A stretch of 64,000 nt of DNA, taken from contig NZ_CP017705.1 of the NCBI RefSeq assembly GCF_002706795.1, positions 3,470,501-3,534,500 on the forward strand, written 5' to 3'. How positions within the stretch are numbered: the first letter of the stretch is position 1; each line of letters opens with the position of its first letter. Made by a program: the position numbers and the translations under genes. Below the pieces are notes generated by a model. That model searched no databases. It saw only the letters and a program-made list of their open reading frames with translations, and was not told where the DNA came from. Origin of the DNA: Brevibacillus laterosporus DSM 25. Its GTDB lineage: Bacteria > Bacillota > Bacilli > Brevibacillales > Brevibacillaceae. This document shows positions 1-64,000 of the stretch, piece by piece.

Positions 1-1
1 A

Positions 2-118
2 TACCAATTTAATATAGTTGTGATTGGTTTGTGTATTTTGTTACTGATCACAGGTCTAGCCTATGCCATTATTCGTTTTTTCCTATATTTGTTCGAGCGA
101 GGGTTTATTTATGAATAA
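2..118 (+). CDS. 3' end of an ABC transporter permease (partial)
   Basis: An open frame enters from the left edge and stops with TAA at 116-118. Its 38 visible residues are a hydrophobic membrane segment followed by a short charged tail ending FERGFIYE. The stop overlaps the start of the next permease gene by 8 bases, the usual arrangement of paired permeases in peptide-type ABC importers. I infer it is the DppB/OppB-like partner. Too little is visible to name a substrate. Confidence 0.6.
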   Translation, partial: YQFNIVVIGLCILLLITGLAYAIIRFFLYLFERGFIYE

Positions 119-1034
119 GCAAAAAGGTAGAATTTCATTATGGTTGGGTTTCTTTATTGTATCAGTGCTATTCATTGTTGCTATTTTTGGACCAATGGTT
201 GCTCCGTATGATATAGACTTTCAGGTACGAGCCGAATATGTAGAGGTAAATGGTACGCAAGTCATCGTTTCACCACCATTGCCACCCTCAGAGAAATATC
301 CAATTGGAACAGATAAATGGGGACATGATATGCTAACTTCCTTGTTATATGGTGCAAGATATACGCTGTTTGTTACGATTGCTTGTGCCTTGTTGCGAGT
401 TATGTTAGGAATGATCATCGGACTCAAAATAGGAATGGCAGATCGTCCACAGAGATGGTGGCTCAGTCTAGAGAATGCGTGGGGCCATGTGCCGCTGTTT
501 TTACCAGTATACTTTCTGCTGTACCGCATTAATATCAATTCACCTTTATCTTCGTTTGACTTAGTGATGATTTTTACTATAGTTGTATCAGTGCTAGGTA
601 TTCCAAGTGTTGTATCATCAGTTCGTCAAAAAACAGAGCAGTTGAAGGAAGCTCATTTTGTCACAGCAGCCATTTCTATTGGGGCTAGCAAAAATCACAT
701 TATGCTCAGGCATATCCTTCCTCAACTAAAAGAGCAGATTATGATGCTTTTTGTTATGGAGATTATCGGGGTTATGACTTTGATGGGACAATTGGGTATT
801 TTTAACCTGTTTATCGGTGGGACGATTCAGCAATTTGATCCGAGTATTTTTTTAACTAAAACGTATGAATGGGCTGGATTAATTGGACAAGCACGTGCTT
901 TCCTACAAGCCAAGCAATGGATTTTCTTTGCTCCGTTAACCGCTTTTATGTTTGCGATTTTAGGTTTTACTCTAATTGTAAATGGAATGAAGAAGCGATA
1001 TGAAGAAGCATATAATCGGACCCCTTATGTCTAA
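111..1034 (+). CDS. ABC transporter permease, DppC/OppC-like
   Basis: This is an inner-membrane permease of a peptide/nickel-type ABC importer. The frame is open from ATG 63, but ATG 111 is the better start: it overlaps the preceding permease stop and gives the family's short cytoplasmic N-terminus before the first membrane segment (SLWLGFFIVSVLFIVAIFGP). The IGTDKWGHDMLTSLLYGARY segment is typical of DppC-type proteins (GTDxxGRDxxSRxxxG). The cytoplasmic EAA loop is visible around HFVTAAISIGASKNHIMLRH, and a last membrane helix ends before KKRYEEAYN. At 307 residues it has a normal length. Substrate-binding protein and ATPases lie outside the window, so the substrate is unknown. Confidence 0.85.
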   Translation: MNKQKGRISLWLGFFIVSVLFIVAIFGPMVAPYDIDFQVRAEYVEVNGTQVIVSPPLPPSEKYPIGTDKWGHDMLTSLLYGARYTLFVTIACALLRVMLGMIIGLKIGMADRPQRWWLSLENAWGHVPLFLPVYFLLYRININSPLSSFDLVMIFTIVVSVLGIPSVVSSVRQKTEQLKEAHFVTAAISIGASKNHIMLRHILPQLKEQIMMLFVMEIIGVMTLMGQLGIFNLFIGGTIQQFDPSIFLTKTYEWAGLIGQARAFLQAKQWIFFAPLTAFMFAILGFTLIVNGMKKRYEEAYNRTPYV

Positions 1035-1041
1035 GGGAATG

Positions 1042-1083
1042 AAAAAATCCCCCCTTCTCTTCAAATATTTGAAGAAAAGGGAG
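1042..1083 (-). terminator. Rho-independent terminator of gerE
   Basis: The arms CTTCTCTTCAAAT and ATTTGAAGAAAAGG fold into a hairpin. On the minus strand it is followed by a run of six T (plus-strand A at 1042-1047). It lies 18 bases past the gerE stop and may also slow transcription coming from the convergent permease. Confidence 0.7.
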
Positions 1084-1100
1084 GTATTTCACTCGAGCGG

Positions 1101-1322
1101 TCAAATTTTTAATTCGCCAAGCCTCACCAATTCTACTACGGCTTGTGACCGCCCTTTCACGCCCAATTTCTGCATGACGTTACTAATGTGATTTCTGACT
1201 GTTTTTTCGCTGATGAAGAGCTGTCCTGCTATCTCTTTTGTGGTCTTGTCTTGGACCAGGAGTTCAAACACTTCTCTTTCGCGATTAGTTAATAACGGTT
1301 TACTTTGGTCGCTACTCTTCAA
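1101..1322 (-). CDS. gerE: GerE, late spore-coat transcriptional regulator
   Basis: GerE is a LuxR/FixJ-type DNA-binding protein that acts in the mother cell late in sporulation to activate or repress SigK-dependent coat genes. The 73-residue product is a bare C-terminal LuxR helix-turn-helix domain without a receiver, as in B. subtilis GerE (74 residues). LTNREREVFELLVQDKTTKE and ISEKTVRNHISNVMQKLGVK are almost identical to that family. The start is a TTG at 1322, preceded at good spacing by AAGGAGGGGTGG. A match to a SigK promoter lies about 60 bases upstream, fitting the known SigK control of gerE. Confidence 0.95.
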   Translation of the reverse strand: MKSSDQSKPLLTNREREVFELLVQDKTTKEIAGQLFISEKTVRNHISNVMQKLGVKGRSQAVVELVRLGELKI

Positions 1323-1380
1323 AACGTGCCACCCCTCCTTGTGGGCTCTACAGGAACAAGGTTGAGGGATACAGTCACCT

Positions 1381-1409
1381 TATCCTATGTCAGGGGGAGT
1401 GTGTTGGTG
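1381..1409 (-). promoter_or_regulatory. Candidate SigK promoter of gerE
   Basis: Read on the minus strand there is CACC, a 16-base spacer, then CATAGGATA. The second element fits the SigK -10 consensus CATANNNTA exactly, and the first fits the short AC-containing -35. It ends about 60 bases before the gerE start codon. B. subtilis gerE is known to be transcribed by SigK, so sequence and context agree. There is no direct evidence of use. Confidence 0.7.
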
Positions 1410-1696
1410 CCGGAGTAGCAGGCTTTTTAGGCTTTTGCCTTACATACTATTCATAGCGTGAAAGGTGGGTACCTCGGCCTACTCAATTTCTGTTTTTCCA
1501 ATACATATTGTAAACATTTCTACTTATTCAACCTAATTTTTCTGTATTGGTAGAAGCAAAGTCATAACCTATAATCATGAAAAAAGGCAGTAGCAACGAA
1601 AAAACGTTGCATCAAAGATGTGCTTTGCAAAACATTCGTAATATGTTATGGTATTACTTGAATTTGTAACATTGAAAAACGAAATAAGCGTGTACT

Positions 1697-1795
1697 AAAC
1701 GGGGGCCGAGCAAATACGGCTGAGATTGTAACAGAATGCGTTACTAACCGTAGAACCTGAACTGGGTAATGCCAGCGGAGGGAGAGGTAGCTGAC
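1697..1795 (+). ncRNA. TPP (THI-box) riboswitch aptamer
   Basis: The conserved thi-box landmarks appear in order: GGGGGCC, CTGAGATT around 1720, ACCTGAACTGGGTAATGCC at 1755-1773 and GCGGAGGGA just after. Together they form the thiamine pyrophosphate aptamer upstream of a thiamine transporter gene. A hairpin with a T run follows at 1853-1879, so control is probably premature termination when TPP is bound. The rest of the roughly 370-base gap before it (1323-1690) holds only the gerE promoter as far as I can see. Confidence 0.95.
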
Positions 1796-1852
1796 TTCAA
1801 GTGCGAAAGCTGTAGCTCTATCGTCGAGATGGGGTTGTATCGCCGAGTTGAG

Positions 1853-1879
1853 AACCATCCGTCTAAGGGTGGTTTTTTT
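1853..1879 (+). terminator. Expression-platform terminator of the TPP riboswitch
   Basis: ACCATCC and GGGTGGT arms enclose a short loop and are followed by seven T. It sits about 60 bases after the aptamer and 150 bases before thiT, where a TPP-controlled terminator is expected. Confidence 0.85.
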
Positions 1880-2029
1880 GTGTGTAAAACATCAAAAACA
1901 CCTTTTTCACAACCAACTAGGAGATACAATTTGCCCTTATTTTTATTTTTGGTCTATAAAAACTTGAGTTGGACCCTTTCTATTTCTGCTGCTTACATAC
2001 ATATTGCATCAGAACGAGGAGGAGAAGAA

Positions 2030-2596
2030 ATGTCACGAACACGATTGGTCATCATGATGGAAATAGCTATCATGGCAGCGATTGCTGTTATTTTAAGTAA
2101 GGTAAAATTGTTTGCTATGCCTCAAGGTGGGAGCGTTTCTTTGGTAATGGTACCCATAGCCTTATTGGCTTTTCGCCGTGGTTGGGTAGCAGGTTTAATC
2201 ACAGGTGCGCTGGTAGGCATGGTTAAATTCTTTTTTGGCGGCGAGATGGTGCATCCTATTCAAATGTTGTTAGACTATCCCTTCTCATATGCCATGCTAG
2301 GCTTTGGTGCGTTCCTGTACGCTAGTAAGACGCAAAACAAAGCAACAAAAATTGCATCCATCTGGGGTGGATTACTAGTCGGAATCGCGTTATGTCTGGC
2401 TATCCGTACGACTTCAGGGGCTGTCTGGTTTGGTAGCTATGCCCCGGAAGGAACACCTGCAACGCTTTATTCCCTCATATATAATGCGACCTATTTGATA
2501 CCTGAGTATGTGATTACGGCTTTAGTAGTTACATTACTGGCAAATAGGGCACCTCAATTGTTTCAGCAGAATGCGGGCGCTTATCGACGTATATAA
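2030..2596 (+). CDS. thiT: ThiT, thiamine-binding S component of an ECF transporter
   Basis: ThiT binds thiamine in the membrane and works with a shared ECF energizing module (EcfA/A'/T), which is not encoded in this window. The 188-residue protein has about six membrane helices and matches ThiT/YuaJ: an N-terminal helix (IMAAIAVILSKVKLFAMPQG) and the segment GSVSLVMVPIALLAFRRGW, plus the FGSYAPEG loop typical of the family. The frame stays open upstream into the riboswitch, but ATG 2030 follows GAGGAGGAGAA and gives the family length. The upstream TPP riboswitch supports the substrate. A strong terminator follows, so it is monocistronic. Confidence 0.95.
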   Translation: MSRTRLVIMMEIAIMAAIAVILSKVKLFAMPQGGSVSLVMVPIALLAFRRGWVAGLITGALVGMVKFFFGGEMVHPIQMLLDYPFSYAMLGFGAFLYASKTQNKATKIASIWGGLLVGIALCLAIRTTSGAVWFGSYAPEGTPATLYSLIYNATYLIPEYVITALVVTLLANRAPQLFQQNAGAYRRI

Positions 2597-2609
2597 TAAA
2601 GTAATTTGT

Positions 2610-2655
2610 AAAAAAGCTAAAAGAAGGGGCTTGCTTCCTTCTCTTAGCTTTTTTA
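2610..2655 (+). terminator. Rho-independent terminator of thiT
   Basis: AAAAAGCTAA-GAAGG and CCTTC-TTAGCTTTTTT arms form a long hairpin ending in T, 14 bases after the thiT stop. The remaining 200 bases to the next gene are AT-rich with no other feature I can support. Confidence 0.9.
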
Positions 2656-2855
2656 GTATCAGTAAAATAAAGAATGTTCTGTTAGTAAATTGATCAAGAA
2701 AAACAAGAAATGGAACAACCTTATGTATTGGAAAAAGTTACATAATTGTGAAATTAAGAAAAAACTATCGAAATTTTGCTCTTTTATTCTTGGTTGCTTA
2801 CTACAAGTAAAAACATTACGTTATACTGAAGATTGAAGGCTAGGAGGGATCGTGG

Positions 2856-3428
2856 ATGAAAGAGGAGTTCTGGAAGGCTATAGTAGAATGCGATCCAAAT
2901 TATGATCAACTATTCTTTTATGGCCTTAGCACGACGGGGATCTTTTGCAAACCGTCATGCAAATCAAGGACACCCAAAAGAGAGCATGTGAAGATTTATT
3001 ATGCGGCGTCCGATGCCATTGCTGCAGGTTTTCGTCCTTGCAAGCGGTGTAGACCATCTGAACCAACATGGAAATCGGCGGAAGAAGATGCGGCAACCCG
3101 TCTGCTAGAGATGATTCACGATTGCTATAACCAACCCGTAACTCTGCGTGAAATGGCGTCACGTCTCTATGTGAGTCCTTTTTATTTGCAGCGTTGTTTT
3201 TCTCGTTGCATGAAGATAACACCCGGCAAATATTTAACGCGCATCCGAATGGATGAAGCGAAGAAGCAACTACTAGAAACAGATCGAAATGTTTCAATGA
3301 TTGCAAGCGGAGTAGGGTTTCGCAATAGTGCCTATTTTGCCGCTGTTTTTCAGAAGGAAACAGGTTGTACACCTACTCAGTACCGCTTACAGCAGAAGAA
3401 ACAGGGCAAAACAGGAACAACACGCTAA
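2856..3428 (+). CDS. adaA: AdaA-type methylphosphotriester-DNA methyltransferase / AraC activator
   Basis: AdaA repairs methylphosphotriesters by irreversible methyl transfer to a zinc-bound cysteine; the methylated form activates the adaptive response to alkylation. Residues 1-75 form the Ada zinc domain with ligands C31, C35, C62 and C65 (FCKPSC and PCKRC), the first being the expected acceptor. Residues 80-190 are an AraC-type double helix-turn-helix (VTLREMASRLYVSPFYLQRC, then GFRNSAYFAAVFQKETGCTP). The 190-residue length and lack of an O6-alkylguanine domain fit AdaA of Bacillus rather than full-length E. coli Ada. Start ATG 2856 follows AGGAGGGATCG. No adaB/ogt partner is adjacent, which is a difference from B. 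subtilis. Confidence 0.9.
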   Translation: MKEEFWKAIVECDPNYDQLFFYGLSTTGIFCKPSCKSRTPKREHVKIYYAASDAIAAGFRPCKRCRPSEPTWKSAEEDAATRLLEMIHDCYNQPVTLREMASRLYVSPFYLQRCFSRCMKITPGKYLTRIRMDEAKKQLLETDRNVSMIASGVGFRNSAYFAAVFQKETGCTPTQYRLQQKKQGKTGTTR

Positions 3429-3486
3429 GTGCACATGTTGTAAAACGGTAGAACATACATATAAAAAAGAATGTAAGAACAGATTG

Positions 3487-3517
3487 AGCGTTTCTGTATC
3501 TAGCAGAAGCGCCTTTT
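3487..3517 (+). terminator. Terminator after adaA
   Basis: GCGTTTCTG and CAGAAGCGC arms (one G-U pair) with a short loop are followed by CTTTTT, 60 bases after the adaA stop. Confidence 0.75.
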
Positions 3518-3536
3518 TGTCCAATGAAAGGACAGA

Positions 3537-3589
3537 TAAAAAGCACCTGCTGTCGTGCTGCGAAATTCGCGCACAAAGAGGTGCTTTTT
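3537..3589. terminator. Bidirectional terminator between convergent genes
   Basis: AAAAAGCACCT and AGGTGCTTTTT are perfect inverted arms about 30 bases apart. The A/T runs on both sides let it terminate in both directions, between adaA and the minus-strand gene ending at 3604. Confidence 0.8.
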
Positions 3590-3603
3590 GTCGTGTCTAT
3601 GTT

Positions 3604-4122
3604 TTATCTTCTTTCACCCATGATGCATTCTAAAAAATAATCGACTGTTACAGCCAGGATACCAACAAATAAGGGAGTTAATGGAGTTAACAAAACACCG
3701 GGAATCCATGTGGTATGCACGAGATAAAAAATAAAGGTAGTTGCTAAAATTTCAGGTATCAATTTCCAATTTCTTGAGATATGTAGTCTTTGCATTATGT
3801 ATAAAAGGACTGGTTCAAGAATGAGTTCGTACAGCATTAACATGAAAAAGGAGACGCCCGCAAAGGAAACGAGTACCCAGAAATCAGATTTGTCGACAAA
3901 CATAGGAAACAGAAAGCCGACTGTCCAGAGAATCGTAACCAATAGGAACACGACGATGGCGCTTGAGAACAAAACCAGCAAAGTTGCAATAGCGATAGCT
4001 AGGCCATTAATCCAGAATCCACCTTGCTGACGATCCCCACTCGTCACAGCGCGTCGAAATAAAAAAAGTCCCGCTGTCGCACACAAGCCTACCATTATGG
4101 CAAAAGTCATGTGATTTGTCAT
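3604..4122 (-). CDS. Integral membrane protein of unknown function
   Basis: I do not recognise the family. The product of about 172 residues has roughly five hydrophobic segments (for example IAIATLLVLFSSAIVVFLLV and FAGVSFFMLMLYELILEPVL) and a short polar C-terminus. The frame begins with GTG 4134, but ATG 4122 is preceded by AGGTGAT at 7 bases, an excellent match to the 16S anti-Shine-Dalgarno tail, so I prefer it; ATG 4131 is possible too. It stands alone between a bidirectional terminator and the nitroreductase gene, so context gives no hint of function. Confidence 0.7.
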   Translation of the reverse strand: MTNHMTFAIMVGLCATAGLFLFRRAVTSGDRQQGGFWINGLAIAIATLLVLFSSAIVVFLLVTILWTVGFLFPMFVDKSDFWVLVSFAGVSFFMLMLYELILEPVLLYIMQRLHISRNWKLIPEILATTFIFYLVHTTWIPGVLLTPLTPLFVGILAVTVDYFLECIMGERR

Positions 4123-4219
4123 ATGTATCATCACCTACTATAAAAATAATACGTAGCAGGAGAGGAAAATGTTACAACAAAGCGGGGAAAAATGTAACCT
4201 TTTCAATTATGCCATATTC

Positions 4220-4783
4220 TTACTCGACCCAGGTTGTTTTCTGTGCAAAAGGCTTGCGAGTAGTACGAGGTGTGGCTTCGTCAGTTGGATAGCCAATGAA
4301 TAACGAACCAATCACCTTCTCTTGATCGGATAGGGATAAGAATGCTTTGAGACGTTCATCTCTTGCTAGACCTACACCGCGCGTACGCCACACAAAACCT
4401 AGTCCTAGCTCAGACGCCATCAGCCACATAGAATGGATAGCGCAGCTTACAGCGTAATCATTATCAAGCGAGGAAGCTTCGTCTCCGTCTACGATTTGTG
4501 ATGTAGCGATTATAATGAGAGGGGTAGCTAGAACATTTTTCATGGACTCTTCTACTAAATGAGGTTTGGTAGGAAAGCGTTCAAGTAAGAAATCCTGTGC
4601 TAGTTGGTTAAATCGTTCTTTAGCAGCGCCTTGAATAACATAGAAATGCCAAGGTTCTCGCAAGCGATCATTGGGTGCTAGTACAGCTGCTTCTAGTAAC
4701 TGCTCAATCTTTGCCTTTTCTACATCGCGACCATCGTAGGCACGTATAGCTTGACGCTGTTGTAATGTGTTTAAGAGGGACAT
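4220..4783 (-). CDS. Nitroreductase-family FMN oxidoreductase
   Basis: The product is a cytoplasmic flavoprotein of the nitroreductase superfamily that reduces quinone- or nitro-type substrates with NAD(P)H; the physiological substrate cannot be read from sequence. Family features are the N-terminal RQAIRAYDGRDV (FMN phosphate-binding arginines), LLEAAVLAPNDRLREPWHFY, and the C-terminal IGSLFIGYPTDEATPRTTRK. At 187 residues it is in the short YdjA-like range. ATG 4783 has AAAGG about ten bases upstream. It is the last minus-strand gene before the cobalamin locus, and no operon partner is evident. Confidence 0.85.
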   Translation of the reverse strand: MSLLNTLQQRQAIRAYDGRDVEKAKIEQLLEAAVLAPNDRLREPWHFYVIQGAAKERFNQLAQDFLLERFPTKPHLVEESMKNVLATPLIIIATSQIVDGDEASSLDNDYAVSCAIHSMWLMASELGLGFVWRTRGVGLARDERLKAFLSLSDQEKVIGSLFIGYPTDEATPRTTRKPFAQKTTWVE

Positions 4784-4937
4784 GTTTTAACAACCTTTCT
4801 ATAATATGTTAAATATGATACTGTTTATTCAAATATGTTTTTGTCTTTGCATAAAAATAGAAGATTTCTAATAGTATGTCAGTATACGATCTTCTTTTAC
4901 TTCTTGTCCAGTCCCGAGTGGGCTAGACAGAAAAGTA

Positions 4938-4967
4938 TGGACAATAAAATGCAAATTGGATTATGAT
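4938..4967 (+). promoter_or_regulatory. SigA-type promoter of the cobalamin operon
   Basis: TGGACA at 4938-4943 and TATGAT at 4962-4967 are 18 bases apart, each one base off consensus. Transcription would start near 4974, about 30 bases before the cobalamin riboswitch. I see no other promoter of this quality before cbiH. Confidence 0.65.
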
Positions 4968-5002
4968 AGAAGTAATCACATAAGCTTGGGAATAAAGGAA
5001 TT

Positions 5003-5200
5003 GTTACATTGAGAAACGATTCACATGGGGAAGTTGGTGAAAATCCAACACGGTCCCGCCACTGTAATTGGAGAGCCCGCTTTTGTCACTGGATATAACA
5101 AATATTCAGGAGGCGAAAAGGAGCAGGATGCGATCCATGAGTCAGGCTACCCTCTTTATTCTAACAACACCGCCAGACCTACGGCAGATGGGGAGGTGTT
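5003..5200 (+). ncRNA. Cobalamin (B12) riboswitch
   Basis: The core of the adenosylcobalamin aptamer is clear: GTTGGTGAAAATCCAACACGG, then TCCCGCCACTGTAAT, then the B12 box GCGATCCATGAGTCAGG at 5130-5146. The GGAGGCGAAAAGGAGCAGG stretch before the box is also typical. A stem of AACACC and GGTGTT (5165-5200) follows and may take part in the switch. A strong terminator at 5263-5308 precedes the first gene. The expected action is that adenosylcobalamin binding stops expression of the whole cbi operon. Confidence 0.95.
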
Positions 5201-5262
5201 ATGAGAGCAGTTTTGCTACAGAAGGGGACACTCCTTTTCAAAAAATAACAAGCTCATCATAA

Positions 5263-5308
5263 CAGCACTTCTCACGTAAGTCAGACGGGGGGAAGTGCTG
5301 TTTTTTTT
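5263..5308 (+). terminator. Expression-platform terminator of the cobalamin riboswitch
   Basis: AGCACTTC and GAAGTGCT arms are followed by G and eight T. It lies between the riboswitch and cbiH, so riboswitch-controlled termination is the likely mechanism. Confidence 0.88.
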
Positions 5309-5361
5309 ATTGTATAAAAATGTAAGGTCGATTGCAAATAAGGATAGGGGGCTTGGAGTAG

Positions 5362-7188
5362 ATGGATAAAGGAAAAATTCTACTAATTGGCTTTGGACCA
5401 GGACATCATGATCACATTACGCATCGCGCAAAAGAGGCTATCCTAGAATGCGAAGTGGTAATTGGCTACAACACTTATGTAGATTTAATTAGAGAACTAA
5501 TCTCAGAAAAAAGTGTCGTACGTACTGGGATGACAGAAGAGGTTAGTCGTGCTCAAGAAGCGGTAAGATTGGCTGAGTTAGGTAAAGTTGTTGGCGTTAT
5601 TTCTAGTGGGGATGCTGGAGTATACGGCATGGCCGGATTAGTCTATGAAGTACTTGTAGAAAAAGGCTGGAAAGAATCCACTGGGGTGAAGGTAGAGGTT
5701 GTACCTGGGATTTCATCAATTCAATCTTGCGCCTCTTTATTAGGTGCTCCAATCATGCACGACGCTTGCACAATCAGCTTGAGTGACCATCTTACACCGT
5801 GGGCAACGATCGCTAAGCGTGTGGAAGCAGCCGCTTCTGCTGATTTTGTAATTGCGTTGTATAACCCTCGCAGTGGTCGTCGTACACGACAAATTGTAGA
5901 AACACAGCAAATTTTATTAAAATATCGTTCTCCTGATACGCCTGTAGGAATCGTGAAAAGCGCCTACCGAGACCGTGAGCATGTTGTAATTACAACTCTT
6001 GCAGACATGTTGCAGCATGAAATTGGAATGTTGACAACGGTAATCATCGGAAACACGACCACTTTTGTTTACGACCAAAAAATCATTACACCACGCGGAT
6101 ATCAACGTAAATATACGTTAAATCGTATGGATCAACCGCTAAAACCTCATGAACGTTTACAGGAGAAGGCAGAGCCTTGGGCGCTTCACAGTCAGCCTGA
6201 GAATGGAAATCTGTTATCTGGCTCTTCTTCTGAACAAGGACAACCAACTGGTGGAGTGACTGTAGCGACGTCACCACAAGCTACAATACAAGAAGCTCAA
6301 GTTTCTGACTCAACACCATTAGCGACAATGGAAGCCCTTTCAAATCCCAGGCAATTCTCTGGGGAAGTAGAGCAGGTACCTGAAAACTCTTTTCAGGTAG
6401 AAACGGAGAGCTTTCAAGCTCCTAAACAAGCGGTTAAAGCTTTTCAGCTAGCGATGGAAGCGCTTGCGTGTGTTGATGAAAAGACAGCCTTAGAGCTTAA
6501 TCAGGGTATCACTCCGCCACCACGTCCGTTTAGCGGAGTTGTTGATATTTTAGAGCTAGGCGTTTCGCCTGGCGTAGCGCGCAAGAATTTTACCTCTGAG
6601 CAAATGCGACTCTTGGCAGATTTGACTAAAGATGGCGGAGAAATGATGTATAGCATTGAGCATCAAATTCTTCTCCGATTACCTCAGGTAGATCCACAAA
6701 AAGTAACAGAACAATTAAGAGCAGTAGGCTTTCAGTTGTTTCCGATCGGAGCTAGTGCACAGGTAAAAGCATGTGATTTTTGTGATTTAGAAAAGGATGA
6801 ATCCATACCCGTAGCTGAAGAATTAGGCAGACGATTGGATGGTCTAGCTGTGCCTAAAGATTTAAAAATTGGTTTTAACGGCTGCGGAATGGCATGCTAT
6901 GGTGCGGTTATGGAAGACATTGGTCTTGTGTATCGACGTGGTGCATATGATGTGTTTTTAGGTGGTAAACGTATTGGGCGTAATGCACATCCTGGACAAC
7001 GCATTGCTGAGGGAATACCGGAAGAGCAAATTATTGGTCTTGTAGAACGAATTGTGGATGAATATAAGGTAAAAGGTCATATCGATGAACGATTCCATAA
7101 ATTCTTTAAACGTACAGGGCAAGTACTTGAATATCGTTATCAGGAATTCATAGCGCCGTTGCAAATCGAAGAACCGTGTGGAGATTAA
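5362..7188 (+). CDS. cbiH: CbiH60-type cobalt-factor III C17-methyltransferase fused to a nitrite-reductase-like Fe-S domain
   Basis: This enzyme methylates C17 and drives ring contraction of cobalt-factor III to cobalt-precorrin-4. Residues 1-245 are an SAM-dependent precorrin methyltransferase (LIGFGPGHHDHITHRAKEAI, VISSGDAGVYGMAGL, VVPGISSIQSCASLLGAPI). A long Gln/Ser/Glu-rich linker (about 255-390) leads to a ferredoxin-nitrite/sulfite-reductase-like domain with C471-x2-C474 and C508-x3-C512, able to hold a [4Fe-4S] cluster. The layout matches CbiH60 of Bacillus megaterium, whose C-terminal domain carries such a cluster. At 608 residues it is long because of the linker. It is the first gene after the riboswitch and overlaps the open frame of cbiX. 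Start ATG 5362 follows TTGGAG. Confidence 0.93.
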   Translation: MDKGKILLIGFGPGHHDHITHRAKEAILECEVVIGYNTYVDLIRELISEKSVVRTGMTEEVSRAQEAVRLAELGKVVGVISSGDAGVYGMAGLVYEVLVEKGWKESTGVKVEVVPGISSIQSCASLLGAPIMHDACTISLSDHLTPWATIAKRVEAAASADFVIALYNPRSGRRTRQIVETQQILLKYRSPDTPVGIVKSAYRDREHVVITTLADMLQHEIGMLTTVIIGNTTTFVYDQKIITPRGYQRKYTLNRMDQPLKPHERLQEKAEPWALHSQPENGNLLSGSSSEQGQPTGGVTVATSPQATIQEAQVSDSTPLATMEALSNPRQFSGEVEQVPENSFQVETESFQAPKQAVKAFQLAMEALACVDEKTALELNQGITPPPRPFSGVVDILELGVSPGVARKNFTSEQMRLLADLTKDGGEMMYSIEHQILLRLPQVDPQKVTEQLRAVGFQLFPIGASAQVKACDFCDLEKDESIPVAEELGRRLDGLAVPKDLKIGFNGCGMACYGAVMEDIGLVYRRGAYDVFLGGKRIGRNAHPGQRIAEGIPEEQIIGLVERIVDEYKVKGHIDERFHKFFKRTGQVLEYRYQEFIAPLQIEEPCGD

Positions 7189-7201
7189 GGGGGGGAATTC
7201 T

Positions 7202-8263
7202 TTGAACGGAATACTTTTTATCGGTCATGGTAGCAGAGATGCCGAGGGAAATGAGCATCTTCTACAGTTTACACAGCGAGTTACTGAGTTGTTAAAGGAA
7301 CAAACAGAGGTAACACTGTATGAGACTTGTTTCTTGGAGTTAACCAGACCAACCATTATGCAAGGGGTGCAAAAAATAGTAGAGCGCGGGGCTACCACTG
7401 TAGCAATGGTACCATTAATGCTGTTTCAAGCGGCCCATGCAAAACTACACATCCCCCATGAAATAGATGAAGCTAAAGCGAAATATCCACATGTCGATTT
7501 TCGCTATGGTCGCCCTATAGGTGTCCATGAAGATATGGTGCAAATTTTGCGGGATCGTTTACAAAATACAACCACATATACTCCACTAGAACAGGCAAAC
7601 AAGGATAGTGCCATTCTGTTAGTAGGTCGTGGGAGTAGTGACTCGGACGCAAACAGTGACCTATGTAAAATAGCTCGTTTGTTGTGGGAGAGCACAGGGG
7701 TAGGTAACGTTGAAGTGGCGTACATGGGCGTTACCTATCCAACAGTGGAAGAAGGGTTAGTTCGTTGTGTAAGACAAGGAGCTAAGCAAATTTATGTCCT
7801 TCCTTATTTGTTATTTACGGGTATTCTGTTAAAGCGTCTAGAAGAGAATTTACAACAGTTTCATCAGGAGTTCCCTGATATACAAGCATCGATGAGCGAG
7901 GCGTTAGGATTCCATGAATTGCTAGAACAAATTGTGGTAGATCGCTCTGTGGAAGCACTACAAGGACGGGCATTAGCCAACTGTGATCTTTGTCAATTTA
8001 GAAAACTTGCTGTATTCGATCATCACCACCACGATCATGATCACCATCATGACCATGATCACCATCATGACCATGATCACCATCATGACCATGATCACCA
8101 TCATGACCATGATCACCACCATGACCATGATCACCACCATGACCATGATCATCACCATACAAATGGGCATAGTCATACCCCGGTACCAAAAAAGGAACAA
8201 CCATCCTGTAGCAAGGAGTCGCAAGCTACAGAAGCTAACGATAAACGGGGGGTACGTGTATGA
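7202..8263 (+). CDS. cbiX: CbiX(L) sirohydrochlorin cobaltochelatase with His/Asp-rich tail
   Basis: CbiX inserts Co2+ into sirohydrochlorin, the committing step of the anaerobic B12 pathway. Two chelatase half-domains are visible: residues 1-125 (FIGHGSRDAEGNEH, AHAKLHIPHEID) and 130-255 (LLVGRGSSDSDANSD), as in long CbiX(L). After them come C261-x2-C264, matching most of the MxCxxC [4Fe-4S] motif reported for B. megaterium CbiX(L) but with Ala at the Met position, and then a His/Asp tail at residues 273-319. The frame opens at GTG 7178, but TTG 7202 follows AAGGGGGGG at good spacing and the second residue onward (NGILFIGHGSR) matches the family start. The 3' end overlaps cbiJ by four bases (ATGA). 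Confidence 0.92.
   Translation: MNGILFIGHGSRDAEGNEHLLQFTQRVTELLKEQTEVTLYETCFLELTRPTIMQGVQKIVERGATTVAMVPLMLFQAAHAKLHIPHEIDEAKAKYPHVDFRYGRPIGVHEDMVQILRDRLQNTTTYTPLEQANKDSAILLVGRGSSDSDANSDLCKIARLLWESTGVGNVEVAYMGVTYPTVEEGLVRCVRQGAKQIYVLPYLLFTGILLKRLEENLQQFHQEFPDIQASMSEALGFHELLEQIVVDRSVEALQGRALANCDLCQFRKLAVFDHHHHDHDHHHDHDHHHDHDHHHDHDHHHDHDHHHDHDHHHDHDHHHTNGHSHTPVPKKEQPSCSKESQATEANDKRGVRV
8018..8158 (+). repeat. 18-bp tandem repeat coding for (DHHHDH)n in CbiX
   Basis: Six full 18-base units of the form GATCACCATCATGACCAT (two with a CAC for CAT change) run from 8039 to 8146, with partial units on each side. They code for Asp-His-His-His-Asp-His repeats. The near-identity of units suggests expansion by replication slippage; the in-frame 18-base period keeps the reading frame. 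The peptide could bind and store Co2+ or Ni2+. Confidence 0.95.
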
Positions 8264-9030
8264 TCCTGTTTTTGGCAGGAACAAGTGATGCACGCGAATT
8301 GGCTGTTCTTTTGAAGTCAACAGGCATTGATCTACTGGCAACGGTTGTCACCGATTCTGCTGCAAAAAGCTTGGAGGAAGAAGGTATCGCCACGCGTGTA
8401 GGAAGATTGCCACTAGCGGATATGATTGCCTTAGCCAAGGAACAGAAGGCCACAACTATTGTGGATGCGAGTCATCCTTTTGCAGAGGAAGCTTCTAAAA
8501 ATGCTATGGCATGCGCAGAAGAATTACAGCTCCCTTACATTCGTTTTGAGAGGGAGACCCGTAGTTATGTTGATCATCCTAGTGTGCTCTTGGTGGAAAA
8601 TTATGAACAAGCAGCATTGGAAGCAAAAAGCAGAAAAGGCGTGGTTATGCTAACCACTGGAAGTAAAACACTCGGTACTTTTACCAAGCATTTACTAGGT
8701 GATCCTGAGATTCGTTTGATCGCAAGAATGCTGCCACGTAAAGACAATATGGAAAAGTGTGAAGAGCTAGGTGTAGAGCAAAAAAATATCATTGCTATGC
8801 AAGGTCCTTTTTCTAAAGAATTGAATGCCGCTCTGTATACTCAATTTGGTGTTACTACAATGATTACAAAAGAAAGCGGTAAGGTAGGCGCTGTGGATGA
8901 AAAGCTGGAGGCAGCCCTAGAGCTTGGCATCTATACCATTATGATTGACAGACCTAAACTCGTGTACGGAGAAACGCATCACACATTTGATAGCGTTTTG
9001 AAAGCGATAAAAACACACGCTACGATCTAA
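8260..9030 (+). CDS. cbiJ: Cobalt-precorrin-6A reductase (CbiJ/CobK)
   Basis: This enzyme reduces the C18-C19 double bond of cobalt-precorrin-6A with NAD(P)H. The N-terminus ILFLAGTSDARELAVLLKST is the CobK/CbiJ dinucleotide-binding loop, and VDASHPFAEEASKNAM and GPFSKELNAALYTQFGVT are family landmarks. Its 256 residues are the usual length. ATG 8260 overlaps the cbiX stop (ATGA), so translation is coupled. It is followed after 32 bases by cbiC, with a new ribosome site AAGGGGAG before that gene. Confidence 0.93.
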   Translation: MILFLAGTSDARELAVLLKSTGIDLLATVVTDSAAKSLEEEGIATRVGRLPLADMIALAKEQKATTIVDASHPFAEEASKNAMACAEELQLPYIRFERETRSYVDHPSVLLVENYEQAALEAKSRKGVVMLTTGSKTLGTFTKHLLGDPEIRLIARMLPRKDNMEKCEELGVEQKNIIAMQGPFSKELNAALYTQFGVTTMITKESGKVGAVDEKLEAALELGIYTIMIDRPKLVYGETHHTFDSVLKAIKTHATI

Positions 9031-9062
9031 AAATATCGTGGGAAAAGAAGGGGAGTTATAAT

Positions 9063-9728
9063 ATGTCATCGCAATTTCATACGGAATTCAAACCATTAAC
9101 GATTCAACCACAAGAAATTGAATCGAAAAGTTTTGAAATGATTACAGAGGAGCTAGGCCCACATCCATTTACGGATGACCAGTATCGTGTGGTACAGCGT
9201 GTCATTCACGCAACGGCCGATTTTGATTTAGGACGTAGCATGCAGTTCCATCCAGATGCAGTAGAAGCTGGAATTCGCGCTATTCAAGCTGGTGAGCCAA
9301 TTATTGCAGATGTTCAAATGGTTCAAGTAGGTATTAGTAAGCCACGTCTAAAGGCGTTTGGTGGAGATGTACATGTTTATATTTCTGATGCTGATGTAAT
9401 GGAACAGGCTAAAGCCGAGAATACAACTCGTGCCATCATCTCTATTCGCAAAGCTACGAGCCAAATTAAAGGTGGTATCTATGCTATTGGGAATGCTCCG
9501 ACTGCTTTACTCGAATTGATTCGTCTTGTGAAAGAGGGCAAGGCCAACCCTTCATTGGTTATTGGCGTACCTGTTGGATTTGTGTCCGCAGCCGAATCTA
9601 AAGAGGAATTAGCGAAGCTAGATATTCCATTTATTACGAATTTGGATCGCAAAGGCGGTAGCCCAGTTGCTGTGGCCGCGGTTAATGCGTTGTCCATTCT
9701 AGCAACAGAACGGAGCGAGCGTGCATGA
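9063..9728 (+). CDS. cbiC: Cobalt-precorrin-8 methylmutase (CbiC/CobH)
   Basis: CbiC moves the methyl group from C11 to C12, turning cobalt-precorrin-8 into cobyrinate. The 221-residue product has the expected RVIHATADFDLGRSMQFHPD segment with the catalytic His, ADVQMVQVGI, and the C-terminal VIGVPVGFVSAAESKEELAK. ATG 9063 is preceded by GGGGAGTTATA. Its last four bases overlap the start of cbiD (ATGA), typical of the tight packing in this operon. Confidence 0.95.
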   Translation: MSSQFHTEFKPLTIQPQEIESKSFEMITEELGPHPFTDDQYRVVQRVIHATADFDLGRSMQFHPDAVEAGIRAIQAGEPIIADVQMVQVGISKPRLKAFGGDVHVYISDADVMEQAKAENTTRAIISIRKATSQIKGGIYAIGNAPTALLELIRLVKEGKANPSLVIGVPVGFVSAAESKEELAKLDIPFITNLDRKGGSPVAVAAVNALSILATERSERA

Positions 9729-10867
9729 CTAATGCAAAGGTAGCGGAGGCAGAAAATGAGAAGCCACTTCGTCACGGATATACAACAGGTTCCAACGCTA
9801 CCGCCGCCACGAAAGCTTCCCTGCTAGCCTTACTTAGTGGGGAAGAAGTTTCGGAGGTGGAAATTCTTTTGCCTAATAAGGATCGGGTTACGTTCCAGAT
9901 GGTATCTCAGGAACGAGGAGAGAATTGGGTGGAGACTGGTATCATCAAGGATGGTGGTGATGATCCAGATGCCACTCATAAGGCCCTTATTTTGTCACGT
10001 GTTTCTTGGCATGATGATAGTGGCATTCATTTGGATGGCGGAATTGGTGTCGGTAGAGTTACAAAGCCGGGGTTACCGATTCCAGTGGGTGAAGCAGCTA
10101 TTAATCCTGTTCCACGTAAAATGATTAAAGGTGTTGTCCAAGAGCTTTTAGATCAACATGATTTAGAGGGTCGTGGTGTCAGCGTTGTCATTTCAGTGCC
10201 GAACGGAGAAGAGATTGCAAAGAAAACACTGAATGGACGGCTGGGAATCGTTGGTGGTATTTCCATTTTGGGAACACGAGGAACGGTCGTGCCATTTTCA
10301 ACGGCTGCTTACAAAGCATCGGTAGCTCAGGCTATTCAAGTAGCTAAGGCAAGTAATTGCCAAGCGATTGCGATTACAACCGGTGGTCGTAGTGAAAAAA
10401 CAGCGATGGAACTGTATCCGGATTGGGCAGAAGAATCGTTTATTCAAATGGGAGATTTCGTGGGATTTAGTGCACTCATTGGCAAAAAACAAGGATTTAC
10501 ACACATTGCCATGGTTGGGATGATGGGTAAATTGTCTAAGGTTGCCCAAGGAGCAATGATGGTGCATTCCAAAGGATCTTCTGTTGATTTTCAATTTTTG
10601 GCGGAGGTAGCCAGAGAAATAGGTGCAAGTGAAGAACATATAGCAGAAATTGAGAGAGCCAACACGGCCATGCAGGTGGGCGAAATCATGAGCCAAGCGG
10701 GACACTCCGCTTTTTTTGAATTATTGGCATACAAATGCTCCGAACAAATCAATAAGCACGTCGGGGGAGGCATGGTTATAGAAACCGTGCTCACCACATT
10801 GAAAGGCGAACTGTTGGGAAAGGCGGTAGTAGATGACACAGGTAACGATAATCGGGATCGGGGATGA
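9725..10867 (+). CDS. cbiD: Cobalt-precorrin-5B C1-methyltransferase (CbiD)
   Basis: CbiD methylates C1 of cobalt-precorrin-5B and is a marker of the anaerobic (early cobalt insertion) route. The product of 380 residues starts with the signature LRHGYTTGSNATAATKA and contains ETGIIKDGGDDPDATH and ITTGGRSEK near residue 220, all strongly conserved in CbiD. It overlaps cbiC by four bases and cbiET by 35 bases. It is unrelated in sequence to the other methyltransferases of the operon. Confidence 0.95.
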   Translation: MTNAKVAEAENEKPLRHGYTTGSNATAATKASLLALLSGEEVSEVEILLPNKDRVTFQMVSQERGENWVETGIIKDGGDDPDATHKALILSRVSWHDDSGIHLDGGIGVGRVTKPGLPIPVGEAAINPVPRKMIKGVVQELLDQHDLEGRGVSVVISVPNGEEIAKKTLNGRLGIVGGISILGTRGTVVPFSTAAYKASVAQAIQVAKASNCQAIAITTGGRSEKTAMELYPDWAEESFIQMGDFVGFSALIGKKQGFTHIAMVGMMGKLSKVAQGAMMVHSKGSSVDFQFLAEVAREIGASEEHIAEIERANTAMQVGEIMSQAGHSAFFELLAYKCSEQINKHVGGGMVIETVLTTLKGELLGKAVVDDTGNDNRDRG

Positions 10868-12086
10868 TGGGGCTCAAGGGTTATTTCCCCAGGCTGTTGA
10901 TCTAATCAAACAAGCGCAATTGCTGGTAGGGGGAGAACGACATTTAGCATTTTTCCCAGACCTTGACTGTGAACGCTATGCGTTAAAAAGTGGTGTGCTA
11001 GCAGCAATTGGCGAAATAAAACAAGCGTTAGAAGCAGGTAAAGAGGTTGTAGTGCTTGCTTCTGGAGACCCATTGTTTTATGGGATTGGAGGTTTACTTA
11101 CCCGTAAACTCGGTCGTGATGTCGTGCAAGTGGTGCCGCATTTGAGTAGCTTGCAACTTGCCTTTAGCAAAATGAAGGAAGCTTGGCAAGATGCTCATAT
11201 CGACAGTGTACACGGTCGTCCGATGCTTGGATTAGCACAGCGTATTAATGGCAAGTCCAAGGTAGCTCTTTTAACCGATAAGGAAAATACTCCAGCAAAA
11301 GTAGCTCAGTATCTACTGCGATTTGGTATGGATGAATATGAAGCGTTTGTAGCTGAACGGCTGGGAAATAAAGAAGAACGCTGTCGGTGGTTTACGCTTG
11401 TGGAATTGGCAGAGACAGAGTGCGATCCTTTGAATGTAATGATTTTAAAAAGAAAAGAGAATGCCTCACCTGTGAATTGGACCTTGGGCATTCCTGATGA
11501 GGAATTTGCTCAACGTAAACCAGATAAGGGACTGATTACCAAAAAAGAAGTACGGGTAGCTAGTCTGGCTGAGTTGCAGATAAAACCTGATAGCATCGTC
11601 TGGGATGTCGGAACAGCAACTGGTTCGGTGGCGATAGAAGCAGCGAAACTCGCCCCTTTAGGAGCTGTGTATGCTGTAGAAAAGAATGAGCCAGATTTAG
11701 AAAATGCTCGCGCTAATATGTACAAGTTTCGTACGGATATAACAGTAGTCCATGCGAAAGCCCCTGCTGGTATGGACGAATTTCCTGATCCAGATGCTAT
11801 CTTTGTTGGGGGAAGCGGAGGCGAGCTGACAGAGCTAGTCCAGTTATTCGCCAAACGCCTGCGTCCAGGTGGACGTGTAGTAATCAATGCGGTTACCATT
11901 GAAAATTTAGCAGATGCGATGCAGGCTTGCAAAGCAGTCGGTTTTGACGTGTCGGTCACAATGCTACAGGTGTCGCGCAGTAAACCAATTTTACATCTGA
12001 CCCGACTTGAAGGGTTAAATCCTGTCTATATCATAACTGCTAAACACAAAGCCAAGGAGGAGAATAAAGATGAGCAACATGACTAA
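10833..12086 (+). CDS. cbiET: Fused cobalt-precorrin-7 C5-methyltransferase / C15-methyltransferase-decarboxylase (CbiET, CobL-like)
   Basis: Two activities are joined in 417 residues. Residues 1-205 are CbiE, a C5-methyltransferase (VTIIGIGDDGAQGLF, VVLASGDPLFYGIGGLLTRK). Residues 225-405 are CbiT, which methylates C15 and decarboxylates the C12 acetate chain; its SAM site is VWDVGTATGSVAIEAAKLAP followed by an acidic VEKNEPD. In many organisms these are separate genes; the fused form resembles CobL of the aerobic pathway, but the surrounding cbiD, cbiG and cbiX show the anaerobic route. It starts inside cbiD and its end overlaps cbiL by 17 bases. Confidence 0.94.
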   Translation: MTQVTIIGIGDDGAQGLFPQAVDLIKQAQLLVGGERHLAFFPDLDCERYALKSGVLAAIGEIKQALEAGKEVVVLASGDPLFYGIGGLLTRKLGRDVVQVVPHLSSLQLAFSKMKEAWQDAHIDSVHGRPMLGLAQRINGKSKVALLTDKENTPAKVAQYLLRFGMDEYEAFVAERLGNKEERCRWFTLVELAETECDPLNVMILKRKENASPVNWTLGIPDEEFAQRKPDKGLITKKEVRVASLAELQIKPDSIVWDVGTATGSVAIEAAKLAPLGAVYAVEKNEPDLENARANMYKFRTDITVVHAKAPAGMDEFPDPDAIFVGGSGGELTELVQLFAKRLRPGGRVVINAVTIENLADAMQACKAVGFDVSVTMLQVSRSKPILHLTRLEGLNPVYIITAKHKAKEENKDEQHD

Positions 12087-12846
12087 TACAACTCTTGAAA
12101 ATCAAGAAAATACACTGACAAATAATCAGGTGAATGCCTCTGTTGGAACTTTATATGGAATAGGAATTGGGCCTGGAGACCCTGAGCTTATCACAGTCAA
12201 AGCGTTTCGTCTGATGAAGGAAGCGGATGTTATCGCCTATCCTAAAAAGCGTAAGGGCGGCAAAAGCTATGCGCTAACCATTGTGGAGCAGTATACGGAT
12301 GGTCTTTCAAAAGAGCTATTAGGATTAGTTTTCCCAATGACGAAAGAAGAAAATGTTCTGAAGAAACAATGGACTCAGACAGTAGCCCAGGTTTGGGAAA
12401 AGCTATCTCAAGGTAAAAATGTTGTATTTGTTACAGAGGGAGATCCAAATTTATATAGTACGTTTATCCATATGGCTCGCCTAATGAATCAATTGCATCC
12501 AGAAGTGCCAGTTGTAACGGTTCCAGGTATTTCTTCGGTATTGGGAGCGGCTTCACAATTAGGCATTCCATTAGCTGACGGAGATGAGCAGGTTGGTATC
12601 ATTCCAGCAACCGAGGATCGAGAATCAATGCGCAGAGTCTTGGAGCATCATGATACTGTCATTTTCCTGAAAGTAGCTAAAGTGTTAGATATGATGATTG
12701 GCTTACTAGAAGAGCTAGGTATGTCAGACTGTGCGTCTGTAATTACCAAGGTGACATCTGGTGAAGAGACGATCTGGAAAGACGTTCGCCAGCTAAAAGG
12801 TAAAGAGCTAGAATATCTTACACTAATGGTAGTACGGAAGGGATGA
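12070..12846 (+). CDS. cbiL: Cobalt-factor II C20-methyltransferase (CbiL)
   Basis: CbiL transfers the second methyl group, to C20, making cobalt-factor III. The 258-residue product is a class III SAM methyltransferase with a 25-residue Asn/Gln/Thr-rich N-terminal extension, then YGIGIGPGDPELITVKAF, VVFVTEGDPNLYSTFIHMAR and TVPGISSVLGAASQLGIPLA. The N-terminal extension is not needed for the fold and varies in this family. ATG 12070 is preceded by AAGGAGGAGAATAAAG inside the end of cbiET, and it overlaps cbiF by four bases. Confidence 0.94.
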   Translation: MSNMTNTTLENQENTLTNNQVNASVGTLYGIGIGPGDPELITVKAFRLMKEADVIAYPKKRKGGKSYALTIVEQYTDGLSKELLGLVFPMTKEENVLKKQWTQTVAQVWEKLSQGKNVVFVTEGDPNLYSTFIHMARLMNQLHPEVPVVTVPGISSVLGAASQLGIPLADGDEQVGIIPATEDRESMRRVLEHHDTVIFLKVAKVLDMMIGLLEELGMSDCASVITKVTSGEETIWKDVRQLKGKELEYLTLMVVRKG

Positions 12847-13673
12847 ATGACATGAACAAACCTAGTGAAAAAATGACAAGTAATGGGCTTGAGCCTATGG
12901 TTTATATTGTGGGAGCAGGACCAGGAGATCCTGATTTAATCACTGTAAAAGGATTAAATATTCTACAAAAAGCAGATGTAGTGATTTATACAGACTCTTT
13001 AGTAAACGACGAATTAATTGCTCGTGCCAAACCTGAAGCAGAAGTAATCAAAAGTGCAGGACTTGCTCTTGATGAAATGGTTGAGATGATGGTAGAGCGA
13101 GTTCGAGCAGGAAAAAGCGTCGCTCGCGTACATACAGGAGATCCGGCTGTGTACGGTGCGATTTTGGAACAAATGGTGTTAATGAAAAAGGCGGAGGTTT
13201 CCTTTACCATCGTTCCGGGAGTTAGTTCTGTATTTGCGGCTGCGGCAGCACTACAAGCAGAGTTAACGGTACCTGAATTAACACAAACTCTGATTTTAAC
13301 ACGAGCAGAGGGACGCACACCTGTACCAGATCGTGAGCAACTAAAGGATCTGGCTAGTCACCACTGTACACTTGCACTGTATTTAAGTGCTACGTTAACT
13401 AAAAAGGTTGTACGTGAGCTAGTAGAAGCTGGCTGGAGCGAACAAACTCCTGTAGCTGTTGTACAAAGAGCATCTTGGCCAGATCAAAAAATTGTCCGTA
13501 CAACCCTTGAGAATTTGGATAAAGATATGGCGGCAAATGGAATTCGTAGCCATGCCATGATCTTAGCCGGCTGGGCACTTGACCCGATGCTTCATGAATC
13601 TTCTGAGCATCGCTCCAAGCTGTATGATAAGACCTTTACGCATCGTTTCCGTAAAGGAGTGACTAAAGGATGA
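12843..13673 (+). CDS. cbiF: Cobalt-precorrin-4 C11-methyltransferase (CbiF)
   Basis: CbiF methylates C11 of cobalt-precorrin-4. The 276-residue protein shows [58 protein letters not shown] and, in the second half, TRAEGRTPVPDREQLKDLA, which separates CbiF/CobM from the other precorrin methyltransferases. A second in-frame ATG at 12852 is possible. It overlaps both neighbours by four bases, so it is probably translated by coupling. Confidence 0.95.
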   Translation: MNDMNKPSEKMTSNGLEPMVYIVGAGPGDPDLITVKGLNILQKADVVIYTDSLVNDELIARAKPEAEVIKSAGLALDEMVEMMVERVRAGKSVARVHTGDPAVYGAILEQMVLMKKAEVSFTIVPGVSSVFAAAAALQAELTVPELTQTLILTRAEGRTPVPDREQLKDLASHHCTLALYLSATLTKKVVRELVEAGWSEQTPVAVVQRASWPDQKIVRTTLENLDKDMAANGIRSHAMILAGWALDPMLHESSEHRSKLYDKTFTHRFRKGVTKG

Positions 13674-14878
13674 GTGAGGGTACGGGAGTAGGCGTAGGCA
13701 GGCAGGCAGGAGCCGAAGGAAACACCGTAACCGCTGGACGTACCCCAAGCGAGATCGTACAAAATCCAGAGCAACTACCATACGCTATTGTTGCCATTAC
13801 CAAACATGGCGTGGAGAAAGCTCGTCACTTGCATCAGGTATTACCTGGTTCACATTTATACTACATGGAAAAATTCATGGTAGGAGATGAGCAAGAACGA
13901 GATATTCGCATGTTTACTGGCTCTGTTCGCCTATTGTTTGCCGATTTCTTTAAGAAATATAACGGTCTTATCTTTTTCATCTCGCTTGGCGCTGTTGTTC
14001 GAATGATGGCTCCCGTTTTACAGGATAAAAAAGTAGATCCAGGTGTTGTAGTCGTTGATGACCGAGGAGAGAATGTCATCAGCGTTTTATCAGGACATTT
14101 AGGCGGAGCAAATGAGCTAACCCGTGAGCTTGCGAGATTACTAGACGCAAATCCAGTGATTACTACGGCATCAGATGTGCAAAAAACGATTCCTGTAGAT
14201 TTGTTCGGACGTGGATTTGGCTGGGAGTTAGATAGTTTTGATAAGGTAACACCTGTAAGTGCCAGTGTGGTCAATGAAGAAAAAGTAGCTATTATTCAAG
14301 AAGCAGGAGAAAGCGGCTGGTGGCCTTATCCAGATAAGCCATTGCCGGGACATTTTCAAGTGTATCATTCCATGGCAGAGGCTTGGAATGATACCTTTAA
14401 GGCAGCATTGGTCATTACACCACGGTTATTAACAGTAGAAGAGCAGGCACACTTTTTAGAAAATGGGGTTGTCTATCGTCCCAAAACCATTGTGCTTGGT
14501 GTTGGCTGCAATCGTGGAACGTCATCGGAAGAAATCGAACAAGTCATTCTACAAATCTTGGAGCAACAGGGTCTTTCGGTCAAAAGCGTACGCAATATCG
14601 CAACTATTACATTAAAGCAGGATGAAGCAGGGCTTTTGGCTGTTTGTCAAAAATATGGCTGGAAATTAATTGCCTATACACCAGAGCAATTAAATGAAAT
14701 GCCAATGACAGAACGTTCGGAAACAGTTTATAAATTTACTGGGGCCTATGGTGTCAGTGAACCTGCCGCATTGCGTTGTGCTAAGGCAGAGACTCCTTTC
14801 TTAGCAAAACAAAAAAACGGAAATGTAACCTTGTCCATCGCTTTGGTTAACGGAGGAGGCATTCTACATGGAGAGTAA
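13670..14878 (+). CDS. cbiG: Cobalt-precorrin-5A hydrolase (CbiG)
   Basis: CbiG opens the delta-lactone ring of cobalt-precorrin-5A, releasing acetaldehyde; it exists only in the anaerobic route. The 402-residue product begins with a Gly-rich, probably disordered stretch (about 35 residues) before YAIVAITKHGVEKARHLHQ. The centre has FFISLGAVVRMMAPVLQDKK, VISVLSGHLGGANELTRELA and TTASDVQKTIPVDLFGRGFG, and the C-terminal domain has LGVGCNRGTSSEEIEQVI. These are standard CbiG N-terminal, central and C-terminal blocks in order. The end overlaps cbiA by 11 bases. Confidence 0.95.
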   Translation: MSEGTGVGVGRQAGAEGNTVTAGRTPSEIVQNPEQLPYAIVAITKHGVEKARHLHQVLPGSHLYYMEKFMVGDEQERDIRMFTGSVRLLFADFFKKYNGLIFFISLGAVVRMMAPVLQDKKVDPGVVVVDDRGENVISVLSGHLGGANELTRELARLLDANPVITTASDVQKTIPVDLFGRGFGWELDSFDKVTPVSASVVNEEKVAIIQEAGESGWWPYPDKPLPGHFQVYHSMAEAWNDTFKAALVITPRLLTVEEQAHFLENGVVYRPKTIVLGVGCNRGTSSEEIEQVILQILEQQGLSVKSVRNIATITLKQDEAGLLAVCQKYGWKLIAYTPEQLNEMPMTERSETVYKFTGAYGVSEPAALRCAKAETPFLAKQKNGNVTLSIALVNGGGILHGE

Positions 14879-16304
14879 GGGACAGACTCATCAACGTCCA
14901 CGAATCGTGTTGGGAGGAACCAGTAGCGGCGCAGGGAAAACAACATTATCTATCGGATTAATGGCGGCATTGCGCAAGCGTGGTCTCCATGTACAAGGAT
15001 TTAAAGTTGGTCCTGACTACATTGATCCTACTTACCATACAGCCGCAACTGGCAGAATATCTCGTAATCTGGACACATGGATGATGCCGCCGCAAGTCAT
15101 GCATGAAGTTTTTCTGCGTGGAAGCCAATCAGCTGATATCAGCTTGATTGAAGGGGTCATGGGTTTTTATGACGGAAAAGATCCACTTAGCAATCAAGGG
15201 AGTACAGCAGAAATAAGTTTATTACTACAAGCGCCGGTAATTCTTGTTCTTGATGTAAAGGCTATGGCTCGTAGTGCGGCAGCGATTGTTAAAGGCTTTC
15301 AAGCGTTGGAACCAGCTGTAAAAATCGCCGGTGTTATTGCCAATCGATGTGGAAGCGCTAATCATTTTAAGCTAGTAAAAGCGGCTGTTGAACAAATGTG
15401 TGATGTACCAGTGATTGGATATTTACCGAATGATCCGTCCTTGCAAGTACCTGAACGCCATCTTGGGCTAATTCCTGCTATTGAACGTGGGGAGATGGAG
15501 CCATGGTTTGATCTGTTAGCCGAGAAAATAGAAGCGACAGTTGATTTAGAATTATTACTATCGTTGGCAAATGGAGCACCAGCCCTAGCTGAGCCTACAG
15601 AGAAATTGCTAGTTGGCCCATCTACTGCATCGTCCGATTTATCTCCAGTGAAACTAGCTGTGGCAAAGGATGAAGCGTTTAACTTTTATTATCAGGAAAA
15701 CTTAGAGTTACTGGAAGCGTATGGAGCCCAGCTTAGTTATTTTAGCCCATTACACGGGGAGCTTCCCCCTAAGGACGCTGATGGACTTTATATTGGTGGC
15801 GGCTTTCCCGAAGAATTTGCTGAACGATTGTCGCAATGGACGAAAGAACGGCAAACCTTGCATGACATGATCGAAGAGGGGTTACCTACTTTTGCTGAAT
15901 GTGGCGGATTCATGTATCTATGTCAGTCAATTACAGATCGTGCGGGACAACAGCATGAGATGGTAGGCGTTATTCCTTATAAAGTAGAGATGCAACAGAA
16001 GTTAGCGGCGCTGGGTTATCGGGAAGCGTTAGCCGAGCGGGATTCCTTGTTACTTTTGGAAGGTGAAACTGCTCGCGGGCATGAGTTCCATTACTCTAAA
16101 ATAACAGAGGAGCCTACAGATAATCATGCTTACCAAGTGAAGGGAATGCGAGGAGTGAAAAAGGAAGGCTACGCCAAGGGTAACTTGTTGGCAGGTTATA
16201 CACACTTGCATTTTGCTTCTCAACCAGGAATGATTAAGCGTTGGCTAGATTCATGCAGGGAGTATGCCACGCGAAAATCAACTGTGCACAAAACTTCTAA
16301 TTAA
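14868..16304 (+). CDS. cbiA: Cobyrinate a,c-diamide synthase (CbiA)
   Basis: CbiA amidates the a and c acetate side chains using ATP and glutamine. Residues 1-215 carry the dethiobiotin-synthase-like ATPase with P-loop GGTSSGAGKTTLSIGLMAAL and GFKVGPDYIDPTYHTAATGR. Residues 265-470 are a class I glutamine amidotransferase-like domain with LYIGGGFPEEFAERL and the nucleophile Cys in FAECGGFMYL. At 478 residues it has the usual length. An 81-base gap follows before cobO, the largest in the first part of the operon; it contains a weak GTACA/TGTAC stem but no T run. Confidence 0.95.
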   Translation: MESKGQTHQRPRIVLGGTSSGAGKTTLSIGLMAALRKRGLHVQGFKVGPDYIDPTYHTAATGRISRNLDTWMMPPQVMHEVFLRGSQSADISLIEGVMGFYDGKDPLSNQGSTAEISLLLQAPVILVLDVKAMARSAAAIVKGFQALEPAVKIAGVIANRCGSANHFKLVKAAVEQMCDVPVIGYLPNDPSLQVPERHLGLIPAIERGEMEPWFDLLAEKIEATVDLELLLSLANGAPALAEPTEKLLVGPSTASSDLSPVKLAVAKDEAFNFYYQENLELLEAYGAQLSYFSPLHGELPPKDADGLYIGGGFPEEFAERLSQWTKERQTLHDMIEEGLPTFAECGGFMYLCQSITDRAGQQHEMVGVIPYKVEMQQKLAALGYREALAERDSLLLLEGETARGHEFHYSKITEEPTDNHAYQVKGMRGVKKEGYAKGNLLAGYTHLHFASQPGMIKRWLDSCREYATRKSTVHKTSN

Positions 16305-16385
16305 TTCATTCAGCCTGGTACATTTTCAAGGACTTACCTACTGTACAACAGGCGACAGCGAATCATCAGAAGGGGGAAGCAAAGC

Positions 16386-17051
16386 ATGTCTCATCGAAAT
16401 GACGTGAATCAAGAACAGGCATACAGCCAGGAGCAAAATGTAAATGGAGCAGCTACAGTGGTTCCAGTGGAATCTCTTGATGAATTACAGCAAAAGGACA
16501 GTCCAAAAGAAAGAGTCGAACGACGTGGCCTGTTTTTAATGTATACAGGTGATGGTAAGGGGAAGACAACAGCGGCTTTAGGTGTTAGCCTGCGTGCCTT
16601 GGGACGGGGAATGAATGTGACGTTTCTACAATTTATTAAGTCCCCCCAACGCTCCTATGGTGAGTCATTGTCCATGCGTAAATTAGGAATGGAGATGCAA
16701 CAGCTGGGAATTGGTTTTACTTGGACCAAGACACCAGAGGAGCATCGTGAGGCTTTAAAAAAAGCATGGTCGTTGACGAAAGAGAAATTAAGCGATCCAA
16801 CCATTGATTTATTGGTATTAGATGAATTAAATAATGCATTAGCAATCTCTACGTTTCCGATTGAAGATGTTCTACCATTAACAGAAGTGGTAGAAGCGAT
16901 CAAAAATCGCCCTACCAATATGCATTTGGTAATCACAGGTCGCAGTGCGAAAACGGAACTGATTGAACTAGCAGATTTGGTCTCTACCATTGAGCCGTCT
17001 AAGCACTATTATAATGAAGGAATTCCAGCGGTAAAAGGTTTGGAATTTTAG
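16386..17051 (+). CDS. cobO: Corrinoid ATP adenosyltransferase (CobO/BtuR type)
   Basis: This enzyme transfers the adenosyl group from ATP to Co(I) corrinoids. The P-loop LMYTGDGKGKTTAALGVSLR, VTFLQFIKSP and LLVLDELNNALA identify the CobA/CobO/BtuR family, distinct from PduO. The product is 221 residues, with a 45-residue polar N-terminal extension (Gln/Glu/Asn rich) before the P-loop; RecA-like core length is normal. ATG 16386 is preceded by AGAAGGGGGAAGCAAAGC. It sits between the two amide synthase genes, consistent with adenosylation before the CbiP step. Confidence 0.93.
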   Translation: MSHRNDVNQEQAYSQEQNVNGAATVVPVESLDELQQKDSPKERVERRGLFLMYTGDGKGKTTAALGVSLRALGRGMNVTFLQFIKSPQRSYGESLSMRKLGMEMQQLGIGFTWTKTPEEHREALKKAWSLTKEKLSDPTIDLLVLDELNNALAISTFPIEDVLPLTEVVEAIKNRPTNMHLVITGRSAKTELIELADLVSTIEPSKHYYNEGIPAVKGLEF

Positions 17052-17066
17052 AGAGGAAGTGCTTAC

Positions 17067-18665
17067 ATGCAAGCAAACGCCATCATGATAGTCGGCACAG
17101 CCTCAGATGTAGGGAAAAGTTTAATTTGTACTGCTTTATGCCGTATCTTTGCCAATCGAGGATATCGGGTTGCACCGTTTAAATCACAGAACATGGCGCT
17201 TAACTCCTATGTAACAAAAGATGGTAAGGAAATCGGGCGTGCTCAGGGTGTACAGGCAGAAGCAGCACGAACAACTGCTACTACAGACATGAATCCTATC
17301 TTGTTAAAGCCAAAGCAGGATATGGTTGCCGAAATCATTGTACATGGAAAGCGTTACGCTGATATGGATGCAAGAGAGTATCGAGAAAATTATGTGGAAC
17401 AAGCTATGCCAATTGTAAAGGAAGCTTTGGAACGTTTACAAGGGGAGTACGATGTTCTCATTTTAGAGGGTGCAGGAAGTCCGGCAGAGATTAATCTGAA
17501 AGACCGAGATATTGCTAACATGCGAATGGCTCATTTATCAGACGCGGATGTTATTTTAGTGGCAGACATTGAGCGTGGCGGAGTATTTGCCTCTATTATA
17601 GGGACACTGGAACTACTCGATGAAGAAGAACGGGCAAGAATTAAAGGATTTATCATTAATAAATTCAGGGGAAGACGCGATTTGTTAGACGATGGAGTTG
17701 AATGGTTGGAAAAGAAAACGGGGATACCTGTTTTGGCTGTTTTACCCTATATGGCTGTTGAGATTGAGGCGGAGGATTCGCTAGCACTATCATCGCTTCG
17801 CTTTAAACAACCACAAGAAGCTGAATTCCCTATTGATATTGCTATTCTTCGATTACCTCGTATTTCGAACTTTACTGATTTTGATCCGTTGTTTGATGAA
17901 CCAGAAACAGGCGTGCGATATGTACGTAACCGACAGGAGCTAGGAAAACCTGATCTAGTTATTATTCCGGGTACAAAAAATACGTTAGACGACTTGGCAT
18001 GGCTTGAACAGGAAGGAATTGTTGATGCCCTACGCCAATTGCATCGATCAGGCACAAGATTGTTTGGGATTTGTGGAGGTTTCCAAATGCTAGGTGAAAA
18101 ACTACTCGACCCAGACGGCATAGAAGGAGACGGTAGTGTTCCAGAGCGTGCTGGATTAGGTTTCCTACCTGTTGAAACGACATTTTGTCAGGAGAAACGA
18201 ACCGTGCAAGTTAGCGGAGAGCTACATCCAAAGGCACAGGAAATGTTAGGATTATCGATTGGGAAAGTTGACCAACAGCATGAGCACACCATGGAACAGA
18301 CTAGGGACAACCAGAATCTGCAAACTGAAGTAACGGGATATGAAATCCATCTAGGAGAGACCTGTATGACTGATCACTCCGGCTCTCCTTTCCTTGTCTT
18401 ACAGGATGGAAAACAAGACGGTGCCATATCTAAAGATGGAAGAGCTAGTGGAACGTACCTGCATGGGATTTTCCATAATCGACATTTTACCAGACAACTT
18501 ACTAACCTGTTACGTCAGGAAAAAGGGTTACCGATCTTTACAGATGAGGTTGTCAGCGAACAGATGAGACGCGAAAAAGCTTATGATCAACTAGCACATC
18601 ACGTGGAAAGTCACTTAAATATTAGTCATCTTGAAGCATGGTTTCAAAAGAAGGATACTAATTAA
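17067..18665 (+). CDS. cbiP: Cobyric acid synthase (CbiP/CobQ)
   Basis: CbiP amidates side chains b, d, e and g of adenosylcobyrinate diamide. The N-terminal ATPase has [20 protein letters not shown] and [20 protein letters not shown]; the C-terminal amidotransferase domain has [20 protein letters not shown] and the nucleophile in [15 protein letters not shown]. The 532-residue length is a little above average, partly from a polar insert near residues 400-425 (rich in Gln, His and Glu). Start ATG 17067 follows AGAGGAAGTGCTTAC, 15 bases after cobO. Confidence 0.95.
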
Positions 18666-18684
18666 TTTCCAAAGGATGATGAAA

Positions 18685-19452
18685 ATGAATCGGAAATGGA
18701 AAGCAAGTAGTCGTTTGTTATGGTTACTTCCTGTGTTTGCTCTGTATTTTTTGGTGAACTCCCCTGAAAGTGCCTACGCTATGCATATTGCAGAAGGTTT
18801 TTTGCCTATAGGATGGGCGATCTTTTGGTGGGTAGTATTTGTACCGTTCTTTGTCTGGGGACTTCGCTCTTTAATACGTTTGACGAATGACAAACCCCAA
18901 GTGAAACTGTTATTAGCATTGGCTGGTGCGTTTAGCTTTGTATTGTCGGCGCTTAAAATTCCGTCGGTAACAGGCAGTAGCTCTCATCCAACAGGTACAG
19001 GACTTGGAGCAGTGTTATTCGGACCACAAATTATGAGCGTTTTAGGTAGTATCGTTCTGTTATTTCAAGCGATTTTACTTGCCCATGGAGGATTGACCAC
19101 ACTAGGAGCTAATGCTTTTTCTATGGCCGTTGTGGGACCGTTTGTAGGCTATGGTATTTATCGCTTACTAAGCGGTATGCAAGTAAAGCAAGGGGTCAGC
19201 ATTTTCTTCGCTGCTGCTTTGGCTGATTTAGCTACTTATATCACTACATCTGTTCAATTAGCATTCGCTTTTCCAGCGGCTACTGGTGGTTTTACTGCTG
19301 CGTTCATTAAGTTTGGAACCATTTTTGCAGTCACTCAGATTCCATTAGCTATTTGCGAGGGGCTACTTACTGTTGTTGTTTGGAACTGGATTAGTGCGTA
19401 TAACCGTCAGGAATTGCAAATGTTGCTTAGCTTGCGGGGAGGTGCCAAATAA
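18685..19452 (+). CDS. cbiM: CbiM, substrate-specific component of the cobalt ECF transporter
   Basis: CbiM captures Co2+ through its processed N-terminus and passes it through the membrane. The precursor has a signal peptide (basic NRKWK, hydrophobic [14 protein letters not shown], then ESAYA) cleaved before MHIAEGFLP, the conserved metal-binding N-terminus whose Met and His ligate Co2+. About seven membrane helices follow, with [20 protein letters not shown] as the family block. The frame extends upstream into cbiP; of the ATGs at 18676, 18679 and 18685 I prefer the last, 9 bases after AAAGG. Its stop overlaps the ATG of cbiN by one base. Confidence 0.93.
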
Positions 19453-19760
19453 TGAAACGAGTAGCCAAATGGAAAAACTTGTTGTTACTTGCCCTCGTGG
19501 TAGTTATTGCTGTCATTCCACTAATGATGATCAAGGACTCGGAATTTGGTGGAGCAGATGGTCAAGCAGAAGAAGCGATTCAGGAGCTGGCACCAGAGTA
19601 CGAACCATGGTTTCAACCGTTAATGGAAGTACCAGGCTCTGAAACAGAAAGCTTGTTGTTTGCGGTTCAGGCAGCCATTGGAGCTGGTGTGATTGGGTAC
19701 GCAATTGGATTTTTTAAAGGTCGCAAAAAAAATGAAGCGACACGAGAAGTACAAGAATGA
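19452..19760 (+). CDS. cbiN: CbiN, auxiliary component of the cobalt ECF transporter
   Basis: CbiN is a small membrane protein that assists metal loading of CbiM. The 102-residue product has an N-terminal helix (LLLLALVVVIAVIPLMMI), an extracytoplasmic loop with the family segment FGGADGQAEEAI and EYEPWFQPL, and a second helix (AAIGAGVIGYAIGFF) ending in a basic tail. It overlaps cbiM by one base and cbiQ by four. Confidence 0.95.
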   Translation: MKRVAKWKNLLLLALVVVIAVIPLMMIKDSEFGGADGQAEEAIQELAPEYEPWFQPLMEVPGSETESLLFAVQAAIGAGVIGYAIGFFKGRKKNEATREVQE

Positions 19761-20557
19761 ATCTCTGGATCGATCGGATAGCGTACCAAAATCGACTACG
19801 TGATGTATCTGCTCGTTTCAAAGCTGGTTTTGCGGCAGGAATGCTTGTGCTTGCTTTATGTGCAGATATGGAAATCCAAATTGCTATTTTTATCTGGATG
19901 AGTATCTGGATTGTAGGCTATGCCAGTGTTCCTTTGCGTAGCTATCTTATTTTTATCGGAGTTGCCTGTTTGTTTTTTATTAGTAGTACGCCGGCCTTGT
20001 TAATCGACGTACAACACTTGTCTGGCTCAGCCAACATTGGATTAGAAGCTAGCTGGCACTTGATCACAATAGGTGACTGGTATGTCTTTATTGATCAACG
20101 TAATTTGTTTGTGATCGCTAAGTTGTTTAGCCGCACATTGGGTGCTAGTGCTTGTTTTGCATTTTTGCTACTAACGACCCCTTTAGTTCAATTGCTTGAC
20201 GTATTGCGCGCATTACGAGTGCCTCCCATCATTGTTGAACTTATTATGTTGATGTATCGATTCTTATTTGTATTTTTCCAAACGGCACATGATTTATGGA
20301 TTGCGCAAAAAGCACGTGGTGGGCATGGGAGTTTTTCAGCCCAATTGAAGGACATGGGCCGACTAGTCAGCTTGTTGTTTGCTAAAAGTATGCAACGGTA
20401 TCAACAATTAACTTATGGTCTTCTAGCGCGTGGATTCGATGGAGATCTGCGAGTGGTTCATATGGAAAAAGAGGTATATGTAAAGCGATATCTCATCGAG
20501 GCTACAATTGGGGGAGCGTGCTGTGTAGCTCTGATATTCTGGCACTCCCTGTTATAA
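19757..20557 (+). CDS. cbiQ: CbiQ, transmembrane (T) component of the cobalt ECF transporter
   Basis: CbiQ is the energy-coupling membrane subunit linking CbiMN to the ATPase CbiO. The 266-residue protein has about five membrane segments and cytoplasmic coupling helices with the Ala-Arg-Gly signatures QKARGGHGSF and LLARGFDGD. The first residues (LWIDRIAYQNRLRDVSARFK) match the CbiQ N-terminus. It overlaps cbiN by four bases. A hairpin lies between it and cbiO. Confidence 0.94.
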   Translation: MNLWIDRIAYQNRLRDVSARFKAGFAAGMLVLALCADMEIQIAIFIWMSIWIVGYASVPLRSYLIFIGVACLFFISSTPALLIDVQHLSGSANIGLEASWHLITIGDWYVFIDQRNLFVIAKLFSRTLGASACFAFLLLTTPLVQLLDVLRALRVPPIIVELIMLMYRFLFVFFQTAHDLWIAQKARGGHGSFSAQLKDMGRLVSLLFAKSMQRYQQLTYGLLARGFDGDLRVVHMEKEVYVKRYLIEATIGGACCVALIFWHSLL

Positions 20558-20581
20558 GAGATAAGAACGGATAAAATGAGA

Positions 20582-20605
20582 GACTTGGCAATCGCCAAGT
20601 TTCTT
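20582..20605 (+). terminator. Intercistronic hairpin between cbiQ and cbiO
   Basis: ACTTGGC and GCCAAGT enclose AATC and are followed by TTCTTT. The stem is perfect but the T tract is interrupted, so it may be a partial terminator or an RNA-processing or stability element lowering CbiO relative to the upstream genes. Confidence 0.5.
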
Positions 20606-20632
20606 TACTACTAGAAAGGGAGCGTGGCTCTT

Positions 20633-21517
20633 GTGGAAACCTTGATCAGCCTGGAAAAAGTAAGTTATGCCTACGAACACAAGACAAATAGCCTCGCTCT
20701 AAAGGAAATCAGTTTACGTATCCCAAAAGGTAAGAAGAGCGTACTTCTCGGACATAATGGTTCGGGGAAATCTACTTTGTTTTTGCAGGCAAATGGTATT
20801 TACCGCCCAACAGAGGGTGAGCTGTACTACAAGGGAGAACCATACCGTTATGATCGCCGTTTTTTACAAGAGTTACGTAGCAAAGTAGGATTAGTGATGC
20901 AAGATCCGGAGCATCAATTATTGGCGGCTACAGTGGCTGAAGATCTATCCTATGGCTTATGTAATCAAGGCCTCTCCGTAGATAAGGTTCGTGAGCGTGT
21001 GTTGGCGACAGCTGAAGCCTTTCAAATAACAGAGTGGTTACACCTGCCATTACATCAGTTAAGCCTAGGACAAAAAAAGCTAGTGACTCTAGCGGGAGTT
21101 GTTGTATTACAACCCGAATTACTCCTGCTTGATGAACCAACAGCTTATCTGGATAGCTATCATACACAGCTGTTTCTGACTCAATTGGAACAAATTTATC
21201 AGCAAGGTACGACCGTTGTTATGTCTACACATGATTTGGAGCTAGCTTATGCTTGGGCAGATTGGGTTTTTGTTATGCATAGAGGCTCGCTCCTTTTGGA
21301 GGGAACTCCACAAGATGTTTTTCAGCAGAAAGATCTTTTACGCCAAGTACAGCTAGGTATTCCTCTACTCTACACTGTCTGGGAAGGTACTCAACCACTA
21401 TTAAATGAGGAGCAGCGTGCTACGTGGAAGGCACCACGAACCGTACAAGAATGGTGCAGTTATATAGAGAGAATAGGCATGAAAGAAAAGGAACGGATGC
21501 TGGTAACGAAAAACTAA
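20633..21517 (+). CDS. cbiO: CbiO, ATPase of the cobalt ECF transporter
   Basis: CbiO hydrolyses ATP to power cobalt uptake with CbiMNQ. All ABC motifs are present: Walker A LLGHNGSGKSTLF, Q-loop VMQDPEHQL, signature LSLGQKK, Walker B LLLLDEPTAYLD and H-loop STHDLE. The frame opens at GTG 20624, but AAAGGGAG at 20615-20622 fits GTG 20633 (10-base spacing) better. It has about 294 residues, including a C-terminal domain after residue 225. It is the last gene of the cbi unit, followed by a bidirectional terminator. Confidence 0.94.
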   Translation: METLISLEKVSYAYEHKTNSLALKEISLRIPKGKKSVLLGHNGSGKSTLFLQANGIYRPTEGELYYKGEPYRYDRRFLQELRSKVGLVMQDPEHQLLAATVAEDLSYGLCNQGLSVDKVRERVLATAEAFQITEWLHLPLHQLSLGQKKLVTLAGVVVLQPELLLLDEPTAYLDSYHTQLFLTQLEQIYQQGTTVVMSTHDLELAYAWADWVFVMHRGSLLLEGTPQDVFQQKDLLRQVQLGIPLLYTVWEGTQPLLNEEQRATWKAPRTVQEWCSYIERIGMKEKERMLVTKN

Positions 21518-21591
21518 AACGCATAGCTTAGAGTAAGAGCGTTGAAGAGGAGTCGCTTCAGCAGTAAGTGATGTGTATTGTGATTTAATTA

Positions 21592-21636
21592 GAAAAAGGC
21601 TAGCAAACAACCTTTGGTCATTTGCTAGCCTTATTT
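21592..21636. terminator. Bidirectional terminator between the cbi operon and hup
   Basis: GGCTAGCAAA and TTTGCTAGCC arms with flanking A5 on the left and TTATTT on the right can end transcription from both sides: the cbi operon on the plus strand and the HU gene on the minus strand. Confidence 0.88.
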
Positions 21637-21661
21637 GTCTCTTCTTATGTAGGAAGAATGA

Positions 21662-21934
21662 TTACTTAACAGCTTCTTTTAATTCTTTACCTGCTTTGAA
21701 AGCTGGTAGCTTGCTTGCTGGGATTTCGATTTCTTCACCAGATTGAGGATTGCGGCCTTTACGAGCAGCACGTTCGCGTACTTCAAAAGTACCAAAGCCC
21801 ATCAATTGAACTTTTTCTCCACCTTTTAGTGCGCCAGTGATTGCTTCGAATACGGCGTCAACCACTTGTCCAGCATCTTTTTTTGTTAATTCAGCTGTTT
21901 CAGCTACTTTTGCAATCAATTCTGTCTTGTTCAT
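21662..21934 (-). CDS. hup: HU-family nucleoid protein
   Basis: HU is a small dimeric DNA-bending protein of the nucleoid, essential in B. subtilis (HBsu). The 90-residue product begins [20 protein letters not shown] and carries the HU signature [19 protein letters not shown] with the DNA-binding arm. The frame extends upstream to 22051, but ATG 21934 follows AGAGGTAAGAAA and gives the exact family length. It is a single gene with the bidirectional terminator downstream. The 22-22.4 kb gap upstream on the minus strand must hold its promoter; I could not place one firmly. Confidence 0.96.
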
Positions 21935-22251
21935 TTTCTTACCTCTTTTCTTTAAAAAACTACTACTCATCATACCAAAAAATCTTTTATTAGAACAGTA
22001 AAAAAGCAGAGAAACCCTTAAAAAATCACCTTTTTTTTCAAAAAAGGACAAAACAAAGGATAAAATTTTTTGTTTGCTCCTATATTTGCCAAATTTTACT
22101 TATTACAAACCTAAAAATCAACGAAAAGAAAACGAAATCAGGAGAGAAGAACGTAGAAAACAAATGATAATAGCCTGTTAAACATAGTAACCGTGTTAGG
22201 TAAGGAACTTGATATCTACCCCTTTTTTTAAGCTAATAAAAGTAAAAATAC

Positions 22252-22299
22252 AAAAGAGCAGGCGGGTCATAGGGCACTCGCATGCTCTTTTTGTGTTTT
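22252..22299. terminator. Terminator-like hairpin in the hup-sodF gap
   Basis: AAAAGAGCA and TGCTCTTTTT arms with partial inner pairing form a hairpin with T-rich flanks on both strands. It lies about 165 bases past the sodF stop on the minus strand, so it may terminate sodF. Nothing else is supported in the gap 21935-22461. Confidence 0.6.
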
Positions 22300-22461
22300 T
22301 GTTTGAATAGGTATTGAAATTGTAAAAACGAATGGACAAAAGAATAATCCCATCTACTTTCTTTTATCTTGAATTTGTCATGTATTTTTCATGTATCTGA
22401 TATGTTTTTCTCAAGGACTGGGGAGTATTATCTTAGACAGTAGAAGTGCAACCATACAAGA

Positions 22462-23487
22462 TTAATATGGTTTCCAGCGTAGACGACTTGCTTGACGGAA
22501 GCGATTTTCTACCTCTTCCCAGTTGACGACGTTCCACCATGCTTTGATATAATCAGCTCTTTGGCTACGATAAGAGAGGAAGTAGGCATGCTCCCATACA
22601 TCTAAAACTAGTAATGGAACTACATCCCACTGCGATAAATTTTGGTGTTTTTCCGCCTGTAAAATTTCCAAGTGATGGGAGCGTGGAGACCAAACCAGAA
22701 TAGCCCAGCCACCTCCTTCTACTTTTTCAGCTGCCTGTGAGAACTGTTGCATGAATTTATCAAAGGATCCGAAGTAACTATTAATATGGGTAGCTAGTTC
22801 TCCTGTTGGCATACCACCACCATCTGGACGCATAACAGACCAGAAAATGGTATGCAAGTAGTGCCCAGCACCATTAAAAGCTGCTTGCCCTTCCCAGAAT
22901 TTAATTAGGTCATAATTTCCTGTTTCGCGAGCTTGGGCCATCATTTTTTCAGCTTTGTTTAAGTTGTTAACATAATTGCGATGTAGTATATCATGATGAA
23001 TACGCATTGTTTCCTCATCGATATATGGTTCTAACGCGTCATAAGAATAGGGAAGAGGTGGAAGGGTGTGACCACCAATCGGAACGGCTTTATTAGAATA
23101 GGTTGATTCTGACATAACTGCAATAATAGCTGGTTTTGTGGGTGGTTCTACCCTAGGATGCCGTTGAAAGCGACCTCTTGTCTTCGGGTTGGCTTGCTTT
23201 TCTTCCTCTTGGTTCTCTTCCTCTGTTTTTCGATTTTGGACGAGACGGAGGAGGTCATGGAAGTGCCGCTGAATGTCTTCAGCTTGGGAAGCTAATTTAG
23301 AAATTTCTTCCTCTCGGTCCTCTTTATCTTGGTAATAGTTGGCTTTGCGCCCCACTTCGCTAAAGGCCACATGGAATTTATGCAAATCCCGTTTCATTTC
23401 AGCACAATGAGGATTTTGACGCAGGTAATCGACCCATTGCCGACCCCATTCGCTCCAATCTAGGAGATGCTGTATTCGGTGGTTCAA
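22462..23487 (-). CDS. sodF: Iron/manganese superoxide dismutase, SodF-type with N-terminal extension
   Basis: The catalytic part (about residues 135-341) is a Fe/Mn superoxide dismutase: LPPLPYSYDALEPYIDEETM, metal ligands in RIHHDILHR and AGHYLHTIFW, and the C-terminal DVWEHAYFLSYRSQRADYI supplying Asp and His ligands. It precedes a helical, charged N-terminal region of some 130 residues with a Glu/Gln/Arg-rich linker, an arrangement resembling B. subtilis SodF (281 residues) but longer. No signal peptide is seen. The start is TTG 23487 with AAGGAGG seven bases upstream. It is monocistronic and divergent from racE. Metal choice (Fe or Mn) cannot be fixed by eye. Confidence 0.9.
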   Translation of the reverse strand: MNHRIQHLLDWSEWGRQWVDYLRQNPHCAEMKRDLHKFHVAFSEVGRKANYYQDKEDREEEISKLASQAEDIQRHFHDLLRLVQNRKTEEENQEEEKQANPKTRGRFQRHPRVEPPTKPAIIAVMSESTYSNKAVPIGGHTLPPLPYSYDALEPYIDEETMRIHHDILHRNYVNNLNKAEKMMAQARETGNYDLIKFWEGQAAFNGAGHYLHTIFWSVMRPDGGGMPTGELATHINSYFGSFDKFMQQFSQAAEKVEGGGWAILVWSPRSHHLEILQAEKHQNLSQWDVVPLLVLDVWEHAYFLSYRSQRADYIKAWWNVVNWEEVENRFRQASRLRWKPY

Positions 23488-23646
23488 GGTAATTCCTCCT
23501 TCAACTTTCCTGCTGTATACTTTATGATGATAAATGCCTACAGGTTCAAAAATTTTTGGCTGGCTAATTCTCTTTGCGTCATTGCATAGAACCTGTGAAC
23601 GGCATATGGTAAAAAAGGGACTCTGACTTCAAAGGAGCTAACATCA

Positions 23647-24471
23647 ATGAATGGAAAAGAAACCATCGGGATTATAGATTCAGGAGTAGGCGGCTTGACC
23701 GTAGTAAAAGAAGTAATGCGGCAATTACCGCGTGAAAAGATTGTCTATTTTGGCGATAATGCCCGTTGTCCATATGGTTCACGCGATTCCAAAGAGATTC
23801 GCACATATACGAATCAAATGATTCAATTTGTCTCTCAATTTCAATTAAAGGCGTTGGTAATCGCTTGTAATACGGCAGCATCCGTGGTGTTGCATGAAGC
23901 GAAGGAACGAATGAATTCGCCAGTTATCGGTGTAATTGAACCAGGAGCACGTGCTGCCATCTCTGCATCTCGCACGGGGCGTATCGGAGTAATCGGTACA
24001 GAAATGACGATTCGTACGGGAGCCTATCTAAAAGCGATGCGCCGTATTAATCCGGAGCTGTACACAGTAGGTATGGCATGTCCGGCGTTTGTTCCTTTAG
24101 TTGAACAACAGCGCCTACACACCGAAGATGCTCGGCGCATCATCACAGAGACCTTGAAGCCTTTCCGATATGAAGAGCTGGATACATTGATTTTGGGATG
24201 CACCCATTATCCTTTGCTTGCACCACTTATTCAGGAGGCAATGGGAGATAGTATTATATTGATTAATTCGGCAGAAGAAACTGCGCGTGAACTCAGTGCA
24301 ATGTTGTCTATGCAGGGACTTCTGAATGAGCGGCAGGAAATCGAACCAAAACAACATTTGTTTTATACAAGCGGCAATAAACAGGTATTTCAGCAAATTG
24401 GAGAAGAGTGGCTGGAATGTCCATTAAATGTACAGCAGCAAGCGTTGGAGCAAGCGACTTCATCATTTTAG
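23647..24471 (+). CDS. racE: Glutamate racemase
   Basis: This cytoplasmic enzyme makes D-glutamate for peptidoglycan. The 274-residue protein has IGIIDSGVGGLTVVKEVMRQ, IVYFGDNARCPYGSRD and both catalytic cysteines, in VIACNTAASVVL and LILGCTHYPLL. ATG 23647 follows AAAGGAGCTAACATCA. A terminator follows, although in B. subtilis racE lies in the same chromosomal block as gerM and rph, as it does here. Confidence 0.96.
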   Translation: MNGKETIGIIDSGVGGLTVVKEVMRQLPREKIVYFGDNARCPYGSRDSKEIRTYTNQMIQFVSQFQLKALVIACNTAASVVLHEAKERMNSPVIGVIEPGARAAISASRTGRIGVIGTEMTIRTGAYLKAMRRINPELYTVGMACPAFVPLVEQQRLHTEDARRIITETLKPFRYEELDTLILGCTHYPLLAPLIQEAMGDSIILINSAEETARELSAMLSMQGLLNERQEIEPKQHLFYTSGNKQVFQQIGEEWLECPLNVQQQALEQATSSF

Positions 24472-24494
24472 GAATTTTGGATAGAATGATATGT

Positions 24495-24540
24495 AAACAA
24501 AGTCAGTTCCTTGTAACAGAGGGAACTGGCTTTGTTATTT
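24495..24540 (+). terminator. Terminator of racE
   Basis: AACAAAG-CAGTTCC and GGGAACTG-CTTTGTT arms form a long hairpin followed by ATTT, 24 bases after the stop. Confidence 0.85.
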
Positions 24541-24571
24541 ACTAGACATTTTTAAAAAAGTTCTGTCTCTA

Positions 24572-24600
24572 TTGACAAAAAGGTTACGTTAACGTAAATT
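24572..24600 (+). promoter_or_regulatory. Promoter with palindromic operator upstream of the MerR/MFS pair
   Basis: TTGACA at 24572-24577 is followed by the perfect 14-base palindrome TTACGTTAACGTAA (24584-24597) and a weak -10 (TAAATT, 17-base spacing). A palindrome between -35 and -10 is the normal MerR-family operator position, and the next gene is a MerR regulator, so autoregulation is likely. Confidence 0.7.
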
Positions 24601-24652
24601 GTTATTTGCGACATATAGTTGTATATCAAACTATATAAAAGGAGGAGATACC

Positions 24653-25069
24653 ATGACGTTCTTTAAAATTGATGAGGTAACCAAGCAGGTTGGAGTAACC
24701 AAACGAACATTACGTTATTATGAAGAGATAGGCTTGATTAAACCCCCAATTCGTACGGAAGGTAAAATTCGGCTATATTCCTCAGAGGATGTTCGTGATA
24801 TCAAAAAGATTTTGGAGGCACGCGAGGTACTTGGCTTTTCTTTAACAGAGCTTCAACATTTTATCAGTTTGAAGGAAGAGATGGATCAAGCGTATGAAAA
24901 AGAAGACGAACAAGCGTCAATCCATGCTGATAGGCTCCATGAACTATTAGAGCAGCAGGTGGATATGTTAACGGAAAAAATGAGACGAATGGAATCTTTT
25001 CGTCAAGACCTTCAGCATATGCTTCTCGAGATAGATAAGCTTCGGCAGAACGACAAGCGAACAACATAG
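24653..25069 (+). CDS. MerR-family transcriptional regulator
   Basis: The 138-residue product is a MerR-type activator/repressor: winged helix at residues 3-72 (KIDEVTKQVGVTKRTLRYYE, EIGLIKPPIRTEGKIRLYSS) and a dimerising coiled coil to the end. There is no cysteine cluster, so it is not a metal sensor of the CueR/MerR type; a drug or multidrug ligand is more likely. It resembles B. subtilis YfmP, which controls the adjacent exporter YfmO. The frame is open from further upstream, but ATG 24653 follows AAAGGAGGAGATACC. It precedes an MFS exporter by 67 bases, with an operator upstream of both. Confidence 0.88.
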   Translation: MTFFKIDEVTKQVGVTKRTLRYYEEIGLIKPPIRTEGKIRLYSSEDVRDIKKILEAREVLGFSLTELQHFISLKEEMDQAYEKEDEQASIHADRLHELLEQQVDMLTEKMRRMESFRQDLQHMLLEIDKLRQNDKRTT

Positions 25070-25136
25070 ATTCTATAAAAGGTGTATATACAACCTGAAT
25101 ACAGGAACAAGACCAAAATGTAGGGGTGTATCAGAG

Positions 25137-26294
25137 ATGGAGTTTACTCAGAGTAATCGAAAACGTGCACGTATCATCACGGTGCTAGCCACTTTTTTTG
25201 CATTTATGGGAATAGGAGTAGTTGATCCCATTCTTCCAGTCATTGCCGAACAAATCCATGCGACTCATTGGCAAGTAGAGATGTTATTTACCGCCTATAT
25301 TTTTACCATGGCCATTATGATGTTGCCATCTGGTATTTTAGCTGTGCGTTTAGGGGATAAAAAATTAATGACGATTGGTTTAGCGATTGTCACTGTTTTT
25401 TCGTTGTTGTGTGCAATGTCCTCATCTATTGTAGGATTATCTTGGTTTCGTGCGGGATGGGGATTGGGAAACTCGATGTTTTTTGCTACAGCGATGACGT
25501 TACTAATTGCCCTATCGGATGAGGTGAGTGGTGCTGTTGGAATGTATGAAGCAGCGATTGGATTAGGAATGGCTGGGGGTCCTTTAGTAGGTGGTCTATT
25601 AGGTGGTTTTGCGTGGAATTATCCATTCTTTGCTACTTCTTTCTTTATTTTTTGTGCACTGCTTCTTGTCATTTTTTTTGTCAATGAACCATCCAAAAAA
25701 CAAGAGCGCAAAACAGCGGGTATGAAGGAACTTCTAAGCCTCTTAACCTACAGACCGTTTATGCAAGGTGCTTTGTCAGGTATGTTGTATTATTATTGTT
25801 TCTTTGTTATTTTGGCCTACTCGCCGCTTATTTTACATTTGACTGCCATTCAATTAGGTTTTGTGTTTTTTGGATGGGGATTAATGTTAGCGTATGGATC
25901 AGCGGTTCTTTCCCATAAGCTAGAGGCGCTATTTCCCTATAAAGCATTGATTCGCTATGGATTACTTGCTTTAGCGGTTATTTTAATCGGCTTATTTGCT
26001 ATTCCTAGCATTACATTTAAAATTATACTTATTATTGTCTCAGGATTGGTACTTGGATTAAATAATGCCCTATATTCTAGCTATGTCATGGAAATCTCCC
26101 CATTTGAACGGGCTATTACCTCTGGTGTGTATAACTTTGTACGTTGGTTAGGAGCGGCGATAGCTCCCCTATTATCAGGAGTAATTGGACATGCAATTGC
26201 ACCACAAGCTCCATTTGCGGTAGCAGTAATCATGTCGGTTGCTGCGATTATCATCATCAGTATAAACATCGCTTCTAAAGAGAAATCTGTCTAA
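25137..26294 (+). CDS. MFS drug-efflux-type transporter
   Basis: This is a 385-residue major facilitator with about 12 membrane helices. Motif A-like MLPSGILAVRLGDKKLMTIG lies between helices 2 and 3, and the drug-proton antiporter-type motif C region is EAAIGLGMAGGPLVGGLLGG in helix 5. The N-terminus (FFAFMGIGVVDPILPVIAEQ) matches 12-TM exporters such as YfmO. ATG 25137 follows AGGGGTGTATC. Position directly after the MerR gene suggests that regulator induces it. The exported compound is unknown. Confidence 0.85.
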   Translation: MEFTQSNRKRARIITVLATFFAFMGIGVVDPILPVIAEQIHATHWQVEMLFTAYIFTMAIMMLPSGILAVRLGDKKLMTIGLAIVTVFSLLCAMSSSIVGLSWFRAGWGLGNSMFFATAMTLLIALSDEVSGAVGMYEAAIGLGMAGGPLVGGLLGGFAWNYPFFATSFFIFCALLLVIFFVNEPSKKQERKTAGMKELLSLLTYRPFMQGALSGMLYYYCFFVILAYSPLILHLTAIQLGFVFFGWGLMLAYGSAVLSHKLEALFPYKALIRYGLLALAVILIGLFAIPSITFKIILIIVSGLVLGLNNALYSSYVMEISPFERAITSGVYNFVRWLGAAIAPLLSGVIGHAIAPQAPFAVAVIMSVAAIIIISINIASKEKSV

Positions 26295-26332
26295 GAAGGA
26301 TTGCTAGATTTTAGATTTCTTTGGCCAAGGAG

Positions 26333-26362
26333 GAATAAACCCAAGCCCTGCTCGTATACATG
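26333..26362 (+). promoter_or_regulatory. Possible SigE promoter of gerM
   Basis: GAATAAA at 26333-26339 and TATACATG at 26355-26362, spaced 15 bases, are partial matches to the mother-cell SigE consensus (KMATATT and CATACAHT). B. subtilis gerM is known to be SigE-dependent. The match is imperfect. Confidence 0.4.
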
Positions 26363-26394
26363 GTAGTACAAAGTGTCAACGAGGAGGATATGGG

Positions 26395-27453
26395 ATGAAA
26401 AAAAGACCTATAGGTAAAATGACAGCGGTTGTTGGGTTAAGTGCGATACTCATGACAGGATGCGGGCTGTTTGGTCCGTCCAAGGAAACGAGTGCCCCTA
26501 TACAGGCCCCATCCATTACAGGTGTAGATCCTAATCCATTACAGATAACAGAAGAACAGACTGGAGAAGAGACACAAGGAGCGGTTACTCAAACGACAAA
26601 GCGTACGGTTTATCTGCAAGATACCAATGGTTTTGTCGTCCCCGTCTCCTTAATCTTGCCTAAAGCAGAAGGGCCCGCAAAACAAGTGCTAAGCTATATG
26701 GTAAAGGGAGGTCCTGTGGAAACATTGAAGCCACAAGGATTTGAGGCTCTGTTGCCTGAAGGAACGAAAATTTTGGGTATGTCAATTAAAGAAGGAAAAG
26801 CAACTATAGAATTCTCATCTGAGTTTAAAAATTATAAAGCTACCGATGAACAAAAAATTCTCGATGCAATTACTCGTTCCATGACAGAGTTTGATACGGT
26901 TAAAGACATTGCCATTTGGGTAAATGGGCAGGCCTTAAACGAGATGCCTGCAAATGGTACACCTATCTCATTATTGAACCGTCAAAAGGGCATTAACACG
27001 GAACTGGTGGAAGGGGCACATCCTGGCAGAACTTCTGCGGTAACAGTATATTTTCAAAGTCAGCTAGATGATAAACGAACCTATTTTGTTCCAGTAACAC
27101 GTTTAATCCCGGAGACACAAGACATGTCGAAAGCAGCTGTTGAAGAGCTGATCAAAGGGCCAAAAGAAGGTTCACCATTATTTAGCTCCTTATTACGAAC
27201 TACAAAGGTACTTGGAGTTGAGCAACAAAAAGATACAGTAGTTGTAAATCTAAGCAACGATGTTTTAAAGTATGATAAGGGGAAGGAAGCAAACCCTGAA
27301 GCGATGGAATCACTTGTGTTGTCTTTAACAGAGAATACAGGAATAAAGAAGGTGCAGGTGCAGGTGGAGGGAAAACCGTTAGCTCAAGCAGGTTCAATGA
27401 AATTCGACCAGCCTGTATCTAGACCGATTCAAATTAATGCCTTTGAATTGTAA
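26395..27453 (+). CDS. gerM: GerM, sporulation/germination lipoprotein
   Basis: GerM is needed for normal sporulation and germination in B. subtilis, where it acts at the engulfing septum. The 352-residue protein has a lipoprotein signal with lipobox LMTGC (Cys at residue 23) and two tandem GerM domains: roughly residues 70-190 (VSLILPKAEGPAKQVLSYMV) and 215-340 (PVTRLIPETQDMSKAAVEEL). It begins at ATG 26395 after GAGGAGGATATGGG. It keeps its place before rph as in B. subtilis, though a terminator separates the two here. Confidence 0.94.
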   Translation: MKKRPIGKMTAVVGLSAILMTGCGLFGPSKETSAPIQAPSITGVDPNPLQITEEQTGEETQGAVTQTTKRTVYLQDTNGFVVPVSLILPKAEGPAKQVLSYMVKGGPVETLKPQGFEALLPEGTKILGMSIKEGKATIEFSSEFKNYKATDEQKILDAITRSMTEFDTVKDIAIWVNGQALNEMPANGTPISLLNRQKGINTELVEGAHPGRTSAVTVYFQSQLDDKRTYFVPVTRLIPETQDMSKAAVEELIKGPKEGSPLFSSLLRTTKVLGVEQQKDTVVVNLSNDVLKYDKGKEANPEAMESLVLSLTENTGIKKVQVQVEGKPLAQAGSMKFDQPVSRPIQINAFEL

Positions 27454-27456
27454 GCT

Positions 27457-27487
27457 AACATCCACGTCTAGGGGCGTGGATGTTTAT
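27457..27487 (+). terminator. Terminator of gerM
   Basis: ACATCCACG and CGTGGATGT arms followed by TTATTTAT. The remaining 240 bases before rph show only AT-rich sequence with no feature I can support. Confidence 0.85.
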
Positions 27488-27725
27488 TTATAGTCTATGT
27501 CTACATGGTTTACAGCCTCCCAAAATGGTTTTTCAGTGTTATTTCTGGTGCTTTTTTGTTAAAACGAGCATGCTCTTCTGAGAATCAGAGTGAAAAACTA
27601 GCAGTTCATGGTGTGCCTTGGTATACTAGTTGAAGGCTTTGTGATTAAACGTTACCATTCCAAAGACAACCAGTAAACAAGCACAGCGACATAATTACGA
27701 ATCTGAAAATATTAGGAGGTCTTTT

Positions 27726-28463
27726 ATGAGATTGGATGGACGTTCGAGCGACCAATTGCGTCCCGTTAAAATTACCCGTAATTACATCAAGCATGCAGAA
27801 GGTTCTTGCTTGATTGAGGTAGGCGATACCAAGGTAATTTGTACAGCGACGTTAGAAGAAAAAGTACCTCCGTTTATGCGAAACGGTGGAAAAGGCTGGA
27901 TTACAGCTGAATACTCTATGTTGCCACGTGCAACAGAAACACGAAATGCGCGTGAATCTTCTAGGGGCAAGGTTGGAGGTCGTACGATGGAGATTCAACG
28001 CCTGATTGGTCGTGCTCTTCGTTCAGTTGTGAAGTTAGAAGCGATGGGAGAGCGGACAATCTGGTTAGATTGTGACGTTATTCAAGCAGATGGTGGTACG
28101 CGTACTGCGTCTATTACAGGTGCATTTGTAGCGATGGTGGATGCTATGAATACATTGGTAACTGCTGGAACGTGGAAAGAATTACCTATCACAGATTTTT
28201 TAGCTGCTACTTCCGTAGGTGTAGTAGAGGGTGTACCAGTGCTGGATCTGAATTATAAAGAAGATTCTTCAGCGATTGTTGATATGAATGTTATCATGAC
28301 AGGCGCTGGCAAATATGTAGAGTTACAAGGGACAGGGGAAGAATCTCCATTTAGCACTGATGAATTAATGCAATTACTAGCACTGGGTCAAAAGGGGATT
28401 CAAGACCTTATTGAACTACAAAAAGAAGTGCTAGGAGAAGTGAAGCTTTACAGTAAAGCGTAA
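27726..28463 (+). CDS. rph: Ribonuclease PH
   Basis: RNase PH is a phosphate-dependent 3'-5' exonuclease that trims tRNA precursors. The 245-residue product starts [20 protein letters not shown] and contains [35 protein letters not shown] and [20 protein letters not shown], all diagnostic. The start follows AGGAGGTCTTTT. Two genes on come the XTP pyrophosphatase and phosphodiesterase, the usual Bacillus order. Confidence 0.96.
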
Positions 28464-28499
28464 CTTTCCTGTACACAATAGGCCTACATAGGTGAAATA

Positions 28500-28546
28500 A
28501 AACCCGAAACCGGACATCTCCATATGTCTGTTATTTCGGGTTTTTT
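28500..28546 (+). terminator. Terminator of rph
   Basis: AACCCGAAA and TTTCGGGTT arms are followed by a T run. A TATAAT at 28657-28662 further on may be the -10 of the rdgB promoter, but I see no good -35. Confidence 0.88.
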
Positions 28547-28727
28547 ACATGATTGGCATGAAAAAAATACTGTAGGGATGAAAGGTCAGGGAAGGATGAG
28601 AAATCTTAGGCCTATCTTGTTTACAGAGAAAAGGTGAATTTTTACAATGCTTGCGTTATAATGTGGGATAATACATAAGCAATAAAGATTGTAAGGTAGC
28701 TTTTTATCACGAAAGCGGGGGACGAGC

Positions 28728-29336
28728 ATGAGTGAACAAACATCAAAGAAAAAAGTGGTGTTAGCCACTAGAAATCAAGGAAAAGTTCGCGAATTCAACA
28801 GATTGTTTGCGGCATTGAATCTGGAAGCTATCAGTGTTTCGGAATTTCCAGATGCACCCGAGGTAGAGGAAGATGGCGAAACGTTTGAAGCCAATGCACT
28901 CAAAAAAGCGAAAACAATCTCAGAGTTGTTAGGATTACCAGCAATCGGGGATGATTCTGGTTTAGAGGTAGATGCTTTACATGGTGCCCCAGGAGTTTAT
29001 TCTGCACGGTTTGCAGGAGAAAAGGCTACAGATGAAGAAAACTATCAGAAACTATTAACCAAACTGGCAGATGTTCCGATGAAAGATCGAACAGCTCGAT
29101 TCCGTTGCACGCTCGCTTATGTAGCACCAGGCCAAGAGCCAGTTATTGCGACAGGGGCTTGCGAAGGGGCAATCACACATGCACCATCTGGTTCCAATGG
29201 TTTTGGTTATGATCCAGTCTTTTTTGTACCAAGTCAATTATGCACCATGGCAGAGTTGTCACCAGAGCAGAAGAACGCAATTAGTCACCGCGCCATGGCA
29301 ATGAAGGATTTGCTAGAAAAACTGAAGGAGAGATAG
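28728..29336 (+). CDS. rdgB: XTP/dITP pyrophosphatase (RdgB/Ham1 family)
   Basis: This house-cleaning enzyme hydrolyses deaminated purine triphosphates (XTP, dITP) to monophosphates. The 202-residue product shows VVLATRNQGKVREFNRLFA, AIGDDSGLEVDALHGAPGVY, SNGFGYDPVFFVP and the C-terminal SHRAMAMKDL. ATG 28728 follows GGGGGACGAGC. Only two bases separate it from the phosphodiesterase gene, so they are co-transcribed. Confidence 0.95.
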   Translation: MSEQTSKKKVVLATRNQGKVREFNRLFAALNLEAISVSEFPDAPEVEEDGETFEANALKKAKTISELLGLPAIGDDSGLEVDALHGAPGVYSARFAGEKATDEENYQKLLTKLADVPMKDRTARFRCTLAYVAPGQEPVIATGACEGAITHAPSGSNGFGYDPVFFVPSQLCTMAELSPEQKNAISHRAMAMKDLLEKLKER

Positions 29337-29338
29337 GC

Positions 29339-29860
29339 GTGAGCATTCTCATCATCAGCGATACACATGGGCAAATCAAAGAGGTACAAGATGTGGTGGA
29401 TCGTCACCCAGCAGACATCATTCTGCATTGTGGAGACTTCTGTGTCGACCAGAAGCAAGCACCATTTTCAAAAATGAAACTCGTGCAAGGAAACTGTGAT
29501 TTTGAACCAGTTGCTAAAGATCGAGTTACACGCTGGAAAGATTTAATCATTTACCAAACACATGGACATTTGTACGATGTTAAAAGCTCACTGATGAAGC
29601 TACACTATCGTGCTGAGGAAGTGGGAGCGAACGTTGTGTTGTTTGGACATTCTCATTTTCCAGTATGTGAAGTCGAGAGGGATATCTTGTTCATTAACCC
29701 TGGTAGTTTGATGATGCCACGTGGTTTTAGGACTCCTACATATGCTGTTCTGGACCAAATAGGTACTGATGATTTCCATATTAAGGTACGGGTGCGCTTC
29801 AACGATCGACAAGGACAAGAAATTTCTGAACGTGGTGGTCAATTTTTGGTACGACGCTGA
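29339..29860 (+). CDS. ysnB: YsnB/YfcE-family metallophosphoesterase
   Basis: The product is a small calcineurin-like phosphoesterase of the MJ0936/YfcE type. Metal-binding motifs appear in order: ISDTHGQ, ILHCGDFC, QGNCD, QTHGHLYDV and FGHSHFP. At 173 residues it is complete. Start GTG 29339 follows AAGGAGAGATAGGC two bases after rdgB, as in B. subtilis. The natural substrate of this group is not settled; cyclic or simple phosphodiesters are used in vitro. Confidence 0.93.
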   Translation: MSILIISDTHGQIKEVQDVVDRHPADIILHCGDFCVDQKQAPFSKMKLVQGNCDFEPVAKDRVTRWKDLIIYQTHGHLYDVKSSLMKLHYRAEEVGANVVLFGHSHFPVCEVERDILFINPGSLMMPRGFRTPTYAVLDQIGTDDFHIKVRVRFNDRQGQEISERGGQFLVRR

Positions 29861-29864
29861 TTTC

Positions 29865-29892
29865 TTGAAATTTATTTGTTATGTGATATACT
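29865..29892 (+). promoter_or_regulatory. SigA-type promoter of tig
   Basis: TTGAAA and TATACT are 16 bases apart, 100 bases before the trigger factor start. Each element is one base from consensus. The first lies just after the ysnB stop. Confidence 0.6.
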
Positions 29893-29994
29893 GAAATGGT
29901 TATAATGGCAGGTAAATTGCTTCTTAATGACATAGATTGTTTCTGTGTGGGTGAGGCAATGTTTTCTGGATTTAATCTAGGAGGGGAAGTTTAA

Positions 29995-31278
29995 GTGGTA
30001 GCAAAATGGGAAAAGTTAGAGAATAACCAGGGGGTTTTGACGGTAGAAGTTGATGCCGATCAAGTAAACCTTGCTCTGGATGAAGCATTTAAAAAGGTAG
30101 TAAAAAAAGTGAACGTACCTGGATTCCGTAAAGGAAAAGTACCTCGTAAAATGTTCGAAAATCGCTTCGGCGTTGAGTCTTTGTACCAAGATGCATTGGA
30201 CATTCTTCTTCCGAAGGCATACGGACAAGCTGTTCGTGAAGCAGGTATTGAACCTGTTGATCGTCCAGAGGTTGATGTAGAGCAAATGGAAGTTGGTCAA
30301 AAATTAGTGTTCAAAGCAACTGTTACTGTAAAACCTGAAGTAAAATTGGGTGACTACAAAGGTCTTTCTGTTGAAGAGAAAGATTTTACTGTAGGCGAAG
30401 AACAGGTCGAAGAAGAATTAAAGAATTTGCAAGCTCGTCACGCTGAACTGGTAACAGTTGAAGAAGGCCCAGCTGCAATTGGCGATTCTGCAAATATCGA
30501 TTTCGAAGGATTCCAAGATGGAGTTGCATTCGAAGGCGGTAAAGCAGAAGACTATTCTTTGGAACTTGGAACTGGTACATTCATCGCTGGTTTTGAAGAG
30601 CAAGTAGTAGGTATGGCAATCGGGGAAGAGAAAGAAATTACTGTTACTTTCCCTGAAGAATACCACTCTCCAAACCTTGCTGGTAAAGAAGCTATGTTCA
30701 AAGTAAAATTGAACAGCCTAAAACGTAAAAACTTACCTGAGTTGGACGATGAGTTCGCGAAAGATGTAAGCGAATTTGACACATTGGAAGAATACAAAGC
30801 TGACCTTAAAGCTAAATTAGAAGAAAAAGCAGAAGCGGAAAAGAAAAACCACGTCCGTGAGCAATTGGTTCTAAAAGCTACTGAGAATGCTGAGATCGAA
30901 ATTCCAGATGTTATGGTTGAGTCAGAGCTTGATCAAATGGTTAAAGAATTTGAGCAACGCTTACAAATGCAAGGTATGAACCTAGAATTGTACTACCAAT
31001 TCTCTGGTACAGATGAATCTGCTCTTCGCGATCAAATGCGTAAAGATGCAGTGTTGCGCGTTCGCACAGCATTGGTTCTTGAAGCGATTGCTAATGCAGA
31101 AAACCTTGAAACAAAAGAAGAAGATGTAGATCAAGAGCTTGAGCAATATGCGAAGATGTATGGTCGTCCTGCTGACGAGCTTAAGAAAATCTTTGCTGCT
31201 CAAGACGGACTTGCTGGATTGTACCGTGAAATCTTAACTCGTAAAGTTGTAGATTTGTTGGTTGCAGAAAGCAAATAA
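29995..31278 (+). CDS. tig: Trigger factor chaperone
   Basis: Trigger factor is a ribosome-bound chaperone and peptidyl-prolyl isomerase. The 427-residue protein has the ribosome-docking signature [20 protein letters not shown] (residues about 40-60), an FKBP-like domain at about 160-245 ([20 protein letters not shown]), and a long helical C-terminal domain. GTG 29995 follows AGGAGGGGAAGTTTAA. It is monocistronic, with its own promoter and a strong terminator, and precedes clpP. Confidence 0.97.
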
Positions 31279-31302
31279 ACTGCATAACCTTAGATATGGG
31301 CG

Positions 31303-31334
31303 CAAGGCACGAACGTTTTTTCGTGCCTTGTTTT
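31303..31334 (+). terminator. Terminator of tig
   Basis: CAAGGCACGAA and TTCGTGCCTTG are perfect arms followed by TTTTC, 25 bases after the stop. Confidence 0.9.
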
Positions 31335-31377
31335 CTCAGATAGAGGAAGCAGAAATGAGTGAAGGAGGCCATCCCTT

Positions 31378-31956
31378 ATGCTGATCCCTATGGTCGTAGA
31401 GCAAACTAACCGCGGAGAACGTGCGTACGATATTTATTCTCGTCTGTTAAAAGACCGTATCATATTTCTAGGAAGTGAGATTGATGATGAAATAGCAAAT
31501 GCGGTAGTTGCGCAATTGTTATTCCTTGAATCTGAAGAGCCAGGAAAAGACATCAGCCTATACATAAATTCTCCAGGCGGTTCTGTAACCGCAGGCATGG
31601 CGATTTATGACACCATGCAATTTATCAAATCGGACGTTTCCACGATTTGCATCGGCATGGCGGCCAGCATGGGTGCGGTACTTTTGGCTGCAGGCGCGAA
31701 AGGTAAGCGCTTTGCGTTGCCAAACAGTGAAGTGATGATTCATCAACCGCTGGGTGGTGTTCGTGGTCAGGCGGAGGATATTCGTATTCACGCTGATTGG
31801 ATTATCAAAACAAAGCGTCAATTAAATGAGATTTTGGCAGAAAGAACAGGTCAACCTTATGAAGTGATTGACCGCGATACAGATCGCGATAACTTCATGT
31901 CTGCTGAGGAAGCGAAAAACTACGGGTTAATTGACAGTGTGATCGAACGCGGTTAA
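31378..31956 (+). CDS. clpP: ATP-dependent Clp protease proteolytic subunit
   Basis: ClpP is the serine protease chamber of ClpXP and ClpCP. At 192 residues it is full length. The active-site Ser is in [15 protein letters not shown], the His in [12 protein letters not shown], and the Asp lies in the [15 protein letters not shown] block near residue 170. ATG 31378 follows GGAGGCCATCCCTT. It sits 50 bases before clpX, probably in one transcript; in B. subtilis clpP is unlinked from clpX, so this adjacency is a point of difference. Confidence 0.96.
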
Positions 31957-32006
31957 GGGGCCATCCTGTGCTAGGCTGAAAAAATCATCGACGTGAGGTG
32001 AAAAAC

Positions 32007-33266
32007 ATGTTCAAATTTAATGACGATAAAGGTCAATTAAAGTGCTCTTTCTGCGGAAAGTCTCAAGAGCAGGTTCGCAAGCTTGTAGCTGGTCCTGGTG
32101 TTTACATTTGTGATGAGTGCATTGAGCTTTGCAATGAGATCGTGCAAGAAGAGCTAGGGACCGATGAAGAAATTGATATGAAGGAAATTCCAAAACCATT
32201 GGAAATCCGTAATATCTTGGATGATTATGTTATTGGACAAAATCAAGCTAAGAAATCCTTGGCTGTTGCAGTATATAATCACTACAAACGAATTAATTCT
32301 GGTGCGAAAATTGAGGACGTGGAATTATCTAAATCCAATATCGTACTAATTGGACCAACAGGTAGCGGTAAAACGTTATTAGCTCAAACGCTAGCTCGTA
32401 TCCTGAATGTGCCATTCGCGATTGCTGATGCTACATCGCTAACCGAAGCTGGATATGTTGGGGAAGATGTGGAGAACATCTTACTGAAGCTTATCCAAGC
32501 TGCTGATTATGATGTAGAAAAAGCGGAGAAAGGGATTATCTATATTGACGAGATTGATAAAGTTGCTCGTAAATCTGAGAATCCTTCTATCACGCGTGAT
32601 GTTTCAGGTGAGGGTGTACAACAGGCGTTGTTGAAAATCCTAGAGGGTACAGTAGCGAGTGTGCCACCTCAAGGTGGGCGTAAGCATCCTCATCAAGAGT
32701 TTATTCAAATCGATACCTCCAATATTTTGTTCATTTGCGGTGGTGCATTTGACGGCATCGAGCAACTTATCAAGCGTCGTATTGGTAAAAAGGTAATTGG
32801 TTTTGGTTCTGAAATGGTAGAAGGCGTGAAGTCCGACTTAAAACAAGGCGAATACCTGAAATATGTATTGCCTGAAGACCTGCTTAAATTCGGTTTAATA
32901 CCGGAATTTGTAGGTCGATTGCCGGTACATGCAACGCTTGAACCATTAGATGAGGAGACATTGGTACGGATTTTGACAGAGCCAAAGAATGCTTTGATCA
33001 AACAATACCAAAAGCTACTTAGCCTAGATGGAGTAGAACTTGAGTTTACAGAAGGTGCTTTGACTCAAATCGCGAAAGAAGCGATTAAGCGTAACACTGG
33101 TGCTCGTGGTCTACGTGCAATTATTGAACAAATCATGTTGGATATGATGTATGAGCTTCCTTCTCGTGAGGACGTGGAGAAGTGCCTAATTACTGAGGAA
33201 GTGGTTACCGAAAAAGTGAAACCACAGCTAAAGAATAAAGAGGGCGACATTATCCAATCAGCGTAA
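32007..33266 (+). CDS. clpX: ATP-dependent Clp protease ATP-binding subunit ClpX
   Basis: ClpX is the AAA+ unfoldase that feeds substrates to ClpP. An N-terminal C4 zinc-binding domain ([13 protein letters not shown], then [10 protein letters not shown]) precedes Walker [17 protein letters not shown], Walker [13 protein letters not shown] and the ClpP-docking IGF loop (KVIGFGSE). The frame opens at GTG 31998, but ATG 32007 after GTGAGGTGAAAAAC gives the conserved N-terminus [13 protein letters not shown]. The product has 419 residues, which is usual. Confidence 0.97.
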
Positions 33267-33315
33267 AATAGACTTTCAACAATGTAGGCTAAGGCCTATT
33301 TGGAGAAAATCCTAA

Positions 33316-33356
33316 TAAAAAGGTGCTTCGTTCTTTGGAACAGGCACCTTTTTTTG
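33316..33356 (+). terminator. Terminator of clpX
   Basis: AAAAGGTGC and GCACCTTTT arms followed by T. It separates clpPX from the sporulation-specific lonB unit. Confidence 0.9.
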
Positions 33357-33485
33357 TGTCAAATTATAGTTTGTTCTATGCTAAGGATTCATGTGTGATA
33401 CAGCTTCTGAGCAGAACTGTGAGGCAAAGAAAGGAAGTTTGGGCACAAGGGCTAACCTGATACAAAAAGGTTGTGCAACGATCCT

Positions 33486-33515
33486 GTTTACTCTCCCATG
33501 CACTAGGTAATACTA
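33486..33515 (+). promoter_or_regulatory. SigF promoter of lonB
   Basis: GTTTA at 33486-33490, a 15-base spacer and GGTAATACTA at 33506-33515 fit the forespore SigF consensus (GYWTA, N15, GGNRANAMTW) at every defined position. It ends 49 bases before the lonB start. B. subtilis lonB is known to be SigF-dependent, so this is a confident call. Confidence 0.85.
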
Positions 33516-33564
33516 CTTTTATATAGTTGGAGGTACTACCAGCATTACTTGGGAGGGTATAGAA

Positions 33565-35292
33565 TTGGAATATACAACAGTCATTGTAGGGGCTATTGAG
33601 CTTGTCGTTGGGATCATTATTGGCATCTACTTTTTTAATTTGTTAAAGATGCAAAGAACAACAAAGGTTTCGACGGAAAAGGAATCCCGTAAAGAGGTAG
33701 ATCATTTACGTAAAATGAAAATGGTCGCTTTGACTGAGCCGTTGTCTGAGAAAACACGACCTAGTAAATTAGAAGATATCGTTGGACAGCAGGATGGACT
33801 AAAAGCATTACGAGCAGCGTTATGTGGGCCTAATCCACAACATGTCATTATTTATGGACCACCGGGTGTAGGGAAGACAGCTGCTGCCCGTGTAGTGTTG
33901 GAAGCTGCTAAAAAAAGCTCACTTTCTCCCTTTAAGCTAGATGCTAAATTTGTGGAGATTGATGCGACTATTGCCAGGTTCGATGAACGTGGTATTGCTG
34001 ACCCGCTAATTGGTTCGGTTCATGATCCGATTTACCAAGGAGCTGGGTCTATGGGGCAAGCTGGAATTCCACAACCTAAACCAGGTGCGGTCACCAAGGC
34101 ACATGGAGGGATTTTATTTCTAGATGAAATAGGCGAGCTACATACGGTACAGATGAATAAACTGCTAAAAGTGTTGGAAGACCGAAAAGTAATGCTGGAG
34201 AGCGCTTATTACAGCGAGGAAAACAACCAGATACCTGCCCATATCCATGAGATTTTTCAATACGGACTGCCGGCGGATTTTCGCTTAGTCGGGGCTACAA
34301 CACGTACACCAGAAGAAATCCCACCTGCTCTGCGTTCGCGTTGTTTAGAGATTTTTTTCCGTCCTCTACAGCCTAATGAGATTGGGAGTATTGTTGCAAA
34401 TGCCATGAAAAAAATGCAAATTCAGGTAGAGAATGAGGCTATTGCTGTAATAGAACGTTATGCTACCAATGGACGAGAAGCAATTAATACCTTACAGATA
34501 GCTGCAGGAATATGTATGACAGAAGGACGCGAGGTTGTAACCACTCAAGACGTGGAATGGGTGGTTCATAGCAGTCAAAAATCGCCACGTCAAGAGAAAC
34601 AGGTTCATGAGCAAGCACAAATTGGTGTTATTAACGGGCTAGCTGTCTATGGCCCTAACATGGGAACAGTGATGGAATTGGAGGTAACGGCCTCGCTAGC
34701 GCCCATTAAAGGTGCAGGTAAACTAACTCTGACTGGTTTAGTGGAAGAAGAGGAGTTAGGCAGTCCTAGCCGTACCATCCGTCGTAAATCTATGGCGAAA
34801 GGCTCCATTGATAATGTATTAACTGTTCTTCACCGCTTGGGTATTCAGCCATATGACTATGATTTACACATTAATTTTCCCGGTGGTGTGCCCGTGGATG
34901 GTCCTTCCGCAGGTTTGACGATCGCAATCGCTATCTATTCAGCTATCAAAGATAGACAAATTGACAATTTGTTGGCAGTTACAGGTGAGGTTAGCATACA
35001 TGGAAAGGTAAAGCCAGTTGGCGGAGTAGTTGCTAAAGTAGAAGCAGCTCGTCAAGCAGGGGCTAAACGTGTTTTTATTCCAGCGGAGAACTGGCAGACG
35101 ATCTTTGCGGATATGGAGGGAATTGAAGTAATCGCAATCCATCATGTAGAGGAGGCAATACGAATGGCGTTTGTAGACGAAGGCGCTTTAACTCAAGTTG
35201 ATGAGACTGAGCAGACCGAAGAAGCCTACTTACCGCCGTTTAGTGTACCTGTACAAGTGGAAGGGATTCAGTCAGGTGGTTTACCGTTGTAG
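33565..35292 (+). CDS. lonB: LonB, forespore ATP-dependent protease
   Basis: LonB is a Lon-type protease made in the forespore. An N-terminal membrane segment (IVGAIELVVGIIIGIYFFNL) replaces the LonA substrate domain, followed by AAA+ motifs (Walker [16 protein letters not shown], Walker B GGILFLDEIGELH) and the Lon peptidase domain with the catalytic Ser in VDGPSAGLTIAIA and Lys in KPVGGVVAKV. The 575-residue length and sequence closely match B. subtilis LonB. The start is TTG 33565 after GGGAGGG. A SigF-consensus promoter precedes it and a terminator follows, so it is a single-gene unit inserted between two vegetative protease genes. Confidence 0.95.
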   Translation: MEYTTVIVGAIELVVGIIIGIYFFNLLKMQRTTKVSTEKESRKEVDHLRKMKMVALTEPLSEKTRPSKLEDIVGQQDGLKALRAALCGPNPQHVIIYGPPGVGKTAAARVVLEAAKKSSLSPFKLDAKFVEIDATIARFDERGIADPLIGSVHDPIYQGAGSMGQAGIPQPKPGAVTKAHGGILFLDEIGELHTVQMNKLLKVLEDRKVMLESAYYSEENNQIPAHIHEIFQYGLPADFRLVGATTRTPEEIPPALRSRCLEIFFRPLQPNEIGSIVANAMKKMQIQVENEAIAVIERYATNGREAINTLQIAAGICMTEGREVVTTQDVEWVVHSSQKSPRQEKQVHEQAQIGVINGLAVYGPNMGTVMELEVTASLAPIKGAGKLTLTGLVEEEELGSPSRTIRRKSMAKGSIDNVLTVLHRLGIQPYDYDLHINFPGGVPVDGPSAGLTIAIAIYSAIKDRQIDNLLAVTGEVSIHGKVKPVGGVVAKVEAARQAGAKRVFIPAENWQTIFADMEGIEVIAIHHVEEAIRMAFVDEGALTQVDETEQTEEAYLPPFSVPVQVEGIQSGGLPL

Positions 35293-35321
35293 CAGAAGAA
35301 GATAGATAGGTTTGTTTTACA

Positions 35322-35375
35322 CATAGGCTCCGTCCCTATCATGGTTAGACGGGGCCTATCTCTATCCTTTTTTTT
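35322..35375 (+). terminator. Terminator of lonB
   Basis: ATAGGC-CCGTC and GACGG-GCCTAT arms form a stem; a run of eight T follows after about ten bases. A TATAAT at 35431-35436, with a weak ATGAAA 17 bases upstream, may start lonA transcription. Confidence 0.75.
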
Positions 35376-35612
35376 CAATCAAAGTGTATAAAGGAGCAGA
35401 AGCTTCTATGAAAGATTAGGAATTTTTGGGTATAATAAAAACTGCTCATCATCGAATATGGTACGAATGTTTCAATGAGAGGCGTGCAATGTAAGCAAAT
35501 GCATGTGGTCATTAGACATTGGGTATCATTTTGCGATACAATGAGACGATACCGTCTTTCAGACATTATAAAAGAGAGATATCGTGGCCTTAGAAATGGG
35601 AGGTGCTTGGTC

Positions 35613-37952
35613 ATGAGTGAACATACAGGATCCCGTGAAATACCACTGCTGCCGCTTCGTGGTTTATTGGTTTATCCAAGCATGGTGTTGCATTTGGATG
35701 TAGGACGTGAGAAATCCGTAAGAGCTCTTGAAAGAGCAATGGTAGATGATAATTATATTCTGCTTTCAACGCAAGAGGATGTGCAGGTGGAGGAACCGGA
35801 TGCGGAACAAATTTATTCGGTAGGTACAGTTGCACGAGTAAAGCAGATGCTAAAGCTACCGAATGGAACGATTCGTGTATTAGTGGAAGGCTTAGAGCGT
35901 GCCTCTATTAACGAATATCTACAAAAAGATGATTACTACTATGTTTCGATTACATATTTACCGGAAACCAGGGAAAACGAAAATGAAATCGAAGCTATGG
36001 TACGAACTGTTTTACAGCAGTTCGAGCAGTATATTAAAATTTCTAAAAAAGTGTCTCCTGAGACGCTAAGCTCAGTTAGTGATATTGAAGAAGCCGGTCG
36101 TATGGCAGATGTCATTACATCCCATCTACCGCTTAAGATGAAGGATAAGCAAGATGTATTAGAAGCAATAGATGTACATCGCCGCCTAGAAATTTTACTA
36201 AATATCTTAAACAATGAACGAGAAGTACTGGAGCTAGAACGACGTATTGGTCAACGAGTTAAGAAGCAAATGGAAAAAACGCAAAAGGAATATTACCTGC
36301 GTGAACAGATGAAGGCCATTCAAAAGGAACTAGGTGAACGTGACGGACGTAATGGGGAAATGGATGATTTGCGTGAGCAATTGGACCAATCTGATGCCCC
36401 AGAACGTATCAAGGTCAAGTTGGAGAAAGAACTCGATCGCTTAGATAAGATGCCAGCTACTTCTGCAGAAAGCAGTGTGGTCCGCACTTATATCGATACA
36501 ATGCTCTCTTTGCCGTGGACGAAAAAGACAGAGGATAATCTGGATATTGCCCATGCCGAAGCGATTTTGGATGAAGACCACTATGGTCTTGAAAAACCAA
36601 AAGAGCGCATTTTGGAGTATCTTGCTGTGCAAAAATTAGTAAGTGAGATGAAAGGGCCGATTCTATGCCTTGTAGGTCCTCCAGGTGTAGGTAAGACTTC
36701 GCTGGGTCGATCTATTGCAAGAGCGATGGGCCGGGAGTTTATCCGTATCTCACTTGGTGGTGTGCGTGATGAAGCTGAAATTCGTGGACACCGTCGTACC
36801 TATGTAGGGGCGATGCCGGGTCGAATCATTCAATCCATGCGTCAAGCGGGAACTGTTAATCCGGTAATTTTGCTTGATGAGATCGATAAGCTCGCTAGTG
36901 ATTTCCGTGGAGATCCAGCGTCAGCATTATTGGAAGTGCTTGATCCGAATCAAAACGAAAAATTTAGTGATCATTATGTAGAAGAAGCCTATGATTTGTC
37001 CAATGTTATCTTTTTGACAACGGCAAATACGCTTCACACGATACCAAGACCATTGCTTGATCGGATGGAGACGATCGAAATTGCCGGCTATACCGAGTTG
37101 GAGAAGTTCCATATTATGCAAGATTATCTCCTTCCTAAAAATATAAAATCTCATGGAATTACAAAAGAGAAACTCCAAGTGGCTGATGAAGCCATGATGA
37201 AGGTGATTCGTCAGTATACACGGGAGGCAGGGGTACGTAACCTGAACCGTGAAGCGGCAAATTTATGCCGTAAAGCTGCTAAAATCATTGTTAGTGGAGA
37301 GAAAAAACGTGTCATCATTACACCGAAGACCTTGGAAAACCTGCTTGGAAAACCACGATTCCGCTATGGTCTAGCAGAGAAGGAGGACCAGGTGGGGTCT
37401 GTTACTGGATTAGCCTGGACCCAGGTGGGTGGAGATACCTTAAACGTTGAAGTAAGTGTTTATCCAGGTAAAGGGACCTTGACATTAACAGGACAATTAG
37501 GCGATGTTATGAAGGAGTCAGCGCAAGCAGCCCTTAGCTATATTCGTTCTCGTGCTAGTCAATGGGACATTACACAAGATTTCTTGGAGAAAAATGATAT
37601 TCATATTCACGTACCAGAAGGAGCAATTCCAAAAGATGGTCCTTCCGCAGGGATTACGATGGCAACGGCCTTGTTATCGGCCATGACAAATATTCCTGTG
37701 CGTAAAGAAGTGGGTATGACAGGTGAGATTACATTACGTGGTCGTGTATTGCCGATTGGTGGTTTGAAGGAAAAAGTACTTTCTGCCCATCGTGCCGGCT
37801 TAACTACCATTATCTTGCCAATTGAAAACGAGAAAGACTTAGAAGATATTCCAGACAGTGTGAAAAATGATATGACATTCCATCCTGTAGAACACATGGA
37901 TGACGTGATTAAATATGCTCTCGTGCAAGAGAAAATGGTGAAAAAGAAATGA
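35613..37952 (+). CDS. lonA: ATP-dependent protease LonA
   Basis: LonA degrades damaged and regulatory proteins in the cytoplasm. The 779-residue protein has the N-terminal LAN domain ([20 protein letters not shown]), Walker [21 protein letters not shown], Walker [17 protein letters not shown], and a peptidase domain with the catalytic Ser in [14 protein letters not shown] and Lys in [13 protein letters not shown]. The frame is open from 35475, but ATG 35613 follows GGGAGGTGCTTGGTC and matches the family start. It overlaps the engB start by four bases, as in many Firmicutes. Confidence 0.97.
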
Positions 37953-38584
37953 AGATTACTTCAGCAGAATTTATTATCAGTGCCGTAGGACCTCAACAAT
38001 ACCCGAAGGATCGCCTGCCAGAGATTGCTCTGGTGGGTCGTTCCAATGTGGGAAAATCGTCTTTAATCAATAAAATGCTAAGTCGTAAAGCAATTGCTCG
38101 GACAAGCTCACGTCCCGGAAAAACACAGACACTTAACTATTTTAAAGTAAATAATCAAATGTACTTTGTGGATTTTCCTGGTTATGGATATGCGAAGGTT
38201 TCCAAATCCATTAAATCAACCTGGGGCGGTATGATTGATGCTTACTTGAGTCAACGAGAGGAGCTTAAATTTGTTGTCCAGCTAGTGGACATTCGTCATG
38301 CTCCTTCTAAAGATGACGTTAGTATGTATGAATATTGTAAGGAGCTTGGAATCCCTACCATTGTGGTAGCAACCAAAGGAGATAAAATTTCTCGCGGTAG
38401 ATGGTTACAACATTTAAAAGTAATTCGCCAAACTTTGAATTTCCAGTCAACGGATTCACTCATTGTTTTCTCCACGGAAATGGGACAAGGTAGAGATGAA
38501 TTATGGGGAGAAATTTTACGTAGACTAAAAGGTAAGCAGGAATCGCCGGAGGAATCCGCTCATATACTGGAAGGTAATGAGTAA
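37949..38584 (+). CDS. engB: EngB/YsxC ribosome-biogenesis GTPase
   Basis: EngB is an essential GTPase for late assembly of the 50S subunit. G1 is [18 protein letters not shown]3 [11 protein letters not shown] and G4 VATKGDKIS. The product of 211 residues includes a short acidic tail. ATG 37949 overlaps the lonA stop, so the two are translationally coupled. Confidence 0.97.
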
Positions 38585-38654
38585 ATACATCAAGCTACGT
38601 TAGTAAGACACCAGCAGCTTAGATAGACAAACAGCTTCCCGAGGAGGAGAAAGG

Positions 38655-40025
38655 ATGTCTTCACAAGGATTTGCATTACGGGGACTTATTGAAGGATTTT
38701 ATGGTAAGCCGTGGTCGCATGAAGAACGGATTGATATGTTGCGTTTTATCAGTCAGCATGGCTTTAATGCCTATTTTTATGCGCCCAAAGATGATGCGAT
38801 CCTGCGAGATGATTGGCAGATGCATCATTCTCCCGCCCAAATGCGTCTCATTTCGGAGCTGATTACAGAGGCACATTCGGTTGGATGTGCCTTTTACTAT
38901 TGTCTCAGTCCGGGGATGAGCATGCAGTATGCCAACTCTAAACATGTTGATAGATTAATAGAAAAGTACGAGAACCTTCTTACTTGCGGTGTGACGAAAT
39001 TTGCCCTGTTGTTTGACGATATTCCACAAGAATTAATGCACAAAAGTGACATAGAGACATTCGTCCATTTAGCAGAGGCACATGTACAGGTTACCCTTAT
39101 GGTCTGGAACAAGTTAAAAGAGAATGGTAGGGATGACATCCATCTCGTGGTATGTCCTACGGTTTATCATGGGAGAGGTGATGAAGCGTATATTACTTAT
39201 ATGGGGCAACATTTACCAAAGGAAATTGATCTATTTTGGACGGGAAGGTTTGTCTGCTCTCCTTATTTGACAGAAGCAGACTCTCAATACTTTTTTGAAC
39301 AGACAAGACACTACCCGTTTTATTGGGATAATTATCCGGTCAATGACCTGGCGATGGCGAGCGAGCTACACATTGGTCCTTTGCAAAATAGGGATGCTAC
39401 TCTTTATCGTTTTGCTACTGGGTATGTAGCTAATGCAATGGAATATCCTGAAAGCTCCAAAATTCCTATCATTACGATCGGAGAGTATCTAACTCATCCG
39501 GATTCCTATGATCCTGAGGAAGCCTTTCAGCGCGCAGTTAAAGAGATAGTAGGGCCTGAAGACTTTCATGCATTTCTTTTGTTTGCCGATCATGTGCGTG
39601 CATCGTTTTTATGTGACGAGGAAGCGCCGCAATTACTGGAAAAATTACATCAGTTTCGCTACCACTTTTTTCACGGTGATCAACAGAAAGCTGTAAAAAT
39701 CTTGGAGCATACCTTTTCTGATATGGAGAGTTCTGCTCAGCACCTATTGAACGGAATGCAAAATGAGAGGTTATATAAAGAAATAAAAGGATGGCTCAAA
39801 AAATATGCATACTGGGCTAAATTAGGTAAGATCGCAACTCGTTTAATTGATGCTGGTCGGAAGGGACAAACGATCCGTGCCGTTTTTTATTTTTTACGAA
39901 TGAGACGAAGATTACTGCAAGCAGAGAAGCTTCCTGAGAAGGTAAGTAGCAATGTAATGCGGTTAATGGTAGAAGCACTTAGCTTGGAAGTGCGCAATTA
40001 TCGGACATGGAAACGACGCGTATAG
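38655..40025 (+). CDS. GH84-family beta-N-acetylhexosaminidase-like protein
   Basis: The 456-residue product has the N-terminal landmarks of glycoside hydrolase family 84 (O-GlcNAcase / hyaluronidase-like): RGLIEGFYGKPWSHEERIDM, YFYAPKDD and the adjacent catalytic acid pair in FALLFDDIP. Such enzymes use substrate-assisted catalysis with the 2-acetamido group. There is no signal peptide or membrane segment, so it looks cytoplasmic, unlike the large secreted clostridial NagJ-type enzymes. The C-terminal part (about 290-456) is helical. The start follows GAGGAGGAGAAAGG. It is alone, ending in a terminator, and I do not know its substrate; turnover of muropeptide-derived sugars is one possibility. 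Confidence 0.83.
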   Translation: MSSQGFALRGLIEGFYGKPWSHEERIDMLRFISQHGFNAYFYAPKDDAILRDDWQMHHSPAQMRLISELITEAHSVGCAFYYCLSPGMSMQYANSKHVDRLIEKYENLLTCGVTKFALLFDDIPQELMHKSDIETFVHLAEAHVQVTLMVWNKLKENGRDDIHLVVCPTVYHGRGDEAYITYMGQHLPKEIDLFWTGRFVCSPYLTEADSQYFFEQTRHYPFYWDNYPVNDLAMASELHIGPLQNRDATLYRFATGYVANAMEYPESSKIPIITIGEYLTHPDSYDPEEAFQRAVKEIVGPEDFHAFLLFADHVRASFLCDEEAPQLLEKLHQFRYHFFHGDQQKAVKILEHTFSDMESSAQHLLNGMQNERLYKEIKGWLKKYAYWAKLGKIATRLIDAGRKGQTIRAVFYFLRMRRRLLQAEKLPEKVSSNVMRLMVEALSLEVRNYRTWKRRV

Positions 40026-40036
40026 GGTAGGAAGCA

Positions 40037-40089
40037 AAATCAAACAGGCACCTTTCTAATACCAAGGAAGATGTCTGTTTGATTTTTTA
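40037..40089 (+). terminator. Terminator after the GH84-like gene
   Basis: AATCAAACAG and CTGTTTGATT arms with inner CCTT/AAGG pairing are followed by TTTT. It also lies near the end of the minus-strand EamA gene and could serve both. Confidence 0.85.
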
Positions 40090-40128
40090 ACTGAAAATAG
40101 CTAGTTCTAAGTGATAAGGCTAGGGAAA

Positions 40129-41046
40129 CTAAGCGGATATTTTTGCTTTTAGATTGCGTAGCCATAATAGAATAGGGAGTTCTGAGTACAGCATACCACT
40201 AAGGATAAAAGCACAGCCGATAAATTGTTTGATCGTCAACACCTCGTGAATCCATAGATAGGAGATGAATGCCGCAAAAACTGGCTCTAAGGAAAAGATA
40301 AGTGCCACATGCGTTGGAGAGGTTTCCTTTTGAAAGGAAGTTTGCACTAAAAACGCAAGGGCAGTAGCAGGGATCGCAGTGATAAATAGCGCCCATAGAA
40401 TCTCAGGATGTCCTATGACCATAGGATCATATACGGCTTGCCAGTCTTCTTTGAGAAGGGCGTAGCACATACTCAAAAATGAAACAGTGAACAATTGAAT
40501 GATAACTAAGGGCATCGTAGGGAATCGGGGTGAATACCGTCCAGTTAACACAATCTGCATCGCAAAGCAAATGGCGCAGCAAAGCACTAAAAAATCGCCA
40601 AATGTAAAAGAAAGAGTTCCATTCATCGTTAACAAATAAAGCCCAATCACGGCCATGCAGACGCCTACAAGAGCAGAGGTTTTCACTTTATGCTTGAGAA
40701 CAACAAGAGAGAGTAGTGGCACAAGCACAACGGATAGACCTGTAATAAAACCTGCTTTTGATGGTGAGGTATACAAGAGCCCCACTGTTTGAGTTGCATA
40801 CCCAACAAACAACCAGAAGCCTAGAAATCCACCGCTGAGTATTAAAGAAAAGTTACATGTTTGCCAAGCCTTTGGATTTCGAATAAAGTAGATAAGGGCT
40901 AAGAATAACGAAGCGCTAAAAAATCGGACAGCATTAAACGTATTGGGAGGAAGCATGTGAACAGCATTCTGAACGATCACAAAGGTTGCTCCCCAGATAA
41001 AAACGATACATAACAATAAAAAATCAACCATAAATGCTTTTTTCAC
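40129..41046 (-). CDS. EamA/DMT-family transporter
   Basis: The 305-residue protein has about ten membrane helices arranged as two EamA repeats (FIWGATFVIVQNAVHMLPPN in the first; FSLEPVFAAFISYLWIHEVL in the second), the drug/metabolite transporter fold. It is likely a metabolite exporter; substrate unknown. The start is GTG 41046 with GAGG seven bases upstream. It is monocistronic and divergent from hemA. Confidence 0.87.
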   Translation of the reverse strand: MKKAFMVDFLLLCIVFIWGATFVIVQNAVHMLPPNTFNAVRFFSASLFLALIYFIRNPKAWQTCNFSLILSGGFLGFWLFVGYATQTVGLLYTSPSKAGFITGLSVVLVPLLSLVVLKHKVKTSALVGVCMAVIGLYLLTMNGTLSFTFGDFLVLCCAICFAMQIVLTGRYSPRFPTMPLVIIQLFTVSFLSMCYALLKEDWQAVYDPMVIGHPEILWALFITAIPATALAFLVQTSFQKETSPTHVALIFSLEPVFAAFISYLWIHEVLTIKQFIGCAFILSGMLYSELPILLWLRNLKAKISA

Positions 41047-41215
41047 TGTACTACCTCGTTTCTAGAAGATGTGTTGGCCGATTTTAATCTATATCACTCA
41101 TTATAAGAGTTGATAAGCAGGGAAGGAAGGAGTTTTTTGATAGTTCCGAAAGAAGCATGAACAAGTAAAAAAGAGACAAACTAAGTGAGTAAAAATCTGG
41201 ATAAAATAACAAAAA

Positions 41216-41268
41216 CGACAAATGTTAATTAATGGAAAATGATGTGAAATACTGAAAGTAATTTGTCG
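41216..41268. other. Inverted repeat in the EamA-hemA divergent gap
   Basis: CGACAAAT (41216-41223) and ATTTGTCG (41261-41268) are perfect 8-base inverted arms 37 bases apart in the 359-base divergent intergenic region. They could be paired operator half-sites. The same gap holds TTGACA at 41287-41292 and TATAAT at 41357-41362, but these are not correctly spaced from each other. Confidence 0.3.
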
Positions 41269-41405
41269 AACCAGTGAATAGCACATTTGACAAGGTTTTT
41301 TGGATAACTTTAATGAAAATTTCACATTTTAAACTACTTGCTTACGGACATAATGTTATAATAAAGAAGCTAAAATCCGTATTTGAATGACACGGGAGGA
41401 AGGCT

Positions 41406-42773
41406 ATGGAAATCTTACTGCTCGGCCTAAATTATAAGACAGCGCCTGTCGAAATTCGTGAAAAATTCACGTTTAATGACGACAGCACGCCGAGAGCACT
41501 TCATATTCTATCTCATACCAAAAGCATTCTAGAATGTATAATTGTAGGAACCTGTAACCGGACTGAGATCTATGTGGTTTGCGATCAATTGCACACCGGT
41601 AGATTCTATACACGGAATTTTCTTGCAGAATGGTTTGGCGTAGAGAAAGAGTCGCTTCTCGATTATATGTATGTAAAGGAAAATGACGAAGCGATTGAAC
41701 ATTTGTACCGTGTAACCTGTGGACTTGATTCCATGGTGATGGGAGAGACACAGATTATTGGTCAAATTCGCAACGCTTTTCTCCTAGCACAACAACATGA
41801 GACTACTGGAACCATTTTTAATACACTTTTTAAACAGGCTGTAACCCTTGCAAAACGCGCTCATACAGAGACTTCTGTTGGCCAAAATGCTGTTTCCATC
41901 AGCTATGCGGCGATTGAACTTGGCAAAAAGATTTTTGGAAGCTTTGCTGATAAACATGTACTGATCTTGGGTGCAGGTAAGATGAGCTTGTTAACAGCCA
42001 AGCATTTGCACGCAAACGGAGTGGCTCATGTTACAGTCGCAAACCGTACGTTAGAACGTGCACAGACCTTAGCTGAACAGTTCCGAGGTGAAGCCTGTAC
42101 CATGGAGGATCTGCCCCAAAAGCTGGCTAAAGCAGACATCGTCATCAGCTCGACGGGAGCAACCGGCTTTGTGTTAACAAAAGCACAATTAAAGCCGATT
42201 ATGAAGCAGCGTCCTCATAAGCCATTGTTTATGATTGATATCGCCGTGCCGCGTGATCTTGATCCTGATATTCATGGGCTAGAAAATGTTTTCTTATATG
42301 ATATAGATGATCTGGAGGGTATCGTTCAGAGCAATTTAGCTGAGCGTTCCAAGGAAGCAGAGCGTATTGAACTTATGATTGAAGAAGAGAAGCAGGAGTT
42401 CATAAACTGGAAACAGACGCTAGGCGTTGTACCACTAATTGCGGCATTGCGAGAAAAAGCATTTTCCATTCACGGAGAAGCAATCCGCAAAATTGAAAAC
42501 AAATTGCCTCATTTAGATGAAAAGGAAATGCATATTATTCGTAAACATACAAGGGGAATTATTTCTCAATTATTACATGACCCAATTGTTCAACTGAAGG
42601 AGTTGACCGTCCAAAAGAAAGGAGAAGAGGTACTCGATATCTTTTCTACTATTTTTGCTTTGGATGAAAGATTGGAAGGAAAAAAACAGGAAGCATTATG
42701 GGAACAACAAAAGCGTGAAAGCTTAAGACGTGAAAAAGCTGTATCATTACAATCACGGGAACAGCGTTTTTAG
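41406..42773 (+). CDS. hemA: Glutamyl-tRNA reductase
   Basis: HemA reduces Glu-tRNA to glutamate-1-semialdehyde, the first step of tetrapyrrole synthesis by the C5 route. Landmarks are the catalytic Cys in IIVGTCNRTEIYVV, GLDSMVMGETQIIGQIRNAF and the NADPH-binding VLILGAGKMSLLTAKHL. The 455-residue length is normal. ATG 41406 follows GGGAGGAAGGCT. It opens the tetrapyrrole operon, and a hairpin follows before hemX. Confidence 0.96.
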   Translation: MEILLLGLNYKTAPVEIREKFTFNDDSTPRALHILSHTKSILECIIVGTCNRTEIYVVCDQLHTGRFYTRNFLAEWFGVEKESLLDYMYVKENDEAIEHLYRVTCGLDSMVMGETQIIGQIRNAFLLAQQHETTGTIFNTLFKQAVTLAKRAHTETSVGQNAVSISYAAIELGKKIFGSFADKHVLILGAGKMSLLTAKHLHANGVAHVTVANRTLERAQTLAEQFRGEACTMEDLPQKLAKADIVISSTGATGFVLTKAQLKPIMKQRPHKPLFMIDIAVPRDLDPDIHGLENVFLYDIDDLEGIVQSNLAERSKEAERIELMIEEEKQEFINWKQTLGVVPLIAALREKAFSIHGEAIRKIENKLPHLDEKEMHIIRKHTRGIISQLLHDPIVQLKELTVQKKGEEVLDIFSTIFALDERLEGKKQEALWEQQKRESLRREKAVSLQSREQRF

Positions 42774-42807
42774 CAAGAAGAGAGGGAGAAGCTCCTTTCT
42801 TCTTGCT
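42772..42807 (+). other. Intercistronic hairpin between hemA and hemX
   Basis: AGCAAGAAG and CTTCTTGCT are perfect arms with an inner GGAG/CTCC pair, overlapping the hemA stop. No T run follows directly, so it is more likely an RNA-stability or processing element, or a weak terminator, than an operon boundary. Confidence 0.45.
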
Positions 42808-42873
42808 CCGCCTGTTTTCACAGGCAATTGAGAAAATAGGCGTGATATAGATAATAGGGAAAGGTGAGCGTGT

Positions 42874-43692
42874 ATGGCAAATGCAAGATGGCTCTATGAC
42901 TTGACCATCTTTCTCTATGCAGCGGGTGTACTTTGTTACTTCAATGATTTTTTGCAGAGTAACCGGCGAATGAAGCAAATTGCGCTAGGACTACTCTCGA
43001 TTGTCTGGGTGTTACAAACAATCTTTTTCGTTTACCAAGTGATGGTAAAGTCATATTTGCCCGTTGTAACATTTTTTGAAACCTTAGTTTTTTATTCTTG
43101 GGTACTGGTGACCCTTTCTCTGATCATTCATGCTGTAGCTCGCATTGATTTCTTACTCTTTTTTACTAATGTGATCGGGTTTGGAGTTCTCACCTTATCC
43201 ATGTTCTTTTCAGAGCCAGCAACTCTGCAACATAGCGGGGTTATCTCTGATTTTATTTTTATTCATGTGACAATCGCTATTATTAGCTATGCATTATTGG
43301 CAGTGTCCATGATATTCTCAGGTATGTATCTAGTGAACCTACATATGCTGAAGCAAAAAAAATGGACACCACTTTGGCAACGACTCCCCAGTTTGGAGAA
43401 ATTGGATGCGTTTTCTTTTAAGTTAAACATTTTTGGTGTGCCGTTATTGCTGTTGTCGGTCATTTTAGGCAGTATTTGGGCACAGTTGATTTTTTCGCAT
43501 GGATTCTGGATGGATGCAAAAGTGTGTATGTCTATCATTGTTCTGATCTTATATAGTGTGCTGTTATATCAAAGGGTTCGGAATCAATGGTTGGGAAAAG
43601 TGGCAGCTTGGATAAACATCATCGCATTTGTATGTTTATTGCTTAATTTTTTGCTGATTGATCCCTACTCGCAATTTCATCAATGGTCGTAG
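42874..43692 (+). CDS. hemX: HemX, CcsA-like membrane protein
   Basis: HemX is an integral membrane protein that in B. subtilis lowers HemA abundance. The 272-residue product has about eight membrane helices and belongs to the CcsA/cytochrome c assembly superfamily (FIFIHVTIAIISYALLAVSM, IWAQLIFSHGFWMDAKVCMS). Its place directly after hemA matches hemAX of Bacillus. The likely start is ATG 42874, 100 bases after hemA. Confidence 0.9.
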   Translation: MANARWLYDLTIFLYAAGVLCYFNDFLQSNRRMKQIALGLLSIVWVLQTIFFVYQVMVKSYLPVVTFFETLVFYSWVLVTLSLIIHAVARIDFLLFFTNVIGFGVLTLSMFFSEPATLQHSGVISDFIFIHVTIAIISYALLAVSMIFSGMYLVNLHMLKQKKWTPLWQRLPSLEKLDAFSFKLNIFGVPLLLLSVILGSIWAQLIFSHGFWMDAKVCMSIIVLILYSVLLYQRVRNQWLGKVAAWINIIAFVCLLLNFLLIDPYSQFHQWS

Positions 43693-43705
43693 AGAGGTGG
43701 GGCAG

Positions 43706-44344
43706 ATGAATCCGCATTATCCGATTCATGTTAAAATGGAAGGAATGCTCTGTGCAGTTATTGGTGGTGGAGAAGTAGCCCAACGTAAGGTAGGTTCTCT
43801 ACTAGAGTGTGGGGCAAAAATCACCGTTATTTCTCCTGAGATAACGCCATTGTTAGCTGAGTGGAACGAGCAGGGTAAGATCAATTGGAAACGTGAGCTG
43901 TATCAGGGACAGGATCTAAGTCCGTATTTTTTTATCGTAGCTGCGACCAATCATCGACAAGTTAACTATTCGGTATATGAACAAGCTAAAAGAACGAAAG
44001 CGTTTATAAATATTGCAGACCGACCAGACTTATGTAATTACATTGTTCCCTCTACGGTAAAGCGAGGAAGGCTAGTTATTTCTGTATCTACCTCGGGTGC
44101 AAGCCCCAGTTTGGCAAGTAAACTACGCAGAAGGCTAGAGCGAGAATTTGGCCAGGAATATGAGGTCTATGTTGACTTTTTAGCTCAGATGAGGCTAAAG
44201 GTTTTACAAGAGGTTAAAGATGCCACCGTGCGCAAACAAATCTTTCAAGAGTTGCTTGATGATAGATATGTAGAGGCGTCTTCCCTGCAAAGAGAGCAGA
44301 TGGCAGATGCTTTACTACAACAGGTGAAACAAAGAGAGCAATAA
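43706..44344 (+). CDS. sirC: Precorrin-2 dehydrogenase (SirC/YlnF type)
   Basis: This enzyme oxidises precorrin-2 to sirohydrochlorin with NAD+. The 212-residue product has an N-terminal Rossmann loop ([20 protein letters not shown]), [40 protein letters not shown] and the conserved [18 protein letters not shown]. There is no second chelatase module, so it is dehydrogenase-only like SirC rather than CysG. ATG 43706 follows AGAGAGGTGGGG, although the frame opens inside hemX. Its product is the substrate of CbiX encoded at 7.2 kb, and also of siroheme synthesis. Confidence 0.9.
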
Positions 44345-44358
44345 TTAGGGAGGCAGAC

Positions 44359-45300
44359 ATGAAAGAGTGGAAAGTTGGATCGCGTAAAAGCATGCTGGCA
44401 CTTACCCAAACAAAATGGGTGCTGGCTCGTTTGCGTGAAATAGACCCTGCATCACGTTTTAGCATCACAGAGATTGTTACAAAGGGAGATCGCATTCTGG
44501 ATGTTACACTTTCCAAAGTGGGCGGTAAAGGTCTGTTTGTTAAAGAAATCGAACAATCCCTGCTGGAAGAACAAACTGATATGGCTGTCCATAGTTTAAA
44601 AGATATGCCTGCTGTCTTACCTGAAGGTTTGACGATCGGTGCAATTCCGAAAAGGGAGGACCCAAGGGATGTACTGATTTCCAAGGACGGTAAGACACTA
44701 GATGAATTAAAAGAAGGTGCGGTGGTAGGAACGAGCAGTTTGCGCCGTTCTTCCCAATTGCTACATTACCGACCTGATCTAATTATTAAACCCATTCGGG
44801 GAAATATTGATACGCGAATCCGCAAGCTGCAAGAAGAGGATTTTGATGCGATTATTCTGGCTGCTGCAGGCCTTAAACGTGTGGAATGGAAGGGCACGAT
44901 CACGCAGTATCTCGATCCGAAAATCAGCCTTCCTGCGGTTGGTCAGGGGGCGCTTGCTATTGAGTGCCGTACACATGATGCTGAAATGATGTCACTTTTA
45001 CAACGGTTTGATCATCTGGAGACGCGTTATGCGGTCGAGGCGGAGCGAGCTTTTCTCCATAAGATGGAGGGGAGCTGCCAAGTACCGATTGGTGCTTATG
45101 CAAAAGTCCAGCTAGACTCCGAACAGAAACCTTCCATTAGCATTACAGGAATGGTTGGGTCTCCTGATGGAAGCCAAATGTTTAAAGCAACATTGACTGG
45201 AGACGATCCTCAAGCATTGGGTGAAAATTTGGCAGATGAGCTGCTCCGTCAGGGGGCGCGAGAAGTGCTTGCTAAAGTATTGGAGGAGAATCGTCAATGA
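44359..45300 (+). CDS. hemC: Hydroxymethylbilane synthase (porphobilinogen deaminase)
   Basis: HemC joins four porphobilinogens on a dipyrromethane cofactor. The product of 313 residues shows [58 protein letters not shown] and the cofactor Cys in [16 protein letters not shown] 44359 has a nearby AGGGAGGC. Its stop overlaps the start of the cobA-hemD fusion by four bases. Confidence 0.97.
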
Positions 45301-46805
45301 ACAAAGGGAAAGTTTTTTTAGTAGGTGCTGGGCCTGGTGACCCTAAGTTAATTACGGTGCGTGGATTGGAAACGATTCAAATGGCTGATTGCATCGTGTA
45401 TGATCGCTTGGCGAGTCCACGGTTGTTAGCTCATGCAAAACCGGACGTAGAACTAATATATTGTGGAAAACTGCCTGACCGTCATACATTAACCCAAGAA
45501 GAAATCAATCAGGTATTAGTCGATAAAGCATTAGAAGGGAAAGTCGTTACTCGTCTAAAAGGTGGGGACCCTTCTATCTTTGGTCGTGTTGGTGAAGAGG
45601 CTGAAGAGTTAGCTAAGCACGATATTTTATTTGAAATTGTGCCAGGCATCACTTCAGGGATTGCTGCTCCGGCGTATGCTGGCATCCCGGTGACCCATCG
45701 GGATTTTAATTCGTCTTTAGCGATAGTGACAGGACATGAGCGTCCAGAGAAAACAGAATCAAGTATTAACTGGGAAAAATTAGCTACGGCTGTCGGCACG
45801 CTCATCTTTTATATGGGAGTAGGGAATCTACCCTATATTACGGAACAATTAATGAAGAACGGTCGATCTCCCAAAACACCGGTCGCTTTGGTGCGCTGGG
45901 GGACTTTAGTAGAACAGGAAACCTTGGTTGGTACCTTGGAAGACATTGTAGAGAAGCGTGAGCAAGCGGGCTTAACGAATCCTTCTATTATTGTGGTTGG
46001 TGAAGTGGTACAGCTTCGTGAAAAACTACAATGGTTTGAGAAGAAACCGTTGTTTGGGAAGCGTGTACTCGTGACGCGTGCTAGAAGTCAGGCTAGCGAA
46101 CTATCGAATCAAATCAATGAATTGGGCGGGGAGGCATATGAATTCCCGTTGATAAAGATGGTTGAGCCACAAGCCCTACCACAATTGGATACCGCACTTC
46201 AACAGCTATCAGAGTATGACTGGGTTATGTTTACTAGCCCAAATGGGGTTCAATTCTTCTTTAAGCGCTTGCGTGAACTAAAGATTGACATTCGTACCCT
46301 AACCGGTAAGATTGCGGCAGTTGGTCCAAAAACGGCCTCCATGCTAGAAGAAAGAGGCTTGACGGTAGATGTCCTACCCGGCGAATTTCTGGCAGAAGGC
46401 TTGGTAGAGTCCCTTAAGGATGAATTACAGCCAGGCTCTAAAGTGCTGCTTCCACGTGCCGATATAGCGCGCGAAACCTTACCAAGAGAGCTGAGAACTC
46501 TCGGCATGGAAGTGACGGAAGTAGATACCTATGATACAGTTATAGATGCACAGAACATTGGAGAAACAGTTTCTCTGTTGGAAGAAAAGGCGATACAGAT
46601 CATTACATTTACCAGCTCCTCCACGGTTAAAAACTTTGTGGAAGCGCTGAAGGAATACGATCTTACCCAATTACTTCAAGGTGTGCAGATTGCTTGCATC
46701 GGACCGATTACAGCGGATACGGCAAGACAAGCAGGACTGCAAGTGGATATCATGGCAAGTGAATATACTATTGAAGGACTCGTAAATGCACTAATTACCA
46801 CGTAA
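45297..46805 (+). CDS. cobA-hemD: Uroporphyrinogen-III C-methyltransferase / uroporphyrinogen-III synthase fusion
   Basis: Two successive steps are fused in 502 residues. Residues 1-245 are the SAM-dependent CobA, which makes precorrin-2 ([59 protein letters not shown]). Residues 255-502 are HemD ([55 protein letters not shown]), which cyclises hydroxymethylbilane. Such fusions occur in Firmicutes and tie uroporphyrinogen III directly to the corrin/siroheme branch. It overlaps hemC by four bases and precedes hemB by 15. Confidence 0.95.
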
Positions 46806-46820
46806 AAGGGGAAGTAGACT

Positions 46821-47801
46821 ATGATTAAATTTGACCGTCATCGTCGTTTGCGCCGAAGCCAAGCGATGCGTAACCTTGTACGAGAAAACCATGTGCGTGT
46901 AGAAGATTTGATCTATCCACTGTTCATAGTAGAAGGGGAAAATATTAAAAATGAAATTTCCTCTATGCCTGGCGTTTTCCATTTTTCCTTGGATCGTCTT
47001 AATGAAGAACTTGAAGAAATCGTTAGCTTAGGCATTCAATCTGTTCTTTTGTTTGGAGTGCCAGAGCATAAAGATGCTCTTGGAACGGAAGCATATGCAG
47101 AAAATGGGATTGTACAGCAAGCTATTCGTCACATAAAAGCCTCTTTCCCCGAGATGCTGGTCATTGCGGATACATGCCTATGTGAATATACCGATCATGG
47201 TCACTGTGGTGTTTTGCATGAATGTGGAGAGCTATTAAATGATGAGTCTCTTGTTTTATTAAGCCAAGCTGCTGTATCACAAGCTAAAGCCGGCGCGGAT
47301 ATCATCGCGCCATCCAATATGATGGACGGTTTTGTAACAGCCATTCGTGAAGCTTTAGATGAAGCTGGATTTACACATATTCCAATCATGTCCTATGCGG
47401 TTAAATATGCTTCTGCATACTACGGCCCATTCCGTGAAGCAGCTCAATCCGCTCCGAAGTTTGGTAACCGTAAGTCCTACCAAATGGACTATGCTAATGC
47501 ACGTGAAGGTCTACGTGAAGCAGAATCCGATGTGCTAGAAGGGGCCGATTTCTTAATGGTTAAACCAGGTCTTGCCTATATGGACATGGTTTTACGTTTG
47601 CGTCAAAGCTTTGATTTGCCGTTGGTTGTTTACAATATCAGTGGAGAGTATTCCATGGTGAAAGCAGCTAGTGCCAATGGCTGGATTGACGAACAAGGCG
47701 TCGTTATGGAAACGATGATGGGATTCAAACGCGCAGGTGCTGATTTAATCATTACGTACCATGCAAAAGATGTTGCCAAGTGGCTACAAGGAGGTTTGTA
47801 A
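46821..47801 (+). CDS. hemB: Delta-aminolevulinic acid dehydratase (porphobilinogen synthase)
   Basis: HemB condenses two 5-aminolevulinates into porphobilinogen. The 326-residue product has a zinc-binding cysteine set in [16 protein letters not shown], and the two catalytic lysine regions [20 protein letters not shown] and [13 protein letters not shown]. The zinc-type cysteines indicate a Zn enzyme rather than a Mg-only one. It is followed one base later by the siroheme decarboxylase-like gene with its own AAGGAGG site. Confidence 0.96.
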
Positions 47802-47802
47802 C

Positions 47803-48864
47803 ATGTCGGTTGACTTACTAGATACGTTAGATAAAGAGATTTTGGATGCCATTCAAAAAGAGATTCCATTAGTTCCTGAACCATTTAAAGTCATGGCAGA
47901 AAATTTAGGAACAACAGAAGAAGAGTTAATGGCTCGCTTGGAAAAAATGAAAGGCGATTCTATCCGTCAAATTTCTGCTATTTGTGATACCAAAGCATTA
48001 GGATATAAATCAAGCCTTGTAGCGGCTCGTATTGCTCCAGATAAATTAGATGAGATGGCTGTAAAGATTTTTAATTCCCACCCTGGTATTACACATAACT
48101 ATAAACGTAACCATGACTTTAACCTGTGGTTCACGATTGCTCTACCTCCGAATAGTCGTTTTGGATTGGAAAAAACGGTTGAAATCTTAGGAGAATTGTC
48201 TAATGTGGAATCGATTCGCATTCTACCGACTCTAAAACTGTTTAAAATCGGAGTACAATTAGATGTGAAAAAGGAAACGGAAGCGAATACGAAATCCGCA
48301 CCTACCTACACGGAAGAAATGCGCCAGGCAGCGATTGATCTTGGTATCACTGATGAAGATATCAAGGTGATTATCCAATTGCAAAAGGATTTACCTATCA
48401 CTTCCCGTCCATTTGATGAATGGGCAAAAAACGCTGGCATGACAACAGAGGAATTATTACATCACGCGAAAGTATTGGTGGAGCGTGGTCAAATGCGCCG
48501 TTTCTCTGCGGTTCTAAACCACCGCAAAGCTGGATTCCGTGCAAATGGTATGGGTGTATGGAATGTACCAGAAGAACAAGCTGAGGAAATTGGAATGAAA
48601 ATGGGTTCCTTCCGAGCGGTTAGCCATTGCTATTTACGTCCTACCTACCCAGATTGGAAATACAGTATCTTTACGATGGTACATGGTCGTGATAAGGAAG
48701 AGTGTGAATCAATCCTACAAGCAATTGAGGATGAAACGGGTATCACGGATCGTATCACATTGTACTCTACGAAAGAATACAAGAAAACACGCGTATCTTA
48801 TTTCACACCTGAGATTTATGAATGGGAAAATGAGATGGCGGAAAAACTGGGATTGGATAAGTAA
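47803..48864 (+). CDS. Fused AhbA-AhbB-type siroheme decarboxylase
   Basis: The product of 353 residues is two AsnC/Lrp-like halves in tandem. The first (about 1-165) has AhbA landmarks: an HTH-like start (LDKEILDAIQKEIPLVPEPF) and THNYKRNHDFNLWFTIALPP. The second (about 180-350) has the AhbB landmark SHCYLRPTYPDWKYSIFTMV. In the Ahb heme route these proteins decarboxylate siroheme to 12,18-didecarboxysiroheme; they are often misannotated as Lrp regulators. The usual arrangement is two separate proteins, so this is a fusion. ATG 47803 follows AAGGAGGTTTGTAAC one base after hemB. No AhbC or AhbD radical SAM gene is in the window, so the pathway here is incomplete. A heme d1-type (NirD/NirL) role is the alternative. 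Confidence 0.85.
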   Translation: MSVDLLDTLDKEILDAIQKEIPLVPEPFKVMAENLGTTEEELMARLEKMKGDSIRQISAICDTKALGYKSSLVAARIAPDKLDEMAVKIFNSHPGITHNYKRNHDFNLWFTIALPPNSRFGLEKTVEILGELSNVESIRILPTLKLFKIGVQLDVKKETEANTKSAPTYTEEMRQAAIDLGITDEDIKVIIQLQKDLPITSRPFDEWAKNAGMTTEELLHHAKVLVERGQMRRFSAVLNHRKAGFRANGMGVWNVPEEQAEEIGMKMGSFRAVSHCYLRPTYPDWKYSIFTMVHGRDKEECESILQAIEDETGITDRITLYSTKEYKKTRVSYFTPEIYEWENEMAEKLGLDK

Positions 48865-48935
48865 ACGCGGACAATATCCGCTAGATTGCAATGCATGCGC
48901 TGTTTCCTGATAAGGAGCATATTGTCATAACAGGA

Positions 48936-48972
48936 AAACGCTTGTTTGATCACTTTCAAACAAGCGTTTTTT
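48936..48972 (+). terminator. Terminator/attenuator between ahbAB and hemL
   Basis: AAACGCTTGTTTG and CAAACAAGCGTTT are perfect 13-base arms around an eight-base loop, followed by T. It is a full-strength intrinsic terminator inside the hem operon, 41 bases before the hemL start. Upstream alternative pairings (48867-48926) make it a candidate attenuator. Confidence 0.9.
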
Positions 48973-49013
48973 CTAACAGTTTCACTATAACAGATATTAA
49001 TGGGGTGAGTGGA

Positions 49014-50306
49014 ATGACTCGACAATTTACTAAATCAATGAAATTACATAAAGAAGCGGTAGAATACATTCCCGGTGGGGTTAATAGCCCAGTGCGTGCA
49101 TTTAAAAGCGTAGGGGGCAATCCTATTTATATGGAAAAAGGGGAAGGGTCCCGTATTACCGATGTAGATGGGCATACTTATATTGATTATATTGGCTCTT
49201 GGGGACCTTTGATTTTGGGACATGCTCATCCAAAAGTATTGCAGGCGATTAGTGAAACTGCCTTGCTTGGTACTAGTTTTGGAGCACCTACAGAACGTGA
49301 AACCACGATGGCCAAGCTAGTGTGCGACATTGTCCCTTCAGTAGAAGTTGTGAGAATGGTAAACTCAGGGACAGAAGCAACAATGAGTGCACTTCGCCTA
49401 GCTCGTGGATACACGAGACGAGACAAAATCATGAAGTTTGAAGGCTGTTATCATGGCCACGCGGACAGTTTGCTGATTAAGGCTGGTTCGGGTGTTGCCA
49501 CATTAGGATTGCCGGATAGCCCTGGTGTGCCTGAAACAATTGCAGTAAATACCATTACGGTACCATATAATGACGTTGATAGTGTACGTCTTGCCTTTGA
49601 AAAATTCGCCAATGAAATAGCAGCTGTTATTGTAGAACCAGTTGGTGGAAATATGGGTGTTGTGCCACCTCAACCAGGCTTTTTAGAGGAATTGCGTAGT
49701 ATTACGGAAAAACATGGTACAGTCCTTATTTTTGACGAAGTGATGACTGGATTCCGTGTAGCCCGTGGTGGTGCGCAAGACTTATATAACATCACACCAG
49801 ACTTAACCACGATGGGTAAGGTAATTGGTGGAGGGTTGCCAGTTGGAGCATACGGAGGTAAACGTGAAATTATGCAGCATGTAGCTCCAGCGGGAAGCGT
49901 ATATCAAGCAGGGACCTTATCAGGTAACCCACTGGCAATGGCAGCGGGTATTGCTACATTGTCAGAGCTTAGTAAGCCAGGTGTCTACGAACAACTGGAT
50001 GCTCGTTCAGCCCGCCTAGCAGAAGGCTTAGCAGCTAATGCAACTAAATTAGGAATTCCTCATACCGTAAATCGTGTTGGATCGATGGTATGCTTATTCT
50101 TTACAGATACCCCAGTTGTCAATTATGAGACAGCTAAAACAGCAGATCTGGATAAGTTTTCACGTTATTTCCAACAGTTGTTACAAGAAGGTATCATGAT
50201 TCCACCTTCCCAATTCGAAGGCATGTTCGTCTCAGTTATGCACACTGATGAAGATATTGAAAAGACCATTCAAGCAAGCTATAGGGCAATGGCTACTCTA
50301 GTCTAA
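49014..50306 (+). CDS. hemL: Glutamate-1-semialdehyde 2,1-aminomutase
   Basis: HemL is a PLP enzyme that makes 5-aminolevulinate. The 430-residue product has [57 protein letters not shown] and the PLP lysine in [19 protein letters not shown]. The frame is open from 48891 through the terminator, but ATG 49014 follows GGGGTGAGTGGA and matches the family start. It is the last hem gene of the cluster and ends in a strong terminator. Confidence 0.96.
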
Positions 50307-50349
50307 GCAACAAAATTAATTGGTTCAAATGGAAATATAGGTTGTGAAG

Positions 50350-50384
50350 CAGATAGATGGAACAGTCCATCTATCTGTTTTTTT
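50350..50384 (+). terminator. Terminator of hemL
   Basis: CAGATAGATGGA and TCCATCTATCTG are perfect arms followed by seven T, 43 bases after the hemL stop. Confidence 0.95.
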
Positions 50385-50498
50385 GTATTCATAAAACTTG
50401 CTGAAAAAAGCAAAGTTCACCTACTTTTCCTAGCAAGATGCTATAATAAATAGGGGGTTCTATAACAGACAAAGAAAGAGACACCAAGGAGGAATGAC

Positions 50499-50954
50499 AT
50501 GGGAGGAGAACGTTTTACAGCACCAGTCACCGTGCATATTTTTTTGCGAAGGGATAACAAAATCCTACTGTTAAGAAGGTATCAGACCGGGTATGAAGAT
50601 GGTAATTACAGTGTTGTAGCCGGTCACCTTGATGGTGGTGAACAGGTGATAGAAGCTGCGATTCGTGAAGCACGTGAGGAAGCAGGTATTGCTTTAAAGC
50701 CTGAACAAGTAACGATAACGGGCATCATGCATCGTTTGTCAGATGATGAGCGTATTGACTTTTTTGTAACAGCAACAGAATGGTCAGGAGAGATTTATAA
50801 TGCAGAACCCCATAAATGTGATGAATTAGCATGGTTCTCTATTCATGATCTTCCTCAAAATACCATTTCGTACATAAAAAAAGCGATTGAGCTATCGGTC
50901 AGTCGATCTGAAATTTGGTTTGATAGTTACGGATTTGAAAATAAGGAGGTATAG
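50499..50954 (+). CDS. NUDIX hydrolase
   Basis: The 151-residue product is a NUDIX pyrophosphohydrolase. The box is complete: GHLDGGEQVIEAAIREAREEAGI, written here as its start GHLDGGEQ and its end REAREEAGI, with the metal-binding glutamates. N-terminal VHIFLRRDNKILLLRRYQTG fits the strand preceding the box. Substrate unknown (nucleotide sugar or dNTP). ATG 50499 follows AAGGAGGAATGAC. One base separates its stop from the epimerase-family gene, so the two are co-transcribed. Confidence 0.92.
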   Translation: MGGERFTAPVTVHIFLRRDNKILLLRRYQTGYEDGNYSVVAGHLDGGEQVIEAAIREAREEAGIALKPEQVTITGIMHRLSDDERIDFFVTATEWSGEIYNAEPHKCDELAWFSIHDLPQNTISYIKKAIELSVSRSEIWFDSYGFENKEV

Positions 50955-50955
50955 T

Positions 50956-51852
50956 GTGCAAACAGCGCTTGTTTTAGGGGGAACTCGTTTTTTTGGAAAA
51001 AGGTTGGTTCAGGAGCTTTTGGATAAGGGAATGAAAGTTACCCTTGCAAATCGCGGGCTTACCGAAGACCCATTTGGTAACCAGGTAGAGAGAATTATTG
51101 TCGACCGTTATGATGAGGAGTCTATGCTGTCTGCATTTGAGGATTACGAATTTGATATGATTTTTGATAATATTTGCTATGCATCAGAAGATGCTCGAAT
51201 TGCTATAAAGGTTTTTACTGATAAAGTGTCTCGTTATATTTTTACCTCTACGTTATCTGTCTATGATGAGGTAGACCGATTTGTAACGGAAGAGGATTTT
51301 GATCCATATCACTACCCAATTCAATATGTGACTAGACAAGAAACATCCTATAAGGAAGGCAAGCGTTTGGCCGAAGCGGTGTTCTTTCAAGAAGCTCCTT
51401 TTCCTGTGGCGGCCATTCGTTTTCCGATTGTATTAGGAGACGATGATTATACGCGTCGTTTACATTTTCACGTAGAACATGTGATGAAACAATGGCCAAT
51501 CGGAATTCCGAACCTAGATGCGACTATTGGATTTATCCCAGCTAATCAAGCAGCACGTTTTTTGCTATGGGCTGCTGAAGAGGAACTGGAGGGGACTTTT
51601 AATGCTTGCTCCCACGGGGGTATTACACTAAAAGGACTTATCAACCTGATTGAAGAGAGTACTGGTAAACAAGCCGTGATTATGTCAGAGACAGAGGATG
51701 AGCACATGTCTCCATTCGGAGTATCACAATCCGTTTGGTGCATGAGCAATGAAAAGGCAAAGGAGACAGGCTTTTTATTCGTTCCTTTACAAGAATGGTT
51801 ACCATCACTTATTCAGCGAATCAAGAAAACATTTGAAAAAGAAGAGAGTTAG
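50956..51852 (+). CDS. NAD-dependent epimerase/dehydratase-family protein
   Basis: An extended short-chain dehydrogenase of 298 residues. The NAD-binding loop is near the N-terminus (ALVLGGTRFFGKRLVQELLD), followed by FDNICYASEDARIAI and IFTSTLSVYDEVD, with the typical Tyr-x3-Lys replaced by SYKEGKRLAE; the exact catalytic assignment is uncertain. The frame opens earlier inside the NUDIX gene, but GTG 50956 follows AAGGAGGTATAGT. The original terminator of this two-gene unit lies downstream and has been split by an insertion sequence. Function unknown. Confidence 0.85.
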   Translation: MQTALVLGGTRFFGKRLVQELLDKGMKVTLANRGLTEDPFGNQVERIIVDRYDEESMLSAFEDYEFDMIFDNICYASEDARIAIKVFTDKVSRYIFTSTLSVYDEVDRFVTEEDFDPYHYPIQYVTRQETSYKEGKRLAEAVFFQEAPFPVAAIRFPIVLGDDDYTRRLHFHVEHVMKQWPIGIPNLDATIGFIPANQAARFLLWAAEEELEGTFNACSHGGITLKGLINLIEESTGKQAVIMSETEDEHMSPFGVSQSVWCMSNEKAKETGFLFVPLQEWLPSLIQRIKKTFEKEES

Positions 51853-51949
51853 GTAGAAGGAATAATAAAGAAAAACGTAATGACTATTCAAATGAGTATG
51901 GTTGAACTTTATGATTTATAAAAGTCCCGTTTTACCGAATCTGAACTGT

Positions 51950-51999
51950 GACCCGTAAGATGGACATTTTGAAAAAAGTGACCTTCTTACGGGTCTTTT
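51950..51999 (+). terminator. Hairpin terminator in the left end of the IS
   Basis: GACCCGTAAGA and TCTTACGGGTC are perfect 11-base arms followed by TTTT. The left arm overlaps the terminal inverted repeat. It would stop transcripts entering from the epimerase side, insulating the transposase and replacing the terminator the insertion broke. Confidence 0.8.
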
Positions 52000-52040
52000 G
52001 TGTTTTAATCAACTTATTAAAATAAAGCGAGGAAAGAATT

Positions 52041-52478
52041 GTGGGAAAAACAAGAGCTAATTCAAAGGTTTTCACGGAACAAGAAATGAAACATCTTGAA
52101 GCTAACCCTTATGTTCAGCATGTAACGTACAAAAGTATTACTTATGCACCAGCATTTAAGGTAGCAGCTGTCAAAGCGTATCAAGAGGGACAAACACCTA
52201 TGGAAATTTTTTGTGGTGCTGGTTTTGACATAGACGTTATTGGTCATGACAAACCAAAAACATGCTTAAAACGTTGGCGTAATGTGTATCAAATTCATGG
52301 AGAGATCGGCCTTTTAGAAGAACAACGAGGAAAGAAAAGTACGGGTAGACCCTCGACAACGGAGTTGTCCGTAGAGGAAAAGCTTAAACGAGCTGAGGCG
52401 CGTATCAAGTTTTTAGAGGCGGAGAACGACTTTTTAAAAAAGCTCGACGCGCTCGAAAAGCAGAAGTTGCAGAGGTAA
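52041..52478 (+). CDS. IS3-family transposase OrfA
   Basis: The 145-residue product is the DNA-binding part of the transposase: helix-turn-helix regions (FKVAAVKAYQEGQTPMEIFC; DKPKTCLKRWRNVYQIHGEI) and a C-terminal leucine-zipper-like coiled coil (VEEKLKRAEARIKFLEAEND). It starts at GTG 52041 after GAGGAAAG. A_AAA_AAG near its end allows -1 frameshifting into OrfB, so it is both a product in itself and the N-terminus of the fused transposase. Confidence 0.93.
   Translation: MGKTRANSKVFTEQEMKHLEANPYVQHVTYKSITYAPAFKVAAVKAYQEGQTPMEIFCGAGFDIDVIGHDKPKTCLKRWRNVYQIHGEIGLLEEQRGKKSTGRPSTTELSVEEKLKRAEARIKFLEAENDFLKKLDALEKQKLQR
52436..52442 (+). promoter_or_regulatory. Programmed -1 frameshift site
   Basis: A_AAA_AAG lies in frame with OrfA (codons TTA-AAA-AAG). 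Slipping back one base continues without a stop into the OrfB frame. This is the standard heptamer of IS3-family elements. OrfB is in the -1 frame relative to OrfA, as required. Confidence 0.85.
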
Positions 52479-53386
52479 CGTTATCCCCCTCCGAGCGCTA
52501 TCAAATCATTAATCGCACCATACGTCAGTACAATTTGCGTGATGTAACACGATATCTTTGTAAACTTGCATGTGTTAGTGCGAGTGGCTACTACCGTTGG
52601 CTTCGTGCGGAGAAAACTAGACAGCTACGAGAGGATGCGGACGAGCATGACATTAAACTTATCAAGAAGCACTTTGACGCTCTTCGTGGTAAAGCAGGAG
52701 CATTAGTTATTAAGATGCGACTTGAGCGTGAAAGTGGAGTGATCATGAATCATAAAAAGATTCGTCGATTGATGCGAAAGTATAAACTTGTTGCTACCAT
52801 TCGCCAAGCCAATCCCTATAGAAAATTAGCTAAGGCAACGCAAGAGCACCAAACATGTCCCAACCTGTTGCAGCGTCAGTTTGATCAGGGAGAACCTGAA
52901 AAAGTACTGCTCACCGATATTACGTATATGTATTACGGTAATGGTCAATGTGCCTACCTGTCGGTAGTCAAGGATGGGGCAACAAAACAGATTTTAGCTC
53001 ACTATCTTTCTTCTTCTTTAAAGCTTCCATTGGTGAGGATTACTTTGAAACGACTGTTCCAACGTCTAGATGGCAACATTCACCCCGAAGCCATTCTACA
53101 CTCAGACCAAGGTCTGCATTATACCCACTTTAAAACCCGTCGCTTAATCAGGAAAGCAGGCTTTAGGCAGTCCATGTCCCGTAAGGGAAACTGTTGGGAT
53201 AATGCTTCCATGGAAACTTTTTTTGGTCATATGAAAGACGATTTGGAATATAAGACATGTCAAACGATACAAGAGTTGAGGGATCGAGTAGACAGTTACA
53301 TTGATTATTACAATTCTGAACGTTACCAGTGGTCATTAAAAAAGATGACCCCTGATGAATTCAGAAGTCATCTTTTAGCTGCCTAG
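52442..53386 (+). CDS. IS3-family transposase OrfB (DDE catalytic part, via frameshift)
   Basis: This is the integrase-like catalytic region of the transposase, reached by -1 frameshift from OrfA. The frame has no ATG; the first in-frame start-like codon is TTG 52535. The DDE residues are visible: Asp in LLTDITYMYYGNG, Asp in ILHSDQGLHYTH and Glu in WDNASMETFFGHMKDDL, with the usual IS150-group spacing. There are no internal stops, so it appears functional. Confidence 0.92.
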   Translation, partial: ARRARKAEVAEVTLSPSERYQIINRTIRQYNLRDVTRYLCKLACVSASGYYRWLRAEKTRQLREDADEHDIKLIKKHFDALRGKAGALVIKMRLERESGVIMNHKKIRRLMRKYKLVATIRQANPYRKLAKATQEHQTCPNLLQRQFDQGEPEKVLLTDITYMYYGNGQCAYLSVVKDGATKQILAHYLSSSLKLPLVRITLKRLFQRLDGNIHPEAILHSDQGLHYTHFKTRRLIRKAGFRQSMSRKGNCWDNASMETFFGHMKDDLEYKTCQTIQELRDRVDSYIDYYNSERYQWSLKKMTPDEFRSHLLAA

Positions 53387-53571
53387 TTAGGTATTCTTTT
53401 AAAACTGTCTACAAATAGGGTCACAGTTCAATCATGGTATTGCGGGACTTTTTTCAAAATCAGTAGGTGAGATGTATACCTTATGTCAAATCCTTCTCTC
53501 ATGTTCTATTTCCATTGCTCTGTCCATATAGATATAGGGAAATGCTTGTGGAGCTGAAAGGAGGAGCAGGT

Positions 53572-56500
53572 GTGTCTGTACAAGATGGACTGTTATCGTT
53601 TCAAATGAAAGAGACCATATTTCTCTCATCAGATAAACCAGAAATTGAAGAACTGCGGGAACTGGAGTTATTACCCGATTTGGAAATAAGGGAAAATGAT
53701 TATGAGATTACGATATGTGGGTCCTTACAACTTCGAGGCAAGTATGTGCCGACCAAGAACGCCAATGCAAAAGCGAATGGCGGAACGGACACCTTGGTTT
53801 CGGCCATGAAATTTACGCCATTGCAGTTGGAACAAGGAGATACGGAAGTTTTTTTCGCTGATGAAGAAGCGGATATCGTGCATCGTATACCATTAAGTAT
53901 CTCTGTTCCCATCTCCAGAACCAAAGAGGTCTCTGATATTCACGGGATTGTCGATAGTTTTGACTATGAGATAAAAGGCCCTAAACAATTACTCATTACT
54001 GCTGATCTGAAAATAGCTGGAATCCAGCTAAAGAATGAACAGGAGATACGTGCTGAACAGCAATCGCATAAATCAGCTGATACCTGGGAGTATATTCAAG
54101 TAGCTCAAGATGAGAGTGCTGAACATGAATATCAGCATGTCACTATTGATGATCTAGAACGAAAGCTGACCGCTTTAGAGAAAGAAGTAGAGGCTCAATT
54201 GGAACAACAGAACGACGAGGGACAAGAATTGATAGATGAGGTGGCGGATACAGAGCAATATCAACCATACCCGCTATATCAGCCATTTCCGGGATTTGAA
54301 ATGCAGCAAGGAGATGTAGCTCAAAGTAGCTGGGATCAAGATTCGGCTACACGTTTTCGTTATCAACATCCACAGTATGCAGCTTATGAAGCAGAAGCTG
54401 AAGAAGAAGCAGAGAGAGAAGAAATTGAAGAAATCGAGCAATCAAGTAATGTACCTTATCAAACTTATTCAAATATACAAGAAGAATCTATGGGGCAGCA
54501 ATCACCTTATGAGTATGGATTCCACCCAATTTCCATGCCAGAGCCCCCGCAATATGCACCGCCGTACGGCACACAGCCATTTTATCCAATAAATTCTTTT
54601 GGGCAGGGACCAGGCCATGGGTTTGGTGTAGAGCCGAACCCAATTCCTTTTGCACCACCACCTCCAAACCCGTTTCAACCGATAGCAGGACAGTTTCATC
54701 ATCAGCAACCACCACAATATCCATTTGCCCAGATGCCACCATATGCGCCACCGCAACAAATGTTTTATCAACATCCGCCAAATCCGGTACCCGAACCTGT
54801 TTCTGCCATGCAGTACCAACCGGAATATATGGCTAAATCTCCATATCAAGCTACTTATCAGCCACCACCTTCTAATGAATATGTGGAAGAATCAGTGGAA
54901 GATCAAGAGGTAAGGACTGACGGTGTGTATGCAGAACCTGTATCCTATCATGAGCCGGTGGAAGTTGAAGATGATGATGAAGCTGCTCTAGAGGAGGTGC
55001 ATGAATCTCCATACGAAGCTACCTTTAAAGAGGAGTCATCTCACATTGAGCAGTCTGAACCATTTACATTGATTTCAGAACATCAAGAAGAAGCTACAGA
55101 GCCAAAAGAAGCGGTTGTAAAACACAAAGAAGTAGTTACAGAGCCAAAAGAAGCGGTTATAAAACACCAAGAAGTAGTTACAGAGCCAAAAGAAGCGGTT
55201 ATAAAACACCAAGAGGTAGTTGCAGAGCCAAAAGAAGTTGCTGTAAAACATCAAGAAGAAGCTACAGAGCCAAAAGAAGCGGTTGTCAAACACCAAGAAG
55301 TAGTTACAGAGCCAAAAGAAGCGGTTATAAAACACCAAGAGGTAGTTGCAGAGCCAAAAGAAGCGGTTGTAAAACATCAAGAGGTAGTTACAGAGCCAAA
55401 AGAAGTTGCTGTCAAACACCAAGAGGTAGTTACAGAGCTAAAAGAAGTTGCTGTAAAACACCAAGAGGTAGTTGCAGAGCCAAAAGAAGCGGTTGTAAAA
55501 CATCAAGAAGTAGTTACAGAGCCAAAAGAAGTTGCTGTAAAACACCAAGAGGTAGTTACAGAGCTAAAAGAAGTTGCTGTAAAACACCAAGAGGTAGTTG
55601 CAGAGCCAAAAGAAGCGGTTGTAAAACATCAAGAAGTAGTTACAGAGCCAAAAGAAGTTGCTGTAAAACACCAAGAGGTAGTTACAGAGCCAAAAGAAGT
55701 TGCTGTAAAACACCAAGAAGTAGTTACAGAGCCAAAAGAAGCGGTTGTAAAACATCAAGAAGTAGTTACAGAGCCAAAAGAAGTTGCTGTAAAACACCAA
55801 GAGGTAGTTACAGAGCCAAAAGAAGTTGCTGTAAAACACCAAGAAGTAGTTACAGAGCCAAAAGAAGTTGCTGTAAAACACCAAGAAGTAGTTACAGAGC
55901 CAAAAGAAGTTGCTGTAAAACATCAAGAAGTAGTTACAGAACCAAAAGAAGCGGTTGTCAAACAGCAAGAAATGGCTACAGAGCCAAAAGAAGTTGTTAC
56001 TGAACAACGCGAGGAATGGATAGCGAATCCTCATTCTCGATCTAAAGTGCAATTATCCGCTGATCCAGATCCATATGCAAAGTACTGGGAAGGTAGTGAA
56101 GATGATCAAGAAGATGTAACCAAAACAGCAAAAAAGGAAGCAACAACAGAAAGAACGACAGAAGCATCCAAAGTACATGTCGACCTAGATGAAAATAGGG
56201 TGCATGCTCATACAGCGGAATATGATCAGGAACTGCAAGCCCCTGCTATCAGTACGGAATTAAGCACAGAAGAAGAGGCTTCGGTTCTCATGGCTCAACT
56301 AGAAGCGGAAGAAGAAAAATCGGTAGAGGAAATCGTTGCATCCCCAGTGGTTGAACAAGAAAAAGAAATGAAAGTAGCAATTGGTTCAAAAAACAATCAT
56401 AAAGAGCAAAATGAAATGATGAATTTTTCCAATATTTTCTCCCATCTACATGGAAATGAAAAAAATAAAAACCAACGTGTGGAGAGTAAACAGGAGGAGG

Positions 56501-56748
56501 CATTAGAACAAACGAAAGCTAAACGTGATGGCAGTAGTTCACGTAGAGATGCATTAGGGAACCTAACCTCGTTTGTTCAGGATCGTACAGAAAAATTCAG
56601 TAAATTGAAAATGTGTATCATCCAAAAAAATGATACCTTAGATTCTATTGCACAGCGATATGATTTGTCCGTGACCAAAATTAAAGAGGCGAATCGAATG
56701 TCAACAGATCGGGTAGAAGAGGGGCAAATTCTTTACATTCCGCAATAA
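53572..56748 (+). CDS. spoVID: SpoVID-like spore coat assembly protein with long internal repeat
   Basis: SpoVID anchors coat proteins around the forespore (encasement). The N-terminal domain (about 1-145; LLSFQMKETIFLSSDKPEIE, NDYEITICGSLQLRGKYVPT) resembles B. subtilis SpoVID, and a C-terminal LysM domain occupies the last 45 residues (IIQKNDTLDSIAQRYDLSVT). Between them lie an acidic region, a Pro/Gln/Tyr-rich stretch (about 220-450), and residues 510-803 made of 21 repeats of 14 residues. The 1058-residue length is nearly twice that of the B. subtilis protein. The frame opens upstream, but GTG 53572 follows AAGGAGG at seven bases. Position before the CotS-like genes and valS is the Bacillus order. 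The IS lies just upstream. Confidence 0.9.
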   Translation: MSVQDGLLSFQMKETIFLSSDKPEIEELRELELLPDLEIRENDYEITICGSLQLRGKYVPTKNANAKANGGTDTLVSAMKFTPLQLEQGDTEVFFADEEADIVHRIPLSISVPISRTKEVSDIHGIVDSFDYEIKGPKQLLITADLKIAGIQLKNEQEIRAEQQSHKSADTWEYIQVAQDESAEHEYQHVTIDDLERKLTALEKEVEAQLEQQNDEGQELIDEVADTEQYQPYPLYQPFPGFEMQQGDVAQSSWDQDSATRFRYQHPQYAAYEAEAEEEAEREEIEEIEQSSNVPYQTYSNIQEESMGQQSPYEYGFHPISMPEPPQYAPPYGTQPFYPINSFGQGPGHGFGVEPNPIPFAPPPPNPFQPIAGQFHHQQPPQYPFAQMPPYAPPQQMFYQHPPNPVPEPVSAMQYQPEYMAKSPYQATYQPPPSNEYVEESVEDQEVRTDGVYAEPVSYHEPVEVEDDDEAALEEVHESPYEATFKEESSHIEQSEPFTLISEHQEEATEPKEAVVKHKEVVTEPKEAVIKHQEVVTEPKEAVIKHQEVVAEPKEVAVKHQEEATEPKEAVVKHQEVVTEPKEAVIKHQEVVAEPKEAVVKHQEVVTEPKEVAVKHQEVVTELKEVAVKHQEVVAEPKEAVVKHQEVVTEPKEVAVKHQEVVTELKEVAVKHQEVVAEPKEAVVKHQEVVTEPKEVAVKHQEVVTEPKEVAVKHQEVVTEPKEAVVKHQEVVTEPKEVAVKHQEVVTEPKEVAVKHQEVVTEPKEVAVKHQEVVTEPKEVAVKHQEVVTEPKEAVVKQQEMATEPKEVVTEQREEWIANPHSRSKVQLSADPDPYAKYWEGSEDDQEDVTKTAKKEATTERTTEASKVHVDLDENRVHAHTAEYDQELQAPAISTELSTEEEASVLMAQLEAEEEKSVEEIVASPVVEQEKEMKVAIGSKNNHKEQNEMMNFSNIFSHLHGNEKNKNQRVESKQEEALEQTKAKRDGSSSRRDALGNLTSFVQDRTEKFSKLKMCIIQKNDTLDSIAQRYDLSVTKIKEANRMSTDRVEEGQILYIPQ
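55099..55980 (+). repeat. 42-bp tandem repeat, 21 units, in spoVID
   Basis: Twenty-one full units of 42 bases code for EPKEAVVKHQEVVT and close variants (EVAVKHQEVVT, ELKEVAV...); a partial unit 22 follows at 55981. From unit 7 to 18 the variants recur with a three-unit (126-base) period. The bases are highly conserved between units, indicating recent expansion. The charged pattern (Glu/Lys alternating) suggests a helical or extended spacer arm. Confidence 0.95.
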
Positions 56749-56762
56749 GGGGAGAGAAGGGC

Positions 56763-57746
56763 ATGGCTAAGGAGCAATTAGATATTTCCCCCATCTGCAA
56801 ACGATATAAATTGAAAACGATCAAAATTACATCAAAGGCGGATTACTATTTAATAGAAACAAACAGGGGAATTAAGGAGATGAGGCTTTGGCCTCGTGTA
56901 GAATATATGCGCTGGTCTTTTGGCTGGCGTGAGCAAATGGCACGACAAGGGGTTAATAACGTTGAACGATTTATCCGCACAAAAGATTCTAAACCCTATG
57001 TAGTAGCAAATAAAAAAGGGTATAGCTTGACAGATTACCATAGCGAAGCAGAACCTATTGCCTACACCCTTGACAACATGCTGGAATGTGGTCGTATGAC
57101 AGCGCAAATGCATCAAGCTCAACAGGCACAAGCCCTCCAAATTGGTGGAAAATTATTGAAACGTGAGCAAATGCATGCACAGGAAGTGGTGGAACGGACA
57201 AAAAATTTTTTCAAGCAGTGGGAACGTGAAAAGAATGTCAGACAGAGAAATAGATGGGGAAGCTTGTTTCCGTCAATTTTAGAACGAATGGAACGCAGTG
57301 CTAGCTTGATCAAGGACGTATCTTTACCGGAGGAAGTGCTTGCAGCTTCTCATAAGGAACTATCACGAAAGAATTGGGTGATGGTTGACGATAAGGTATT
57401 TTTGCGTGGCTTCTATAAAACCTCTCTTACTGTTCAGCATAAAGATACAGCAAGCTTTTTGCAGGAAATTGCTTTGGATGGTGGGGATCCAGCTTTGGTT
57501 GATGCCTTCCTTGATGGATATGAAGAGGTAAAAGCACTGAGCTATGAAGAATTTCGTTTACTACTTTCTTTTATGGCTTATCCGCAGGACTTGTGGAAAA
57601 CGTTGGAAAAAAATCTTCAAGCTAGGACAAAAGAGGATAAACAAGCAATGGAGGATGTCAAAAAGTCAGTATTGCGACAACGCGAACTAGATTATCATCT
57701 GCAACGCTTGGCGAAGCGAGCAGAACGAGGACGGCAATTGTCATGA
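56763..57746 (+). CDS. CotS-family spore-associated protein
   Basis: The 327-residue product has the CotS/YsxE-type fold, related to aminoglycoside phosphotransferases. N-terminal KITSKADYYLIETNRGIKEM and WSFGWREQMARQGVNNVERF fit the N-lobe, and TLDNMLECGRMTAQMHQAQQ the hinge. I cannot find the HGDxxxxN or DFD motifs of active members, so a pseudokinase-like structural role is likely. Start ATG 56763 is 14 bases after spoVID (GGGGAGAGAAGGG), and its stop overlaps the next gene by four bases. These are probably one mother-cell unit with spoVID. Confidence 0.8.
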   Translation: MAKEQLDISPICKRYKLKTIKITSKADYYLIETNRGIKEMRLWPRVEYMRWSFGWREQMARQGVNNVERFIRTKDSKPYVVANKKGYSLTDYHSEAEPIAYTLDNMLECGRMTAQMHQAQQAQALQIGGKLLKREQMHAQEVVERTKNFFKQWEREKNVRQRNRWGSLFPSILERMERSASLIKDVSLPEEVLAASHKELSRKNWVMVDDKVFLRGFYKTSLTVQHKDTASFLQEIALDGGDPALVDAFLDGYEEVKALSYEEFRLLLSFMAYPQDLWKTLEKNLQARTKEDKQAMEDVKKSVLRQRELDYHLQRLAKRAERGRQLS

Positions 57747-58738
57747 GTCAGTACGATCAACTCTTCCCCTTGTTTTACGAGTACGATATGCATGTACAAA
57801 CAATTGAATTGGTTAAAGCTCCGGGAGTCTTTAAAGGAACTACTTCAAATGGATGTTATTCCTGCAAGAAAACAGCTGCACCGGCCACTCGTTTACTCTA
57901 TGTGAGTGGTGTATTGAGGGATTTGGAGCAAAGAGGTTGGGATGGTGCTATACCTCTTCTATATACCAAAATTGATGAACCTTATGTAAAGCATGGGGAA
58001 GAGATTTATTATGTATCCGAATGGGAAGAGAGTGTTTCGATTTCCAAAGCGAATCTGTCTAATTGGGCTTCCGGTACAGTTGTTCGATTGGCGGAGTTTC
58101 ATCAGCTAACTCAAAATTATCGAATTGAAGATCCAAAACAGGTGGAGCCGCTTGTTGATGCCCTAATTAATAGATGGCAAAGTTGGCTTCGTCAGTTAGC
58201 TATGTTTCGTGATCTCGCAAATGAACGGGATTATGCGTCCCCATTTGATGTTGTCTTTTTGGCAAATCATGCTTTCATCGCTGACACTGCTAATCAAGCC
58301 TTGGAAAATTTACGGATTTGGAGAAGACGCCACGAAACAAGTAATCAATTTCGACTATCGCTCATCCATGGTTACCCGCATCCAAGCCATACTGTTATGA
58401 ATGAGAATGGCAGGATACGTTTACTAAATTTTGACCGAACGGTGTTCGATACTCCTGTACGAGATATAACGATGATGCTACGTAATTATTTTCAGGTAGG
58501 GGGGGAAAGTAAAACAGCAACTGATCTTTTTGAACAGTACAGCGAGGTGTTCCCCCTTCGGCCAGAAGAGATTTCGCTACTACAATATTTTTTACAATAT
58601 CCCGAGAGGATCATGCGTAATCTGGAGTCTTATTATAATAGACGGTATGAATGGACAGAGCTATATGCAGTTAAACGATTGGAAAAGGATTTGGATCGGC
58701 TGGTGAGATTAAATAGATGGACCAATCAAGCGTTTTGA
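57743..58738 (+). CDS. ysxE: YsxE-like spore coat protein, phosphotransferase fold
   Basis: The 331-residue product is the likely YsxE counterpart, the gene between spoVID and valS in B. subtilis. It has a phosphotransferase-like C-lobe: H209-G-Y-P-H-P-S-H replaces the usual HGDxHxxN loop, and LLNFDRTVFDTPVRD is near the DFD position. The missing Asp argues against normal kinase activity. An N-terminal CysxxCys (GCYSCKK) is present. It overlaps the previous gene by four bases and ends in a terminator. YsxE and the preceding protein may have arisen by duplication. Confidence 0.85.
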   Translation: MSQYDQLFPLFYEYDMHVQTIELVKAPGVFKGTTSNGCYSCKKTAAPATRLLYVSGVLRDLEQRGWDGAIPLLYTKIDEPYVKHGEEIYYVSEWEESVSISKANLSNWASGTVVRLAEFHQLTQNYRIEDPKQVEPLVDALINRWQSWLRQLAMFRDLANERDYASPFDVVFLANHAFIADTANQALENLRIWRRRHETSNQFRLSLIHGYPHPSHTVMNENGRIRLLNFDRTVFDTPVRDITMMLRNYFQVGGESKTATDLFEQYSEVFPLRPEEISLLQYFLQYPERIMRNLESYYNRRYEWTELYAVKRLEKDLDRLVRLNRWTNQAF

Positions 58739-58743
58739 TTTAA

Positions 58744-58774
58744 GCGCCTTCTTGGAAAAGGAGGCGTTTTTTTG
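58744..58774 (+). terminator. Terminator of the spoVID unit
   Basis: CGCCTTCTT and AAGGAGGCG arms (one G-U pair) around GGAA are followed by seven T, seven bases after the stop. Confidence 0.9.
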
Positions 58775-58804
58775 CATGATCGTTGGATACATATCATGAC
58801 ATGA

Positions 58805-58990
58805 TTACAGCCAATCCATCGAGAATGCTGCGTAAGAAATGGCGAGGAAGCCTAAGATTAATACATCAAGGGAGGTAGGCAATAGTAAGGTTCTAATAAA
58901 CTGAAAGGCTGTAAAAGGCAATAGAAACTGTTTATAGGAGGTCTTCAAATTAAACAGAAAAGAACTGTATTTAAAGCGTCGCCAATTCAT
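58805..58990 (-). CDS. Small membrane protein of unknown function
   Basis: A 61-residue frame on the minus strand starts at ATG 58990, four bases after AAGGGGTGAT, a strong ribosome site. The sequence begins NWRRFKYSSFLF, basic and aromatic, and has hydrophobic segments (LPFTAFQFIRTLLLP and VLILGFLAISYAAF). A GTG at 58999 would add three residues. I do not recognise the family. The ribosome site and composition argue for a real gene, but nothing else supports it. Confidence 0.55.
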   Translation of the reverse strand: MNWRRFKYSSFLFNLKTSYKQFLLPFTAFQFIRTLLLPTSLDVLILGFLAISYAAFSMDWL

Positions 58991-59128
58991 AATGATCACC
59001 CCTTACTGAAACAGCGTATGCAGAATGAGGATAGAGGGTGAAGCCCAGAAGCACTTTCTGATTCGTTTATTTACATGAATTGCAGTAAAATATAGAAAAC
59101 AATGAAATGGAGAGAGGATGTGGTTCTT

Positions 59129-59992
59129 ATGATTGAACACAGAAAGATTAATACGGTTCAACTATTCAAAAGAGCTTTTTTTATCATTCTAGGGTCCGTG
59201 ATTTTTTCTTTTGGACTGGAAGAATTTTTGATTCCTAATCAGGTCATTGATGGGGGAATTACGGGTATTTCTATTATTTTTACCCATTTAACAGGCTGGC
59301 CAATAGGTCTTTTTTTATTTTTGTTAAATGCCCCCTTCCTACTTATTGGTTATAAGCAGATAGGTAAAACATTTGCTCTGTCTACATTGTTTGGAGTTAC
59401 GATCATGTCGATTGCTACGACCTTATTGCACCCAGTCAGTGCAGTTACGAGAGAACCATTTCTCGCTGCTGTCTATGGAGGTGTATTTTTGGGTATAGGG
59501 GTAGGCTTGGTCATTCGTTATGGTGGTTCCCTGGATGGTACAGAGGTTGTAGCCATTTTGTTTAACAGAAAAACAGCTTTTTCTGTTGGAGAGGTAATCA
59601 TGTTTCTAAACATATTTATTTTAGGGAGTGCTGGTTTTGTGTTTGGTTGGAATCAGGCTATGTACTCGTTACTTGCTTACTACATAGCCTACAAAATGAT
59701 TGAAGTAACACTGGAGGGCTTTAACGAGTCCAGATCAGTCTGGATCATTAGTGACAAGCATCGAGAAATTGGTGAAACCCTTCTTGCAAGGTTGGGGCGT
59801 GGCGTTACCTATTTAAATGGAGAAGGTGGATATTCTAGGGATAATAAGACGATTATCTTTACTGTAATCACCAGATTGGAAGAGGCAAAATTAAAATCAA
59901 TTGTAGAAGAATGGGACCAGTCTGCATTTTTAGCCATTGGAAACATTCATGATGTAAAAGGCGGTCGCTTTAAGAAAAAAGCCATTCATTAA
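59129..59992 (+). CDS. YitT-family membrane protein (DUF2179 C-terminus)
   Basis: The product has about five or six membrane helices (RAFFIILGSVIFSFGLEEFL; GWPIGLFLFLLNAPFLLIGY) including the family block RYGGSLDGTEVVAILFNRKT, and a cytoplasmic C-terminal DUF2179 domain (SVWIISDKHREIGETLLARL; IGNIHDVKGGRFKKK). About 287 residues. Of ATG 59102, GTG 59120 and ATG 59129 I prefer the last because of AGAGAGG upstream. The cellular role of YitT proteins is not established. It is monocistronic. Confidence 0.85.
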   Translation: MIEHRKINTVQLFKRAFFIILGSVIFSFGLEEFLIPNQVIDGGITGISIIFTHLTGWPIGLFLFLLNAPFLLIGYKQIGKTFALSTLFGVTIMSIATTLLHPVSAVTREPFLAAVYGGVFLGIGVGLVIRYGGSLDGTEVVAILFNRKTAFSVGEVIMFLNIFILGSAGFVFGWNQAMYSLLAYYIAYKMIEVTLEGFNESRSVWIISDKHREIGETLLARLGRGVTYLNGEGGYSRDNKTIIFTVITRLEEAKLKSIVEEWDQSAFLAIGNIHDVKGGRFKKKAIH

Positions 59993-59996
59993 AATG

Positions 59997-60054
59997 AACG
60001 AAAGTTGTCTGATTTAGAGAGGAAGGTAAATCAAACAGCTTTCGTTTCCGCTTT
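59997..60054 (+). terminator. Terminator after the YitT-family gene
   Basis: AACGAAAG-TGT-TGATTT and AAATCA-ACA-CTTTCGTT arms form a long imperfect stem; the T tract (CGCTTTT) is weak but present. It starts about four bases after the stop codon. Confidence 0.65.
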
Positions 60055-60077
60055 TAAGCACTCACATTTTTCTCTAT

Positions 60078-60106
60078 TTGACGTACCATTATGGGTTCGC
60101 TATAAT
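60078..60106 (+). promoter_or_regulatory. SigA-type promoter of valS
   Basis: TTGACG and TATAAT are exactly 17 bases apart, about 35 bases before the T-box leader. A near-consensus promoter, followed by a long structured leader before the coding start. Confidence 0.88.
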
Positions 60107-60142
60107 ATGCTGTATATAAACGATTATATATACAATGCTATG

Positions 60143-60430
60143 ATTGGAAAGAGTACATAAACCCACCTTGGCAGAGAGGGAGAATCATTATGCTGCGAGA
60201 TTCTCTAAGGAGTAGGGATATGGAAAGTCGTCCATGAGCAATTCCAATGAAATGAGATATAATTAAGTAGTTGGAATCGGCGTCAAACCGTTATCTTGTT
60301 AGAGTGAACGCGTGAGTTCTGTACCTTTACTGAGTGGAAAAGGTATTTGAATGATTACGAATGCGCGTTAACAAAGGTGGTACCGCGAAACAAACTCCTT
60401 TTCGTCCTTTGATGATCAGGAGTTTTTTTA
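60143..60430 (+). ncRNA. T-box riboswitch leader of valS
   Basis: The leader has the conserved T-box AAAGGTGGTACCGCG (60373-60387), followed by a terminator (AACTCCT and AGGAGTT arms, seven T, ending at about 60429). ATTGGAA (60143-60149) and TTCCAAT (60242-60248) close stem I, and GAGTA nearby fits the AGTA loop. A GTC at 60227-60229 is a candidate valine specifier codon, which I cannot confirm without folding. Uncharged tRNA-Val would bind and prevent termination. Confidence 0.92.
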
Positions 60431-60473
60431 TTTGCCCATGTAATGATGTGCAATTATAAGGAGGAGTAGGATT

Positions 60474-63140
60474 ATGGCAAACGAACAAGCATCTCTTGAT
60501 GCACAACTACCAAAAAACTATGATCCAAAGGCAGCGGAGGCCAAATGGTATCCCTACTGGATGGAACAAGAATTCTTTAAAGCGGAGCGCGATCCAGAGA
60601 AAGCTCCTTATACGATTGTAATTCCACCTCCAAATGTAACAGGTAAGCTACATTTGGGTCATGCATTGGACACAACGCTACAAGATATTATTACACGTGC
60701 TAAGCGTATGCAAGGATACAGTACGCTGTTTCTACCAGGGATGGATCATGCTGGTATCGCAACTCAAACGAAGGTAGAAGCAAATCTGCGTGAAGAGGGC
60801 GTAAGTCGCCATGATTTGGGACGTGAAAAATTTGTAGAAAAAGTATGGGAATGGAAGCATGTCTACGCTAACCATATCCGTGAACAGTGGGAAAAGCTTG
60901 GGCTTGCTCTAGATTACTCACGCGAGCGTTTTACGATGGACGAAGGCTTGTCACGTGCTGTTCGTGAAGTATTTGTTCGCCTCTATGACAAAGGTTTGAT
61001 CTACCGTGGGAAGCGGATCATTAACTGGGACCCAGCTGCTCGTACAGCTTTGTCTGATATCGAGGTTATTTATAAAGAAGTAAAAGGTGCTTTGCATCAT
61101 ATGCGATATCCATTAGCTGATGGAAGCGGATTTATTGAAGTGGCTACTACTCGTCCTGAAACGATGTTGGGCGATACAGCAGTAGCCGTTCACCCAGAGG
61201 ATGACCGTTATAAAGCTTTGGTTGGTAAAATGGTGGTTCTACCGATTACAGGTCGTCAAATTCCGATTGTAGCGGATGATTATGTAGACCCTGAATTTGG
61301 TTCTGGTGCGGTCAAAATCACACCTGCGCATGATCCAAATGACTTTGAGATTGGTCAACGTCATAATTTGGAACAAATCATTGTCATGGATGAATCAGGG
61401 GTAATGAATGAAAATGCTGCTTCCTATAAAGGGCTTGATCGTTTCGCTTGTCGCAAGCAAATTATTAAAGACCTACAAGATCAAGGCGTTATGTTTAAAA
61501 TTGAAGAACATATCCATCAAGTTGGACACAGTGAACGAAGTGACGCAGTAGTTGAGCCATATCTATCGACACAATGGTTTGTTAACATGCAACCTCTTGC
61601 AGATGAGGCACTAAAAAATGCTGCCTCAAAAGACAGTGTTACATTTGTTCCTGAGCGTTTTAAAAACACGTACCTACGCTGGATTGAAAATATTCGTGAC
61701 TGGTGCATTTCCCGTCAATTATGGTGGGGCCATCGTATCCCTGCTTGGTATTGTCAGGATTGTGGCGAGCTGCATGTGTCCCGCGTCGATATCACAGAAT
61801 GCTGCAAATGTCATTCTAGCAACCTTTCTCAGGATAATGACGTCTTAGATACGTGGTTTAGCTCTGCTTTGTGGCCATTCTCCACATTAGGTTGGCCAGA
61901 TGAAACAGAAGACATGAAATACTTCTATCCAACTAACGTACTTGTAACAGGCTACGACATCATTTTCTTCTGGGTGGCGCGCATGATTTTCAGTGGGTTA
62001 GAATTCACCGGAGAAAAACCATTTGAACATGTGTTGATCCACGGAATTATCCGCGATTCCGATGGACGTAAGATGTCTAAGTCGCTTGGTAACGGTGTTG
62101 ACCCGATGGAAGTAATCGAGAAGTATGGTGCGGATGCCTTACGTTTCACGTTAGCAACGGGTAATTCTCCAGGTAATGATCAACGTTTCTATTGGGAAAA
62201 AGTAGAGGCGAACCGCAATTTTGCAAACAAGATCTGGAATGCGTCGCGTTTTGCTTTGATGAATCTACAAGACTTTACGTATGAAGATATCGATTTAACC
62301 AAAGAATTATCTGCTCCTGATAAATGGATTTTAACCCGTCTACAAGGAACCATCACAGATGTTACTCGATTGATGGATGCTTTTGATTTTGGAGAAGCAG
62401 GTCGTCTGTTGTACAATTTCATCTGGGATGATTTGTGTGACTGGTATATTGAGATGGCTAAATTACCACTGTACGGTACAGATGAACAAGCCAAAAAAGC
62501 AACTCAATCAGTGCTTGTATACGTACTAGATCAGACGTTGCGTTTATTACACCCATTCATGCCTTTCATCACGGAAGAAATATGGCAAGCTCTACCGCAT
62601 CAAGGTGAGAGTATTACTATTGCTGCTTGGCCGCAAGTAAAAAGCGAGCTAACTTTTAACGATGCAGAAGCAGAAATGAGCTTGCTCATGGACATTATCC
62701 GCAGCGTACGTAACATCCGTGCAGAAGTAAACGTGCCAATGTCCAAAAAAATTGAGCTAGTAATCAAGGCTAACGATCAACAATCTCTTCAAAGTCTACA
62801 ACGTGGAGAAGAGTTCTTGGTACGTTTCTGCAACCCTGAAAAACTAGTGATTGGTACTGATCTGGAAGCGCCGGAAAAAGCGATGTCCGCTGTTGTCACT
62901 GGAGCAGAGCTATTTTTACCGCTTGCAGGGTTACTTGACTTAGAACAAGAGCGCAAGCGTTTGGAGAAGGAAATTGATACACTAAATAAAGAAGTAGAAC
63001 GCATCGAGAAAAAGCTGAACAACCCAGGCTTTATGGCAAAAGCTCCCACAAATGTCATTGAGGAAGAGAAAGCAAAAATGGCGGATTACGCTAACAAGCG
63101 TGAAAAGGTAATCGCTCGTTTAGCTGATCTAGAATCCTAA
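60474..63140 (+). CDS. valS: Valyl-tRNA synthetase
   Basis: ValS charges tRNA-Val and proofreads threonine. The 888-residue protein has the class I HIGH-type motif ([16 protein letters not shown]), an editing domain ([20 protein letters not shown]), the KMSKS motif ([18 protein letters not shown]), an anticodon-binding domain and a C-terminal coiled-coil arm ([20 protein letters not shown]). ATG 60474 follows AAGGAGGAGTAGG. It is preceded by its T-box and followed 51 bases later by folC, as in B. subtilis. Confidence 0.97.
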
Positions 63141-63191
63141 GCTTGACTGCTTCATTTTTGTCATAACTAAACGATTGGGGTCATACGGTAA

Positions 63192-64000
63192 ATGAAGGCA
63201 GATCACATTCTTACTTATGATGAAGCGTTGGAATGGCTTCACAGCCTGTTACGTTTTGGACTAAAACCTGGTTTAGAGCGCATGAATTGGATGCTGGAGG
63301 AATTAGGGCATCCTGAACGCAATTTGTTATTTGTTCATGTGGCAGGTACCAATGGAAAAGGCTCTACGTGCACTTTTTTGACGCACGTTCTGCTGGAAGC
63401 GGGGATTAGTGTTGGAACCTTTACTTCCCCATATATCACTGATTTTCGCGAACGTATTCGATTTAATAACCAACTCATTCCACAGGACGACCTAGTTCGT
63501 CTTGTGGATGAAATAAAGCCGTTGGTGGGGCGCTGTGAACAGGAAACAGAGTATGGCTGTCCTACTGAATTTGAGGTTATTACTTTACTGGCGATCTGTT
63601 ATTTTGGCAGAGTGGTCAGACCTGCGATTGTGGTTTGGGAAACGGGTCTTGGTGGACGTTTAGATTCAACAAACGTTGTCCATCCCATTATAAGTGTCAT
63701 TACCAATGTTGGTCTTGATCATACCAATGTTCTAGGCTCAACTATTGGTGAGATTGCTTTGGAAAAAGCCGGCATTATCAAATCAGGAGTGCCTGTTGTA
63801 GTAGGACATCTTCAAGAAGAGGCACTGGATGTTATTTCTCGAATTACAAAACAAAAAAACAGCAAGCTTTATCGGTTAGGTAGCGAATTTAATTCCAAGC
63901 CCCTCTTTACAGACGTTTCAAGAGGAACCCAGCATATTGAATATAATAGTTTGTTTCGTCCATCCTCTTCTACATATCAATTGGGATTACTAGGCAAGCA
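63192..64000 (+). CDS. folC: Folylpolyglutamate synthase / dihydrofolate synthase (partial, 3' end beyond window)
   Basis: FolC adds glutamate to dihydropteroate and to folates. About 269 residues are visible, starting MKADHILTYDEALEWLHSLL. Diagnostic are the P-loop HVAGTNGKGSTCTFLTHVLL, TSPYITDFRERIRFNN, ETGLGGRLDSTN and TNVGLDHTNVLGSTIGEIAL. The frame is open to the window edge. The ribosome site before ATG 63192 is weak, so coupling to valS transcription is likely. Confidence 0.93.
   Translation, partial: MKADHILTYDEALEWLHSLLRFGLKPGLERMNWMLEELGHPERNLLFVHVAGTNGKGSTCTFLTHVLLEAGISVGTFTSPYITDFRERIRFNNQLIPQDDLVRLVDEIKPLVGRCEQETEYGCPTEFEVITLLAICYFGRVVRPAIVVWETGLGGRLDSTNVVHPIISVITNVGLDHTNVLGSTIGEIALEKAGIIKSGVPVVVGHLQEEALDVISRITKQKNSKLYRLGSEFNSKPLFTDVSRGTQHIEYNSLFRPSSSTYQLGLLGK

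Follow-up and report, generated by a model that had tools for sequence, protein, structure and literature searches.

We describe a gene at positions 47803–48864 of a 64,000-nt stretch of Brevibacillus laterosporus DSM 25 DNA (contig NZ_CP017705.1, positions 3,470,501 to 3,534,500 of the forward strand; hereafter the window), whose product is predicted to be a fused AhbA-AhbB siroheme decarboxylase and not an Lrp regulator. Very probably, this single-chain enzyme serves the only heme route that our genome searches showed, in which siroheme would be converted to didecarboxysiroheme, then to coproheme and finally to heme b.

The hem operon and the predicted decarboxylase gene

The genes and features concerned are as follows (scores in bits, family cut-off in parentheses).

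7178..8263, plus strand: CbiX-type chelatase of the cobalamin operon; CfbA model 95.2, below cut-off (120)
41406..42773, plus strand: hemA, glutamyl-tRNA reductase; TIGR01035 494.8 (209.55)
42874..43692, plus strand: hemX, CcsA/CcsB-like membrane protein; CcsB model 97.6, below cut-off (187.6)
43658..44344, plus strand: sirC, precorrin-2 dehydrogenase; TIGR01470, siroheme synthase N-terminal domain, 154.2 (62.3)
44359..45300, plus strand: hemC, hydroxymethylbilane synthase; TIGR00212 362 (164)
45297..46805, plus strand: cobA-hemD fusion; TIGR01469 316.3 (185)
46821..47801, plus strand: hemB, porphobilinogen synthase; NF006762 507.9 (297)
47803..48864, plus strand: predicted fused siroheme decarboxylase; AhbA half at residues 10-155, AhbB half at residues 190-333
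about 48933..48972 (within 48925-48985), plus strand: strong hairpin resembling a terminator, 3′ of the decarboxylase gene and 5′ of hemL
49014..50306, plus strand: hemL, glutamate-1-semialdehyde aminomutase; TIGR00713 651.5 (527.3)

The operon thus runs hemA, hemX, sirC, hemC, cobA-hemD, hemB and decarboxylase, followed by the hairpin and hemL. HemX was named by its place after hemA; the excerpt of PMC5801465 reports hemX solely in genomes with the capacity for heme synthesis. The start codon of sirC is uncertain. The cobA-hemD product joins a uroporphyrinogen-III methyltransferase to a uroporphyrinogen-III synthase, the latter matched by HemD models at about 252-500 with scores below their cut-offs. 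An earlier note on this DNA had stated that the operon also makes sirohydrochlorin, and the cobA-hemD and sirC profiles, both over cut-off, agree with it.

The decarboxylase reading frame begins with ATG, ends with TAA and is open throughout its 353 amino acids. A good ribosome-binding site (AAGGAGG) lies just 5′ of the ATG, and the single base between the end of hemB (47801) and the start at 47803 was confirmed as the earlier note had given it. Its description of a two-half chain with AhbA and AhbB landmark motifs also held, since both motifs (HNYKRNHDFNLWFT at residues 98-111 and SHCYLRPTYPDW at residues 274-285) and both profiles were matched. The hairpin 3′ of the gene has a predicted stability of -22.1 kcal/mol (z -8.36; none of 200 shuffles as stable) and a U run; it was absent from the list of a consensus terminator scan. 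For hemL the list of open reading frames gives a start at 48891, yet the start is probably 49014, because in the longer reading the family match starts at residue 48 and the ribosome-binding site ahead of 49014 is better than that ahead of 48891. With the hairpin and this start taken together, the decarboxylase gene is therefore probably the last before a terminator and not tightly joined to hemL: the gene does lie between hemB and hemL, as first proposed, but a terminator-like hairpin separates it from the latter.

Assignment of the product to the siroheme decarboxylases

Siroheme decarboxylase has curated NCBIfam equivalog models for its alpha and its beta subunit, and each recognised one half of the chain: AhbA (NF040708) scored 262.6 bits over residues 10-155 (cut-off 140, E 7e-79) and AhbB (NF040707) 248.3 bits over residues 190-333 (cut-off 125, E 1.8e-74). 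These scores are far beyond chance. Pfam found an NirDL-type HTH and AsnC_trans_reg2 in two stretches each, and the only two AsnC_trans_reg2 matches in the whole genome at E 1 both fell inside this gene. By sequence the closest solved relative was NirDL of Hydrogenobacter (PDB 4ch7; residues 12-347, E 2e-82).

Since the two halves share their fold family with Lrp/AsnC proteins, the product could be read as a transcription regulator sensing siroheme or heme. Residues 6-50 do match an HTH_AsnC-type model (30.7 bits, cut-off 27); a better fit to the HTH regions came from the NirDL-type HTH (107 bits), and the best Lrp model gave the chain 38.6 bits (cut-off 250). The ranking of Lrp families above AhbA and AhbB, named in the earlier note as one result that would overturn its identification, was thus not seen, and its expectation that automated annotation would call the protein an Lrp regulator does not hold for the current NCBIfam equivalog models, which name both halves.

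The structure model, built with 27 aligned sequences, had a mean pLDDT of 94.4. Its top PDB match in a fold search was again NirDL 4ch7 (E 4.0e-34; TM 0.73 and 0.82, rmsd 4.9 over the whole chain), followed by NirDL 4czc (E 2.6e-32), then the AhbA/B chains of 4czd, and only then Lrp-type proteins, over approximately one half. Two histidines are reportedly essential in siroheme decarboxylase, as the title of one study has it. In our alignment H93, H104, H275 and H294, and likewise R55, R102, R232, R233, R279 and R330, occur in all 44 rows, and H98 is nearly invariant among the 27 aligned sequences. In the predicted structure H98 lies within strand 96-102 and H275 within strand 273-278, so that each ferredoxin-like half carries a histidine on its beta-2 strand, the position described for both halves of the solved siroheme decarboxylases in the excerpt of PMC4835899. 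The modelling and active-site comparison that the earlier note had proposed therefore favour its identification of the protein: NirDL fold, H98 and H275 on the beta-2 strands, and conserved arginines and histidines. The profile scores and the fold led us to reject the regulator reading, which the invariant or nearly invariant active-site residues also oppose; we consider it extremely improbable.

The predicted decarboxylase resembles NirDL of Hydrogenobacter thermophilus (4ch7, 4czc) as a single chain with both halves and the same fold, with 37% identity in the fold alignment and a second-strand histidine in both halves. It differs in its host: here the gene belongs to the hem operon of a Gram-positive bacterium whose genome has ChdC and gave no NirS match. 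Each half also matches one subunit of Desulfovibrio desulfuricans AhbA/AhbB (4czd, 4un1), which are two separate polypeptides there and one chain here. The view that siroheme decarboxylase is normally two polypeptides is not borne out, as fused AhbAB is described as common in archaea (excerpts of PMC3004389 and PMC11237513) and is known from Hydrogenobacter NirDL.

Heme and siroheme genes in the genome

The B. laterosporus genome is a single contig of 5.40 Mb rated 100% complete. Profile searches of it returned no match for HemH (CpfC) at E 0.001 or E 0.01, none for HemE (UroD) at E 0.001 and none for HemY (CgoX) at E 1e-6, while the Bacillus subtilis control was matched in each of these searches; the last of these searches covered HemY itself, for which CgoN/YtpQ is a known alternative. 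ChdC (HemQ) is encoded at C1:1409584-1410195 (369.1 bits to NF008913, hydrogen peroxide-dependent heme synthase, cut-off 253), with HemQ 1t0t as its closest solved relative. CbiX-type chelatases were found in the cobalamin operon of the window and at C1:2652397-2653041. The latter was called SirB-like by family and size. CobA, sirC, a CbiX-type chelatase and AhbA/B are accordingly all present in this genome.

At 5.30 Mb lies a gene for a NirJ1/AhbC-like radical SAM protein, with 610.8 bits to NirJ1 (cut-off 650), 483.7 to AhbC (650) and 411.6 to NirJ (515.45). Beside it is a radical SAM gene of family TIGR04053 (470.6 bits, cut-off 395), whose product reached 364.8 bits with AhbD (cut-off 500). 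Genes near the pair encode a transporter of the NarK type, a regulator of the Crp/Fnr type, a NasC-like molybdoenzyme and a protein that weakly resembles YtfE (iron-sulfur repair). The gene search suggested in the earlier note hence yielded ChdC and a NirJ1/AhbC-like gene below the cut-offs, but no hemE, hemY or hemH and no AhbD over cut-off.

Proposed route to heme b

Starting from the observed gene identities, the classical genes that were not found, the gene order, the conserved histidines and the predicted fold, we infer the route below: each of its reactions, the order in which the enzymes act, and how ChdC and the radical SAM enzymes divide the work according to oxygen. HemA, HemL, HemB, HemC, CobA-HemD and SirC would make uroporphyrinogen III and sirohydrochlorin, with CobA converting uroporphyrinogen III into precorrin-2 and SirC converting precorrin-2 into sirohydrochlorin, into which the SirB-like CbiX would insert iron to give siroheme. 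The decarboxylase halves, predicted to be Lrp-like ferredoxin folds, may jointly enclose siroheme in a barrel, and the enzyme would take CO2 off the acetates of rings C and D to yield 12,18-didecarboxysiroheme. The NirJ1/AhbC-like radical SAM enzyme would then remove the acetates of rings A and B, giving coproheme, which ChdC would turn into heme b aerobically and the TIGR04053 enzyme possibly anaerobically.

Judged by gene content, the decarboxylase is most likely on the main heme route and not on a second one, because HemE, HemY and HemH were not found and siroheme genes and ChdC are present. The earlier note had offered a second heme route, or a new role in sensing or trimming siroheme beside the classical pathway; neither agrees with a single-contig genome in which HemE, HemY and HemH were not found. 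A parallel route beside a working classical pathway does describe one relative, Brevibacillus sp. SYP-B805, where hemE, hemH and hemY lie side by side and a decarboxylase is encoded as well. For the present genome, in which as in 14 of the 15 others compared none of the three passed its cut-off, such a reading is very improbable.

The enzyme could instead supply didecarboxysiroheme for heme d1 or another cofactor derived from it, and not for heme b. Decarboxylases of the NirDL type also have a part in making heme d1 (excerpt of PMC7242693), the radical SAM partner scores best with the putative heme d1 family NirJ1 and is encoded near nitrate genes, and one of five genomes of the genus gave a cytochrome-d1 match (43 bits, cut-off 25.5). 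Set against this, no HemE, HemY or HemH was found that could make heme otherwise, ChdC is present, and the genome gave no match to the cytochrome cd1 nitrite reductase NirS at E 0.001. Heme d1 as the main role was rejected because of this lack of a NirS match, and we regard the reading as unlikely. The cytochrome-d1 match in the related genome (G002:C3:129289-129666, L074) is partial, covering positions 6-130 of 368 within a 673-aa frame.

Several points weigh against the assignment to the main heme route. The NirJ1-like protein is under both the NirJ1 and the AhbC cut-off, the TIGR04053 protein is under that of AhbD, and the SirB-like protein is under the cut-off of every NCBIfam model listed (best 86.2 vs 120). 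The radical SAM genes stand about 1.8 Mb away from the hem operon in a nitrate-linked cluster, 10 of 16 decarboxylase-bearing genomes are without an AhbC-like gene, and the profile misses are compatible with non-homologous replacement of HemE or HemH.

Mixed heme pathways are already an accepted idea. About 70% of the monoderm Gram-positives reportedly rely on the coproporphyrin pathway, and Chloroflexota have mixed heme gene sets (both from the excerpt of PMC10991733); in PMC5801465 the legend of a figure, with reference to the 2017 review PMC5312243, marks as hybrid paths those organisms whose gene combinations are unusual. Brevibacillus may already be listed in that review. In our literature searches we found no paper on siroheme and heme biosynthesis in Brevibacillus or in Thermoleophilia, and on heme biosynthesis in B. 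laterosporus a single one, which deals with a herbicide-target oxidase.

A close parallel is Haloferax volcanii, which according to the excerpt of PMC5746218 has Ahb genes and ChdC without uroD, cgoX and cpfC, and which likewise pairs siroheme-based early steps with ChdC at the end; there ChdC is used for aerobic and AhbD for anaerobic growth (PMC5746218, PMC8305020, excerpts). Unlike B. laterosporus, a member of the Bacillota with a plain ChdC, it is an archaeon whose ChdC (PitA) bears an extra domain; it has a recognised AhbC, which is lacking from 10 of the 16 genomes compared here. The coproporphyrin-dependent pathway of Bacillus subtilis (HemE, HemY, HemH, ChdC) shares with our genome the early hem genes and ChdC as last enzyme; in place of HemE, HemY and HemH, which were not found here, stand SirC, the SirB-like protein, the decarboxylase and the AhbC-like protein. 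A Bacillota lineage appears to have kept the early operon and the last enzyme and to have replaced the steps between them by a detour through siroheme, as in haloarchaea, and Brevibacillus is for this reason a possible bacterial model for heme pathway rebuilding within a genus. Two enzymes are to be looked for, a substitute for AhbC and an oxygen-independent coproheme decarboxylase.

Comparison of sixteen genomes

The B. laterosporus genome was compared with 15 genomes behind other decarboxylase loci (12 Bacilli including one Brevibacillus MAG, two Solirubrobacter and one anaerobe), a hand-picked and hence not random sample that does not include the genome behind L005. HemH, HemE and HemY each passed the cut-off in one of the 16 genomes, SYP-B805 (G010) in all three cases; for HemY some match at E 1e-6 was seen in 12. 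A weak ferrochelatase match in G015 (17.7 bits) overlaps a CbiX match and was left out of the HemH count. ChdC was over cut-off in 15 genomes (not in Fuchsiella) and CbiX in 15 (not in G018). NirJ1-like proteins above 600 bits were encoded in five, namely our genome, G005, G015, G016 and G019, and only the last two passed the NirJ1 family cut-off. Nine of the 16 genomes, ours included, are Brevibacillus; SYP-B805 holds both gene sets, and in the other eight HemE, HemH and HemY remained under cut-off.

In ten of the 16 genomes the decarboxylase and ChdC occurred with HemE, HemY and HemH under cut-off and NirJ1 at no more than 110.3 bits. Single absences are weak, as no completeness is given for genomes that were reached through loci, but ten absences together are hard to ascribe to assembly gaps. 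The search control Sulfolobus acidocaldarius gave matches to AsnC_trans_reg2 and ChdC, none to HemE, HemH or HemY, and some NirJ1 match at E 1e-20, under cut-off.

Gene order and descent of the decarboxylase

We found 54 decarboxylase loci, among them L001 with a protein 98% identical to that of the window. The order from hemA to the decarboxylase was identical in all 14 Bacilli loci (L001-L014), and hemL followed within about 1 kb in 12 of them; in L011 and L012 it comes approximately 2 and 8 kb later. Among 17 Actinomycetota loci, labelled Thermoleophilia-like in this analysis, the order hemB, decarboxylase, hemL was present in 15; the other two contigs end before hemL. The hem operon of Fuchsiella (L050; Halanaerobiales) contains NirJ1 (718.3 bits, cut-off 650), NirJ2 (526.5 bits, cut-off 500) and, just before hemL, AhbA and AhbB as separate genes. 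Because of this content, the Brevibacillus operon looks like that of Fuchsiella minus the two radical SAM genes and with the decarboxylase genes fused, the direction of such a change being conjectural.

A tree of 31 decarboxylases placed its eight Brevibacillus rows, the protein of the window included, in one group (100/100), so descent is consistent with one origin within the genus. This group lies near Thermoactinomycetaceae and Tepidibacillus, and Acidobacteriota fall inside that part with weak support.

Candidates for the missing steps

With ten of 16 genomes lacking an AhbC-like gene, AhbC cannot be the general answer. Because these ten have the decarboxylase and ChdC without HemE, HemH, HemY or an AhbC-like gene, coproheme appears, by gene content, to come from an unrecognised enzyme acting on didecarboxysiroheme. 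Among the AhbC-less bacteria tested are Brevibacillus fluminis, dissolubilis, fulvus and massiliensis, Hazenella, Shimazuella and Solirubrobacter. We give about even chances to the proposal that in these, and perhaps in Sulfolobus and Nitrosopumilus, an undiscovered non-AhbC enzyme, probably oxygen-tolerant or oxygen-using, converts didecarboxysiroheme to coproheme for ChdC. According to the excerpt of PMC3004389, Sulfolobus acidocaldarius, Haloquadratum walsbyi and Nitrosopumilus maritimus have no NirJ1 or NirJ2 among their ahb-nir genes, and their heme synthesis was questioned there; these organisms are archaea but share a decarboxylase without AhbC.

For an AhbC substitute, we searched families common to the decarboxylase loci (a subset of clusters was annotated) and 12 gene maps, and ran Pfam on 20 neighbours from L018, L019, L027, L030 and L038; GC-rich antisense frames give false families in such a comparison. 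Around ChdC (14 genomes and four other stretches) the families seen were ChdC (14 of 18 loci), a frame antisense to it (7 of 18), and Crp/Fnr-like and radical SAM genes (4 of 18), with no other sense family in more than four. The only lead from the neighbourhood search, a candidate oxygen-using substitute judged from sequence, is a diiron protein of L038 and L041. Its gene, found at 7928-8911 of L038 (Bacterium HR19) and 6778-7761 of L041 (a near relative), encodes a 327-aa diiron-like, R2lox-like product and ends at the decarboxylase gene start. The L038 protein gave 34.4 bits with the RNR small chain model, and the L038/L041 protein matched PDB 7qbk, an R2lox homologue from Sulfolobus acidocaldarius, at E 3.6e-5; tblastn at E 1 found no match to it in the other loci compared.

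TIGR04053 is a candidate for the oxygen-independent coproheme decarboxylase, an enzyme called yet unknown in the excerpt of PMC10965808, because of its likeness to AhbD and its place in SYP-B805. There, a TIGR04053 gene (L118, 11364-12497; 493.1 bits) is located one gene after hemE, hemH and hemY, and the intervening gene has no NCBIfam match.

Other features of the window

The CbiX-type chelatase of the cobalamin operon (7178..8263) has a long His/Asp-rich repeat tail and is a putative further user of sirohydrochlorin. In the same operon, the reading frame at 5362-7188 encodes a 608-aa methyltransferase, extended at its C-terminus by a long additional part with cysteines, which we take to be CbiH60-like. 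Just 3′ of the hem region, two adjacent reading frames (52041-53386) are by appearance presumably an IS3-type transposase pair. They are followed at 53467-56748 by a gene for a 1093-aa protein that repeats a unit of about KHQEVVTEPKEAV many times in tandem, whose C-terminus we assume to be LysM-like and which as a whole presumably resembles a spore morphogenesis protein.
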